From Buxus sempervirens (taxonomy: Eukaryota; Streptophyta; Magnoliopsida; Buxales; Buxaceae), in NCBI GenBank assembly GCA_947561395.2, contig OX387191.1:35047439-35111438 (forward strand): 64,000 nucleotides of DNA. The letters are read 5' to 3'. A program made the position numbers and the translations under genes. How positions within the stretch are numbered: position 1 is the stretch's first letter; each line of letters begins with the position of its first letter. Below the pieces are notes generated by a model. The model made no database searches. It worked only from the letters and a program-made list of their open reading frames with translations, and was not told the DNA's origin. Below are positions 1 through 64,000 of the stretch, one piece after another.

Positions 1-1654
1 CTACCCTGGCAACGTCCTCTCCAGGAATATCTGAAAACAAAACCGATAAAACAATAATGTGAGAAACACTATCTCATTAAGCAGTCATGCAAATAGTTGA
101 CCATAATAAAATATGCAATGTTTAATCCGAATAACCACAAGAAGAATCAAGACAACGATGAAATAAAATTTGTCCACCTCATGGGACTCATGAAATAGTA
201 TACCAGATAAAGAGAGTAGACATGTGCCAATATGCTATCTAACCGAATTACAATGGACCAGCCGCCCTGTAGTCTGGCTATTCAACACCAACGGAAGAAC
301 CCAACCATGAGTTAGCATGTACGGCCCAACCAATCCAGGAGTGGGTAACGTAGCGACCGACCAATCCAGGAGCGGTACCATCCTCGAGATGATGGAATGC
401 CTCAGACACAGAATTCAAACCCCTCTAATACACATTTCACTTGCTAGCTATTCTATGGATCCACATAACTGCTAAGCCCACTCAACAGTGAGAAAACCAA
501 CCAGGGTAATGGAAATACTTCTCAATGACACCCACCAAATACATAACTATATCTGTAACCAAATCCGCCCATGCGGGATACAATAAATCAAGCACCTGCC
601 TTGTCACACCATGTGAGCCAAAATAAAACTGAATGTACCAAGTCATATGTCCAAAACTCCAGGTTTCAACGGGTCAATATGTCCCGAATGTGTATCGACT
701 CCATCGATGCACATAATACCTTCATATTATCCAAACACAAGTATATGAACACAGAAAACCAACCTTGGTTATAAGTAAAATCTTTTGTAACAATAGAATC
801 ATATAAAAGTTCTTCTTTAGAAACATCTACCCAAAATCTTTATAAAACTGAATTTTAAACATCCACCAATGCAAACACTTCCCAAATACCTCAATCTGGA
901 TGGTACATAGGCTAAAATTGAATAGAACCACTTCCTTAGTGAAAACTAGGTTGAAAAGTCAAGTTTCCCAAAATCTGACAGACTGGTCGCTCGAGTGGCC
1001 AAGGGCGCTCGATCGGCCTTACAAAACTGGTGAATTCAGGGTAGGTCGCTCGAGCGACTGTTCTTGCAGTTGTACAATCTCTGTAAAACTGCTCTTGGGT
1101 TTTCAACTATATACATAGATCGCTCGAGCGACTGCTCAGGCGGTCCGGTACGTGAAAATCCGTAACTTTGCGAAATTCAATAAAAACTCCACAACTCAAT
1201 ATTCAATGCATAAAAACCATTCTAAATCATTCCAAAATACATTATACACATGCTAGAAGAATTCCCAACGCATAAAACATCATACATAACGAAATCAACG
1301 TATCAAACATCGAATAACCATGAATATCGTCTAAACGCAAATTTAGATTTTTTGTAAGTGTCAAGGGACTATTTACCTGGTTTTAGGAACTTAAATCTCC
1401 TCTAAGAGCCATGAAATATCCCTCATAAGTTTGGCACACAATCTCAACAATCCTCGATCAAGTCTGGGTTCAAAAATCACACTTTGAAGACTTTCAAACA
1501 TATGAAAATCTCTAGAACAGAACTTATCTCTATATGGCTCTTACCTGAGTTCTTTGTGCTCGAAAATCCTCTCTTTTCCTTCTCTAAGACGGCTCCACAG
1601 TTGTTTAGGGTTTAGGTTTTTGATCACAAGGCAACTAAGAAGAAAATAGGAAAC
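1..1654 (-). mobile_element. Chromovirus-like LTR, left piece (runs off the window start)
   Basis: No coding region is recognised. The stretch resembles the interior of the solo LTRs at 37066 and 57387: it shares the phrase around 455-490 (ctatggatccacataactgctaagcccact) in loosely conserved form, and it is AT-rich with a G+C-rich cluster of CTCGAG palindromes at 985-1140. It is interrupted at 1655 by element E1 and continues at 20118. The minus orientation is inferred from the continuation, which ends in TTTTACA on the plus strand, the complement of a TGTAAAA LTR start. The other end lies before base 1. Family assignment rests only on LTR ends and similarity, so it is tentative. Confidence 0.5.
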
Positions 1655-2204
1655 TGTTAGCACCTGATTTTTGCACCCCCAAAATAAAGAAAAATGAAAA
1701 GTCAAACTAAAAGTCAAACCCTGAGGGGGTCAAAAATTGACTTTTTGGTTCAAGTAAACTTGGCCATCAAACTTCATCTCATTGAAAAGAGCATTTCGAC
1801 ACGATTCCAACGCAACTGAATTTGCTGGAATCGGAGTCCAGATGAGAAAGATATAAGTTGGTCAAACTTTTGGGGAGCAAAAAATTGACTTTTTGCTCGA
1901 CCCCAATTCAGCTGCCAAACTTGATCCCAGTGGACAGGTGATTCCGAGCCGGTTCCAACGACACTAAGTTTGCTGAAATCGGACACCGGATGAAGAAGTT
2001 ATGAGCAGTTGAAGTTTCAGGAAAACTGCCCATGTGGCAAAAAAGGCAGCAAAAATGGAATAAACCAATAAAATAAATAAGATAAATGCGTTTAATAATA
2101 TTTTAATAAAGAGAATCTCGCTTTTTAATAAAATAATCGGAAAAATCTTGCAATATACCAAATTGAATAAAGGTTTGAAATCCAAACATTTTAAAAACGT
2201 GCGG

Positions 2205-2441
2205 GACCGTATTTGAATTACGGGCAGGGCATGCCCGTATTTGGAATACGGGCAAGATTCCGGAAGAAAACACGCGTCACCGTACGGCGGGACACGCGTC
2301 CCGTACGGCTGATTCGCGAGATTTGCAAATGTGCGTTTTTCGCCCGTATTTGAATTACAGGCAAGGCACGCCCGTACTTCAAGTACGGGCAAGGCACGCC
2401 CGTACTTCAAATACGGGCACGAAAATTTTGCCAATAAATAG
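2205..2441 (+). promoter_or_regulatory. E1 LTR palindrome cluster and TATA-like box
   Basis: Four or five short inverted repeats of the form CCCGTA...TACGGG lie head to tail at 2212-2418, for example CCCGTACTT/AAGTACGGG around 2380. A perfect CCGTACGG sits at 2280-2287 and again at 2300-2307. The cluster ends about 15 bases before the TATA-like AATAAATAG; the 3' LTR copy has a canonical TATAAATAG at 18440-18448. The position suggests a U3 control region. That role is inferred; the palindromes are seen directly. Confidence 0.7.
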
Positions 2442-3211
2442 ACAGGCCACCCCCCTCATTTGAACAAGCCCTCTCCTCTGGCCTTCCCCCTTTCCCTCCT
2501 GGTGCACTCCACGGCCAAGCCCTGCCCAACTACCACCACCTTTAACCCAAACTTATTTTAATCCCCGAATTACCCCTACATTTCTAAACTACCTCAAAAC
2601 CATGCCCAAATTCTCTTCAGTTTGGTCTTAAAACCATCCACCTTAACCAAGCTCTTCCTCTTTCATCCTAATAAAATTTGGAGGACGCGGAATCGCTGCC
2701 GGAATCGTCCGAGAACCCCTACATCATCAAGTCAAAGAAATAACATTTTGGTAACCTTTTCAACATCTTCCTTTTTCAATATAAATACATGTGAATTATT
2801 TTTTTTACTGTGTTACTAACTCAGTTGCTGTTTTGAGTAACATGAGGAGATGATAATAAAGAGTGGGTCATTATAAAAAAGAGAGGAAGAAAGTGTCTAA
2901 TGGACGCTTTAATGAACAAATTTAATGATCCACTTTATTCTTTAATATGACCTGAAGATGCATGAGTCTTTGTAAAATCTCCTCCCCTCTCTCGAATGAG
3001 GATTTTGGATTGGTTGAACAAATAAAGAAGGAGAAAAAGTACAAGAACCAAAGAACATGAGAAGAGAAGAAAAGTGGCTTTATAAGCCAAATGAAGGAAA
3101 TGTGGAACCTGGAAGGAAAGCAGAAGCCCGGTGGAGGTTACCAGAAGACCCAGAAAAGCCACGGAACTGATCCAGATTGAAATCGGCAGCAAATATGCAA
3201 ACTAAATCGCG

Positions 3212-3300
3212 TCCGTAAACTCAGGCCGGTCCAACCTGGACCGTGTTTGATTCACGGACAGGAGAGACCGTAGTCAATTCACGGTCAGGTTGGACCGTAG
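3212..3300 (+). repeat. E1 LTR second palindrome cluster
   Basis: Several CCGT...ACGG inverted repeats lie downstream of the TATA box, for example GACCGT/ACGGTC at 3266-3286 and CCGTG/CACGG around 3241-3256. The motif is a variant of the upstream cluster, so the element carries matched palindromes on both sides of its promoter. Confidence 0.6.
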
Positions 3301-4042
3301 AGAAAAAACGGGCAAATGCAAAAATGATGTAAAAGTGTAATTTCTTGGTTCGGTTGGACTTGATCCGGTTTAAACCATTCCCTTAAACCACTTGGGCTAT
3401 CTTAAGCTCATTTTTGGACTTTGGGCCTAGATAGGCCCATCAAGATCCCTTTGGCCCACTTGTGGGGTCCACTTTTGACTGGTCCATACCAGGCTTGTTT
3501 TCAATAAACAGGCCCAAGGCCACTTAACTCTTGGTTAATGGGCCAAATCCAAGCCCACTAAACCCATGGAATGTGTAAGTAAATAAGATAACCAAATGGG
3601 TTATCCAATAACCCAACTGGGCCCAAGGCCCAACCATGGCAACCCACGGGTCTTCCTACGGGACCCGGGTCTGACCCACTTCACTTAAATAAATGAGAAG
3701 ATAAAATCAAATAAAAAGGGACCCACACCTCCAAAGGGCCCCGCCAGATCCAATAAGCAGCATGCTGGACTAGGAAGGGTGAACTTGACTCAAAAACCAG
3801 GAAGACCCGAGGGACTCGTCAAACCGACGGGGCGAGCCGGGGTGTCTTTAGGACTTCCCCGGATCGTAATCGAGGACTTAGCTAGATCTCTAAAAAGCCG
3901 CAGACCAGACTTAGACCCGGTTAGGGCAAAACCGTGTCTGCCTGCACTCTCAGGCTGTGGCGACTCCGAATGTCCCGAGGCACGCACTGAAGGTGCACCC
4001 GGTGTGCGATCTAGGATCGAGGATTTTTAGGTACGCACAGCT

Positions 4043-4060
4043 TGGCGACTCTGCTGGGGA
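4043..4060 (+). other. E1 primer-binding site (tRNA-Arg)
   Basis: TGGCGACTCTGCTGGGGA starts three bases after the LTR. It matches the complement of the 3' end of plant tRNA-Arg(ACG), including the CCA tail, with one difference as I recall that tRNA. Ogre elements are known to prime from tRNA-Arg. Confidence 0.88.
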
Positions 4061-5300
4061 CTCCCTCAACCCAGTCGGACCCTGGTTATCGAATGAGTCA
4101 ACCTAGGTGGATATAAGCAGATTTAGGAAGTACTTCTTGTCCAACCTTAGTGGTTTATGGAACTTATGTAATTACATAATATTGGGGGATCCTGTCACAA
4201 GGACGAGATAATTGCCTAAGGAAAGTGGAATTTAAGCGGTTCCCTGTGACCCTCCACTTACCTGGGGATCCACCCAAACATTGTATTGCATACTGTTCTG
4301 TATTCTCACTATAAAAGTAACATTAAGGAACCCTTAATCAGCCTACTATCCAAGAATCACCCGATTAGACACAGCACTTGGCCCCATTGCACATACAAGC
4401 ACTTCACTACACCGTGAATGAATTTTTTTAACTGCGTGGGGTAACATGCACGAGGGAGTCTGCATGGATGATCCAAACTGAATACTTTCTACAACATGTG
4501 AATGCTCTTCTTAACCAAAACCTAGATCTCTCTAGCAGCCACCCTTCTTCAATCGAGAAACTTACTTTTGGGATGGTATTAGCCCTACGCTCCCGTGGCT
4601 TGCCGAGGAAAGCAGGGTAAACCCATCTCCCCAGGTTTCTAGATTCTTCAAGCGCCATTGGTTTCTTGCCATGGTACGCGAAGGGTCTAGTACTTGGCTC
4701 AGACCCTTGAAGGCAGGTGCCTTGGGCTGGGTATCCTTCCCCACCTATTACTTCTGATAAACCCTGATGTGAGCATGAACATGAATGAACAAATAAGGGT
4801 AAAATTAATCTGGGGCATTAACCCCCACCTGTGTTGGTCTTAACCCTAATTTAAGAAAATTAACTCAATTTAATCCATGCATTCAAGTCGGTCTTGGTTC
4901 AGTCGAAAGCCGGCCAGATCAGACAGAAATGGGTCAGAACAGAGGCAGAAAAACCTAGAGATAGGATTTCAGCCCACCTGCCGAATGGCAAATTTGTACC
5001 CTTCTTTTGGGTTCTCAAAAACCCTAAAGGTGATTCTCTTTTCAGATTTATTTTTGTAAATTTCGCCCTCGAAGGCAAGTTGTAAATATTGTTTTCAGTC
5101 CGACACTAGGGGCAGATGAAAGAGCAGATGAAAGAACAGGCCGGCTAAGACCTGAATGCGTTTTCCAAACATTTAAAGGACATAACCTTTAAAACCCCAT
5201 AACTTGAATACTTGGATTTGATTTTTGATTGCATAAACTGCTTAGGCATTGATTTAATTTTTGCATATCCTGTTGCATGCCTTAGACTAATTTAGAGTTT
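4061..5300 (+). other. E1 leader between primer site and ORF1, with a block shared with TR-GAG
   Basis: This is untranslated leader. The part at about 4480-5040 is clearly similar, in the same sense orientation, to 49485-50175 of the gag-only element on the other strand. Shared stretches include the phrases around 4665-4700 (ccatggtacgcgaagggtct) and 4908-4922 (cgaaagccggccaga). Non-coding similarity between elements whose LTRs have diverged suggests a constrained RNA function such as packaging or splicing. That function is inference. Confidence 0.6.
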
Positions 5301-6782
5301 TTGGTGGAAAATCCTAAATTGACTTGGAATTTCAATCGGATAGTCGGCATGGCATCTTCATCCTTGACTGAGAGAATTTGCTTCCCTAGGATAGAGAAGT
5401 GTGCCTTTGATACACCTTGGATCCATTCTTGGACAAGGCAATTGCAAGGAGATGAGCAAATTAAATGGGAACAGAAATACCACATGGGACAAACTCTGTC
5501 CCTGTTAAATGTGCCCATTAATTGGGACATGATTCAGGCGGCCCTACCTTTCTGGGATCCCCAACTTTCACTTTTTAGGTTTGGAACTAATGAGCTGACT
5601 CCCACAATCGAGGAATTTGAACTATTCCTCCGGTTTCGTGACCATGGTGAACCAGCCAGACCAAACCTCAAAGATAGCTACAAGAATGAAGCTTGTACTT
5701 TCTTTGGCCTACCCAGAGGGGAATTCCAGACTTTAGGAGGTGACCAAGCATTCACTCGGGTCTCTAAAACCTTCCTTGCTGAAAAGATAAGGGATAAAAA
5801 GCAGGAAAGACCCCGTGTTTGGTGGGACACCTTCACCCTCGTGGTTCTGTCACAACTCTTCTTCCCCACTGGGGGAGACACCATTAATTTGGCCCTCATG
5901 GAAATTTTAGACCAACTCCAAGTGAAATTCCGAATTGCGCCAATAATCCTTGCTCAGCTATATCATGCCTTGACCATGACCAAGAACGGAACTAGGAGGT
6001 TTCAGGGATGCGCTCCTCTCCTACACATTTGGCTCCAAGATCACCTGATGGTTGCTGAACCTATCAGCCCACGTTATGGGTACTTCCGTGACAATGTCAC
6101 CCTGATGGCCCGAAGAGAGATTAGACCAGACTTACCCTCCAGAGAGGATTGGTTTGACCACTTTCTCCAACTAAAAGGAGAAACGGATATAAGATGGGGA
6201 GGCACATTTGACCAAACATATACTCCCGTCATATCTTTCAGGAAAAGACATTGCCTAGCCTTGATAGGCTTGACCCATGCCATGCCATACTATCCGGTTC
6301 GAATTCTGAGACAGTTTGGGAAGTCTCAGGGAATATCGATCAAGGATGAGGCGGAAGGATTAACTGGCCCACTTACACGGGAATTGAAGAAAAAATTGAT
6401 GAAGGAATGGCAACACGTGCACATACTCCAAGAGGACATTTTCACTGCATCCGATGTTCGTAATTACAAACAATGGATTGCTCGAGAAATTGGCCTAGAC
6501 AGCCCACCTCCTCTTCATATCGTCACCTCTGACGATATCCCAGTTCCGCCCCCTGACACATACAGGGATAGGGTGGCCGAACTGCGGGAATCTCATTCTC
6601 GAATCCACCGTGCATACGTGGATTCCGAGCGTAAAAACAAGCAGGCCAATGAGGCCCTTCAACAGCAGCTTGACACCATGCGCAGACACGCAAAAGAGGA
6701 CCGACATCTGCGGAATAAACTTCTGCGTGCCTTGAAAAGGCGAGACGTGTCCTCTCATTTTGATGATGACCAACCTAGCTAG
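5301..6782 (+). CDS. E1 ORF1, plant-mobile-domain-like protein
   Basis: An open frame of 493 residues between primer site and gag, the position of the extra ORF that defines Ogre-type Tat elements. Its role in the family is unknown. Residues 80-110 carry the pattern ALPFWDP then FRFG and ELTPTIEEFE, which resembles the plant mobile domain found in retrotransposons and in host MAIN/MAIL proteins; this is recalled similarity, not a search. The last 80 residues (about 415-490) are rich in E, R, K and Q with heptad-like spacing and look like a coiled coil or basic tail. The methionine at residue 17 (MASSS) is an equally plausible start. The frame looks whole in this copy, in contrast to gag and pol. 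A homopolymer of 19 C follows at 6896-6914. Confidence 0.75.
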   Translation: MVENPKLTWNFNRIVGMASSSLTERICFPRIEKCAFDTPWIHSWTRQLQGDEQIKWEQKYHMGQTLSLLNVPINWDMIQAALPFWDPQLSLFRFGTNELTPTIEEFELFLRFRDHGEPARPNLKDSYKNEACTFFGLPRGEFQTLGGDQAFTRVSKTFLAEKIRDKKQERPRVWWDTFTLVVLSQLFFPTGGDTINLALMEILDQLQVKFRIAPIILAQLYHALTMTKNGTRRFQGCAPLLHIWLQDHLMVAEPISPRYGYFRDNVTLMARREIRPDLPSREDWFDHFLQLKGETDIRWGGTFDQTYTPVISFRKRHCLALIGLTHAMPYYPVRILRQFGKSQGISIKDEAEGLTGPLTRELKKKLMKEWQHVHILQEDIFTASDVRNYKQWIAREIGLDSPPPLHIVTSDDIPVPPPDTYRDRVAELRESHSRIHRAYVDSERKNKQANEALQQQLDTMRRHAKEDRHLRNKLLRALKRRDVSSHFDDDQPS

Positions 6783-6951
6783 ACTCTGGGTTTGTTTTGT
6801 TTAATCTTGTAATTGCTTGTTTTAAATTTTGGCATTGTACTTCTTTTTTCCATGAAGAATTTGGTGATAAATTTAATAAAGTCGATTAAGACATTCCCCC
6901 CCCCCCCCCCCCCCAATTCCTTTTTCAAGCAATCTGGCCCCAATCCATTTA

Positions 6952-7342
6952 GGCGATCTGAATAAGGAACTCGCCAAAATTTTTTCTTTAAGCCCAGGGG
7001 TTCTGAATAAAGAACACCCAATTCCTACCCAATTTTCAAATCTTCAGAAATTAACAATTTCAAATTTAAGCAAAGGGTTCTGAATAAAGAACACCCAATT
7101 CAAAATTTTCAGGCGATCTGAGTAAAGAACTCGTCAAATTGTTTAAATCCTTAAAAGCAAAGGGTTCTGAATAAAGAACATCCAATTCAAAACTTTTAAG
7201 CAATCTGAATAAAGAACTTGCCAAAAGAATCTTTAAAATCCAGGGGTTCTGAGTAAAGAACACCCCGTCCTTTTCAACTCTCAAACCTTCAAGTTTCAAA
7301 CTTAAGCCTTAAAACCCCAGGGTTCTGAATAAAGAACACCCT
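6952..7342 (+). repeat. E1 leader array A: hairpins with a constant core
   Basis: Eight units share the core TCTGAATAAAGAAC (minor variants) flanked by short arms that are complementary but differ between units. Arms are GGCGA/TCGCC at 6952-6975, GGGT/ACCC at 6998-7019 and 7075-7096, GGCGA/TCGTC at 7112-7135, GGGT/ATCC at 7162-7183, GCAA/TTGC at 7200-7221, GGGGT/ACCCC at 7243-7266 and AGGGT/ACCCT at 7319-7342. The two mismatching units are G-U wobbles. No open frame spans the array. Confidence 0.85.
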
Positions 7343-7399
7343 ATCCCTTGAGCTCAGATCACACCCGTCTGATTTAAAAAGATCACACGGTCAGCCTAT

Positions 7400-7900
7400 G
7401 GGGCACTGATGCCACTGGTGTTTAAACCAGAAAATTGGCAGAGGATCGTCCTGGTATAGCATACCCCGTTGTGTGGCACCAAGGTCAAGCAACTAAGCTA
7501 ACGACTAAGGTACGCTCGGGTATCCCTAGTCGAACTTTTAGGGCACTGAAGCCACTGGTGATTAAACCAGAAAATTGGCAAAGGATCGTCCTGGCATAGC
7601 ATACCCCGTTGTGTGGCACCAAGGTCAAGCAACTAAGCTAACGACTAAGGTACGCTCGGGTATCCCTAGCTGAACTCTTAGGGCACTGAAGCCACTGGTG
7701 TTTAAACCAGAAAATTGGTGGAAGATCGTCCTGGCATAGCCTTCCCCGTTGTGAGGCGTCAAAGTCAATAGTGATTGAACCAACGACTAGCTAAGACACG
7801 CCCGGGAACTACTAGCCGAAGTTAGGTGCTGAAACCATCAGAGATTAAACTGAAAATTGGTTGAGGTACACCTGGATGTTGCTGTTTAGCTCATCCCCTG
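7400..7900 (+). repeat. E1 leader array B: 140-bp tandem repeat
   Basis: About 3.5 copies of a unit of roughly 140 bases beginning GGGCACTGA. Each copy has a small hairpin with an 8-base loop: CTGG/CCAG at 7415-7430, 7555-7570 and 7695-7710, and in the last, diverged copy TCAG/CTGA at 7838-7853. Loops are tgtttaaa, tgattaaa, tgtttaaa and agattaaa. The stem has therefore changed on both arms while the loop stayed similar. Confidence 0.85.
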
Positions 7901-7958
7901 CGGAGACTTAACATAGTCCAACCTCGTGATACTGAGCTCAAATTAACCTTTTAAATAG

Positions 7959-8170
7959 GGTTCCCTTTCCCAGCCGTTTGACTAAAACAGACCAGTCTAA
8001 ACCGGGTTCTCTCTCCCAACCGTTTGGTTAAAACAGATCAGCTTAGGGCTCTCTCCCCCAGCCGTTTGGCTAAAACAGACCAGTCTAAACAGGGTTCTCT
8101 CCCCCAGCCGCTTGGTTAAAACAGACCAATCTAAACCGGGTTCTCTTTCCCAGCCATTCGGCTAAAATAG
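7959..8170 (+). repeat. E1 leader array C: 45-bp tandem repeat
   Basis: Five units of about 45 bases (gggttctctcccccagccg and so on) lie just before gag. Each holds a small hairpin with a 4-base loop, GTTT in three of five: AGCC/GACT at 7972, AACC/GGTT at 8018, AGCC/GGCT at 8060, AGCC/GGTT (G-U) at 8106 and AGCC/GGCT at 8152. No coding potential is apparent. Confidence 0.85.
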
Positions 8171-8263
8171 ATCAAGCTTAAGAATCCCTATCACTTTCAA
8201 AATAATCCAAATGAATTAATCTTTGATCATGCCTCTAATATAAGTTGCACTAATATCTGCTGG

Positions 8264-9890
8264 TTGCCCTTCATAGGTACCAAAATTGCTTCTCGAAGCC
8301 CTTACCTGTTAAGATCCAGAAGAAGACTTGAGATGGAGCAGCCAAGAGAACAGACCTCACCAGGACAGGACCAGGCAGAGTCTAGCCAGACACAGACAGT
8401 GGCTGATTTACAACAGAGGATTGATAGCATGGGGACTATTATTCAAGAGTTAATGACAGAATTAAGAGAACTCAGGATGACTCCCCCAGCTGCACCAGTG
8501 ACCCTGCAGCAACCGATTGCTCCACCGCAGATGGATGCTCCACCACCATACCCTGCGTACCCAGCTCCGTTGGTACCACCTCCGCAAGCTGTGCCTCTTC
8601 CTCAGGTTATTGCACCTGCCCAACTAGGGCAAGAAGAGGAAGATTGGTATAGAACACAGTAGGCCCAGTTTGATGAAAAGATGGCAGCCACTAAGTCAGA
8701 GGTAGATGCTTTGCGTGAAGAGCTGAAAAGCCTACGACCCAGTGCGGTCCCCATAGAGGCTACTTTAGACAGCCTCTGATTCTTCTCCGATGTTCAACTT
8801 CCACTGAAATTCAAATGCCCTGACTTGCATCAGTTTGATGGCACCGGGTGCCCGTTAAACCACCTAAGGTCATACTCTGGAGATATGTGTCAATATGCCA
8901 AAGATGAAAAAATTATGATACAGTTCTTTCAGAGATCTCTAACAGGGGCAGCATACACTTGGTTTTTGAGTCTGGACAAAACCAAGATCAAGACTTGGAA
9001 TGATTTGGCCGCAGCATTCATTCAGCAGTACCGTTTGAACAGTCAGATTGTGCAAACTAGGGCAGAGCTGCAGAGGCTGACGAAGAAAAATCAGGAATCT
9101 GTACGAGAGTATGCCAAGAGATGGAAAGAATTTGCGACCCTAGTCCAACCCCCACTACTTGAACAGGAGATGACCTCCTTGTTCATTGCATCACTTGGAC
9201 AACCATTCTTTTCCTTGCTACTGGGGCAAAGTACTTCCAATTTCAATGACTTGATTCTGACGGCAGACAGAATTGAAGATGCGGTCAGGGCTGGAAAGAT
9301 AGATGGCAGTGGCCAAGGCCCTACACAGAGAAGGGCTGCGACAGGACAAAGTGGCAGAAGTCAGGGGCAAGAGCCTAGGAGGCAGGAAACTCAGGCTGTT
9401 AATTATGTACAGCCAACACAGCCTTACTATATCTCTCAAAGGCCTGAAGGCCAGGGGCAACCCATGAGAAGAACCAGAGAAGAGGCAGAGGCAAGAATGA
9501 AGAGAGTTTTTACCCCGTTACCTTATGCACCTGCAGAACTATTGGCTACACTGCTGAAGAAGGGGTACTTACAGATCAAGCCTCCAAATCCTCGAATGGT
9601 AAATTCATGAAACTATAATGCGGCAGAAAGATGTGAATACCATTCTGGAGCTCCCGGGCATTCAACTAATCGATGCTGGGACTTGAGGCATGATATACAG
9701 GATCTGATAGACAGCAAGAAGATCTCTGTAGATCCCCCAGCACCAGCAGCACCTACTCCTCCTACTGGTACAACCACCAACCCCCTCCCCAACCATAATA
9801 AGGCTTCTGGCAGCGGAACAGTACATCAGGTCATCAGTGACCAGGGCAATGAAGTACAGTTTGACCCCTCTATGTTGATTGGGTGACCGG
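8264..9890 (+). mobile_element. gag: E1 gag region
   Basis: Gag forms the particle and binds the RNA. The N-terminal part has the signature SRSPYLLRSR, which recurs in the gag of TR-GAG, followed by a proline-rich linker. The capsid part has FDGTGCPLNHLRSY, a Tat retrotransposon gag pattern, then YAKRWKEFA. A zinc-knuckle-like C-x2-H-x5-H-x4-C lies near 9640-9690, before a HDIQDLIDSKK stretch. The region carries a few interruptions. Confidence 0.85.
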
Positions 9891-9976
9891 GGCAAATTGT
9901 CAGGATATACCTCCAAGGAGAGATAGTAAAGCAGCAAGTATGCGTCATTAACGGAGAGGATGACGAAGAAACCTTC

Positions 9977-12439
9977 TTGGGGTTCCCTCTGGTGCATTTC
10001 AACTTTCCCGAACCAGAGCCTTTCTACCCTCCACCTGTCCCAGATTCACCCCTATTGAACATCTTCGACATGATGAACCCATTCAATGAACCTGTGGACT
10101 TCCTACTGGAACAATCCACCCTTAACTTACACCAACTTCACCTTGACCCAACCTACTTCGCATTAACTCCACCTTATCAATTCCTACCCATGTACCATGA
10201 TTCCACCATCACTTCCACTGAAAGAGAAGTCGATCGGATCACCCATTCTGGTCGATACATAAACCCTAACCCTCCACCCGCACCAGAGGGAGAGACTGAA
10301 GAAGGAAAAAGGAAAGAAAAAGGGAAGGATGTGGCCGCTGAAATACCACAGACCCATAAGAAGAAAGGGAAGGCCCCAGAAGAAGAGATTGAAAAACTCC
10401 ACTATAGTGCCTTCACTCTGGAGTATGATCTAGTGCAGCAGTTGAATAAGACACCAGCCCAGATATCCATTATGCGTCTTTTGTTGGATTCAGACAAACA
10501 TAAAGACGTACTCATGAAAATACTGGGTGATACTCATGTGCCTGACGATATCAGCCCTGAGCAGCTAGAGACAGTAATGTCTATAATTGCTACGCCAGAA
10601 GCAATCTCCTTTTCCTCAGCAGACTTGCCCCCTGAAGGTCATAATCACACAGAGCCTCTGTTTATCACTGTGAGATGCTCCGACTTAATGGTGAGACGGG
10701 TCATGATCGATAACGGGTCAGCTCTGAATATCTGCCCAGTCAGGACCTTCCACAGTCTGCAGCTGAACGCTAATCTAATCAAACCTAGCTCCAACAATGT
10801 CCGCGGGTTTGACAATGCCAAGAAGGATTCCCTGGGGGAAGTTACTCTGGAAGTTATAATTGCTGAGAGGGCCTTCTTCATTACCTTTGAGTTGATGGAC
10901 ATCAATGCCTCCTTTAATTTGCTGATTGGAAGACCTTGGCTACATCAAGCAGGGGCAGTCCCGTCCACCTTACATCGAATGATCCGATTTATCTCGGGAA
11001 ATCAATTGATCACGGTGCATGCAGAAAATCACAGAGAATTTGAACAAGGAGGGGTACCCGTGATTGATTATGAGCTGCCTACCTCCCTGAAATTCCAAGC
11101 CATTGAAATGGTGCAAGTAAACAGCATTCCTACTCCTCTGCAATCAGACTTATCCAGCAGAAGGAAAAGGAAGAGCATGTTCGGTGCTGCTGAATGCGCC
11201 GACTGGGGCCTCCGAGTGGGAGATGGTTTGGGCAAATACAAACAAGGCATCAAGTCTGCAATCCAGCCCTGTGACAAATCTGTGGGCTTTGGATTGGGGT
11301 TTGTTCCTGAACCTGAAGACTATTCCAGGTTATTTGGCAGGAAAGCTGAACGAAAGAGGGCACGAGCAGAAGGAAGAGACCCACACAGGCCCATTTGTGT
11401 ACAGGGCCAGTTATACCATCACTTTACCAATATGGAAAGGGAAGCTGCACAGGCCATTCAGAACATAGTCCCCCAGGGGTGGGGCGATGAGTTCAATGAT
11501 CCAGCGGAGCAAGCGGAAGCTAATTATCTGCAAAGGTTATGGGATGAACCTCCCTTGCCCCAGGAGACGGTTACAGAAAAGAACTCAGAAGCTCTCAGTG
11601 GGATGATGGAAGAACTGTCTGCTTTGTTTTCTTGGCAGTCAGTTGACACCGAAAAACCCGAAGAAGCATTTGCCTATCCATCAGATGATGTCGGGGCACC
11701 GCCAACTGAGGCTGAAGAAGAAGAGCCAGCTCAGTACATCTGCATGATGGAAAGCCAAGACAGTTCAGGAAAACCCATTCCAAGGCAAAGGTCTCCCCCA
11801 CCTCCCATCTGCATTATACACCCAAGTACCAAGGATGGTTTGGGTCAGATGTTCCAGAATATGCCCCAAGTACTGGGACTGCCCACTGAGCTGGCTTATC
11901 ATGAAACCTATGGTAACTGGGCCCCTGACGAACATTCTTCCAGCAGGAGGGATGAATCATCAGTAAAATCTGCAACCAAGGCATTGCCTAAGGTGGAACC
12001 ACCCCACGAAGTCACTATTCTGGTACCAGGGACTGTCATCCGCCACGGGGTATGGATCAGTATATCATCAGAAAATTCAAGTCAGAATCAACCGAAGAAG
12101 GGCACAGTTGATGACCCCATCTGTATCTCCTCTGACAGCAGCATCAGCATGATACAAACCGGGAAGGTGAATGCGGTGGCCGCTGTAACCAAGGACAAAC
12201 ACGCCTTGCAAAACTGGAGTTCGAAGCCACTTGCCACTCGCAAAGCCGAACTACCACAGGGAGTTTCTTCCACTTCTGAAATTCCTCCTGTAGATATTGC
12301 TGCACTTTTTAATAAATGCATGAAGTCTTTTGATTATTTTTCTGCTTCTGTAAATAATTCTGCAAGTAAGCAAACTCAAAATCGCAACCTTAGTATCGAT
12401 CTCGACGCACCCGAAAAATTCAGAGCACGAGATAGATAA
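9977..12439 (+). mobile_element. E1 protease region with G-patch-like motif
   Basis: A long frame of 820 codons. An acidic, lysine-rich linker (about 10290-10400) precedes a retropepsin-like site with IDNGSALNICP around 10700-10740 and the second conserved piece LLIGRPWL near 10918. About 250 residues later, DWGLRVGDGLGKYKQGI at 11199-11249 fits the glycine spacing of a G-patch, a nucleic-acid-binding motif also attached to the protease of some betaretroviruses. The rest is acidic, low complexity and less conserved. Ogre elements are known to splice out an intron between protease and RT, so the tail may be partly intronic in the RNA. Confidence 0.8.
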
Positions 12440-12623
12440 TCAGGCTGCCAAAATCAAACAAAAAGGTCAAAAAGAACAAAAAGAAATCCAAAGTGTCAAG
12501 CATAAATCAGATAGCTACACTTACTCATCACAACCCGATGATTCAGAAATCATCCCCAGCATTCCTTATGAACTTGAGGATAATGATGAATCATGGGAGA
12601 CCCCACCTGAAATCCAATTTGCC

Positions 12624-15600
12624 TTGGACAAACATGAAAAAGGTCTCCAGGCTAATATTGAGGAAACTGAACCTATCAACATAGGTGAAACAGCACAACC
12701 AAGGATTCTTCAAATTGGTAAAAAGCTCACATTATTACAGAAAACACAGATAACTGATTTTCTAAAAACCTACACTGACGTGTTTGCATGGTCATACGAG
12801 GATATGCCTGGGTTAGACACAGACTTAGTTGTGCATCGGTTACCCATAAAGTCTGAGGCCACACCAGTGAAGCAAAAACTCAGACGTATGAAACCAGAAT
12901 GGGCCCTGAAGATCAAAGAAGAGGTCACCAAGCAGCTAAAAGCTGGGTTCTTGAAAGTTACCGATTACCCAGAATGGTTAGCAAACATTGTGCCAGTCCC
13001 CAAGAAAGATGGAAGGGTCAGGATGTGTGTCGACTACAGGGATCTGAACAAGGCAAGCCCAAAAGATGACTTCCCATTGCCACACATTGATATATTGGTT
13101 GATAATACTGCAACTCATTCCATGTTCTCCTTTATGGATGGATTCTCTGGGTATAATCAGATACGAATGGCACCTGAAGACATGGAAAAGACATCCTTTA
13201 TCACGCATTGGGGCACATATTGCTATAAAGTGATGCCATTTGGGTTAAAGAATGCAGGCGCCACATACCAACGAGAAATGACTTTGCTATTCCACGATCT
13301 GATGCACAAAGAAATGGAAGTATACGTGGATGACATGATTGCAAAGTTAAAAGAAAAGGAACATCATTTGGTGAACCTTGGAAGAGTGTTTGACAGGCTC
13401 AAGGAATGCAAGCTCCGATTGAACCCTAATAAGTGTGTATTCGGCGTTACCTCAGGGAAGCTACTTGGATTCATCGTTGGGAAACGAGGAATTGAGGTTG
13501 ATCCTGTCAAAGTAAAGGCAATTCTGGAGATGCCTCCCCCATCCACAGAAAAAGAAGTGAGAGGTTTCCTTGGCAGATTACAATACATCAGTCGGTTCAT
13601 AGCACAGATGACTCCCGTGTGCGAACCAATATTTAAATTGCTAAAGAAGGATAACCCAGTGGTCTGGAATGAAGATTGCCAAGAAGCGTTTGATAAAATC
13701 AAGGCCTATCTAATGAGTCCGCCAACTTTGGTTCCCCCTGTACCCGGACGACCCCTAATCATGTACTTGTCAGTCACAGAAACAGCGGCCGGATGTGTCC
13801 TAGGGCAGCATGATGCTACAGGAAGAAAGGAACAAGCAATTTATTACCTGAGCAAGAAATTTACCAATTATGAAGTAAGATACACGTTGCTTGAGAAGAC
13901 CTGTGGCGCGTTGGTATGGGCAGCTCAGAAGCTCCGGCACTATCTCCTCAGTCATACTGTCCTTTTGATCTCAGATGCAGATCCTTTGAAGTACATTTTT
14001 GAAAAGCCAATCTCCACTGGAAGGATAACCAAGTGGCAGGTTATCTTATCTCAGTATGACATTGTCTACACCACGAGAAAGGCAATAAAGGGACAGGCAG
14101 TAGCAGATCACCTGGCAGAACACCCCGTGCCCGACTATCAACCACTTCTCACCGGGTTGCCGGATGATGAAATTATGTGTGCCGAATCAGTAGAAAAGGA
14201 AACCGGATGGCAAATGTTCTTCGATGGGGCCGTCAACATCAATGGTAAAGGGATTGGAGCAGTAATCATTTCCCCAGAAGGAGTCCATCATCCAATAGCA
14301 GCAAAACTCTTGTTCGATTGCACTAACAACATGGCAGAATACGAAGCATGTGTGTTAGGCTTGCGAGCCGCAATTGAAATGAACATCCAAGAGTTAAAAG
14401 TTTATGGTGATTCCTGTCTAATCATCTACCAAGTAATGGGAAATTGGCGGACTAAGGATCCTAAGTTGGTGCCATATCAGGAACTGATTAAGGAATTGGA
14501 AGGACAGTTTAAAAGCGTGACGTTTGATTATATGCCACGAGACAGGAATCAGTTTGCAGATGCCCTGGCAACACTAGCATCTATGGCAACCATCACTGGG
14601 GACACTTGGGTACAACCATTGGAGATAGAAGTGCGACGTTCTCCTGTCTACTGCTTTCATGTTAAGAAGAGCACACCAAGAAGGGAACCCTGGTATGCAG
14701 ACATAATGAGGTACCTAAGAAATAGGACTTTGCCAGAGGATGCCACAGCATCTGAGAGGCGTACGATTCAGAAACTGGCAGGACAGTTCTTCCTCAGTGG
14801 AGACAAGCTATACAAAAAGTCCTATAATGATTCACTGCTGCTATGTGTAACAGAGGAAGAAGCACAACAGTTGATTGATGAAGTCCATGGGGGACAATGT
14901 GGCGCACATATGAATGGGCACATGCTAGCCAGGAAAATTTTGAGAATGGGCTATTACTGGTTAACTATGGAACATGATTGCCATATCCATGTAAGAAAAT
15001 GCCAGTTATGCCAAGTTTATGCTGACAATATTCATGCACCGCCCAACACCTTGTACTCAATGACTTCTCCTTGGCCCTTCGCCATCTGGGGAATTGATAT
15101 GATTGGAGAGATCCATCCGAAGGCATCAAATGGGCATCAATTCATCTTGGTTGCAATAGATTATTTTACCAAGTGGGTAGAAGCCGTGTCCTTTGCAGAT
15201 GTCAAAGGGTCCCATGTACTGAAATTCATCAGAAATAATATTGTCTGTCGCTACGGTGTGCCTGAAGCACTGATCACAGACAATGCTAAGAATTTAAATA
15301 ACAAGGACATGGACAAGATGTGTGGCGAGTTGAAAATTAGACATCTAAATTCTACAGCATATCGGCCCAAGATGAATGGAGCAGTAGAGGCTGCCAACAA
15401 AAAACTGAAGAAGATATTGGAAAAGATGGTAGTCACCTACAGAGACTGGCATGAGAAGCTGCCATATGCTTTGCATGCATACCGAACCTCAATCAGTTGA
15501 AGGAAGCAGAGGTTGATGACATTGAATGGGAAGAATCAAGGTTTGACCAGTTGCAGTTGCTTGATGAGAAAAGGATTAAGGCTTTGTGCCACGGGCAACT

Positions 15601-15850
15601 CTATCAGCAGAGAGCAGCTCGGACTTATAACAAAAAAGTAATACCACGACACTTCAAGGTGGGCAACATTGTTATGGAAAAGATATTCCCCCACCAAGAA
15701 GACAATAAAGGGAAATTCAAGCCAAACTATGAAGGACCATTCATAGTACACAAAGTTCTGTCCAGAGGAGCATTAATCCTACAAGAGATGGACGGAACTA
15801 TTTTTCCTGAACCAATCAATGCAGATGCAGTCAAATTGTATTACCCTTAA
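12624..15850 (+). mobile_element. pol: E1 RT, RNase H, archaeal-type RNase H and integrase region
   Basis: The reverse transcriptase core (about 12900-13350) has VPKKDGRVRMCVDYRDLN, the palm phrase FGLKNAGATYQR and the catalytic YVDDM at 13323-13337. A gypsy RNase H follows (about 13740-14130). At about 14208-14600 is a second RNase H beginning WQMFFDGA with NNMAEYEA and YGDSCLI, the archaeal-type domain characteristic of Tat elements. Integrase shows an H-H-C-C zinc-binding module (about 14884-15010), the core GIDMIG...KWVEA (about 15090-15185) and ITDNAKNL. The C-terminal segment runs to 15850 and I see no chromodomain, as expected for Tat. The region is close to whole with very few interruptions. 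Confidence 0.9.
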
Positions 15851-17606
15851 GATCATTCCAATTGGGAAATGAAGAGAGGCCATCTTTAACTCTCCCCCAA
15901 ACCTGTAAATCCTTTCAAGCACCCCAAAAAGTTCCCCCCTAGTTAGATACTTTTGGGCCTGAAAATTTCTTTTCAAACCTAGTACAGATGTTCCTTCACA
16001 TCAAAATGGGCATTCCTGGCCCTAACTCAAAAAAAAAAAAAAAAAAAAAAGAGAGCAATTGCGAAGAAAATCAAGAAAAAGAAGAAAAGAAAAGCAAGTA
16101 CAAAGTAAGATGTGGAAAATATGAACCCCACACCAAAGAAATAAGCCAGGATGTAAGCCCCAACAATAAAAGGAGCACTGTACAGACCTATAAAATCACA
16201 GCCTTCTTGGGCCACTTATCTTTCTTTCAAAACCCCGACCTAGCCTACATTTCGTCCTACCTTAAAGACCTTTCGGATCCCAAAGAGGATGATCTTGAGT
16301 AAGACGGTCAAATCTGCGTTCTCGGGTGATGACGGAATTGGATTCTCCCTGAAAGGACCAGACATGGTGAAAACCCAAAAAGGGCGCTGTGTGCAGAAAG
16401 GGTCAGTCGTGGTTAAAAAAAAAAAACTGGTCATACCTTGATTAAAAAGGGGAATGCAGCAAAAACAGAAACAGGTTGAACAGTGCACTGAGTGGGGACA
16501 GCCAGGTGACCTGAAGGGCCCAGATTGGCAGACTGTGTTTGAGTCAACGCTCAAAGGCCTATGATGACAAGGCTAAAAAATACCAAGCACTCTAATCAAT
16601 GTCTGACTTAAGGATTGACTTTTATGATAATTGCAGGCAAAAGCACACACTAACACATCTGTGTTTTTCTGTAATTATTCTGCTTAACTATTCTTGGAAT
16701 TTCCCCAGCCGTGCTGCTAACCCGTAAAGAAGGGTTCATTGCCTTAATTAGTAGCCTAGAATAAACCAACCCTGCACATCCCCAATGGAGCAGAACAAGC
16801 ACTGACATTTTGTTCCTTGTACAGGTTCAAAGAAGGAAGAAAGATGTAAGATAAACATGAGAAGGATACTTTGATCCTTCATTCCCCAGCAGAGGTTTCT
16901 TTCCTTTCATCGGAGCTCAGAAGAAAGAAGATCGTCAAGATCCTCAGACCCTCCAACAAAACTTCAAGAGCAAAGAGGGACATCACAATTATCCCCAGGG
17001 AGTCGTCTTGACAGATCATACTCTCACCAAATCCCCAGTGGATACTCATAAGTGGGAAGAGAAGCTCTAATACCTCAACAAGAGAAAGAACCTGGCAAGA
17101 AGAAGCAACAAGGAAGGGCAATAATGGGCCAATTCGCCTTTTTTTTTGTAAATTTTGATTCTCACTTTTGTAAATAGCATAGGCTAGAGTAGGTATGTGA
17201 TCTCCGAGATGATGGACAGCAGCGCGAAAGCTTCCTCCCACCAGCACTCCCAGTCCCAAACCTTGGCCTAGCATCCTTTCAAAAAAAAAAAAACTCTCAA
17301 GAAATCAAAACTGAAGTCACTAAAAGCATTAAACAGAACAAACAAAAAGAAAAAAGCATTGTTAAGTGCCTTGCATCAACGCCGAAATAGGCTGATGAGC
17401 TCAGATTTAATCCTATCTTTCTTTTCAAAAGACAGAGAACTTAGGAACACTCCCTATTCAAACCCGAGAGAGGGTATAGGGATTCCAAAATCAGGAAGTG
17501 ATACCAGACATCTGACACTTCCCTTTCCATTAAAAGCAATTCAGTGATTGAGCTCGTCGACCATGTCGACAGAAATGCAAGGTGTAAAAATAAGGTTCTT
17601 TTTCTT
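15851..17606 (+). other. E1 3' untranslated region
   Basis: About 1.75 kb of non-coding sequence between pol and the polypurine tract, with A-tracts at 16029-16050 and 17281-17292. A stretch around 16230-16430 (acatttcgtcctacctta, then gtgaaaacccaaaaagggcgct) is recognisably similar to 54830-54960 of E2, so the region is homologous between the elements. Long 3' untranslated regions are usual in Ogre and Tat. Confidence 0.7.
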
Positions 17607-17651
17607 CTTTGCCGTTCATCCCCTAAGGTGACTCCAGCAAAGAGGGGTAGC
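17607..17651 (+). other. E1 polypurine tract within a stem
   Basis: AAAGAGGGGTAGC (17639-17651) abuts the 3' LTR and is the plus-strand primer. Its first bases form the right arm of an imperfect stem, CTTTGCCG at 17607-17614 with CAGCAAAG at 17635-17642. TR-GAG has the equivalent arms CTTTGTCG and CGACAAAG at the same place. Confidence 0.78.
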
Positions 17652-18756
17652 TGTTAGCACCTGATTTTTGCACCCCCAAAATAAAGAAAAATGAAAAGTC
17701 AAACTAAAAGTCAAACCCTGAGGGGGTCAAAAATTGACTTTTTGATTCAAATAAACTTGGCCATCAAACTTCATCTCATTGAAAAGAGCATTTCGACACG
17801 ATTCCAACGCAACTGAATTTGCTGGAATCGGAGTCCAGATGAGAAAGATATAAGTTGGTCAAACTTTTGGGAGCAAAAAGTTGACTTTTTGCTCGACCCC
17901 AATTCAGCTGCCAAACTTGATCCCAGTGGATAGGTGATTCTGAGCCGGTTCCAACGACACTAAGTTTGCTGAAATCGGACACCGGATGAAGAAGTTATGA
18001 GCAGTTGAAGTTTCAGGAAAACTGCCCACGTGGCAAAAAAGGCAGCAAAAATGGAATAAACCAATAAAATAAATAAGATAAATGCGTTTAATAATATTTT
18101 AATAAAGAGAATCTCGCTTTTTAATAAAATAATCGGAAAAATCGAATAAAAATCTTGCAATAAACCAAATTGAATAAAGGTTTAAAATCCAAACATTTTA
18201 AAAACGTGCAGGACCGTATTTGAATTACGGGCAGGGCATGCCCGTATTTGAAATACGGGCAAGATTCCTAAAGAAAACACACGTCACCGTACGGTGGGAC
18301 ACGCGTCCCGTACGGCTGATTCGCGAGATTTGCAAATATGCGTTTTTCGCCCGTATTTGAATTACGGGCAAGGCACGCCCGTACTTGAAGTACGGGCAAG
18401 ACATGCCCGTACTTCAAATACGGGCATGAAAATTTTGCCTATAAATAGAGAGGCCACCTCCCTCATTTGAACAAGCCATCCCTCTCTGGCCTCCTCCCTC
18501 TCCCTCCTGGTGCTTCCCACGGCCAAGTCCTGTCCAGTTGCCACCGCCCTACCCAAGCCAACATAATGTCCAAAATACCCTTGCCTCCCCAAAACCATGC
18601 CTAAACCTCTAAAAACCTCTTCTTAAATCCAATCTCCTGTCAAATCCCTTTCAAGTTCAATCTGTAAAATCTAACGGGATGCGGAAGCGCTGCCGGAATC
18701 ATCCAAGAACCACTACATCATCAAAGAGAAATAGCATTGTGGTAACTCTTCTTAAT

Positions 18757-18805
<49 letters not shown>

Positions 18806-20112
18806 TGATTATCTTATTTGAACAATTCTTTAAATTCTTATTGCTTTACTACTAATCCGTCTTGCTGTGTTTTTGTCAAAGTACACTAATACAAATGAAA
18901 GTTTCTTTATGGAAAAGAAGGGGAATAGGCAAGTGAAATAAGCCTAAGAAGAAGGGCATGAAAACATTTGATTTCACTTGCCTATACAAGAGGAGTAGAT
19001 CCTTTCTAACCCATTATCTTCATCTGATCTTCACTCTTAATGGAAAGTAATTGAAAAATGAATTAGTTAAAGAAAGAAGAAGGGGACTTTATGACATTGC
19101 ATGGTATTGAAGACTCAAAGAACATGAGAAGAAAGAAGGCCTCTTAGGCCAAATGAAGCTAATGAAGCATCCGGAAGAATTTGGAAGCCCCTTTAAAGCT
19201 GCAGAAACACTGAAGAAAGCCGCCGGAATGATCCTGAAAAGAATAAGTTGCAAAAGTGCAAAACAGGTTGCACTCGTAAACTCAGGCCGGTCCAACCTGG
19301 ACCGTGTTTGATTCACGGACAAAGAAGACCGTAATTCATTCACGGTCAAGGTGGGCCGTAAAGAAAACACGGGCAAAGCATAAAAATAATGTAAAAAGTG
19401 TAATTTCTTGGTTCGGTTTGACTTGACTCGGCCTAAGCCGGCTTGAACCACTCCCTTAAACCACCTGGGCTATATTAAGCCCATTTTTGGACTTTGGGCC
19501 TAGATAGGCCCATTAAGATCCCTTTGGCCCACTAGTGGGGCCTACTTTTGATTGGCCCATACCAGGCCTGTTTTCAATAAACAGGTCCAAGGCCACTTAA
19601 CTCTTGGTTAATGGGCCAAATCCAAGCCCACTAAACCCATGGAATGTGTAAGTAAATAAGATAACCAAATGGGTTATCCAATAACCCAACTGGGCCCAAG
19701 GCCCAACCATGGCAACCCACGAGTATTCCTACGGGACCCGGGTCTGACCCACTTCACTTAAATAAATGAGAAGATAAAATCAAATAAAAAGGGACACACA
19801 CCTCCAAAGGGCCCTGCCAGACCCAATAAGCAGCATGCTGGACTAAGAAGGGTGAACTTGACTCAAAAACCAGGAAGACCCGAGGGACCCGTCAAACCGA
19901 CGGGGCGAGCCGAGGTGTCTTTAGGACTTCCCCGGATCGTAATCGAGGACTTAGCTAGATCTCTAAAAAGCCGCAGACCAGACTTAGACCCGGTTAGGGC
20001 AAAACCGTGTCTGCCTGCACTCTCAGGCAGTGGCGACTCCGAATGTCCCGAGGCACGCACTGAAGGTGCACCTGGTGTGCGATCTAGGATCGAGGATTTT
20101 TAGGTGCGCACA
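17652..20112 (+). mobile_element. E1 3' LTR
   Basis: A 2,461-bp LTR from TGTTAGCACC to GTGCGCACA, followed by target duplication gaaac. It has the palindrome cluster at 18211-18425, TATAAATAG at 18440-18448, an (AT)n microsatellite at 18761-18802 that the 5' LTR lacks, and the U5 tRNA-Arg complement at 20031-20041. Outer parts match the 5' LTR to about 98% by eye; the middle does not. Confidence 0.93.
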
Positions 20113-20117
20113 GAAAC

Positions 20118-20534
20118 AATAGAAACACACGGCTAGTATTTCTGTTTTTGTGATGGACGTGCATAACTCCATGCACTACTAGGTCTTTGTTTAATTTATT
20201 TTAAAGTCTTTTTACTTAAATGCCCTTTCTTCCTTAAACCTATTGCAACTAAACCTTCTTAAACCATCTTAACCCTCGGGTCAACCCACTAGCATTGGGT
20301 TCGACCAACCCCTTGTATTCTCCTTGTTTATGATCAAATTAATTCTTAATAATAATATAGTAACACAATAATTATTATTTTAAATTTATCACTCAGTCAA
20401 TAATCATGATCTCACCTTACATAAGCGCTCCTATCATCTCCGGTTCATCTTGATCTCCTCCGGTTTGAACCATGATCTCATCCCCTGCATATTATTAATC
20501 AATTAGTCTAGTTACTAAAATCTGGGATTTTACA
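20118..20534 (-). mobile_element. Chromovirus-like LTR, right piece
   Basis: This is the continuation of the LTR at 1-1654 beyond element E1; the target duplication gaaac lies at 1650-1654 and 20113-20117. The piece ends in ATTTTACA at 20534, the expected terminus of an LTR whose sense start is TGTAAAAT. The next bases, ctcaa, would be its own target duplication, whose partner lies outside the window. No coding sequence is seen. Confidence 0.55.
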
Positions 20535-20876
20535 CTCAACATGTAGAATTTTTCTTCCAAGAAACCCGATTTCTCACCAATTTTCTGAAAATTTCGCACC
20601 ATTCTAGGCTTCACCAAATCAAATCTCCACCGTTTAGATTGAAGTCCTGTGAGCTAGGAACATAACCTCCAAATTTGAGGCCAATCTAACGGTTGGATCT
20701 CTCGAGATCTTAATTTGAACATGGCTGGTCAGAATTTTGCAACTCTCCTTCATAAAATACCATTTTCTTCTCTCTATCTCTCTTTCTATTTTTCTCCAGT
20801 CCTATGCACGAATTTTCTCTCTTCTTTTCTCCTTATGATTAACTTAATGGAAACCAAAAACTTCCCTAATGCCCTC
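20535..20876 (-). mobile_element. Chromovirus-like LTR, piece left of a Tat solo LTR
   Basis: The sequence aligns with the middle of the solo LTR at 57387-60382: compare aaatctccaccgt and ctccaaatttga here with 59600-59660. It is followed by the target duplication ccctc (20872-20876) and resumes at 24154. Its left part is displaced by the LTR that ends at 20534. No genes. Confidence 0.6.
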
Positions 20877-23800
20877 TGTGCACGCTTCGATCTGCGGGAT
20901 TGCACATCCTTAGTTCGAAAGGCACGCGGGTGCGTGCCTCTATTTTGAGGAAAATCGGGATTTGGAGTCGCCACTACCTGATGGGGTGCAAGAAGACACC
21001 TGGGTTCCTGAAACTTGTCTAATAGGTGGTTTGGGGCTTGAGATTCAGGGTAGGTTCTCGGTTATGGTCCGAGGAAGTCCATAGACACCCCAATTCGCCT
21101 CGTCGGGTGACGGGTCCCCCGTGTCTTCCTGGTTTTAGAGTCAACTTTTGGTTTGCTCACCCAATCTTAATCCGAATGCATTCTTCGATTTAAGTCTGAG
21201 TGGGGACCACTTGAATGGTGTGGGTCTCCTTCATTTGATTTTTTTCTTTTTATTTTAAAGATGATGTGGGTCTGGTGTGGGCCCCATTAGAAGGTCTCAC
21301 AGGTATGCCAATTTGGGCTGAGGTAAGCCCAAGTCCCGTTTGGGGGTTACATTGGATAACCCCCTTTTGGAGTTGGTTTATTAGGTTTGGAAGTGATTTG
21401 AACATGCAAGAATTATTAATTGGTTTAGATTTTTAGAGCAAGTCCAATGGGCTTGGAGGAGGCCCATGGAGAGCCCAAATGGCTTGGATCCACCTTTGGG
21501 GGTGGACCTTGGTTGAGCATGGCGAGTGTGGGCCTCGTTGGAAGGCCCACAAGGGAATCTTGTTGGGCCCTGGATGGGCCCAAGTCCCAATAGAGGTCTT
21601 TGATTACTCAGAGACCTCATTATGTTAAGGTTGGTTGGTTAGGATTAGATTGGTCTTGTTTAAAAACCCTAAAAATCAAGTTTCATAGCTTCTTGTGTGC
21701 TGCCCATATAAGCCATACGGTTTGGCCTGGTGTATATGGGCAGGACTCGAAAACCATAAAAACCAATTTTCGAAGGGGGGGAGCAGGGCCCCCCTTCCCC
21801 AGTGGGTCTTGCACTCTCTGTGGGTCACTGTGTTGACCCACAGTGGCCATCCAAACTTGATCTTAACACAATAAACCTAGTTTTCCAGGTGTTCACAAAG
21901 GGGGGAGGTAAGCTTGGGGCTTCTCCCTCTCCAATTGTGAGTTTACACTCATTGATATGGGTGGGGACGAGGTACCCCACGTTGGTTCCAAACATAAAAG
22001 ATCAATCCTCCATGGAGAGGACTAATCTAAGGGCCAGAAAGGCCTTACGTTTAGGTCCATCCGGCCAAACCAACACATTCTATGCATGCAAACAATCTAA
22101 TATTCATAACAAGACACAATGGAGCATGCAAATAGGCTAAAAAATCAGTGAACTTGTGTGTGTGTGTGCTTCACATGTTGATGTGCATGCTAACAAGAGG
22201 AAACTAGGAAGGAAGGGAGCATGGCCTACATTCTAAGTGCGATAAACATGAATCTGGTGCTTAGTGTGTGTAAGAGAAAACATGCTTGTGAGTAGCCTAA
22301 AAACAGCACATGATAATGGACTTAAACATGGCAAAAGTGCATGTGCATGGTGCTACTTATGTGTGTACAAACAAGCCAATAACAGAAAACGGAATATGAC
22401 AAAATGATACATTTTAGCATGATTCTCACATATGAAAGCTTATGCAAGACATCCTATACCCTATTCCAATGACACATTATGCTCCAAGAGGTAAAAAAAA
22501 AAAAAAAAAACACACTAGAAAGGGACGAGGGGCTTTAGGGGATACATGAGAGGTGAAGAGGAGAACATACTCTCCATTTGTCAAATGTAATAAGACAATA
22601 ATATCAAAGAAAGAAAAGAGGCCTAAAAAGTCACTTTCAATGGTGTTGACATGGGCCCTCCCTCTCTTTTCTGTGCACAAACCTTGTCCCCTCACCATGG
22701 GACTTCACTTCTATAAAGATAAACGAGAAAGAAGAGGAGATAAAGCAAGGCAAAAAAAGAGGGAGGGGGGAGGAGGAGGAGACAACAAGTGGTATGACAT
22801 GCTCACATTATGCTCAAACTAATATATGTTACGTAGAATGTCACCAAGAAGCTTACCTTGGGGTTATTTGCACACTTGGAGGTGTGTGGAGATCCCTTGG
22901 AGCTTAGGACAAGCTTAGGACAACACTTGGAGCCTTCTCCTTGGCTTCACAACACTTTCTCTAGCTCACCTCCTTGCTTGAATGGAAGAAGAAGATGATA
23001 AAGAGGGGTTTGAGGAGGTTAGAAGGGGTTTGGGGAGCTTAGGTAGTGATGAAGGGGCTTAGAGGGGTGTCTCGAATGAAGGAGAGAGATTGGAGATGGA
23101 GCAAAGGGAAGCCAGTGCAGGGGCCTATTTATATAAAAAAAGGGGCGGATCCGTACATAGTGTATGGATTGGCCTGGTCTGTACACTATGTATGGACAAG
23201 CCTCTTTTTTTGCAATCATGAAGATCGTTCGCACACAATGGCTAAGATTTCCAAAAGATTTTTCAAAACTGTATTTAAAGTGCGGACGGGCTATTTTTAG
23301 TTCAATTTTGCTCTGTCCGTATGATATATACAGATCTTGAGATTTTCTGAGATTCTGGATATGATTGTGCCCGTATAGTATATACGGTTTGTACATGTCC
23401 GTATATACTATACGGACACGACACTCTCTCTCCTGGTTGTCTGATTTGATGTGATTTGACTAGCCATAAATGTGATTTGATGAGAGAATTATTACCCGAT
23501 TTTATTATTAAAATAATAGAGATATTTTGAGAAATAATATTATTTTATTAAAGATTTTCACCTCTTGCCCTTTCATCCTTTCCTTTGCCACTTGGCAGAT
23601 GTGACTCGCACATTCGCCACATGGCCAGCTTTTTTGCCTTGGGGCTTGATCTGCTCATAACTTGTTTATTTGAACCCTGATTCTGGCAAACTGAGTTGCA
23701 TCGGAACCGTGTCAGAATTTCCTATCCATCGGGATAGGGTATGGCAGTCAGTTCAGCTTTTAGCAGACAATCAAAAACTACTCCCTAGGTTTTGATCTGC

Positions 23801-24148
23801 TCATAACTCTTTTATTCGGTCCCAGATTCTATCCAACTCAATTGCGCTGGAACTGTGTTGGAATTTCTTATCTGTCGGAATAGGGTATGGTAGTTAGTTT
23901 GGTTTGAGCAGAAAGTCAATTTTTGCTTCCTTGGGTTTTGACTTGCCCATAACTTCCTTATCTGGACTCTAGTTTTGGCAAACTCAGTTGCACTGGAACC
24001 ATGTCGGGAATTCCTATCCATCGGGATAGGGTATGGCAGTCAATTTGGCTTGAGCGGAAAGTCAATTTCTACTCCCTAGGGTTTTGACCGGTCTTTTAGG
24101 GTTTTCACTTCCGGTATTTTCGGAAGGTGTAAAAATGAGGTGCTTACA
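20877..24148 (-). mobile_element. Tat solo LTR (3.3 kb)
   Basis: On the plus strand it runs from TGTGCACGC to GTGCTTACA, flanked by ccctc on both sides (20872-20876 and 24149-24153). Sense orientation is minus (TGTAAGCACC...). It carries the Tat U5 signature GGAGTCGCCA at 20964-20973, complementary to the tRNA-Arg end in sense direction, plus TATA and palindromes at 23124-23418. There is no internal region, so unequal recombination has left one LTR. Confidence 0.88.
23124..23418 (-). promoter_or_regulatory. TATA box and palindrome cluster of the 20877 solo LTR
   Basis: CCTATTTATATA at 23124-23135 reads as a TATA box on the minus strand. Upstream on that strand lie palindromes of the CCGTA...TACGG type: near 23149-23197, at 23370-23387, and TCCGTATA/TATACGGA at 23399-23415. 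A related downstream dyad (GCCCATATA/TATATGGGC) spans about 21702-21741. Confidence 0.65.
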
Positions 24149-24153
24149 CCCTC

Positions 24154-24795
24154 CTTTTATAGGCTCACCTAAATAGAAGTCCTAATTGGTTTAGGAGACT
24201 TTCCAACTAGGATTCCCAATCCTATTTGGAAACCTTTCCTATCTTATCTCTCCTTCTAATTATTTTCCCTTAAACCTAACTCATAAGAGACTTCTAATCT
24301 TATTAATTTTCATGCCATTTCTCATCCCTATTTTAAATATTAACTAATCACTTGATTTTCTCCCATATTACTAAAATTAAAGCTCCTAAATAAGCATAAT
24401 TACAATTAGGTCCTTTTCCCTTCTTTTAAGCTTTAAATTGATTATTTGAATCTAACTAAACTAAAATTTGGTTTGATTAAGTTTCTTAACTTAATAATTA
24501 ATTATTTTATTATTTTCATGGATTTGACTAATTAGAAATGACCAAAATGCCCTTTCTTTAATTTCCACACTTAATCATTGAATTTCTCCACAATTCTTCA
24601 AATTCTATTCTTCTTATTATGTCTCTTCCTAATTTGAAATTTAAATCCTAAATATTAATTTTATAAATTCTCATTTATAGTATAAATTTAAATCCCTATA
24701 CATAATTCCTATTTTTCCTTTTTAAATTTATTTATACTTCCAAATCTCTCTAGTTTATTTATTTGTTTTATATTAGGAAAATCCATGGTTCTACA
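24154..24795 (-). mobile_element. Chromovirus-like LTR, piece right of the Tat solo LTR
   Basis: Continuation of 20535-20876. It is AT-rich like 59800-60382 and ends in GGTTCTACA at 24795, matching the GGTTTTACA end of the 57387 solo LTR. The following gcaag would be its target duplication; the partner lies left of the window. A TATA-like box reading on the minus strand (ccttttatagg, 24154-24166) fits its orientation. Confidence 0.55.
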
Positions 24796-25811
24796 GCAAG
24801 GTTGGGCATCCACTTGACGCTCGAGCCAGGGGAATTCTTGTGGAACTTGCCACTCTCGGGTTTTTGAGTTTTAGAAAAACACAGGCAGGGCGCTCGCAAT
24901 TGTGCTCAAGCGGCCACACACACCTGACAACCTGGGTTTTGAACAAAATGGGTTCCTGGCATAGCACTCGAGTGCCATGCTGAGCACCCTGGCGATTTTC
25001 CAGGTCGTGAAATCCCTACGCGATTTTTTTGTGATTTTTCTCAATTTTAAACCATTTGTTACTATTTTTATCTATCAAATCCACATGGATTGAGCTACTA
25101 CTTAGCCTCTATCTAACCATTAACACATACTCATTTCATTTGTAAATAAATCAAGAAAAACACAATGCCCTAACTCCAAATCCTTTTTCAAAACAAGAAA
25201 TCAAACAAGGTTTTGGTTTGAAGAGTGTTGCTTATCTGATTCAAGCAAGAACTACCTGTTTGCTTCCAAATACAACCCACAAGCAGCTCCTCTTGAGCTC
25301 CTTGGAGGCTTCTCCACAATCCACCAAATAGAAAAGAGAACAGGAACTCAAGAACAAGAACTCTTCTTCTTGGCGGCAAATCCGAGCAAGAATCCCCCAT
25401 GTTTTGCACTTCAATCCTCTCCTTTGGGTTTAACTTAACCAAGAGAAGAGAATAGGGAGAGTAGTAGGAGAAGGGAGAAAGAAGAGAGGGTGTGAAGAGA
25501 AGGGGGTTGTCTTTTTGGGTTCATATGAATGGGGCAACAAACCCCTTTTATATTTAACAAGTCTTTCCCCAAATATTTGAAGGCAACTTCCAAGTCTGCC
25601 CCTCTTCTCTTAAAACACACAAAATTACCACCATGCTACTCTCCTTCTACTTTTATTTTACAAGTCTTGGACTTAACCACTTGATTGGCTTCAAGCATCA
25701 ATTTGGGCTTCTCCCACTTTACCTTCACAATACAATATAAAATATATTAGAAATACGAAATCTCTCTTACTTAAGCACTTAAGCAACTTATCTAACAGCT
25801 GGGGTCTCACA
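24796..25811 (-). mobile_element. End portion of another chromovirus-like LTR
   Basis: It ends GGGGTCTCACA at 25811, the complement of a TGTGAGACCCC start, and runs directly into a copia RT reading frame, so it is inserted there. A TATA-like ttttatattt at 25547-25556 reads on the minus strand. A G+C-rich set of CTCGAG-type palindromes occurs at 24819-24985. No coding sequence is seen. The other end is not in the window. Confidence 0.55.
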
Positions 25812-25925
25812 GTTTACAAGATCAAACAAAAGGCGGATGGTGGCATCGATTGGTACAAGGTGTGATTGGTGGTTGAGGGATTCCAACAAGTGGATGGTGT
25901 TGATTTTGCCAAGACATTTAGTCCT
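25812..25925 (+). mobile_element. Ty1/copia RT fragment, first piece
   Basis: The translation gives VYKIKQKADGGIDWYKV and, further on, VEGFQQVDGVDFAKTFSP, the start of a copia reverse transcriptase. The next bases are a CACTA transposon; the RT continues beyond it with the expected VIKPTTVRVVLAL. This is an old, broken fragment with no LTR in view. It is the oldest layer of the left half of the window. Confidence 0.8.
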
Positions 25926-26217
25926 CACTACAAAAACGAGGGGAATTAGCGACGGGTTTTTACTTGCGGTAATTACACTTTCCGCCCCTAAAAATTAATA
26001 TATCATTTTTTTCGCGCGAAAAACATATGGCGCGAGTTTTTTGGGCGCGAAATAGCCTTTAGCGGCGATAACTACCGCCGCTATATTAAGCTTTACCGGC
26101 GGTACCATATTACTGCCGGTAACAAGTTGGCGGGAACCTCCTGCCAAATAAAAACTTGTTTCCGGCGGTAAGAATCTGTCGGTAATAATACATTTAGCGG
26201 CGGTAAACTCATTACCG

Positions 26218-26760
26218 CCCCTAGAAGGCCATTTCTTAAAAAAAAGTGAGTTTTATCGCCCCTAAAAGGGGACTTTCAGGGGTGGTAAAGATCTTACCGC
26301 CCCTAAAAGGCTATTTATTAAAAAATGAAAATGACTTTTAGGGGTGGTAAAAGTATTACCGCCCCTAAAAGGCCATTTATTAAAAAAGGAAAAGGGCTTT
26401 TAGGGGTGGTAATCCGATTACCGCCCCTAAAAGGGGACTTTCAGGGGCGGTAAAGATCTTACTGCCCCTAAAAGGCTATTTATTAAAAAACGAAAATGAC
26501 TTTTAGGGGCGGTAAAAGTATTACGGCCCCTAAAAGGCCATTTATTAGAAAAGGATAAGTGCTTTTAGGGGTGGTAATCCGATTACCGCCCCTAAAAGGG
26601 GACTTTCAGGGGCGGTAAAGATCTTACTGCCCCTAAATGGCTATTTATTAAAAAATGAAAATGACTTTTAGGGGCGGTAAGAATATTACCGCCCCTAAAA
26701 GCGCATTTCTTAAAAAACAAAAATGGCTTGTAGGGGCGGTAATCTGACTTTTACCACCTC
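26218..26760. repeat. CACTA subterminal inverted-repeat array
   Basis: About three copies of a roughly 165-bp unit, each made of facing pairs CTTTTAGGGGCGGTAA and TTACCGCCCCTAAAAG separated by 6-10 bases. Each pair could form a stem of 15 or more base pairs. Spacers such as agatc, aagta and atccga vary. Confidence 0.85.
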
Positions 26761-27006
26761 TAAAAGTGAAAGCGGGAATTTTCCCCGCGTTTCTAATGAA
26801 TTGAATTTTGACTGGGCTTTTAGGGGCGGTAGTTTACCACCGCTAAAAGTAAAGCGCGTTTTTCAAATTTATTTCGGACTTTTAGGGGTGGTAATTTACC
26901 ACCCCTAAAAGAAAAAGCGCCATTTTCAAATTTCATTGGCTCGCGAGCGCGCTAAAACTCGACTTTTAGGGGCGGTAAAGTACCTACAGCTGGTAAAACT
27001 CAACTC

Positions 27007-27047
27007 TATAAATACAACCTGAGTCTCTTCTTCTCCTCAAGGTATGT
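27007..27047 (+). promoter_or_regulatory. TATA box and 5' splice-site match inside the CACTA element
   Basis: TATAAATA at 27007-27014 is followed 27 bases later by CTCAAGGTATGT, a strong match to a plant exon/intron junction (AAG|GTATGT, junction after 27041). This may be a leftover promoter and first exon of an autonomous parent. No protein is encoded. Confidence 0.4.
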
Positions 27048-27053
27048 CTCAAT

Positions 27054-27183
27054 CCTTCTCCCTCTCTTTCTCTTTATATCTCTCTATCTCTCTCTCTCCA
27101 TCTCTCGTTCTCTCTCTCTATCTCTCTCCCTCTCCATCTCTCGTTCTCTCTCTATCTCTCTCCCTCTCCTCTCTCTCTTTCCC

Positions 27184-27252
<69 letters not shown>
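27054..27252. repeat. (CT)n microsatellite
   Basis: An imperfect CT/TC tract about 200 bases long, becoming a pure (CT)n run at about 27189-27251. Long frames across it on both strands (Ser/Leu and Arg/Glu repeats) are artefacts of the repeat. Confidence 0.95.
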
Positions 27253-27253
<1 letters not shown>

Positions 27254-27708
27254 GGTATGTACGTATGCTGCCGATGGACAACAGCAAATTTTTTTATTTT
27301 TTAATATGATTTTTAGCGGCGGTATTTCCCACCGCTAAAAATCGTGATGTAAATTTTTTATTTTTTAATATGCTTTTTAGTGGCGGTAATTCCCGCCGCT
27401 AAAAATCGTGATGTCATTTTTTTATTTTTTTAAATACCATTTTTAACGGCGGTGAGTCCCGCCGGTAATGAGCGATAACAATAGCGGTGGTAATCTACCG
27501 CCGGTAATGAATAGGCAATAGAGGCGGTAAGTTACCGCCTGTAATGAGTAAGCAATAGCGGCGGTAAGTTTTTTTACCGCCGCTATAACCTTTAGTGATG
27601 GCATCTTTTGTGGCAAGAGGGGTTACTGCCGAAAATGGTTTTAGCGGCAGTATATATGTTTTTACCGGCGGTAGCTTACCGCCGGTAAAAGTGTCCTTTT
27701 TTGTAGTG

Positions 27709-28125
27709 CTTGTGATAAAACCTACTACGGTGCGAGTAGTCTTGGCTTTATTTGTATTGTTTTGGTAGCCAGTTTTGTAGTATGATGTTTCTAATGCCTT
27801 TTGGCATGGGAAACTTGAAGTGGAGGTGTTTATTGAACAACATCGCGGCTTTATTGATCCTCCGTTCCCTAAGCATGTTTTTCGCCTTAAGAAGGCCCTC
27901 TATGGCATTAAACAAGCACTTAGGGTGTGGTTTCTTCGACTATCAACTAGCTTACTTGATCTCGGCTTCATAGGATCACCTATTGACAACTCCCGATTTA
28001 CCTCTCATCGTGGTCAAGTTTAGGTCTTTATTCTCATCTATGTTGACGATTTACTCATCACTGGTTCATGTTCCACTTTTATACAGACTCTTGTTACACA
28101 ACTTAACCAGGAGTTTGCTTTAAAG
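27709..28125 (+). mobile_element. Ty1/copia RT fragment, second piece
   Basis: Translation shows HVFRLKKALYGIKQ and the catalytic YVDDLLITG at about 28040-28066, both classic copia RT signatures. The fragment is degraded, with at least a few breaks, and stops where an LTR begins at 28126. The preceding five bases, taaag, are the candidate target duplication of that LTR. Confidence 0.85.
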
Positions 28126-29403
28126 TGTAATCACCCAAAATTTCCTTTTATTATTTAGTTTAATTTAGGGATTATTAGAAAGTATGTCTAATGAATTATA
28201 TTGATTTTGATAGGTGGAGAAAAGGAAGGGCAAATCTGAGAATTTGTTAAGGATTCAAGGATTGAAATTAATTGATCAAGTAAGTATATTAAGCTTCATT
28301 TGAATTTTAATCGGTGAAGGTGCATGAGCATTATAGATGTGTGGGGTATGCTATCATGTTTTAATTAAATATTAGAAATTAAATGGGAAGAATGGTGGAT
28401 GTGTGATCATCCTAATGTTAAGAGATTTGCAAGATTTAGAAACTCTCTAATATGGCGTTTAAGGATTTCCACGTATAGATATGAGTTTTTGAAAAATTAG
28501 AAATTTTTATTCATCTTGCTTTGGACGTGTGATCTTGAGAGAACCCCATTGTTTGGTCTTGTAATTTAGAGGAAGAGAAGGAGATCCCTCACATCCAGAT
28601 TGAAGGAAAATAGTTGCTGAGTTCATCTTGTTCTTTGGAGTTTAGATTTATTGCAAAAGGAGGCAAGTAATACCCTTTTCGGTTAATCATTGCATGGTTT
28701 TAGTTTTATTCATTTGAGATGATTTGGAAAGTTTGTATAAAGAGTTAGAAGCCAAACCATGTGTCTAATATAGAATAATTTGTGGGTTTGATTGACTACA
28801 TGCAAAGTTTGAAAAACTGTCAAGCATGTTTAAAGTTTGGATTTTTACTTGGTTTCGTATGGGATTTATTGTAAAATCATGTTTCGATGTGTTTGGTATG
28901 ATCTAGTATGATTAGAAGATGATATTGCATGATTTAGAAGAGATTTGAGGAGTTGGTTTGGTGTGATTTAGAATTAGAATGAATTTTCTTCAATTTTTGG
29001 AAAAACCCAGATTTTGCGGATTACATGGACGCTAGACATCTGGTTTGAGCACCAGATTAGGCGGCTTGTTGTAAGGTTGGATGCCCGACGATTTTCGAGC
29101 GCCCACTCGAGCGCTTCGCCTGTGTTTTTTCTTTTAAAATTTTTGAAACCTGAGAGCTAAATTTAGGACTTAGATTGGATGCCCGAGATGTGGCTCAAGT
29201 GCCCAAGCTTGAAACCCAGAATCTTCAGCGCCCGACTTGTCGCTTGAGCGCAGTGAGCGACCAATTCCAGTGTTGATTTTGAACTGATGACCAATTTAGT
29301 GCCATACCCAGGCTCAAGCGCCCATTGCCAGATTTTCATATTTTTGCCTTTTAACCTTAAATTTGATTTTAAACTTGTTTTTTTTATGGAATTCCAACTT
29401 ATG
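28126..29403 (+). mobile_element. 5' part of an LTR inserted in the copia fragment
   Basis: Begins TGTAATCACCC directly at the break of the copia frame. The first 900 bases are AT-rich; G+C-rich GAGCGC/GCGCTCGAG-type motifs appear at 29020-29330. No coding sequence. It is cut at 29404 by a second LTR start, and the remainder is presumably right of the window. Chromovirus-like assignment is tentative. Confidence 0.5.
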
Positions 29404-29463
29404 TGTAAGACCCTGAATTTTCGGATAATAATTAAGGCATAAATAAACAAAAGAAAGTAGAAG
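29404..29463 (+). mobile_element. First 60 bases of a chromovirus-like LTR
   Basis: TGTAAGACCCTGAATTTTCG is nearly the complement of the end of the solo LTR at 37066-39456, so it looks like the start of the same LTR family in plus orientation. E2 begins 60 bases in. The candidate target duplication is ttatg just before it. Confidence 0.45.
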
Positions 29464-29565
29464 TGTAGACACCCCAAATTACACTACATGATGAGAAAAT
29501 AAAGAAAAATATTTAATTGGGATTTGAAACAGGTCAAAAAAGGTTAAAAATTGGTCAAACCTGTT

Positions 29566-29870
29566 TTGTCCGCATTTGGTATGCGGACAAGCCTTGACCA
29601 CATTTAAACTACGGACATTACGTGATTGCATTGAAAATGCGGACAAGGCGTGTCAGCAATTCAAATGCGGTCACGCGTATTTTGGGGCGTTTCGTAAAAT
29701 CCATTTTTTAAACCTTGTTACTATTTTTCACCTCTCCCTAGGGTTTCGTCCATCCTTTTTTTACCCCTCATTGGTTCTCATATTTACTCCAACTCTTGTT
29801 TCTAAAACTGAATTGGAACATTCTAGAACTTATTGGGACCACCCTTGCCCTTGCTCTTGCTTATAAATAG
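29566..29870 (+). promoter_or_regulatory. E2 LTR palindromes and TATA box
   Basis: TTGTCCGCAT/ATGCGGACAA forms an inverted repeat at 29566-29590, with weaker CCGCA-like copies to 29677. TATAAATAG lies at 29862-29870. The same core CCGCA/TGCGG recurs in the leader at 32856-32904. Confidence 0.65.
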
Positions 29871-30475
29871 AGGGTCTCTCCTCAAGCAAAGGGCTGAGAA
29901 TTGAAGGTTGGAAATTGTGGCTAAGAATTGTGCCAGAAGTTGGAGATTGAAGAGCTCCAAGTGAAGAAGTGAACCTCTGCCTCTCTACTTTTTGCAATCT
30001 AGGTAAGCTTCTTTTATTTTATTTTTCTATTTTTAATTTTAGGATTATTCTGTCTTCTACTTTTCTGTAGAATAAGGCCTGTATGTGATTGTAACCCCAA
30101 ACCTAAATCCAAGTACCTCAAGTATCTTCTCTAGCCGTAAAACGTGAAGAGAGTTCTAGGGGAATGAGGACAGGAATGGATCCGTAGGATAGGCCCCATG
30201 TGTTGTAATCTTTTATTTTTGTATTTTATTAATACTTTATTTAGACTATGTGTTTGTTTATTGTTGAAATATGGACGAATACTATGGTCTATGCTATTCA
30301 TAGCATTAGATCTCATTTCCCTCATAGAATTTGTTTTTTACATTATTTTCTCATTTTTGATGTTTATTATTATTAGGCTAGGATTTTGGGTCTATCATGA
30401 TCAATATGGTGGATCTGAAATCAAAAGCCTTAAAATAACCTCTAGGGTTTCATGAGGTGATTTTTGAAGTGATTT

Positions 30476-30850
30476 TAATCTTTGAGAGAGGATTCTATGG
30501 TCTAAACTCTCCCTTTTGATGATTTTTGGGTGTATCTGGTTTAGATCTCTCAACCAATGGGAAATCTGGACTAGATCTGTACTCTAGATGGTTCGGATTT
30601 ATTTTCCAATATTATGAGATGATTTTTGTGTTATTTTGATTTTGAGAGAAGATCGTATGGTCTAAACTCTCCCTTTTGATGATTTTTGGGTGTAGCTAGT
30701 TTAGATCTCTCAACCAATGGGAAATCTAGACTAGATCTGTACCCTAGATAGTTCGGATTTATTTTCCAATATTATGAGATGATTTTCATGTTATTTTAAT
30801 TTTCGAGGGTTGATCCTATGGTCAAAATTCCCCTTTTGATGTTTTATTTT
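30476..30850 (+). repeat. 160-bp tandem repeat inside the E2 LTR
   Basis: Two full copies and a partial third begin at about 30481, 30641 and 30801 with tttgagagagga-like sequence and include ctaaactctcccttttgatg. It lies downstream of the TATA box, within the R/U5 part. Confidence 0.85.
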
Positions 30851-31295
30851 ATATTTGTTTTCTTTGATTTTTATCTTGTTTTTACTCAGTCATGAAACCC
30901 TGGAAATGGTATATTCATTGGGAGGATCCAGAATTAATTGGATCATTCATACGGAAAAACCATACATGTTTTTTTTTATTCTTTTTCTTTACATTTAATT
31001 TGGTTTTATTGGCAAGAATTTTTCTGGCATGAACAACACTTGGTAACCACCTTGTGTGGATGAATGGGGGTGCCTAACACCTTCCCATATTCATAATCTA
31101 ATCCCCTTACCCATCTCTAGTTTGTTTTTTTTAATTTTAAAGCTATTTTTACTTTATTTTTGCCTTTTTATTTTATTTTATTATTTTGGTGTCCATTCAC
31201 ACCCTAAAATTGAATGGTAGCGATTCCTTCTTTTTTATTGAGCCCGTGTGATGATTTAGGAAGTCATTGAATTGATTTTTCCTATGTCTCACAAC

Positions 31296-31313
31296 TGGCG
31301 ATTCCGTTGGGGA
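31296..31313 (+). other. E2 primer-binding site (tRNA-Arg)
   Basis: TGGCGATTCCGTTGGGGA starts two bases after the LTR. It is the same tRNA-Arg complement as in E1 with two further differences (C to T). Position and length are right for a primer site. Confidence 0.82.
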
Positions 31314-33375
31314 CTAGTGGATTTAAGCCATGTTTTGTGTATTTGTTCATGTTTTGTTTTTACTTTTGAATGCTTGCTATTTTGTTTATTTTGACATGTT
31401 TGATGTATTTTAAACCTGATTTGTATGATTGGAATACCCATGAAAATAGGGCATGTATGTGTTGCTTGATTGTGGCTAGAAACAGGTATAGGGGGAACTT
31501 ATCTTGTTACATGATTTTGTTGTATTCTATGATAACATGCTTTAATTTGGGTTTTAAATGCTATGTGTTGAGCATGAAAATTAAGAGCATGAAATCTAGG
31601 AATTTAGTGGATATTTTGAGGCTTTCAAGCATGTTTTCCTTAACTAAATGCTTCTTGTACAATATGATTAGTTGCTGTATTTTTTTAATGACATGCTTTG
31701 ATTGGGGCAGGAAAGATATATTTTGAGCATGAAAATTATGAGCATGAAATCTGGGATTTTAGTGGATGTTTTTGGGTTTTCAAGCATGTTTTTCATGACT
31801 AATTGTTTTTTGTACAATATAATAACATGCTTGTGTGATATTTTTTGGGTATATAATAATCATGAGCACATTTGGGTGTTTTTATTATCTTGCTTGCTTG
31901 TGTTTATTTATTTCCAATATGATGTCATATCTGCCTTGGTTTGTGAATAAAAATGTACTTGGCTACAAAAAAGAGTGGCAAGGGGCTAGGACATTGTGAA
32001 TGCACCTTTATTTCAAATGCACTTGAGCACTTTAAATCTTTTACATAGCCTACCTATTACCTATAGGAAGTTGAACCCAAACGTGTGTAGTTTGGCACAA
32101 CGAGGTCGTTACTTCGGAAAGCGAAAGTGAAAACATTCACCTTAGAACTTTGAGCTAATGATGTGATGACATTGTGGATCTTTGATTCTGGTCATCACTA
32201 GGCTTGAGATCTAAGTTTCCATTAAACCAAAACCCAAAACCTAAAACCCTTACGCTTGAAGGTGGAGAAACACATTTTCAGCTAAAGTAAACAATTACGA
32301 TGGGGAAATTGGTGTAATTGAGGGAAGGCCGTTTGGATGGTTCATAGGCCAAGGTATGATATGAATGCCATATTGAAGGTAAACACAAGGTAAGAAGGTA
32401 ATGTCATTTTTTTTAATTATTTTCATATCATGTAAAACAAGTGCCATGGTGTCCATGTGTTTGGAATGGAATTTTTCCCAATGAGGTTTGTATCCTAAGA
32501 TTGGTGTAGCCTATAGGAAGAGTTTTTTTTAACTTTGCTCAGAAGTTATCTTCCCCAAAATCCATGTAGGAGGCAACCAAAAGTCCAAAATCTATGAATA
32601 TGGTGTCTGATTTTGAGGGAACATGTGCCCTCATGCATTTTTTTTGCAAATATAGTGTCAAAGTCCACTTTGGGACAGTCTAGAAGCTTGTCAATGGTGA
32701 ACCCTATGTTGGATGAGCAATCAAAGTCATTAAATCACTTGGAAAACAAAAACAATGAAATTCCATCCGTAAATCACATTATGTTTGTGGACATAGCTAG
32801 ACTGCATTTTATATGTGGACCTAACTTGACCGCATTTCATTTGTGGACATAGCCTGACCGCATTATAAATGCGGACACGGCTAGTCCGCAATAAGTATGC
32901 GGTTTTACAGATTTAAGCTATTCTAGCAACTTTTTTAAACCAACTTGGTTCCTTTAACCTCTTAAGTAATATAAACAGATGTTAAACACTTCAATAAGAG
33001 TAAATAGCATCCAAATTCTTCCAAACTCACCTGAATCAAAAGGGTTAAGTTTTTTTAGGAAATTTTACCTAAGTTGAAGATGTAACTTAACTCAAAGAGT
33101 GGAAGTGATAAAGAAAAAATGTGTGTGAATCAAAATACACTTTAATTGAACCTCAAACCATATCAATGATGCAAAACACATTCTTGAAGTTCAATTTAAT
33201 GGGAGAATGATGGAAAATTTCAAATCATCTTAAAATCTCCAAGGTTTGATAAGAACAATTCAATTTAAAAATCTGTTCTTGAATGAGAAATTTCCACAAA
33301 AAAAAATTAAAAAGAAAAAAAAATCAATTTGGGTCCCTTTTTCAACTCAGAAGTCCTAAAAAAAAGATTCAAAAA
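31314..33375 (+). other. E2 leader, no gene recognised
   Basis: An AT-rich leader with no frame resembling ORF1 of E1. A roughly 100-bp stretch starting tgagcatgaaaatta occurs twice (about 31567-31668 and 31724-31826). CCGCA palindromes occur at 32781-32905. Short open frames here do not resemble known proteins. Confidence 0.6.
32781..32905 (+). repeat. E2 leader palindromes
   Basis: GACCGCAT/ATGCGGAC-type dyad at 32856-32876, TCCGCA/TGCGGT-type dyad at 32885-32903, and two weaker copies before them. They share the core of the E2 LTR palindromes although they lie 1.5 kb beyond the LTR. Confidence 0.6.
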
Positions 33376-33680
33376 TATCATGGGCCTCTGAAAGCCTTTG
33401 AATTTCAAATTTTCCTCAAAATTTCCATGGGCCTTTGAAAGCCTTTGAATTTCAGATTTTCTCCAAAATTTCCATGGGCCTCTGAAAGCCTTTGAATTTC
33501 ATATTTTTAACTTCACAGGCCTTTTAAAGCCTTAATTTAGAAACTCATAGGACCTTTGAAAGCCTGAAATTTCAAATATTTATCCTCATAAGCCTCTAGA
33601 AGCTTGCGTGATTCTAGAACCCTTCATAGGCTCCTGGAAGCTTGAGTAATTTCAGGGGGCTTTGGAAGCCTTAATTCCAA
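33376..33680 (+). repeat. E2 leader array D: about 50-bp units
   Basis: Six or seven diverged units of the type gggcctctgaaagcctttg. Arms flanking a 7-8 base loop change together in some units: AGGC/GCCT near 33519, AAGC/GCTT near 33590, and wobble forms GGGC/GCCT and AGGC/GCTT in others. It lies upstream of the next array and gag. Confidence 0.65.
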
Positions 33681-33689
33681 ATTCATATC

Positions 33690-34105
33690 TTATGAGACAT
33701 GTTGGAAGCCCTAAAATATTCCAACAACTCTTTGGATGGTCTTTTTCATACCAACCAATTCATATCTTGTCATGTTAGAAGCCCTAAAATAATCCAACAA
33801 CTCTTTGGATGGTCTTTTTCGTACCAACCAATTCTTATCTTGTGGGACATGTTGGAAGCCCTAAAATATTCCAACAACTCTTTGGATGGTCTTTTTCGTA
33901 CCAACCAATTCATATCTTGTGGGACATGATGGAAGCCCTAAAATATTCCAACAACTCTTTGGATGGTCTTTTCTGTACCAACCAATTCATATCTTGTGGG
34001 ACATGTTGGAAGCCCTAAAATATTCCAACAATTCTTTGGATGGTTTTTTTTGTACCAACCAATTCATATCTTGTGGGACATGTTGGAGCCCTAAAATATT
34101 CCAAC
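33690..34105 (+). repeat. E2 leader array E: about 77-bp tandem repeat
   Basis: Six units containing ctctttggatggtcttttt, the last two diverging. Most units open with GTTGGAA...TTCCAAC, a perfect 7-bp dyad around an 11-base loop. Reading frames across the array (SPKIFQQLFGWSF repeats) are products of the repeat and not genes. It ends about 120 bases before gag. Confidence 0.88.
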
Positions 34106-34227
34106 AATACTTCAAAATGAATAATAAAAAACCAAAAAAAAAAACAAAAAACAAAAAAAAAACAAAAAAAAAATCCAAGATTATGTTCACCTAACCTGCA
34201 TTCATAGGTATGTGAATAACATAAAAA

Positions 34228-35870
34228 TTGGTGCTAACATATTTCTTTATTTTTCTTTATCCAGGTACCAGTATACTTGCAACCATTGCTCCCGTGACCA
34301 GATCGAGAGCTCGTACAATGAATCCTACTGAGAACCAGGCTGCTGCTCCTACTCAAGACTTTGCTCAACTGCAAGAGCAGGTGGGAGGGCTTGCCCAAAT
34401 TCTAGAAAACTTACTGGCTGTTTAGGCCCAACAAGCCCAAGCCCTGAACCAAGCCTCCACCTCATACCAACATGCCACCTCCAGCTCAACCCATCCTTGA
34501 ACCCACTTCTGAACCTATCCCTAAACCTATACTGATCATGGAAGAGACAGTTGAATCTGAGAAAGAGAAGGAAAAATAGAGAATAAAGGAGGAGATGGAA
34601 ATGAAGTTCTTGCATAGGCTGGAGATGATTCAGGAGGAACTAAGAGAAGTGAAGGGGGTGAACAGTTATGGAGGCACGAACTTTGAAGACTTGTGCCTAT
34701 ACCCTGACATATGCTTATCGGCCAAATTCAAGTGCCCAGACTTTGATAAGTACGATGGCACTGGCTGCCCTATAAGCCATCTGAAGCTCTATTGTGGGGC
34801 TCTATGCCAATTTGGCTGGGATGACGGCATTCTAATTTAGTTATTCCAAAGGAGTTTGACAATAGCCACTCTGAGGTGGTTTGCCACACTTGACCATGGG
34901 AAGATTAGAAGATGGAAGGATTTGGCAGATGCATTTTCGGCCCAATACAAATTCAATTCTGAAATTGTGCCAGATAGGTATGATGTAATGAGGATAAGCA
35001 AGGAAAAGGACGAATCTGTGAGGCAATATGCCAAGAGGAGGAGGGAGACTGCCTCCCAGGTTAAGCCACCAATGTTGGAGCCTGAAATGATCTCAACATT
35101 TATAAGTACACTGGGACAGCCCTTCTACAATCACTTGGTGGGTCAGACCACCACCAACTTTGCGGCCCTAGTACAAGTGGTTGACTGGATTGAGGACGGG
35201 GTCAGATCAGGAAAAATAATTGATTACTCTGCTATGGCTGGTCAGTCAGATTCTTCCAAACTCTTTTGCACAGAAGAAAGGAAATGGAGTTAAGAAGAAT
35301 GGGAACAAGAAAGAAGGAGAAGTAAATCTGGTACAAGTTCCTCCTTCCAGAAAACCACTCCACATCAATGTTCCTGCACCCCAGCAGACCCAGCAGCCAC
35401 AAACCAACTATCAAACTCCACTCAACATCAATTTCTCTCCATCCGTGCCTGCAAATCAGAAGAGGGTTTTCACTAAGGAAGAAAGAGATGCCTGGATGGC
35501 AGCAAGAAGGAATAGAATCTTCACTCCTATTCTCGTGTCACTTTCCCAGTTATTATCAACCTTACTGAAGACGAGATATGTAACCTTGAAGGAGCCAAAC
35601 CCGAATGCATCTAAGGGGAGGAATTTTGATCCCTCGGTCACTTGTGATTTTCACATGGGTGCACCAGGTCACCCTATTGACAACTATTGGCCTTTAAAGC
35701 ATGCCGTTCAGGACTTGTTGGATCAGAAAGCCTTGTCCTTCAATACAACTACATCCACCCCTTCTGGAAATGACATTGGGCAAAATCCATTGCCTTATCA
35801 CAATGGGGCAGGCTCGTCCAACTCAATTGCAACCATCTCTTCTATTCAAAAAACTTTTGACCCATCTTAG
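34228..35870 (+). mobile_element. gag: E2 gag region
   Basis: Translation shows APVTRSRARTMNP at the N terminus, the Tat gag phrase YDGTGCPISHLKLYCG near 34752-34800 and YAKRRRETASQVKPP, followed by a proline/glutamine-rich linker and a HMGAPGHP zinc-knuckle-like remnant near 35655. The order matches E1. The region is clearly degraded, with several breaks. Confidence 0.82.
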
Positions 35871-37065
35871 TTGATTGCTCCCATAGGATCTTCGGTTAAA
35901 GTTCATTTATATTAGGGAAAAAGGGGAGATGAAATTAATGTCATTTCCAAAAAGAATGATCATGCTGCTGAGCATATTAGCTCTTCCTTGGACCGTGTTT
36001 CCTCTCTCATGGCCCAATTAAGTATTGCAAAGCCTCATCTTGTTATCAATTACAATCCATCCACTTTTTCTCCATCCATTCCATCAAAGGCACCCTTGGT
36101 CATCAACTGTGATCATCTCAACGCTTCAGTTACCTCTTCATCTCCTTTACCTTCAAAATCATTTCAACCAAAGCAACTCCCAACCTTGGTTGTAGATGTT
36201 CCTCCTACTCAGGCTTTTTCATCCAAGTCCAAACTTCCTCCCCTTATGATAAATGTTCCAAAGCCCAATTACTCAGAATCAGCTGTGCCATGGAATTACA
36301 ACGAGGGCATTACAACCACAGTTCCAGTGGTCGAGAGACAGAACCAGGAGGAGGTGAACCTCATGATGAGGTCTGGAAGGTGTGTAAGATAAGAGGGAAA
36401 AGAAAAAGAATTGGAAGTTGAGAAGGAAAGAAAAGAAGCAAAAGAGAAGACAAAATTGAAAGGAAAAGAAAAAATAGGGGAAGACACTCCCCAGGTTACT
36501 GAAAATGAAACAGCTAATCTTATAAAGATAATCAAAAAGAGTGAATTCAACATTGTCGATCAGTTAAATAAGGTCCCTGCCCAGATTTCAATACTGGGAC
36601 TTTTACTGAATTCTGAAAAGCATAGGGATTCATTATTAAGGGTGCTTCAGAGTGCACATGTGCTCAAAGCTATTGATCCAAATCAGCTAGGCAAAACGGT
36701 TGGCCAAATCTTATCTCACAATGTGATAAGTTTTTAAGAAAGTGAGATAAGCCCAGGTGTGTGTTATCATGTTGACCCTTTGCACATTACTGTGCTTTGT
36801 AAGGGCAGTATGATAGCACGAGTTTTAATTGACAATGAGTCAGCCTTAAATGTTTGCCCATTAATCACTTTTGTTAAGCTTGGTTTGGATCAATCCAAGA
36901 TCAAACAAAATGGGAGGATTGTGAGGGCTTTTGATAGCTTTAAGACACACTCCCTAGGGGAGATTGAACTGCCGGTCACTATTGGACCCAATATCTTTAA
37001 CATCACATTTGAAGTGATGGATATCCCAGCAGCTTTCAATTTGCTCCTAGGAAAGCCGTGGATAC
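35871..37065 (+). mobile_element. E2 linker and protease region, first part
   Basis: A Ser/Pro-rich linker and a Lys/Glu-rich stretch (36390-36490) are followed by DQLNKVPAQISILGLLLNSE, which mirrors E1 around 10440. Then comes the retropepsin-like site IDNESALNVCP (about 36828-36860) and FNLLLGKPWI at the end. The frame is cut by a solo LTR at 37066; gatac at 37061-37065 is duplicated at 39457-39461. Confidence 0.82.
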
Positions 37066-39456
37066 TGTAACGCCTCGAACCCGAGTCAATGCAAACCAAC
37101 ATCCGACCCGAACCCAATTCGCTACTGTAACAACCCGAATTCAGTTCATCAACCAAATCCGAGCTGTTACTGGCCCATATCAAATAAACATCAAGAATAT
37201 ACCAGATTAGGAAATAAATGATCCATTCATTAATTAATTATCAGAGTGCGGAACATGTGTGTGCGGAAGTATAGTCTAAAATCCTCAAGAAACTAAGATA
37301 TAGTTAACCATCAAAATCAATATTAAAGTCTGGTAAAATAAAAGGGTCATTACTCTCTCATCTCTCTAATACATCAAACCAACATATGAATAATAATTTG
37401 ATCAAAATAACTAAATCCATATCAATCCACAACCTCAGACAAAATCCGGATAATAGTACTCTTTCAGCGAATAATCAGCTAGCTCTCCCTGGAAATCACT
37501 ACTATGATCCCACTCTTGCGTATCAGCTGAAAAATGAGATAAAGGTAGGGTGAGATACGAATATCCCAGTAGGTAACACATGCATGTTTAAACAGTTCAT
37601 ATACATAAAAATAATAGTTCATGCACGATTAAGCAATCTCGACTAAGTAGGCTCGTATAACCATTCGTATCGATCATGGAATACAAAACAATATATAAAA
37701 CAGTTCTAAATATAAATTTCAGCAAGTTCTATGATAGGAATCCAATATCATAAATCAATAGCATAATCCATACATTACTAGGATGCACTAAACAGTCACA
37801 TCCAACCAATATACCAATTACATGCCTCTAGCATGTATGCAATGGTAACAACATGTGTTTGTGATTTTAGTGTCATTGTAGGACTCACAAAGATAGATAA
37901 GCCTTTTGAGATGACTCTCAACGAAACGCTATACCACCGTGCGGCTTAGGAGTAGTGCTACTAATGATACTCAAGCCCCATGCAGCACAGCTTAGACAAG
38001 AGCCCTAGTCACTGACTTATTGTACACGTACTCATCAGAGTTGGCATGTACCACCAGCATGTAGCACCAGAATCAATACATGGAGATGGTCGCTTATCCA
38101 CATGTATAGGGAATCACCAGCGGCTCACCGGGGTGTCCCTTTAGACATAGGACCCTCCCAAACAAACCAACTTGCAAAGGAAGTACGCTCGCACAAGGGA
38201 GAAACTCAACCCAAATGAAATATCCCTTAGTTATCTAGTCACAACTATGGATCCATAACCAGCTATGCCCACTAGACTCCAAAAATCCCTAGAGTCTAAT
38301 AATTCTATAAGGGTTGGTGCCTAACGGCATATAAAGGGTAAAGTTGACATTTCCTTCAATATTCGGGTTAATTGAGTTGAACTTATGATTTGAATTCTCA
38401 TTATGTAATTATCTGGTTGATGGTGTAATTTAAAGATGTTCTGGTATCAAATGATTGGTCAAATTTTCCAAAGACTAAATTTCACAGTTTCATACAAAGT
38501 TTGGCAACTAATGTCCTAAATATCTCCCTAATTTATTTTTCTGTAAAACCAGAAATTTGATAAATTATTTTGGTCTTAAAACATCTTAATTAATGATTAA
38601 AATTGACTAAAAATAGTTTGGAATTGAATCAGGGTTTGAAAATACGAATTTATGAAATTTCTGCACAAAGCGCCCAGGATCGCCTAGGATCGATCCGGCG
38701 GTCTAAGGTAGGTGGTCGTTCAATTTAGGTCACCGACGATAAGTCGTCAAGCGGTCTCGAATTTTGCACTAGCACCTAAGAGCGCTAAGGATCGCCGAGT
38801 ACAGTAAACTCGGCGGTCACTCAAAAACGAACAGAACAGTTTAAAAACTTGATTTTTCACGTCCAAGATTATTCTAACATACATATAATATTGTTATCAA
38901 ACTAAATACATGAGTATATCCTATAAAAACATGCAATGGAGATTAATCAATCGTGAATACCAAAAACGAACATAAAACGGTGTTGCCTACCTCCTGCAGT
39001 CGTTTTCTTCCCTTCTCTTCTGAACAAAGACGAACACTATCACCAAGCAGTGTTCAGAAGACCAACATCAATGTACTCTCTCCCTTTTCCTTCTTCTTTT
39101 CTTCACCTTCTTGTCACCAGTTGCTCTCGGTTTCTTTCTTGCGGCTAAGCGAATACAATACGATTAGAAATACCCTCCGTATTCCACTAGGTTAATTTAA
39201 CGTATTTATATACCTCCTATTCCACGCAACTCACTTACATAAAACTCAATACACATCGCCCAATCATATCACATCAAGTTTAAATATTAATCATACCTTG
39301 ATATCTCTCGATCAGACGGTCAGATTTGTGTCCAACACTTGATCTCCACTGATATCACACTCACCTACGTCAACAAATTATTTCCGTCAATTATAACTCC
39401 CAAGGATATTATTTATTAATTTATTATATTGTTTAAGGAAAATTCGGGGTCTTACA
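37066..39456 (-). mobile_element. Solo LTR, chromovirus-like (2.4 kb), inside E2 protease
   Basis: TGTAACGCC...GGTCTTACA flanked by gatac on both sides (37061-37065 and 39457-39461). Sense orientation is minus: TGTAAGACCCCGAATTTTCC is the LTR start, and a TATA box (tatttatata at 39204-39213) reads on that strand. Removing it restores the protease sequence PWI-HSARAIP. It shares strongly conserved blocks (37920-38180) with the 57387 solo LTR. There is no internal region. Family is inferred from the ends only. Confidence 0.82.
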
Positions 39457-39461
39457 GATAC

Positions 39462-40620
39462 ACTCGGCTAGGGCAATACCATTCACTCTTCACCAAAGGG
39501 TAAAGTATATAAGAGGAAAAATGGTGATAACTGTCCTAGCTGAGAATTTAATACGTCCAATAGTGCCACCTGATGTACCCTTCATTAATGTCGAAATGAC
39601 TGTCGACAAAATTGCATTCCACTAATTCCAATTTGAGACTGTCAATTTCATACCTGGGGGGTGCGAGGATAAGAAAGTAAAGATGAACAGTGCTAAGAAA
39701 ATGGTGGAGAAAGTGCTGAGAAAATACAACTTCCATCCAGGGAAAGGTATGGGGGTCAACTTGCAAGGAAGGTTGGAGCCAATAAGGGCTAAGAAGCTTA
39801 CCCCTAAACCAGGATTGGGGTTTAAACCAAGAGGTTGGAGAAGGCAGAAGCAGAATGAAGAAGGAAATACAGAGCAAGAAAGCAAAGGAAAATTCCCTCA
39901 TTTAAGAGAAACTTTTCCAAAATCTTCCAACAAGATTTAGTTATCTCCTCCCATAGATCAGTTCAGACCTCCATACGGTAACACCAACCTTTTCATGAAG
40001 CCATATATCCCAATTTTGCAACTCTGCATCCCACCTTTTTCATCTAAAACAATGGGAAAGCCTGAGCTACAACCAGGACAGCAAAGGGATTTTTCTGAAG
40101 ATGTTGGGACTTTCTTTGCCATGACTGAGGGCAAAAGAGCAGAAGAAGCAGATGAGCTGCCCTTCATTGATTGGGCCATTGTGAAAATTCTGGATGAGGT
40201 CATATCTAGATTGGGCCCCACAGCAGAAAAGGGCGGAGTAATTTATTCGGTGATGATGGCATCGGATTTTGAACTTGAGGAGCAGGTTTGCATTATTTCC
40301 CCTGCTCCAGAAATTTTTTTTTGAAAAATTGGGAGGAAACTCCCCTTACCTTTGAAGCAGCGTTTGATTGGCAAATAGACGCGGCTTCCAAAAAAAAACT
40401 TCATTAATGGAATGCCCTTTTCCTGAAGGTTTTAATGAGCCTTCATCTTCAGGAAAAGCTTTTTCTTAATACTCTCAAAAAACAAAAAAAGATTTTTCCA
40501 TTTTTTCTAGAAAATTTAAATATTTCAAAAAGGTCCAAATCATTTATGAACCGTATAAGCAAACAGAATTAGATCAAGTTGAATATGACTTCGACCTTGA
40601 GCTCAACTTTGACCTAATGG
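39462..40620 (+). mobile_element. E2 protease tail with G-patch-like motif
   Basis: Continuation after the solo LTR. Translation at 39701-39785 gives VEKVLRKYNFHPGKGMG then NLQGRLEPI, a good G-patch pattern (GxGMGxNxQGxxxPI), followed by GLGFKP as in E1. The remainder to 40620 is an acidic linker toward RT. Degraded. Confidence 0.75.
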
Positions 40621-41654
40621 GGATCGAAGAAGAGACCGAGGTCGAAGAAGACGACCCTCCTAAAGAAACTGCATATCAATTGGAGCGTCATGAAAATGGT
40701 GTTCAACTTAATATTGAGGAGACCATTTCAATAAATCTAGGGACCAAAGATGACCCAAAAATGGTGAAAATTGGGGCATGCCTATCTAATGTGCAGCATG
40801 ATGAAATGTCACGGTTTTTGGCTGATTATAAAGATGTATTCGCGTGGTCGTATCGGGATATGCCGGGGTTGGATATTGACACGGTTGTTCACAGGCTACC
40901 AATTCTGCAAGGGGTTAAGCCAGTCAAGCAAAAGTTGAGATGATTGAAACCAGAATAGACACTAAAGGTCAAAGATGAAGTGGTCAAGCAATTCCAAGTT
41001 GGATTTTTGGCACTCTCCATGTACCCCGAATGGCTCACAAATATTGTGCCAGTACCAAAGAAGGATGGGAAAGCCAGAATGTGGGTGGACTACAGAGATC
41101 TGAACAAAGCAAGCCCAAAGGATGATTTTCCGTTGCCACTCATCGACATTCTGGTCGACAATACTGCTGTACATAGCCTGTTCTCATTCATGGACGGCTT
41201 CTCTGAATATAATCAAATCAAGATGGCAAAGGAAGATCAAGAAAAAACAGCTTTCATTACACCTTGGGGGTACCTTCCACTACACTGTCATGCCATTTGG
41301 GTTTAAGAATGCTGGGGCAACCTACCAGCGAGCCATGATAGCACTATTCCATGATATGATCCACAAGGAGATGGAGGTCTACGTAGATGATATGATTGCC
41401 AAATCTTGTAAAGAAGAAGACCACTTGATCAACTTGAAGAAGGTGTTTGACCGACTCCGGAAGTACAGTTTACGGCTCAACCCAGCAAAATGTGTCTTTG
41501 GGGCTACATTAGGAAAATTGTTGGGATTTATAATGAGCAGAAGGGGGATTGAGATTGATCCTGCTAAAGCAAAGGCGATTATTGAAATGCCACCACCCAG
41601 AACAGAGAAGGAAGTTAGTGGTTTTCTTGGAAGAATCCAATACATAAGCCGGTT
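40621..41654 (+). mobile_element. E2 reverse transcriptase region
   Basis: Translation shows WSYRDMPGLD and NIVPVPKKDGKARMWVDYRDL, the palm phrase FKNAGATYQR and catalytic YVDDM near 41382-41396. Similarity to E1 pol is high. The frame carries a few breaks and is interrupted at 41655 by TR-GAG within the phrase RIQYISRF. Confidence 0.87.
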
Positions 41655-42199
41655 TGTGCGCACGTCGTGCCGGTGCGAGGGCACGCGCGAAAGTGAGGGG
41701 AGAATTGGGGGTTAGGAGTCGCCACTGCCTGACGGGGTGCAGGCAGACACCTGGGTGCCCTAAGGATGTCTGTTTTAGTCTGCGGCTTGAGATTCTGAGA
41801 AAGGGCTCGGTTACGGTCCGGGGAAGTCCGTAGACACCCCAGTCCGCCCCGTCGGTTTGACGGGTCCCTTGGGTTTCCTGGTTTGGAGTCAACTCATTTC
41901 TGAACACTCACATGATTCCTAATCCAGCATGCACTTTTATTTAAGTCTGGTGGGGACCGTTGAAGCAGTATGAGTCCCCTTTTTTTATTGATTTTATCTT
42001 TCAGCTGTAAGTGAGATGAGTCTGGTTGGGTGGGCCCCGTTGGAAGGCCCACGAATCCTTATTGGGCCCAGGTGGGCCCCAGTCTCAAAAAGTGGGCTTG
42101 GGTTAACCCAAAGACCCAACGGGTTTAGTTTGATTAAATTCGGATCAAGTCAGCTGGATCCGGATCAGAGAATTCGGGTTTTGAGGCTTTTCTGGGTTT

Positions 42200-42278
42200 A
42201 ACCGCACACTCTGTGCGATTTGGGCGTAACCGCACATACTATGCGGTTACAGCCGAACCGCTCTGCGTGTGCGGTTTC
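42200..42278 (-). repeat. TR-GAG LTR palindromes downstream of TATA
   Basis: Three dyads: ACCGCAC/GTGCGAT, ACCGCAT-type arms around 42229-42249 (ACCGCA/TGCGGT) and ACCGC/GCGGT around 42256-42275. The stem is nearly constant and the loop varies. An identical copy lies in the 5' LTR near 51079-51157. Confidence 0.7.
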
Positions 42279-42847
42279 GGCCCAGAAAGCCTGAAATGCC
42301 AAAAATACGAGGAGGGCTGTGTTCGTATACCTCTCAGGGGGTTTTTACGAACTTCTGTGGGTCTCTAAGCTGAGCCACAGTGGCTCAAATGCTCCATTTT
42401 CGGAGTTTAGGCTTTTCCCCTTACCATGGGAGATATCTCATATGAAGGAAATGAGGAAAAGACGCACTATTGTCATGTCGAAAAATAACTTTCAAACAAG
42501 AAGTACAAGAATCCTAAAACATGCTTGAAATCAACTCATCTTCATGTATGTGAAACAAACATTGATAGGAAACAATACCTTGGGGCTTAAACCCTTGTGT
42601 GGGGTGTGAGGACCCCCTTTCTGAGACGAAAACAGTGGCTGGAAGCACCTCTCCCAGAAGCCGCAGCAAGCTTATTCCTCCTTCTTCAAGTTGGGTAGTG
42701 ATGGAGAAGTAGGATGAGCTTTGATGGGGTTTGAATGGTTTGGAATGCAAAAGGGGCAAAGAGAGAGGGTTTCGTACCAGGGACGAAGGGGAGAAGCAGT
42801 GGGAAATGAGCAAAGAATCGCCAGCCCCTGTCCAGAGTTCGGGTTTG

Positions 42848-43120
42848 CTATTTATAGAAAACAGGGACAAAACCGCACATACAGTGCGGTTTATGTGCAA
42901 TTTGGTCAAAACCGCACAGTAGGTGCGGTTTGGTCTAAACCACAGGGTATGTGCGGTTTGACAACGTCTTTTCAGCAATCATTAGGGGACAAACTGCGCA
43001 GGCGCAGACTAACGCGCCATGCAACCGTACTGTATGTGCGGTTGACTTTTCGGCGCCGCTTGCTCTGATTGGCTCGCGAGGGCGGTGGCCGAAAAATTCA
43101 ACCGCACAGCATATGCGGTT
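42848..43120 (-). promoter_or_regulatory. TR-GAG LTR TATA box and upstream palindromes
   Basis: CTATTTATA (42848-42856) is a TATA box on the minus strand. Just upstream in sense are five dyads with arms ACCGCA/TGCGGT or close variants, at about 42871-42892, 42908-42931, 42937-42958, 43021-43043 and 43098-43120. Loops differ. The last has seven-base arms. Confidence 0.75.
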
Positions 43121-43262
43121 GCGTTTTTCTTTCCCCTTTTGGCTTGAGTTGACGGCTGAGGTGACTCAGCCGCTGACTCGGACGAATCATGTTCCTCCAA
43201 TTTTTTATTATTTCCCATTTAACTTAGCATATTTTTGTTTGATCAAAATTTGGGTGCTTACA

Positions 43263-43305
43263 ACTGCCCCCCTTTGTCGAAGTCACCTGTTGACGAACGA
43301 CAAAG
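43263..43305 (-). other. TR-GAG polypurine tract within a stem
   Basis: On the minus strand AAAGGGGGGCAGT abuts the 3' LTR. Its AAAG belongs to a perfect 8-bp stem, CTTTGTCG (43272-43279) with CGACAAAG (43298-43305). E1 has the related arms CTTTGCCG and CAGCAAAG at the same place. Confidence 0.78.
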
Positions 43306-45414
43306 GTTGAAAGAAAACCCAAATTTTGCATTTTTCACATCTTTCTGAGGTAGCCTTGGATTTGATTTTTTTGGTTTTGTGGGATAAAGCACATTAACGC
43401 CAGCTTGTTACGCGTGTGGTACTTTTCCCATTTCTGGTTCTTAGAAATAGGTGGTGATTAGCACCTTTTTCTAGATTCTGGTTCTTGGGAATAGGTGGTG
43501 ATTAGCACCTTTCCGGTTTTTGGTTCTTGGAATAGGTAGTGATTAGCACCTTTCCGGTTTTGGTTCTTGGAATAGGTGGTGATTAGCACCTTTCCGGTTT
43601 TTGGGAAAGAAGTGACGCTTTGCACATCTTTCAGGTTTTGGGAGGTTTTAGGTTTTCTGGATGATTCAACTTCTCAGATTTCAGTGAGGATGCAATTTTT
43701 AGGGTGTAAGCATTTTTCTTTTTTTTTTTATATATATTTTTATTTTTTCTTTAGGAATGGCGGCTGGAGGTGGGCCAAGGAAGGGAAGGAGAGAGGAAGG
43801 AGGAGGTGCTCTTGGTGAGGGGGTACTCCTGGTGCTGTCCGGTGCCTCAAGGAAACTTGCACACCTGTCATACTCTACTTACAAAAGTGGGAAATAAAAA
43901 ATTACATGGGGGGCCAACTTGCCCTTCTTTCTTCAAAACACGCATTCTTTTCTTGTTCTATAGCTTGTTTAAGCTTTGTTCTGGATGGTTCTCCGCCGGG
44001 GCTATGGGGATTCTTTATTTGTTAAAGAACCCGTAAGGGACAGGTGAGCTTTTTGCAAATTCCCTCTTGGTGTGCTATGGCTTTCCTCCACTTTGCCTTT
44101 CTTTTCTTCTCTTTTATTTTTTTCTTTCTTCTTCTTTTTTTGGCTTGAGGATGCTCCTTGATATCCTCTGACTTTTTCTGCCTCGCATGGGCCTGCAAAA
44201 ATTCTCACAGAGTAGTGAGGTATCTGAAATTCACATTGTAAGCACTTGTGGCTTACTTGGTTTTATTGTGTGTGCGAGTGCACATGACTGAAATGAAATA
44301 TTTTTTTCCAAAAGATTTTTCAGAAATTTGGTTCAAGCGCTTCAAAAGAAATGGCAGGACCAGTGACCATGGTGATTTGCCTTGTTAGCTTGAAGTGTTC
44401 TGGGACGGTGTGTTCGACACGTATTCCCATGAAATTCTTGACTTGTGCCAGCATTGGCTCTTAGAGGTTCTGCAAAGGTTTAGAAGATGAGGGGTGTCTC
44501 AAGGAGTGTTCTCCCTTCCCCAGTTTTGGTTTCTCTCACCTTGACCCAACCATTTAGGGTGGCTTCAGGATTTTGCAATTGATGGTTTTTTCCCTTTGTC
44601 TTTTTCCCCTTGGGGTTAGTGCTTGCCCCAGTTTGAGGGTCTTTGGCCGACTTTTGTGCAACATGTCCTATAGATCAGAGAGGTCTTGAAATTAGGACGA
44701 AAAATTGGCTTCGTTTCTAGTCTGAGAAATGATGGGATTTAAGGCTCAAGTTCTTATATTTTTATTTCCAGGTTTTACTTTGTGTCTTGCCGAAGCTCAT
44801 TCTTCTTTCTAGATTCCTTCATCATAGATCCGCATGAACCCGATTGTCACATTTTCTGCAATCAAAAAGGACTTTTTGATGGGACGAAACATAGGCTGAG
44901 GTCTTTGGTTTATGAAAGAAAGGTAATATGGCTCAAAGTCTTTTGTAAATGGGTCGAGTCATGTTCTACCCCTTTTTTGATTGCTTGGGCTTTGCCAATA
45001 CCTTTACTTTCCTTTTCTTTTTGAGGTCTTTTGTGACCTTCGCTTTTTCTCCTCTAACATATTTGATTTCCTTTCCTTTGGTCTGGGGTCATCTTAGCTT
45101 TTTGCTTTGATTAGCATGCCCAAGTTTATTTTCTGCTTTCTTTTCTTTTTCTTTGCTCTTTGCTCATCCATGTCTTTTCTTCTTACTAGGCACCATATTT
45201 AGCACTCATGACTCAATGGGTTAGAAAGAAGTAAGTTATGCCCAAATGGTTTGACTAGAGATATGACTTTAAAAACTGGGAAAATAAAGCAAGGATGGCC
45301 TTTCATCCTTTTGCAGAAGTTGTGACAACTCGGTTGAAATGTTCATGCAAATTTATTCAGGAATCTATTCATCCTTTTTATTTTCTTTTTCAGCTTTGCC
45401 CCAGTGTGGGGTAG
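43306..45414 (-). other. TR-GAG 3' untranslated region
   Basis: About 2.1 kb without recognisable protein on either strand. A repeat of roughly 45 bases (ggtggtgattagcaccttt) occurs four times at about 43430-43602; it contains the dyad GGTG/CACC. The rest is T-rich. This is where pol would lie in an autonomous element, and I see no trace of it. Confidence 0.65.
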
Positions 45415-47040
45415 CTAGACACAACACGGGTATTTGAATAATACGATCAAGCCCAAAGTGTTTTGGCCCGGTGTGTTGGCTATAGTGGTAGGGGTAGGAG
45501 GATCCACAGTAAGTCTTTTGGAGTCAATTAAGTCCTGGATCGCATGCCGAAGGGCCCAACACTGATTGGTGGCGTGCCCCGGTGACCCCATGTGATATTC
45601 ACAGATTGCTTTGGGGTCGTAGCTCCTACCCAATGCCGCGTTTGGGTTAGGGGAAATCATCCTCAAGTAGCCTCCCTTTAGCAGCGTTGGGAGGAGTTCG
45701 GCAGGCGTGTATGGAAGTGGTGTGAATACCCTGCTTCTTCTATCTTCCCTTTGCACACCCTGCAGTGGTGCCGACCCCGTAGGCCTTGCGCCATGTGGAT
45801 GAGACCCTCCTTGCAGGTGGAGTGGTCGTGGCCCCTGTGCAGAGTCAATGCTTGCCACATCTTTCTGGCCTTCAGGCCTCCTGCCTCCATTCATTGGCCT
45901 TCTTGCCGTCGCCCCAGGTGAGCTTGCCTCTATCAATCCTGACTTAATGCCACCTTCAACCCTGTCGGCTATCTGGACCAGGGCGCTGAAGCTTGTTGCT
46001 TGCTGGCCAATCATGTGGGAGTAGTAGGGTTGTCCCAAGGTTGAGATGAATAGGCTGGCCATCTCTTCCTCCGTCAATGGTGGGTGCACCATCATCGCGT
46101 GTTCACGCCACCTCCGGGCGTAGTCTCTGACTGTCTCTCCAGCCTTCTTGCTCATCCTCATCAATTCCATCCTTGTAGGTACCACCTCAGTGTTAAACCT
46201 AAACTGTTCGGTGAAGAGGTGCGCCAAGTCAGGCCAAGTGCGGATTTGTACGGGGTTCAGGGTGGAAAACCATCGGTGTGCTTGCCCTGTCAGAGACCTT
46301 TGGAACAATTGTATCATTAACTGCTCATCCCTGTTGTATCCCACCATGGCTCCGCAGTATGACCGGAGATGTGCAGTTGGGCAGCCGGTCCCGTCAAATT
46401 TCTCAAAGTCAGGACACCTGAACTTTGCTGGGAGTTGTATGTCGGGGAAGAAACAGAAATTGTCAACTGTCATCCTTCCTGGCACTGCCCCCTCTCCTCA
46501 GTTCTTGCCATTCTGCTCTGAGGTCATTGATCATGGCACTGACTTTGGGCGAGATGCCCCTCGCTTCATTTCTCTGTCTGTACCACTCCTCTTCTTCTTC
46601 ATGGTTTATCTCTGGAATATGTGGGAGATGTAGTGCGTCATCAAGAGGTATCTGCTACGGTTGCTGGGCTTGTGGAACGACAGGAGGCGGTACTTGAGGA
46701 GGGAGGACTGGTGGAGGCATTACATGAGCCGGTGGCGGAGCTTGTGGCGGCCCTTGCAATCCCTGCGGCAATGCTTGCGGTTCTCCTCGTGGCTGCGGGA
46801 TCACTGGCTGTGGCATTTGTCTGATGAGATTTTGGAGCAGCTCAGTGATCTGCCCCACTTGCTGGTTTAAGTGCACGATTGCCGGCTCGTCCTCAATTCT
46901 GCGAGGTGGCGGAGGTTGCTGTGGTGCGGGAGGCTGTGGTGCCAGTGGCTGAGGCACAGGTGGCTCTTCCGGATTCATCTTCGTGCGGGATCTTAACAGA
47001 TATGGACTTCGGGGAGCTATGGCCGCAACACTTTCAACCT
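45415..47040 (-). mobile_element. gag: TR-GAG gag region
   Basis: On the minus strand the frame starts with SPYLLRSRTKMNPEEPP (near 47015), as in E1 gag, then a long Pro/Gln linker, the capsid phrase FDGTGCPTAHLRSYCGAM, YARRWREHAMM and PYYSHMIGQQ. A zinc-knuckle-like CEYHMGSPGHATNQC follows (C-x2-H-x5-H-x4-C), then the HAIQDLIDSKRLTVDPP stretch. This is the only protein region of the element. It has a couple of interruptions. It may pack its own RNA or co-assemble with relatives; that is inference. Confidence 0.85.
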
Positions 47041-47199
47041 TGGTAAAATAAAAATAAAATAAAGAGGAAAAACAAAACAAAAGACATGTTAGTTTCTTCC
47101 AAAAATGGTTTGCTCCTGTGCGAGCGCAGCCGTGTGTGGCAAAATTGGAATGAGTGCCATGGCTGGCGTGAGTGATGTTTATAGCAAAAAGTGAATTTC

Positions 47200-48812
47200 G
47201 CGCTGTGTATAGCGCTAGTGCAGTGAATGGCAAAAAGAATCTTCGCACTGTGGATAGTGCTGCAGCCGTGGAAGGCAACCGCCGTGAATGGCTATGCATG
47301 AAAAGAGAAACATCTTGAAAGCTATGCTATGCCGAGGATTGGCAAGGGTAGCCCAAGGGTGGATGCCGTGTTTGGCCTTCTTGAAAGCTGTGCTATGCCA
47401 GGGATTGGCAAGGGTAGCCCAAGGGTGGTCGTCTTGAAAGCTGTGCTATGCCAGGGATTGGCAAGGGTAGCCCAAGGGTGGATGCCGTGATTAGGGCCTT
47501 CTTGAAAGCTGTGCTATCCCGTGTAGGGGAAGGGTAGCCGAAGCTGTGCTGTCCCAGACACAAGAAGGGTAGCCCAAGGGTGGTCGTCTTGAAAGCTGTG
47601 CTATCCCGGACGAGAAGGGTAGCCGAAGCTGTGCTATCTCGAACACGAGAAGGGTAGCCCAAGGGTGGATGCCGTGATTAGGGCCTTCTTGAAAGCTGTG
47701 CTATCCCGTGTATGAGAAGGGTAGCCGAAGCTGTTCTATCTCAAACACGAGAAGGGTAGCCCAAGGGTGGTCGTCTTGAAAGCTGTGCTATCCCGGACGA
47801 GAAGGGTAGCCGAAGCTGTGCTATCTCGAACACGAGAAGGGTAGCCCAAGGGTGGTCATCTTGAAAGCTGTGCTATCCCGTGCATGAGAAGGGTAGCCGA
47901 AGCTGTGCTATCTCGAACACGAGAAGGGTAGCCCAAGGGTGGTTTGTGAGCTGTGCTATCCTGTGTATAGGAAGGGTAGCTCAAGGGTAAGCTGTGCTAT
48001 CCCGTGAATGGGAAGGGTAGCTCGAAAAGGGAATGCTGTGTATAGCTTATTTGTGAGCTGTGCTATCCCGTGTATGGGAAGGGTAGCTCGGAGGGTGAGC
48101 TGTGCTATCCCGTGAATGGGAAGGGTAGCTCAAGGGTGAATGCTGTGTATAGCTTATTGTGAGCTGTGCTATCTCGAACACGAGAAGGGTAGCTCGGAGG
48201 GTGGTTTGTGAGCTGTGCTATCCTGTGTATAGGAAGGGTAGCTCAAGGGTGATGCCATGAATGGCAAAGAGTGTTTCGCACTATGGATAGTGCTGTAGCC
48301 GTGAATGGCCTTCTTGCAAGACTGTGATATCCTGTGTGTAGGATGCCGTGGTTGGCTAGTCCCAAGGGTAAGCACTGTGGATAGTGCAACAAATGTGTAT
48401 AGCAGATCCTTAGGCTTATGTAATAGATGACATGTGGACACTGTGCATGGCGAGCCCTTGGGAAAGGGCACCGTGAATGGTGCGAATGCTGTGAATAGCA
48501 AAGGAGGTTGCACCGTGTATGGTGCACGTGCCATGGATGGCAAAATGCATTTTGAGGCTTTTGATGGTGTCGTGAATGACACGATGACTTTTGAAATCTT
48601 GGTTTTGGTGCCGTGGATGGCACAGTGAATTTTGGAAATCTTGGTTTTGGTGCCCTGGATGGCACAGTGGTTTTTGGAAGACAAAAAATTGTGCCGTGGA
48701 TGGCACAAGGATCTTGACAAATCAGTTTAAAACATTTTTTTTTATTTTTTGGAAATCTTTTCTAAGGTTTTGCCATTTGATGGCGAAATCTGAAATCATG
48801 CCGTGACTGGCA
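47200..48812 (-). repeat. TR-GAG leader: hairpin series with constant GTGNAT loop
   Basis: At least 17 short hairpins share the loop GTG(A/G/T)AT (plus strand; ATNCAC in element sense) or a one-base variant, while the stem arms differ and remain complementary. Examples: GCGCT/AGCGC 47200-47215, GCACT/AGTGC 47245-47260, GCC/GGC 47281-47292, TCCT/AGGA 47959-47972, TCCC/GGGA 48000-48013, GCT/AGC 48035-48046, GCACC/GGTGC 48468-48483, TGCT/AGCA 48487-48500, TGCACC/GGTGCA 48509-48526, GTGTC/GACAC 48567-48582, GTGCC/GGCAC 48608-48623, TTGTGCC/GGCACAA 48689-48708, TGCC/GGCA 48799-48812. The series lies between primer site and gag. Confidence 0.88.
47330..48260 (-). repeat. TR-GAG leader tandem cassette array
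   Basis: About 20 diverged units with a fixed frame, gctgtgctat on the left and agggtagc on the right, around an exchangeable hairpin. Inserts include TGCCA/TGGCA around gggat (from 47396), TCCC/GGGA and TCCT/AGGA around a GTGNAT loop, and TCTCG/CGAGA around aaca (for example near 47637). Linkers such as ccaagggtggtcgtcttgaa recur. Open frames across it are repeat products. Confidence 0.88.
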
Positions 48813-49484
48813 AGTTTTGAAATTCATGCTACAAAGTAGCAAAATTGGGGGACCATTGGAATTGGCTCCACATGTTATACCGTGGATGGCATTGCTTCAA
48901 TTGAAAAGAATATACCCATGGAAGGGCAATTTGATGTTTCTCAAGGATGACAGCTCGATATAACCATGGGAAGTGGTTTATCGTGAGTCATGGGAGATTT
49001 TTGTGAGTGTACGTCTTGAAAGACAATTTTGATGTAGGCCCAAAGGCCACTTAAAAAAGCCATTTGGATGTGTGCCTCGGGAGGCGGCTTGATGTACGCC
49101 TGAGGCGATTGGATTTTGAAAATTCTTTATGGTGCATTTTTCAAAGCAATTTTGACCAAAAGTGTTGGTGTGGCTTTTGATTTTGAAATGGTTGCACTTT
49201 GATGTGCAAATGGTTTATGCATGTGTAGGATGGTAAGGGCACGTGTAGCGGGGCTTACCATCCTTGACATTGCGTCAAGCAAAAAACACACAAATGAAAT
49301 TGCAGTGTGTGTGCAGTCCTATGAGGGTTGGTGCCAGTGAAGGCACAACTCCTAGACGTACTTGTGTGAGGAAGCACATCTAAGTCCTGATCAGTCTTTG
49401 TCTTTCATCTGTTCTGGAGATTCTCTGTTGCTTGATTGAGGGAATGCTTACAACTTGCCAGCAAGGGCGAAATCACTTAAAGCT
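48813..49484 (-). other. TR-GAG leader, remaining part
   Basis: No protein recognised. A few more inverted pairs occur (AACC/GGTT near 48963-48977, GCCTC/GAGGC near 49074-49085, GGCCC-type near 49037). The sequence then becomes unstructured to the eye up to the conserved leader block. Confidence 0.45.
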
Positions 49485-50175
49485 TAAAAAGCTGGAAAAG
49501 TGTTCGATCCCAGGGTTGTTGGGAACCCAAAGAAAGGATACATTTGATTTCAAGAGGGTAGGCTGAAAAGTCCTAGATCTAGGGTTTCATTATCCCTGTT
49601 CTGATCTGATCTGCTTTCATCTGCTTTTCTGATCTGGCCGGCTTTCGTCTGCTTGAAGACTGATTCGGACTTAGTGTGCTTCCTGCGGACTCAAATGGGT
49701 CAAGGCCCACGGCTCACAGGACTCAATGAATGGATCTGGGGTGGTTCCCCTGATCAAAAGTAGGTAGGCTTCCTAATTTAGGGCCGAGATAGCCCAGAGT
49801 CTAGGGTCCACTCAATTTGATGCAAAAAGGGTAGGGGGTTGCTGCCCCTGATGGACTCTTGGATTTTAGATTGATTTTACTCCTCTTGTATCATCATTCA
49901 CAATCACATTCATCACAAAGGTGTATCAGAACGCTGGGTGGGAAAATGGTACACAGCCCGAGACAAACGCCTACAAGGGTCTGTGCCAAGTCCAAGATCC
50001 CTCGCGTACCACGGCAAGAAACCAGCGGTGCTATAAGGATCCAGAAACCTGGGGAGATGTTTTACCTTCACTTTTCCCCGGCAAGCCAGAGGCGTGTGAG
50101 GCTAATATCATCCCAAAAGTAGTTTATACGGTTAAGAAGGGTGGCTGCTAGAGAGGTCTAGGGTTTGGTTGAGAA
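49485..50175 (-). other. TR-GAG leader block shared with E1
   Basis: On the minus strand this aligns with E1 4480-5040, with shared phrases around 49996-50020 (ccctcgcgtaccacggcaag) and 49634-49650 (tctggccggctttcg). It lies at the same place in both elements, downstream of the primer site. No frame is conserved, so the constraint is probably at RNA level. Confidence 0.6.
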
Positions 50176-50296
50176 GATGCTTCACATGTGCCATTTAATC
50201 GGATCACCCACGTGGGCTCCCTCGCGCGTGTCACCCCACGCATATATAATGAAGGCAAATAGAATAAGCAGATAGATAATTGAAGAACAAGACATG

Positions 50297-50465
50297 CTAC
50301 ATGTGTATATACAAGTGCATGTGTACATGGAAGTTTATGTGCGTGTGTGCACGTGCAACAGTGTGTGTGTGTGCACATGTGTAAGTGCATGTGCGTGTGT
50401 GCACATGTGTACAAGTATGTGCGTGTGTGCACATGTATGAGTGCATGTGCGTGTGTGCACATGTA
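50297..50465 (-). repeat. Alternating purine-pyrimidine tandem repeat
   Basis: Units of the type gtgcatgtgcgtgtgtgcac, about 45 bases apart, over about 170 bases. The alternating GT/AC/GC pattern could adopt Z-DNA. Histidine-rich frames across it are artefacts. Confidence 0.85.
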
Positions 50466-50512
50466 TCCTAATGAGTCAACTCAGTCTAAACTCCAATTGG
50501 GTTGAACCGGAT

Positions 50513-50530
50513 TCCCCAGCAGAGTCGCCA
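50513..50530 (-). other. TR-GAG primer-binding site (tRNA-Arg)
   Basis: Plus-strand TCCCCAGCAGAGTCGCCA is the complement of TGGCGACTCTGCTGGGGA, identical over 18 bases to the E1 site and likewise three bases from the LTR. This fixes the element orientation as minus. Confidence 0.9.
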
Positions 50531-50533
50531 AGC

Positions 50534-52139
50534 TGTGCGCACGTCGTGCCGGTGCGAGGGCACGCGCGAAAGTGAGGAGAGAATTGGGGGTTAGGAGTCG
50601 CCACTGCCTGACGGGGTGCAGGCAGACACCTGGGTGCCCTAAGGATGTCTGTTTTAGTCTGCGGCTTGAGATTCTGAGAAAGGGCTCGGTTACGGTCCGG
50701 GGAAGTCCGTAGACACCCCAGTCCGCCCCGTCGGTTTGACGGGTCCCTTGGGTTTCCTGGTTTGGAGTCAACTCATTTCTGAACACTCACATGATTCCTA
50801 ATCCAGCATGCACTTTTATTTAAGTCTGGTGAGGACCGTTGAAGCAGTATGAGTCCCCTTTTTTATTGATTTTATCTTTCAGCTGTAAGTGAGATGAGTC
50901 TGGTTGGGTGGGCCCCGTTGGAAGGCCCACGAATCCTTATTGGGCCCAGGTGGGCCCCAGTCTCAAAAAGTGGGCTTGGGTTAACCCAAAGACCCAACGG
51001 GTTTAGTTTGATTAAATTCGGATCAAGTCAGCTGGATCCGGATCAGAGAATTCGGGTTTTGAGGCTTTTCTGGGTTTAACCGCACACTCTGTGCGATTTG
51101 GGCGTAACCGCACATACTATGCGGTTACAGCCGAACCGCTCTGCGTGTGCGGTTTCGGCCCAGAAAGCCTGAAATGCCAAAAATACGAGGAGGGCTGTGT
51201 TCGTATACCTCTCAGGGGGTTTTTACGAACTTCTGTGGGTCTCTAAGCTGAGCCACAGTGGCTCAAATGCTCCATTTTCGGAGTTTAGGCTTTTCCCCTT
51301 ACCATGGGAGATATCTCATATGAAGGAAATGAGGAAAAGACGCACTATTGTCATGTCGAAAAATAACTTTCAAACAAGAAGTACAAGAATCCTAAAACAT
51401 GCTTGAAATCAACTCATCTTCATGTATGTGAAACAAACATTGATAGGAAACAATACCTTGGGGCTTAAACCCTTGTGTGGGGTGTGAGGACCCCCTTTCT
51501 GAGACGAAAACAGTGGCTGGAAGCACCTCTCCCAGAAGCCGCAGCAAGCTTATTCCTCCTTCTTCAAGTTGGGTAGTGATGGAGAAGTAGGATGAGCTTT
51601 GATGGGGTTTGAATGGTTTGGAATGCAAAAGGGGCAAAGAGAGAGGGTTTCGTACCAGGGACGAAGGGGAGAAGCAGTGGGAAATGAGCAAAGAATCGCC
51701 AGCCCCTGTCCAGAGTTCGGGTTTGCTATTTATAGAAAACAGGGACAAAACCGCACATACAGTGCGGTTTATGTGCAATTTGGTCAAAACCGCACAGTAG
51801 GTGCGGTTTGGTCTAAACCACAGGGTATGTGCGGTTTGGCAACGTCTTTTCAGCAATCATTAGGGGACAAACTGCGCAGGCGCAGACTAACGCGCCATGC
51901 AACCGTACTGTATGTGCGGTTGACTTTTCGGCGCCGCTTGCTCTGATTGGCTCGCGAGGGCGGTGGCCGAAAAAGTCAACCGCACAGCATATGCGGTTGC
52001 GTTTTTCTTTCCCCTTTTGGCTTGAGTTGACGGCTGAGGTGACTCAGCCGCTGACTCGGACGAATCATGTTCCTCCAATTTTTTATTATTCCCATTTAAC
52101 TTAGCATATTTTTGTTTGATCAAAATTTGGGTGCTTACA
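50534..52139 (-). mobile_element. TR-GAG 5' LTR (right on the plus strand)
   Basis: 1,606 bases, nearly identical to 41655-43262. It ends GGTGCTTACA followed by the target duplication cggtt. All regulatory palindromes and the U5 tRNA complement (50594-50603) are kept. Confidence 0.93.
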
Positions 52140-52144
52140 CGGTT

Positions 52145-53330
52145 CATAGCATAGCTCACTGCCATATGTGAACCAATTTTTAAGCTGCTAAGAAAGAACA
52201 ACCCAATGGTCTAGAATGATGATTGCCAATTGGCCTTTGATAAGATAAAGGAATATTTGCTAAACCCACCTGTGCTAGTGCCACCAACTCCGGGAAGACC
52301 ACTGATTCTGTACTTGTCAGTTTTGGAGACATCAATGGGGTGTGTCTTGGGATAGCATGATTAAATGGGCAGAAAGGAAAGGGCGATTTACTATCTGAGT
52401 AAGAAGTTCACAAAATATGAAGCTAAGTATTCTCCTTTAGAAAAGGCTTGAGCTTTAGTGTGGGCAACTCAAAGACTGAGACATTACTTCCTCAGTCATT
52501 CCACATCATTGATATCCAGAGTGGACCCACTGAAGTACTTATTTGAGAAACCGGCACTAACTGGCAGAACGGCGAAGTGGCAGCTTTTGCTTTCTGAAGT
52601 TGATCTCAAATATGTCATTCAAAAGGCAATTAAAGGTCAAGCAATCGTTGATCACCTAGCTGAGTATCCCTTGCCAGACTATCAGCCATTAAAGACTAAT
52701 TTTCCAGATGAGGCAGTTTTGTTTATTGAGGAAGAGGAAAGTGAAAGTTCTTGGCAGATGTTTTTCGATGGGGCTGCAAACATGAATGGAAATGGGATCG
52801 GGGCAGTTTTGGTCAAGCCGGATAGTTTACATATCCCAATCGCAGTGAAGTTGAGGTTCCAATGCATAAACAACATTACAGAATATGAAGCATGTATAAT
52901 TGGGTTGCGAGCTGCTCTAGACCATGAAGTGGAGGAACTTGATGTATACGGGGATTCGAGTCTTATCATCTTCCAGACAACTGGTGAATGGAAAACCAAA
53001 GATCACAAATTGATCCCATATCACCAATATTTGGAAGAAATAAGCACCAAATTTACTCGAATTTCCTTCGGCTATATGCCAAGGGCCAAGAATCGGTTTG
53101 CAGATGCTTTGGAAACATTGGCTTCAATGATCAGTATTCTAGAAGGAGTAGATATCAAACCACTGGAAATTGAAGTCAGAGATGAACCGGCTTACTATTT
53201 TGTTCTAGAAGGAATACCAGAAGAAGAAGTACCATGGTTTCATAATATTAGGAATTTCTTGAATAATCAAAGCTTACCAGAAAGTGCTACTTCTACAGAA
53301 AAAGGGCAATACAGAGACTAGCAGGATAGT
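52145..53330 (+). mobile_element. E2 RNase H and archaeal-type RNase H region
   Basis: Pol resumes after TR-GAG with the phrase around the connection domain, then a gypsy RNase H (YYLSKKFTKYEAKYSPLEK-like, LRHYFLSHSTSLISRVDPL near 52480-52530). The second, archaeal-type RNase H follows (WQMFFDGAANMNGNGIG near 52755-52805, YGDSSLIIFQ). This double RNase H marks the Tat lineage. A few breaks. Confidence 0.85.
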
Positions 53331-54481
53331 TCTTCCTAAGTGGTGGGCAGCTATACAAGAGATCACACAATGTTATTCTACTTAGATGTGTTGCCAAGGC
53401 TATGTCAGAAAGGTTGATTGAGACTGTACATGGAGGAGTCTGTGGACCCCATATGAACGGGCACATGCTTGCAAAGATGCTTTTGCGATTGAGATACTAC
53501 TAGTCGACGATGGCGCACGATTGCTATATACATGTCAAAAGGTGTCATTTGTGCCAAATATATGCTGATAACAAGCATGCACCACCAAGTGAGCTGCACA
53601 ATATGACCTCACCATGGCCTTTCTCCATGTGGGGCATAGATATCATTGGGATGATTTCTTCGAAGGCATCGAATGGGCACAGATTTATTCTTGTAGCAAT
53701 CGATTATTTCACCAAGTGGGTAGAGGCAGCTTTGTATGCAAATATCAGAAGTAACCATGTTCTTAAATTTTTTAAGCACAATATTATTTGTCGCTATGGT
53801 TTTCCAAATGCCATAGTATCAGACAATGCTTTGAATATTAAGAACAAGGATATGAAGAAAATGTGTGAGTAGTTTCAGATTACCCATCACAAGTCAGCTC
53901 CGTACAAACCAAAGATGAATGGGGCAGTAGAAGCAGCAAACAAGAATATAAAGAAAATAATTCAGAAAATGGTAGTAAGTTACAGAGATTGGCAAGAAAC
54001 GCTACCGCTTGCTCTTCATGCTTACAGAACCTCAATCCGGACTTCTACTGGGGCAACCCCGTATTCCCTAGTTTATGGAATGGAAGCAGTTTTACAAGTC
54101 AAAGTTGAAATACCATCACTGAGAGTGCTAATGGAAGCAGAATTGGAAGAAGCTGAATGGATACAGTCAAGACATGATCAACTCAATCTGATAGAGGAAA
54201 AACGTTTGAAGGCGCTTTGTCATGGCCAGTTGTATCAGAAGAGAATGGCTAGGGCTTATAATAAGAAGGTGAAGCCCAAAACTTTTCAAGAAGGAAATTT
54301 GGTCTTAAAGAAAATTTTGCCATTTTTGGAAGACCCTCGCGGTAAGTTTAAGCCAAATTGGGAAGGGCCTTATGTTGTCAAGAAGGTCCTGTCAGGGGGT
54401 GCACTCATCTTAACAGAAATGTATGGAAAAGATTTTCCTGAGCCAATTAACTTTGATGCAGTAAAAAGGTATTTTCCTTGA
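53331..54481 (+). mobile_element. E2 integrase region
   Basis: Zinc-binding module with HVKRCHLCQIYAD at the end (near 53533-53571), core SMWGIDIIG...YFTKWVEAAL (53623-53735), VSDNALNIKNKD (53818-53853) and NGAVEAANKNIKKI, then a C-terminal GKFKPNWEGPYVVKKVL near 54340. No chromodomain. More complete at the C-terminal end than the E1 copy; few breaks. Confidence 0.87.
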
Positions 54482-55480
54482 TTGAATATTACTAGGAAAT
54501 GATCTGAGACCATCTTTCTTTATTTCCCAAAATTTTGAATCCCTAGTCTAGCCAAGTTGAGCCTGTTCGTTTTTTTGATAAACCTAAACTGGGACTTACA
54601 ATTTCATATTGGGGCAAAGCAAATTGGGGCAAAAACAAAAGAAAAAGGGAAAGAAAAAGAAAAAAAAGCAAAGAATAGTGGCAAATGGAAGCCAAGTGCA
54701 AAAAGAAAAGGAGTAAACAAAGTTTGGGGAATGGGGATCATATTCATCATGACTGTAAGTCCAGTTGACCTATTTTCATGTTTGGAAAATTTTGAGCCTT
54801 TAATACCCTTTCTTTCATAAACCGAGCCTAGCCTTCGTTTCGTCCTATTTTTAAGTCCTCGGTGATTTTAGTATATTATTTCAATTTTCAAAGTAAAGAT
54901 TGGTGATGATGGAATGCAAAAGCCGGCCCTAGTGAAAACCGTAATTGGCGCTAGGGGCAAGGTTGGCAAAAAAAAAGTCAGAGGTTGAGTTGATCATGTT
55001 ATCCAAGCTTGAAGTGAAATTAGTATGAGCACTGAAGATGGGGCAGATTAAGAATAACGGGGTCAATTTTGGAAGAAAAGGCACTTGGGGATGACTCTAA
55101 AGGGTCTAGGATAGACAGATCTGATCTCTCCCTATTGCTTGAATCATCCTTTTCATTATTCAACTTGATTTTAATTCCTTTAATTATGTGTGATTAAGTG
55201 TTTTGGACCAAACTTGAAAAAAAAAACAAAAAAAAAATTATATTTTGGCCAGTGATGAGAAATCAAATACTTTTCATAAAACCTTTGTTTTTACAAGCAT
55301 ATGAGAATTCTGAGGCCAATAGTATAAAACTTATTTTTGAATTAAATCCTTTTTCTTTCCACTATTGGAGTTTGCTTTTGTACAAAGGCATGAAAAAGAA
55401 AAGAAAAAAAATACAATAAAAGGAGCTAGTCCCTATCCCCTAGCCGTTCCTCAAGCTCCCAAATTCGAGCTGCCTGAGTT
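54482..55480 (+). other. E2 3' untranslated region, first part
   Basis: Non-coding. The stretch 54830-54960 resembles E1 16240-16430 (cgtttcgtcctattttta; gtgaaaaccgtaattggcgct), supporting common descent. The part after about 55440 (ccctatcccctagccgttcc) is unassigned. Confidence 0.6.
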
Positions 55481-56253
55481 GCAATGATGCTTAAATTGCG
55501 TGGTTTGGCCAAGACCTCGGGTTAGAGCCTATCGGGCCCGCCGAAGCCCGCCAACCGAACCAAAGAAGGGTGCGAACCCTAAACTTCAAAGAACCGGGCT
55601 TCCAAGCCCAAATTTGGACTATGGGCCCCAAGCCCAATGTCCAAACTCACCTTGGCAAATTTAAACAAAATAATCTAAAGATACTTTGGCAACCATCATG
55701 GGGGCCCACCTAGGGGCCCGCAAACCAATGCCGACCCGCCTTTGCATGAAAGACATTTAAATCCCTAAATTGAACCTTAAGATAAAAATCAATTCATTTA
55801 ACTTAAAGCTCAAAGGGCTTCCCAGGCTTAGATGGAGGCCCACCAGAGGCATGTGAGCTTAACCAAGCCCACCAAGGACACCGTGGGCTTTCCAACGGGG
55901 CCCACCCAGGCAGACTCAGATCACCTAAATTAAGCAAGATAAAACCAATTAAAGGGACCCACACCACTCAAGTGGTCCCGCCAGACTTAACCAAGTTGCA
56001 TATCGGATTAGGAATCGGGTGAGAACCAAAGTAAGTTGACTCAAACCAGGGAACCCACAGGGACCTGTCATCCGACAGGGTGGACTGGGGTGTCAACGGA
56101 CTTCCCCAGACCACAAACGAGACCCTACTTAGAATCTCAAAACCTCAGACCCAAGCCCAAATAGACAAGGTTAGGCACCCAGGTGTCCGTCTGCACCCCA
56201 TCAGGCGGTGGCGACTCTGAACTTTCCCTTGCAGCCTTTCCGACGCGCGCACA
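55481..56253 (+). mobile_element. Truncated Tat LTR, plus orientation
   Basis: The reverse complement aligns at roughly 85-88% (by eye) with the first part of the solo LTR at 56715, and the piece ends GACGCGCGCACA at 56253, a Tat LTR end. It holds the U5 tRNA complement TGGCGACTC at 56209-56217. The U3 half is absent and no target duplication or primer site is seen. It faces the 56715 LTR end to end. Confidence 0.7.
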
Positions 56254-56714
56254 GTCGTCTCACGAGAACCCCCAGAAGGAAGATCAGGGACATCAGAATC
56301 GGAGTCCCTCTCAGCTCTCGAAGAAGAAGCCACATCGGTCGGATCCCTTCGAACCCTAAAAGAAGAGGGCTCATTTGCAGGATCCTTGGGAGCTGAATGG
56401 ATACGAGCCATTTGCGGGTTCAAATCAGGGAGATGGTTCATTATTTCTGTTATAAATTTTTATTGTTTGATTTTCATTTTAATCGAGTTTAATTGTTTGC
56501 AGGAAAAAGAAAAAGAAAAAGAAATGCTTCAGAAGTTCCTGACCAAATCAGGAGTCAACTGAAGGAGTTTATTTTTCTGTTTCACAAAATATTTTGAGAA
56601 AATTTTATTGTTTATTTAGTTATCTTTGCTTTAATCAAAAAAGAATATATATATATATATAAAGATTATATATAGGAAGTGCAAACTTCTTATATATTCT
56701 CTTTATATGACAAA
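56254..56714. other. Stretch between two inverted Tat LTRs, unassigned
   Basis: 460 bases, probably E2 3' untranslated region by position. On the minus strand an open stretch from ATG at 56441 to the LTR edge reads MNHLPDLNPQMARIHSAPKD and continues Ser/Arg/Asp-rich for about 60 codons. I do not recognise it. An (AT)n tract lies at about 56646-56660. Confidence 0.35.
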
Positions 56715-57386
56715 TGTGCGCGCGTCGGAAACGCAGCACGGGAAAGTTCGGAGTCGCCACCGCCTGATGGGGTGCAGGTGGACACCTGGGTGCCTAATCT
56801 TGTCTATTAGTTTGGTCTGCGGCTTGAGATTCTAAGTCGGGTCTCGGTTGTGGTCTGGGGAAGTCCGTAGACACCCCAGTCCACCCCGTCGGATGATGGG
56901 TCCCGTGGGTTCCCTGGTTTGAGTCAGCTTACTTTGGTTTCTCACCCGATTCCTAATCCGATATGCAATTTGGTTAAGTCTGGCAGGACCACCTGAGTGG
57001 TGTGGGTCCCTTTAATTGCTTCTATCTTGCTTAACTTAGATGATCTGAGTCTGACTGGGTGGGCCTCGTTGGAAGGCCCACGGTGTCCTTGGTGGGCTTT
57101 GACTAAGCCCACATGCCTCTGGTGGGCCTCCGTCTAAGCCTAGGAGGCCCTATGGACCTGGGTGAAATGAATTAATTTTGCTTAGTTTATTCAAGTTGGA
57201 GACTTATGTGATTTTCAGGCCATAAGTGGGTCGGCATTGGTTTGCGGGCCCCTGGTTGGGCCCCCATATTGGTTGCCAAAAAATTTTTTGATTTGTCTTT
57301 GTTTATCTTTGCAAAAATGCACTGGGTATTGGGCTTGGGGCCCGTGATCCAGTTTTGGGCTTGAAAGCCCAGTTCTTTGAAGTCTA

Positions 57387-60382
57387 TGTAACGCTCCGAA
57401 CCCGGGTCAGTGCAAACTGGCACCCAACCCGAACCCGGTTCGCTACTGTAACAACCCAAGTCCGGTTCAACAACCAAACCCGAGGTGTTACTACGAAGCT
57501 GGGGTCAGATACAAACCAAGATTCACAATAATTTTAAAATTTACAAATTAATTACATCAGAGTTATGGTGGCCAATAACAACAGTTCTTTATTCAATAAT
57601 ATCAATTCTGTTTACAATAAAGTTTATCTAATCAACATGTGGCATTAATACCAATTATATTTCTACCCATCAAATCAAAACCCCATCTTCGCGATCTCTC
57701 CAAGTAACCTGAAAAATAGGAGAAAACGGAGTGAGATTTACATCTCAGCAAGTAGCAGGTGCATGCAATTTGAAACAGTCCAATATAAACAAATAGTCAT
57801 GAGGTATTCGATTAATCAACGATAAGACGAGAAATCCAAGTTATTCATGGCAATTACAAATAAGGCGATGAAACATATGATCATGTATAAATACCAGTCT
57901 CTTGATGTTAACGAGGTAAAACCGACAAAAGCAATAAAACACGTGCCATTGCAGGACTCACAAAGATGATAAGTATTTGAGATGACACTCGACTAAATGC
58001 TGTTCCACCGTGCGGCTTAGGGGCAGTGCTACTTAATGATACTCAAGCCCCATGCAGCGTAGCTTAGGCAAGAGCCGTAGTCACCGACTTATTGCGCACG
58101 AACCCCGCAGAGTTGGACGTACCACCAGCATGCAGCACCAGAATCAATACATGGAGTGTGGTCGCTTATCCACATGTACAGGGAATCACCAGCGGCTCAC
58201 CGAGGTGTCCCTCCAGACATAGGACCCTCCCAGAGCAAACTAACTTGCAAAGGGAAGCGCGCTCGCAATATAGGAGTAAATCAACCCAAACTAAATACCA
58301 CTTAGCTAACCAGCCAAAACTATGGATCCATATACAGCTAAGCCCACTGACACAAACCACGATAAAACCACATACGGGAGGACACGCTAATGTAGGAGGC
58401 ATACATGCTTTTACCCGTAAAGGATTACACATCTCTACACAGAGGATTACCCATCTCTGCCGTAAAAGATAGTATCAAACTCCACCACAGAAGCCGTATC
58501 ACCCAACCATAAAATTAAAGAGAACAACATCATACCACATACCAATCCATACCAAAGTATTCCATTCCATGTGAAATCCATGATTCAATCATAACGAATC
58601 CAATTATAGGCATTTTCAGAATAACATATGCAATTCTTCCAATTATATTCAAAATAAAACTCAAGTATCATAAATCCGATAAAATCTGAGTTTATGAAAT
58701 TCCAGTAGCTAATATTCTTATTTAACGCTCAAAATAAAGTAAATCCAATCTTACTTAGAGTTTTCTTTGTTAATCCCTTTTATTAGAATCCGATTTCCTA
58801 CCTTAGCACCTAAGCTAGTTTCTATTTGAATTTTCTGTATTTTATTTTTCTAGCACGTTCTACAGACCTAGAATGAAGTTTAAAAGATGTTTATAAGCTA
58901 TAAATTTCAGTAGTATTATTTCTAGCAATATCCATACCCTTTGACTCTTTTATAAACAATCCTTTCATCATAACCTTCAATTTATTGCTTAATCTTTCCA
59001 AATTAATTTTATAATTTTTATAGCTTAATTAGGTCCTTATAAAGATGCTAACATGCTTAACTAATCATAAGAATTATTGGGTATTTATTCGAATTACAAA
59101 ATCCCCAAAATCTACAAATTTTACTTAGAGCGCCTACCTCTACAGGGCTGGGCGATCCTAGGCGCTCGTGCAAAATTAAACAGAATTTTCCAGATTTTCC
59201 AATTTCAGATTCTTATGCTTTTGCTTTATGTTTTCTTGGTCTAAATTAATCTACAAACTTTCTGAAACTTACCTAGAGCCTTCTAGAGTAATTTTTATGA
59301 ATTAAATACCCTCCTACCCTTATTTACATAATCCAACTAACCTTTCTTCATTAATTTGATAAATCCATCAAGAATACAAATCATGAAAATATAAGCAACT
59401 TGATTCCATGTAAATACAGTTCCATCTAATCCATTCTATCCATATGAAATCACAGAAATCAAAATCATGCAGTTCCTCACGTTTTCCAAGGGTTACTACT
59501 TGCCTTATACGCTAAATCCTTCTTCTATTGCACCTTCTAATTCTAGACCAGAATGTTACTCCCAACCGCACCAAGCTAGACTCTTCCAATTCAAATCTCC
59601 ACCGTACACAATGTAGTTTTATTAGTCATGAACAAAATCTCCAAATTTGAAGGCGATCCACCGTACGGATTTTCCCCGATTGCGTTTTGATGGTGGCTGG
59701 TCAGACACCTCCATTAGAAACCTCCTTCCTTTCTCTCCCTCTTTTCTCTCCATAAGAAACCCACGAAATTTCCCTCTTGTCTAACCTTAGTCTCCTATTT
59801 ATACTAGGCTTTAGAAATCCTAAACCAACCCTAATTGGCTAATTTAATTTGGGTTAACCCAACCATGGTCTAGTTAATGTCTAATCCTTCTAATTTAATT
59901 CCTACTTTTTCTCCACCTTCTATTTTCCTACTTAAACAATACTAATTAAGTTTCTTATTATCTAAACTAATGAAAATAACCTATTTTCGTGCAAAATATT
60001 TAATTAAACATTTTTATCACTTAAAACCTTATTTTCTCCAAATTAAGACGTGAAATCTCCTAATTACCCTTTTTCCCACTTTTAGGCTTTTATTAATTTC
60101 TTTTAATTTCTAACTTGTCAAAATAATTTGTTTTCTTCTATTTTCTAATTCTAATTATTATTTGATGATCTATTTACTAATTACCCTTTTCTGGAAATTA
60201 CCAAAATACCCTTTTATTCTTTTAGGCTAATTTCATTAACATTCTTTCTTTATTTTCAACTTAGGACTTATTTGAATTAATTATCCTCTAAATCTTCACT
60301 TTTTATTTTAACTAGGACTTAACTCATATTTTCTTTTATTTATTATTTATTTATTTATTAGGTGAAAAATCGGGGTTTTACA
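57387..60382 (-). mobile_element. Solo LTR, chromovirus-like (3.0 kb)
   Basis: TGTAACGCTCCG...GGGGTTTTACA flanked by gtcta (57382-57386 and 60383-60387). A TATA box (tcctatttatact at 59789-59801) reads on the minus strand, so sense orientation is TGTAAAACCCCGATTTTTC. Blocks at 57950-58230 match 37890-38180 of the other solo LTR closely. No coding sequence. Confidence 0.84.
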
Positions 60383-60756
60383 GTCTAGGGTTTGCACCCT
60401 AACTTGGTTGATTAGTGGGCTTTGGCAGGCCCGATAGACCCTTGCCCTTGGTCTCAGCCAAACCACGCAATTCACATCATTCCACACATCAAGGTTCGGG
60501 TGGGCCGCATTGGGTTTGGCCCATCCGATTCAATCGGTTCATTTTATTTAACTTACTTATTTACATGCTTTGAGATTTATCGGGCTTGGTAGGCCCCGTT
60601 GGAAGGCCCACAAGTGTTTCCACTTTGGAGCGGTGGTCCAGGTCCCAAGTTGGGTTTCCGAGTGACCCGGAAACCCTATTGGTTCACTTGTTTTGGTTCA
60701 AACCATCACAAAATTCGGCAAGGAACCCCAAAAAACATAAGAATTGTATTTTTATC

Positions 60757-60825
60757 GTGTATCCGGCCTTAGTTTCCGGATACACACAACCCATAGGTGA
60801 TCCGGCCTGAGTTGCCGGATCACAT
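60757..60825 (-). repeat. Palindromes downstream of TATA in the 56715 LTR
   Basis: Two stems with similar loops and co-changed outer arms: GTGTATCCGG with CCGGATACAC (60757-60785) and GTGATCCGG with CCGGATCAC (60797-60823). Loops are ccttagttt and cctgagttg. Confidence 0.75.
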
Positions 60826-61436
60826 TAAAATAGTCTTTTTTCGAATTTTGGCCATTGGGGTGACTCCTTTGGGTTTCCTAGGGCCTTCTACAGGTCATGT
60901 GGGCCCCTGAGTGGGCCCACACTGGTTCAGGTTTGGGGTGGTAACCCACTTGGCTTCTTTTCTTGGTTTCTTAGCTAGACAAGGGAGAGAGGGGAGGGCA
61001 TGGGGTTGCTGCCCTCCATTTCCAGCAACCAACAGCAATGAGATGGGGTCTTAGCACCCCACATTTCATGACTTCACAACATTAATCCACCAACCATTAA
61101 AGCGTAGCAAGCATGCATCTCAAACTAAACAAATTAATTACCAAACCCACAATATAATGAGACTCCAAACAGCAACTTACAACCGAGGCTTTAGTCTGAT
61201 TTCAACATGCACATGGGGGTAAGTGATGCATGGGGAGATGTCCCACAGGTGTGCACATGCTGGGAACAACCAAGCTACTAAACATGCCATATGAACATGA
61301 ATAAATAGCACATAAAAGTCGGCTGCAAATGCATAGAACAGCAGTCCAAAAGGGAAGGGGTTTAAGCATGCCATCGAGGCTTGCAATGGTGGTCTAGGGA
61401 TGAGGAAGCATGCTTGCATGAGTGGCTATGCTGGGT

Positions 61437-61901
61437 TTGGGGGGAGGGGGGGGGGGGTCATATGGGCTTTGGGAGACCAGCTGGAGGCTATGGTACAGCA
61501 ACCCACAGCGGAGGTTTGCTACTACCCAGCAGCAAACCTGGGCTGCCCCAATGCATGGGCATGGTGGGGGAAGGGGTACACTAAAGAGTGCAAAATACAG
61601 GTGGGGTGAGGGGGAGTGGAGGGGGCATGCTTACATTCATGTAAAGCCAAAACAAGTAATCAAAACCAAGTCAATACATCTAATCAGTAGCATGCATGAC
61701 TTAGAAATAAAAATGCAACAATGGTGCATGGGGCTGGGGTGGGTGTAGCATGGGGTTTGCATGGTATTGGAACACTTGTTGGGGACAGCAGCTATGGCGC
61801 CAAGGCCTACTGCTATTCCCCAGCAGCAACCCATAGACATCTTGCACAAAGGGGGGTTAAGGGGGGGGGGGGGGGGGGGGGAGGGGGGGGGGGGGGGGAG
61901 G
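61437..61901 (+). repeat. G-runs (quadruplex-prone)
   Basis: Runs of G at about 61438-61458 and 61851-61901, the second almost pure G for 40 bases. They may form quadruplexes. Exact lengths are unreliable because such runs are hard to sequence and assemble. Glycine-rich frames here are artefacts. Confidence 0.8.
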
Positions 61902-62808
61902 AAACACATGCTTGGGATCATTCAACAACAGAAAAATGAGAAAAGAAAAGCACCAAACAACAATCATTGCATGCAAGGATATAGAGCCTAACATGCATCT
62001 AAACATATCCTCAAATTAGCAACCAAACTCACCCCCAAAAGCAAAGGACATGTGCGGCATGCATGTGGCAACCATAGCAAAGAAGAAACAACAAGCAGGA
62101 GGAGGGTACGGCCAGCAAGAAAAAGAAAACAAAAGAAGAAAATTGGGAAGAGAGAAAGAAAAGAAAATCAAGAACGGAAATGGGGCTTATGTTGGGATAC
62201 ATTGGATTGATTGAGAGAGGAGCATTCTCCTCCTTTAATGGAACAAACTACTGCTAAAACCACAAAAACAAAGCATGCTGGACCTGCACTTATGGGCTCC
62301 TTCAAAAGACTTGTGACCTCTTCCCTCATGCCCTCTTGGAGCCACATGACAACTCACCTCTTTCTTGTGGATTTTTTCATGCCAAGATAAGCCATCAAGG
62401 CAAGGAACTCCCACGGAAGCAACTCAAAACAAGCTCAAGGCCACATTCTCATAAAAGAGAGAACAAATCATGCAAAAGAGTTCATTTTTACATATGATGT
62501 AAATGGTCATGGGGAACAATACCTGGGAGTGGTGAAGCCTCCTTGGAGGGTGTAGGCACTTCCTTGTAGCTTGAACAGCAGCTGGAGGCTCCCCCTTTGC
62601 AGCACCAGCAGCAACTAACCACTTTTTGTGTTAGTAAAGAGGTGGTGAAGAAGAAGAATCCAAGAGATGGAGTGTTCTTGTAATGGTATATGGGGTTATG
62701 GAGGGCAAAGAGGGTTGAAGAAGAAAGGACTTCGGTGGGAAAAAGTGGGGGAAGAAGGTAGAAAACCAGCAAGAAAAGCCAACCCCCGGCCAGAGATTGC
62801 TGCTGTGC

Positions 62809-62931
62809 TTTTATAGGCAATTTTAATGTATCCGGCATTAAATGTCGGATACACTACATGTCCTTTGTATCCGGCATTTAATGCCGGATACACTGAACCT
62901 CCTTTGTATTCGGCATAAAATGTCGGATACA
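62809..62931 (-). promoter_or_regulatory. TATA box and upstream palindromes in the 56715 LTR
   Basis: CTTTTATAGG (62809-62818) is a minus-strand TATA box. Directly upstream in sense are three copies of a 27-base dyad, arms TGTATCCGGCAT and ATGCCGGATACA or near variants, at 62827-62853, 62866-62892 and 62905-62931. The copies are evenly spaced at 39 bases. Confidence 0.78.
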
Positions 62932-63659
62932 AACAAAATTATTTCAAAAATTTAATGCGGCCGCGAATTTGTCGGGGAATCGGCGCGAATCTCGCCAAGC
63001 AAATCTTTGTATCTGACATTTGAGTCCAGATATGAAGAGGAGCAAGTGTATTCGGCATATTTGGTAGGATACAAATCGAAAAATAACGGATTTGCCCCTC
63101 AACTTGACCGATTCGACCGATTTGACATTTTCGGATATCTACGGATTGACCCCTGCGAATTTTGGTTTAGTCCCTGAGATATTTGATGATTTTTGGATAT
63201 TTGAGATTTAGTCCCTGAGATATTTCGCTGCATTCATCGCCACGTGCGCAGTTTCTTCGCCACGTGTGCAGTTTCCGGTTTTTTTACTCGGAAACTTCGA
63301 CGGCTCATATCTCCTTTATTCGAACTCCGATTTGAGCAAACCAATTGCGTTAGACTTGTATCGGAGCCCTCTATCCAATGACATAGGGCTAAGCACTTGG
63401 CACGGGGTTCAAGGAAAAGTCAACTTTCGGCTCTCCTTTAAGTTTGACTGGCCCACAGAACCTTCATCCGGACTCCAATTCCAGCAAACTCAGTTGCGTT
63501 AGACTCGTGTCGGGATTCTCTATCCATTGAGATAAAGCAAGGTTGCCAATTTTCACTTGATCAAAAGGTCAAATTTCGACCCCTCAGGGTTTGACTTTTT
63601 AGCCGGGTTTTGCATTTCCGGCTCTTCCGGGAGCGCAAAAATGAGGTGCTTACAACAAA

Positions 63660-64000
63660 AAATAGGAAAAAAGAAAAAAAAGAAGAGGAAGAAGAAGGAA
63701 AGAATTCTTTAATGCTTAAGAGTTCTAGGTTTACTTCTAAATTATTAGAACTCTAATTTGTTTGCAGAATGCCTAAATTCCCTAACTACTAATTTGTGTT
63801 ATTTCAGGGAGTTAGCAAAAAGTTTGGAGTGTTCAAGTGACTAATGTATTCAAAGGAACAAAATCAGATTTTGAACATTGATAGCATAAACTAGGCAATT
63901 TAAGATCAGAAGCAGTAAGCAAACACAGCAATAAAGTCTGTTTGCTCCAAAACAAAGAAAATTGCAGAAATTCAGCCCTGTGTCAATCATGAATTGAAAA
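63660..64000 (+). other. E2 3' untranslated region, continuation
   Basis: Follows the target duplication acaaa of the 56715 LTR, so it is contiguous with 56714 before that insertion. A purine-rich tract (63660-63705) precedes ordinary AT-rich sequence. No gene and no LTR start are seen up to the window end. Confidence 0.45.

What the first reader, a model, noticed from the sequence alone, without database searches (positions are those of the whole stretch)
47200..48812. Series of hairpins with a constant GTGNAT loop and stems that change on both arms
Seventeen or more small hairpins share one 6-base loop (GTG followed by A/G/T then AT; ATNCAC in element sense) while their stems differ: GCGCT/AGCGC, GCACT/AGTGC, TCCT/AGGA, TCCC/GGGA, GTGTC/GACAC, TGCACC/GGTGCA, TTGTGCC/GGCACAA and others. 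Both arms changing together around a fixed loop is the mark of selection on structure, here visible within one molecule. The series lies between primer site and gag in a gag-only element, where a packaging signal would be. A family of hairpins with a common loop would suit multivalent Gag binding. A rival explanation is template switching, which can copy one arm onto the other without selection. I know of no described plant LTR element with this design.
Basis: partly seen in the sequence, partly recalled or inferred. Interest (0 to 1): 0.92.

Follow-up and report, generated by a model that had tools for sequence, protein, structure and literature searches.

The report
Hairpin array in plant retrotransposon leader
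A plant jumping gene carries, ahead of its only gene, a run of repeated small hairpins whose paired stems change more slowly than the sequence around them while the loops drift; what the hairpins do, if anything, is not known.

Summary
In 47200-48812, 14 of 28 GTGNAT sites have a perfect stem of 4 bp or more (18 of 28 at 3 bp), against 0.012 on average in 2000 shuffles, and arms fit their own partners far better than swapped ones. The host is a young minus-strand LTR element (41655-52139, LTRs 99.6% alike, gag but no pol frame); the array lies in its leader.

Between copies of the same hairpin, one-arm changes outnumber paired ones about 13 to 1 (212 to 16). Yet on internal tree branches, relative to terminal ones, stem positions change about 0.6 times as often as spacers (stratified odds ratio 0.61, p=0.0003; 4 of 1066 mask shifts as low). 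Loops show no such constraint, and 10 of 45 copies, one clade, have no GTGNAT hairpin.

Best reading, by a narrow margin: a tandemly grown, G-poor leader whose sense RNA displays local hairpins with weakly kept stems. Arm-to-arm template switching explains nearly as much. A fixed-loop Gag-binding series is not supported. New variant of a known kind.

The parts
41655..52139 (-). LTR retrotransposon that holds the array; read on the minus strand
   Evidence: Direct repeats; LTR comparison 99.63% identity, 4 mismatches and 2 gap openings in 1608; CGGTT on both flanks, a 5-bp target duplication
50534..52139 (-). 5' LTR
41655..43262 (-). 3' LTR
50512..50530 (-). Likely primer binding site, sense TGGCGACTCTGCTGGGGAA, 3 nt after the LTR
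   Evidence: sequence; likeness to the tRNA-Arg sites of Ogre elements is recalled, not tested
46979..50511 (-). Leader of about 3.5 kb between primer site and gag start
47200..48900 (-). Hairpin array, class 1: stems of 3-7 bp around GTGNAT or a near-variant (sense ATNCAC); loops start at 47205, 47250, 47284, 48038, 48145, 48301, 48377, 48473, 48491, 48515, 48533 (ATGGAT), 48572, 48613, 48655 (CTGGAT), 48696, 48803 (GTGACT), 48882 (one A.C in the window copy)
47321..48250 (-). Hairpin array, class 2: tandem units GCTAT-N3-loop-N3-AAGGGTAGC with inner arms TCCC/GGGA, TCCT/AGGA, TCTC/GAGA, TGCC/GGCA, TCCC/GAGA; includes the GTGNAT loops at 47963, 48004, 48070, 48112, 48225
48900..49380 (-). Further structured leader with other 6-nt loops (49198 TTTGAT, 49336 AGTGAA)
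46655..46978 (-). Start of gag (ATG at 46978), proline-rich; lies in an open frame that runs 46655-47326
45415..46497 (-). gag, Retrotrans_gag PF03732 (E 9.4e-12)

Best explanation
The array is a tandemly expanded part of the leader of a young gag-only Ty3/gypsy-type element (probably Tat/Ogre-related). Shown: units multiplied and differ in number between copies; arms match within units; stem positions change less than spacers on internal branches, loops do not. Predicted by folding only: because the sense RNA here is poor in G (0.18), the class-1 hairpins stand out one by one in the genomic RNA but not in its complement. Inferred: copying slips and strand transfers between units multiply the hairpins, and in this lineage weak selection at RNA level keeps the class-1 stems pairable, so that the leader stays locally folded; this may help packaging or dimerisation by contacts that do not read the loop, or keep the long leader from pairing with gag or the primer site. 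The loop is not the selected part, and a sister clade does without the series.
For: Hairpin excess and arm matching. Internal/terminal changes, 54 rows, 17 hairpins: stem 110/182, loop 100/112, nearby spacer 314/325; stem vs spacer OR 0.63, p=0.0011; stratified by methylation context OR 0.61, p=0.00026, loop vs spacer 0.90, p=0.52; 4 of 1066 circular shifts of the mask reach the observed 0.57, and 9 chance hairpins in 49430-50490 give 0.89. Folding of 1.7 kb: of 24 listed hairpins (GTGNAT or near-variant loops) 19 have P>0.5 in sense and 2 in antisense; with pairs limited to 100 nt, 18 and 3. In all 10 copies folded (of 54 rows) mean P 0.62-0.88 in sense, 0.14-0.46 in antisense.
Against: At columns flagged CpG stems do not differ from spacers (OR 0.97). 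Stem against loop is weaker: stratified OR 0.68, p=0.058, and p=0.18 without the variable loop base. Internal breaks are not enriched in sense G.U (21 sense G.U, 26 antisense G.U, 22 other; terminal 39, 67, 37). At GTGYC/GRCAC the wobbles run the other way, 15 antisense-type to 3 sense-type, though a CCG context on one arm pushes that way. In class 2 the sense G.U type is far commoner (446 to 32 of 1293), but those TCCC/GAGA units are not predicted to fold (P 0.00 in sense, 26 units), so this is no support. Class-2 inner stems fold only partly (mean sense P 0.41-0.65 in 5 rows) and hardly at all in 3 rows of the sister clade (0.08-0.17). RNAalifold z-scores do not differ by strand. The sense/antisense difference survives spacer shuffling, so it is composition.
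Confidence: 0.38

Rival explanations
1. Neutral: hairpin-bearing tandem repeats whose arms are matched to each other by template switching (quasi-palindrome correction) during reverse transcription or DNA replication, with no selection on structure.
For: The process is documented (PMC8794818, abstract and passages). It explains matched arms, unconstrained loops, no preference for G.U over other mismatches, and slower apparent change of stems, since one-arm changes would be copied or undone; internal restorations split 9 compensations (one of them from a root pair that was itself mismatched) to 7 reversions. A clade spread without the series.
Against: Double changes on one branch are few: 4 Watson-Crick to Watson-Crick cases. 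Inverted loops, one possible trace, are 0 against 393 normal ones in 45 copies, but switching within one strand would not invert loops. TCCC/GAGA arms stand uncorrected in 446 of 1293 units, but these hardly fold, so they may not be open to correction.
Confidence: 0.36
2. A series of packaging hairpins with one loop (AUNCAC) bound by several Gag molecules, stems free to vary.
For: Position between primer site and gag; hairpins predicted to be displayed in sense RNA; one loop orientation only.
Against: Loops change like spacers; class-2 units have many other loops; 10 of 45 copies lack GTGNAT hairpins of 4 bp or more, and for 8 of these ten one search lists leader matches on both sides of the class-1 stretch.
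Confidence: 0.08
3. DNA-level palindromes: protein sites or cruciform-forming DNA, acting in the integrated copy.
For: The LTR of the same element has fixed palindromes, and palindromic repeat boxes are described in Sirevirus LTRs (PMC2829016, passages).
Against: Stem sequences differ from unit to unit, which a sequence-reading protein would hardly tolerate.
Confidence: 0.07
4. A repeat that codes for a peptide (AIHG-like repeats in the sense strand).
For: Open frames of 101-185 aa on the minus strand over the array.
Against: Successive units are 39-42 nt apart with several 41-nt steps, so the motif moves between frames, and three frames are open at once, as expected of a repeat without stops.
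Confidence: 0.01

Closest known systems
Tandem-repeat regions of Tat-lineage (Ogre, Retand) LTR retrotransposons (PMC7004042, PMC11963269; passages)
   Same: Variable tandem arrays in a non-coding part of a long plant Ty3/gypsy-type element; strand transfer is one proposed source
   Different: Those arrays lie downstream of pol, before the 3' LTR; this one lies between primer site and gag, and its units are hairpins. The passages read mention no hairpins, and 'hairpin' has 0 hits in PMC11963269
TR-GAG non-autonomous elements (definition recalled; mentions seen in a search listing)
   Same: LTRs and a gag, no pol open frame
   Different: 10.5 kb long with a 3.5-kb leader; no hairpin array was found described in the searches named in the report
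Dispersed packaging signals of small RNA viruses, e.g. satellite tobacco necrosis virus, enteroviruses, hepatitis B virus (PMC3593212, PMC7793301, PMC7612645; abstract starts in the listing)
   Same: Many small stem-loops with related loops and unlike stems (in part recalled)
   Different: There the loop motif is the part that is read; here the loop is the unconstrained part
Template-switch made RNA hairpins (PMC8794818; abstract and passages)
   Same: Perfect stems and paired changes without two separate selected mutations; fits most of the data here
   Different: Few double changes on one branch were found here; not excluded
Sirevirus repeated palindromic motif boxes (PMC2829016; passages)
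   Same: Serial palindromes in a non-coding part of a plant LTR element; resembles the LTR palindromes noticed here
   Different: CGG-CCG core shared by most boxes, mainly in the LTR upstream of the promoter; Sireviruses, not Ty3/gypsy

Membership tests
LTR retrotransposon, Ty3/gypsy Tat/Ogre-related | Two near-identical LTRs with TG..CA ends and a short target duplication | tested here: met
   99.63% identity; CGGTT on both sides
LTR retrotransposon, Ty3/gypsy Tat/Ogre-related | gag domain | tested here: met
   PF03732, E 9.4e-12
LTR retrotransposon, Ty3/gypsy Tat/Ogre-related | Placement by reverse transcriptase tree | not testable with these tools
   No pol frame in the element; the autonomous partner was not sought
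LTR retrotransposon, Ty3/gypsy Tat/Ogre-related | Primer site complementary to tRNA-Arg | not tested
   Sequence seen; tRNA identity recalled only
TR-GAG | gag present, no pol | tested here: met
   No minus-strand open frame of 90 aa or more between 43263 and gag; no domain search of that stretch was run
Dispersed packaging-signal series | Shared loop motif under constraint | tested here: not met
   Loop vs spacer OR 0.90, p=0.52; 10 of 45 copies without GTGNAT hairpins of 4 bp or more
Dispersed packaging-signal series | Hairpins form in the packaged RNA | tested here: inconclusive
   Predicted only: 19 of 24 in sense RNA; class-2 units partly or not
Dispersed packaging-signal series | Gag binds the hairpins | not testable with these tools
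   Needs a binding assay
RNA structure under selection | Stem positions change less than spacers in replicating lineages | tested here: met
   OR 0.61, p=0.00026; 4 of 1066 shifts; no difference at CpG-flagged columns
RNA structure under selection | Paired changes between copies exceed one-arm changes | tested here: not met
   16 paired against 212 one-arm breaks; decay after insertion inflates the latter
RNA structure under selection | G.U of one strand better tolerated than other mismatches | tested here: not met
   Internal breaks 21 sense G.U, 26 antisense G.U, 22 other; class 1 pair 3 sense-type to 15 antisense-type; class 2 446 to 32 the other way but in units not predicted to fold
Rfam RNA family | Match at gathering score | tested here: not met
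   46950-52200, E up to 0.5: 12 matches, none at its gathering score, 10 of them in 50294-50508, the TG-rich stretch

The most novel reading that the evidence does not exclude
In one lineage a plant retrotransposon leader has evolved a multivalent RNA scaffold: serial short hairpins with unlike stems in a G-poor sense RNA, stems selected for pairing rather than sequence, that nucleate assembly or compaction of its genomic RNA by structure and spacing rather than by a loop code, and that let a gag-only element compete for packaging.
Probability: 0.16. Interest if true: 0.75.

Novelty: new variant of a known kind. Interest (0 to 1): 0.45.

Why it matters
Packaging signals of plant LTR retrotransposons seem little known: a 2025 review of their life cycle has 0 hits for 'packaging signal' and 'hairpin' (PMC12786077). 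A within-element series of unlike hairpins, with over a thousand related units in one genome, is a natural test bed for telling selection on RNA structure from template-switch repair. The internal/terminal-branch contrast used here separates lineage constraint from decay after insertion and can be applied to other repeats.

Tried and rejected
Coding repeat: rejected, unit steps move the frame. Rfam: no family. Depletion of upstream ATG in the sense leader: 50 against 53.6 (sd 6.0) in shuffles, nothing. Strand difference by window z-score (small) and by RNAalifold z (none). Wobble direction in class 1: no support for sense (34 antisense-type, 22 sense-type among distinct single mismatches). One search counted class-2 units twice through a loose pattern and is replaced; one search held one loop start off by one (48534 for 48533), corrected from then on. 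The constraint question was looked at several times: 35-row alignment (two rows left out) without a tree, p=0.07 for stems at non-CpG columns; 54 rows, midpoint root, shared/single p=0.08, internal/terminal p=0.0006 at non-CpG columns; rooted at the window copy, because the stems were chosen there; stratified by context; mask shifts, which overlap and are not independent. The genome-wide count of the class-1 pair could not be had (server busy).

Not done: search for the autonomous partner; relatives in other species (none are held for this genome); naming of the species.

Full report
What is there. The window holds an LTR element on the minus strand, 41655-52139. Its LTRs (50534-52139 and 41655-43262) are 99.63% alike with 4 mismatches and 2 gap openings in 1608 columns, and CGGTT stands on both flanks, so it is a recent insertion. 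A likely primer site (sense TGGCGACTCTGCTGGGGAA, 50512-50530) is followed by a 3.5-kb leader, then gag (ATG at 46978; PF03732 at 45415-46497, E 9.4e-12). No minus-strand open frame of 90 aa or more lies between gag and the 3' LTR, which fits 'gag-only'. The N-terminal and the main gag parts lie in two open frames; I describe this only.

The observation. On the + strand of 47200-48812 there are 28 GTGNAT sites; 14 carry a perfect stem of at least 4 bp and 18 of at least 3 bp. Two thousand dinucleotide shuffles give 0.012 such 4-bp stems on average and never more than 1. When the 3' arms of all 31 sites in 47001-49400 are dealt out anew, 1.57 stems of 4 bp form on average (maximum 7 in 5000) against 14; with identical arm pairs counted once, 0.87 against 8 of 21. 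Elsewhere in the window 0 of 57 sites on the + strand and 1 of 64 on the - strand have such a stem. So a shared loop with matched but unlike arms is beyond chance.

What the array is made of. Two unit types are interleaved. Class 1 units, 39-42 nt apart in the right part, are stems around GTGNAT with A/T-rich spacers. Class 2 units in 47321-48250 read GCTAT-N3-loop-N3-AAGGGTAGC; 354 were counted in 35 rows, with inner arms TCCC/GGGA 85, TCCC/GAGA 70, TCTC/GAGA 56, TGCC/GGCA 46, TCCT/AGGA 19 and rarer ones, and with loops GTGAAT, GTGTAT, GTGCAT, AAACAC, GAACAC, GGAC, GGGGATT and others. Genome-wide, the class-2 pattern with the middle pair left open occurs 1293 times and its backward control never.

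Copies. The leader has many relatives in the same 676.5-Mb genome (115 matching pieces; 1656 first-look candidates; 40 candidates were scored in each). I used 54 rows: the window, 20 regions, 14 of the 30 loci (the others overlap these), and 19 shorter stretches. L035/L036 are near-identical neighbours, and L024/L077 may be two parts of one copy. In the 45 rows with at least 600 nt of the array (9 dropped: L034-L036, L066-L068, L074-L076), the number of GTGNAT hairpins of 4 bp or more runs from 0 to 19 (sum 393), with no inverted (ATNCAC) one. Ten have none: L057 (partial), L037, L038, L064, L065, L069-L073. They keep 12-18 class-2 units, and their hairpins of 5 bp or more with any loop are close to shuffled sequence (z from -0.5 to 1.9). 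The ten fall in one clade of 14 rows (support 1.0), whose other four rows (L068, L074, L075, L076) were among the dropped. A sister clade has thus spread without the series.

Do the arms change together between copies? Seventeen hairpins that align one to one were followed on a FastTree tree of non-hairpin columns rooted at the window copy. One-arm changes from a Watson-Crick to another state number 69 on internal and 143 on terminal branches (212). Paired outcomes number 16: 4 double changes on one branch and 12 stepwise compensations (a thirteenth started from a mismatched root pair and is left out); 20 more cases are reversions. But copies decay freely after insertion, so terminal one-arm changes say little; some paired cases (48533, 48572) look like swaps with another unit.

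Constraint on internal branches. Counts internal/terminal: stem 110/182, loop 100/112, nearby spacer 314/325; stem vs spacer OR 0.63, p=0.0011; stem vs loop 0.68, p=0.036, but 0.77, p=0.18 when the variable loop base is left out; at CpG-flagged columns no difference (0.97), at the others 0.49, p=0.00014. Stratified by CpG, CHG, CHH, decayed-CpG and A/T context, over a wider spacer set, stem vs spacer is 0.61 (p=0.00026), stem vs loop 0.68 (p=0.058), loop vs spacer 0.90 (p=0.52). Sliding the stem mask round the region gives a value as low as observed (0.57) in 4 of 1066 overlapping shifts; nine chance hairpins of 49430-50490 give 0.89. A bootstrap over hairpins gives stem minus spacer log odds -0.47 (-0.84 to -0.18). 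A first test on the 35-row alignment without a tree had p=0.07. Alignment error in spacers, recombination between copies, parsimony and several looks at one question limit this result. It says that stems, not loops, are kept; it does not say how.

Which strand, RNA or DNA? Partition-function folding of 1.7 kb forms 19 of 24 listed hairpins (GTGNAT or near-variant loops) with P>0.5 in sense RNA and 2 in antisense; 18 and 3 with pairs limited to 100 nt. In the 10 copies folded the mean is 0.62-0.88 against 0.14-0.46. Six spacer-shuffled versions keep the difference (0.71-0.91 against 0.31-0.41), so it comes from composition (sense G 0.18, C 0.33). Class-2 inner stems have mean sense P 0.41-0.65 in 5 rows and 0.08-0.17 in 3 rows of the sister clade. 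In class 2 the arm pair that is G.U in sense RNA (TCCC/GAGA) occurs 446 times and the one that is G.U only in antisense (TCTC/GGGA) 32 times, of 1293. I first took this as support for a sense fold, but the 26 TCCC/GAGA units folded have P 0.00 in sense, and one old event multiplied by duplication would give the same counts. Class 1 runs the other way, 15 antisense-type to 3 sense-type at GTGYC/GRCAC in 54 rows, and internal breaks are as often plain mismatches (22) as sense G.U (21) or antisense G.U (26). Alignment-based folding energies do not differ by strand. RNA-level selection is possible, not shown.

Explanations. Tandem growth by illegitimate recombination or strand transfer between co-packaged copies is the published idea for the arrays downstream of pol in these elements (PMC7004042, passages). 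Matched arms can come from selection for pairing or from template switching that copies one arm onto the other (PMC8794818, abstract and passages). Both fit most of the data. I put selection at 0.38, template switching at 0.36, loop-read packaging at 0.08, DNA palindromes at 0.07, coding at 0.01; the rest is for what I have not thought of.

Novelty. The listings shown by the searches (capped, open-licence papers only) named no paper on a hairpin array in the leader of a plant LTR element. Retand arrays lie between pol and the 3' LTR, with 0 hits for 'hairpin' (PMC11963269, passages). I file it as a new variant of a known kind: a tandem-repeat region of a plant LTR element, in another place and built in part of hairpins.

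Noticed in passing
50534-52139 and 41655-43262: The LTR has its own palindrome series with a fixed stem and variable loop (AACCGCA..TGCGGTT at 51104, 51748, 51787, 51977 and weaker ones), the reverse of the leader design; compare Sirevirus RM boxes.
   Followed up: partly
50290-50475: A TG-rich microsatellite in the leader close to the primer site, which attracts sub-threshold Rfam matches.
   Followed up: no
52452-53321: An open frame with RNase H and RVT_3 domains on the + strand just outside the LTR: the element sits inside or beside another retroelement.
   Followed up: no
45415-47326: The gag N-terminus and the main gag domain lie in two separate open frames in this young copy; described only.
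   Followed up: no
L037, L038, L057, L064, L065, L068-L076: A clade of 14 rows; the ten that could be counted have class-2 units and no GTGNAT hairpin of 4 bp or more, a natural comparison group.
   Followed up: partly
48850-48870: A 7-bp stem GGAACCA/TGGTTCC in a distant copy (L033) is broken at two pairs in the window copy.
   Followed up: no
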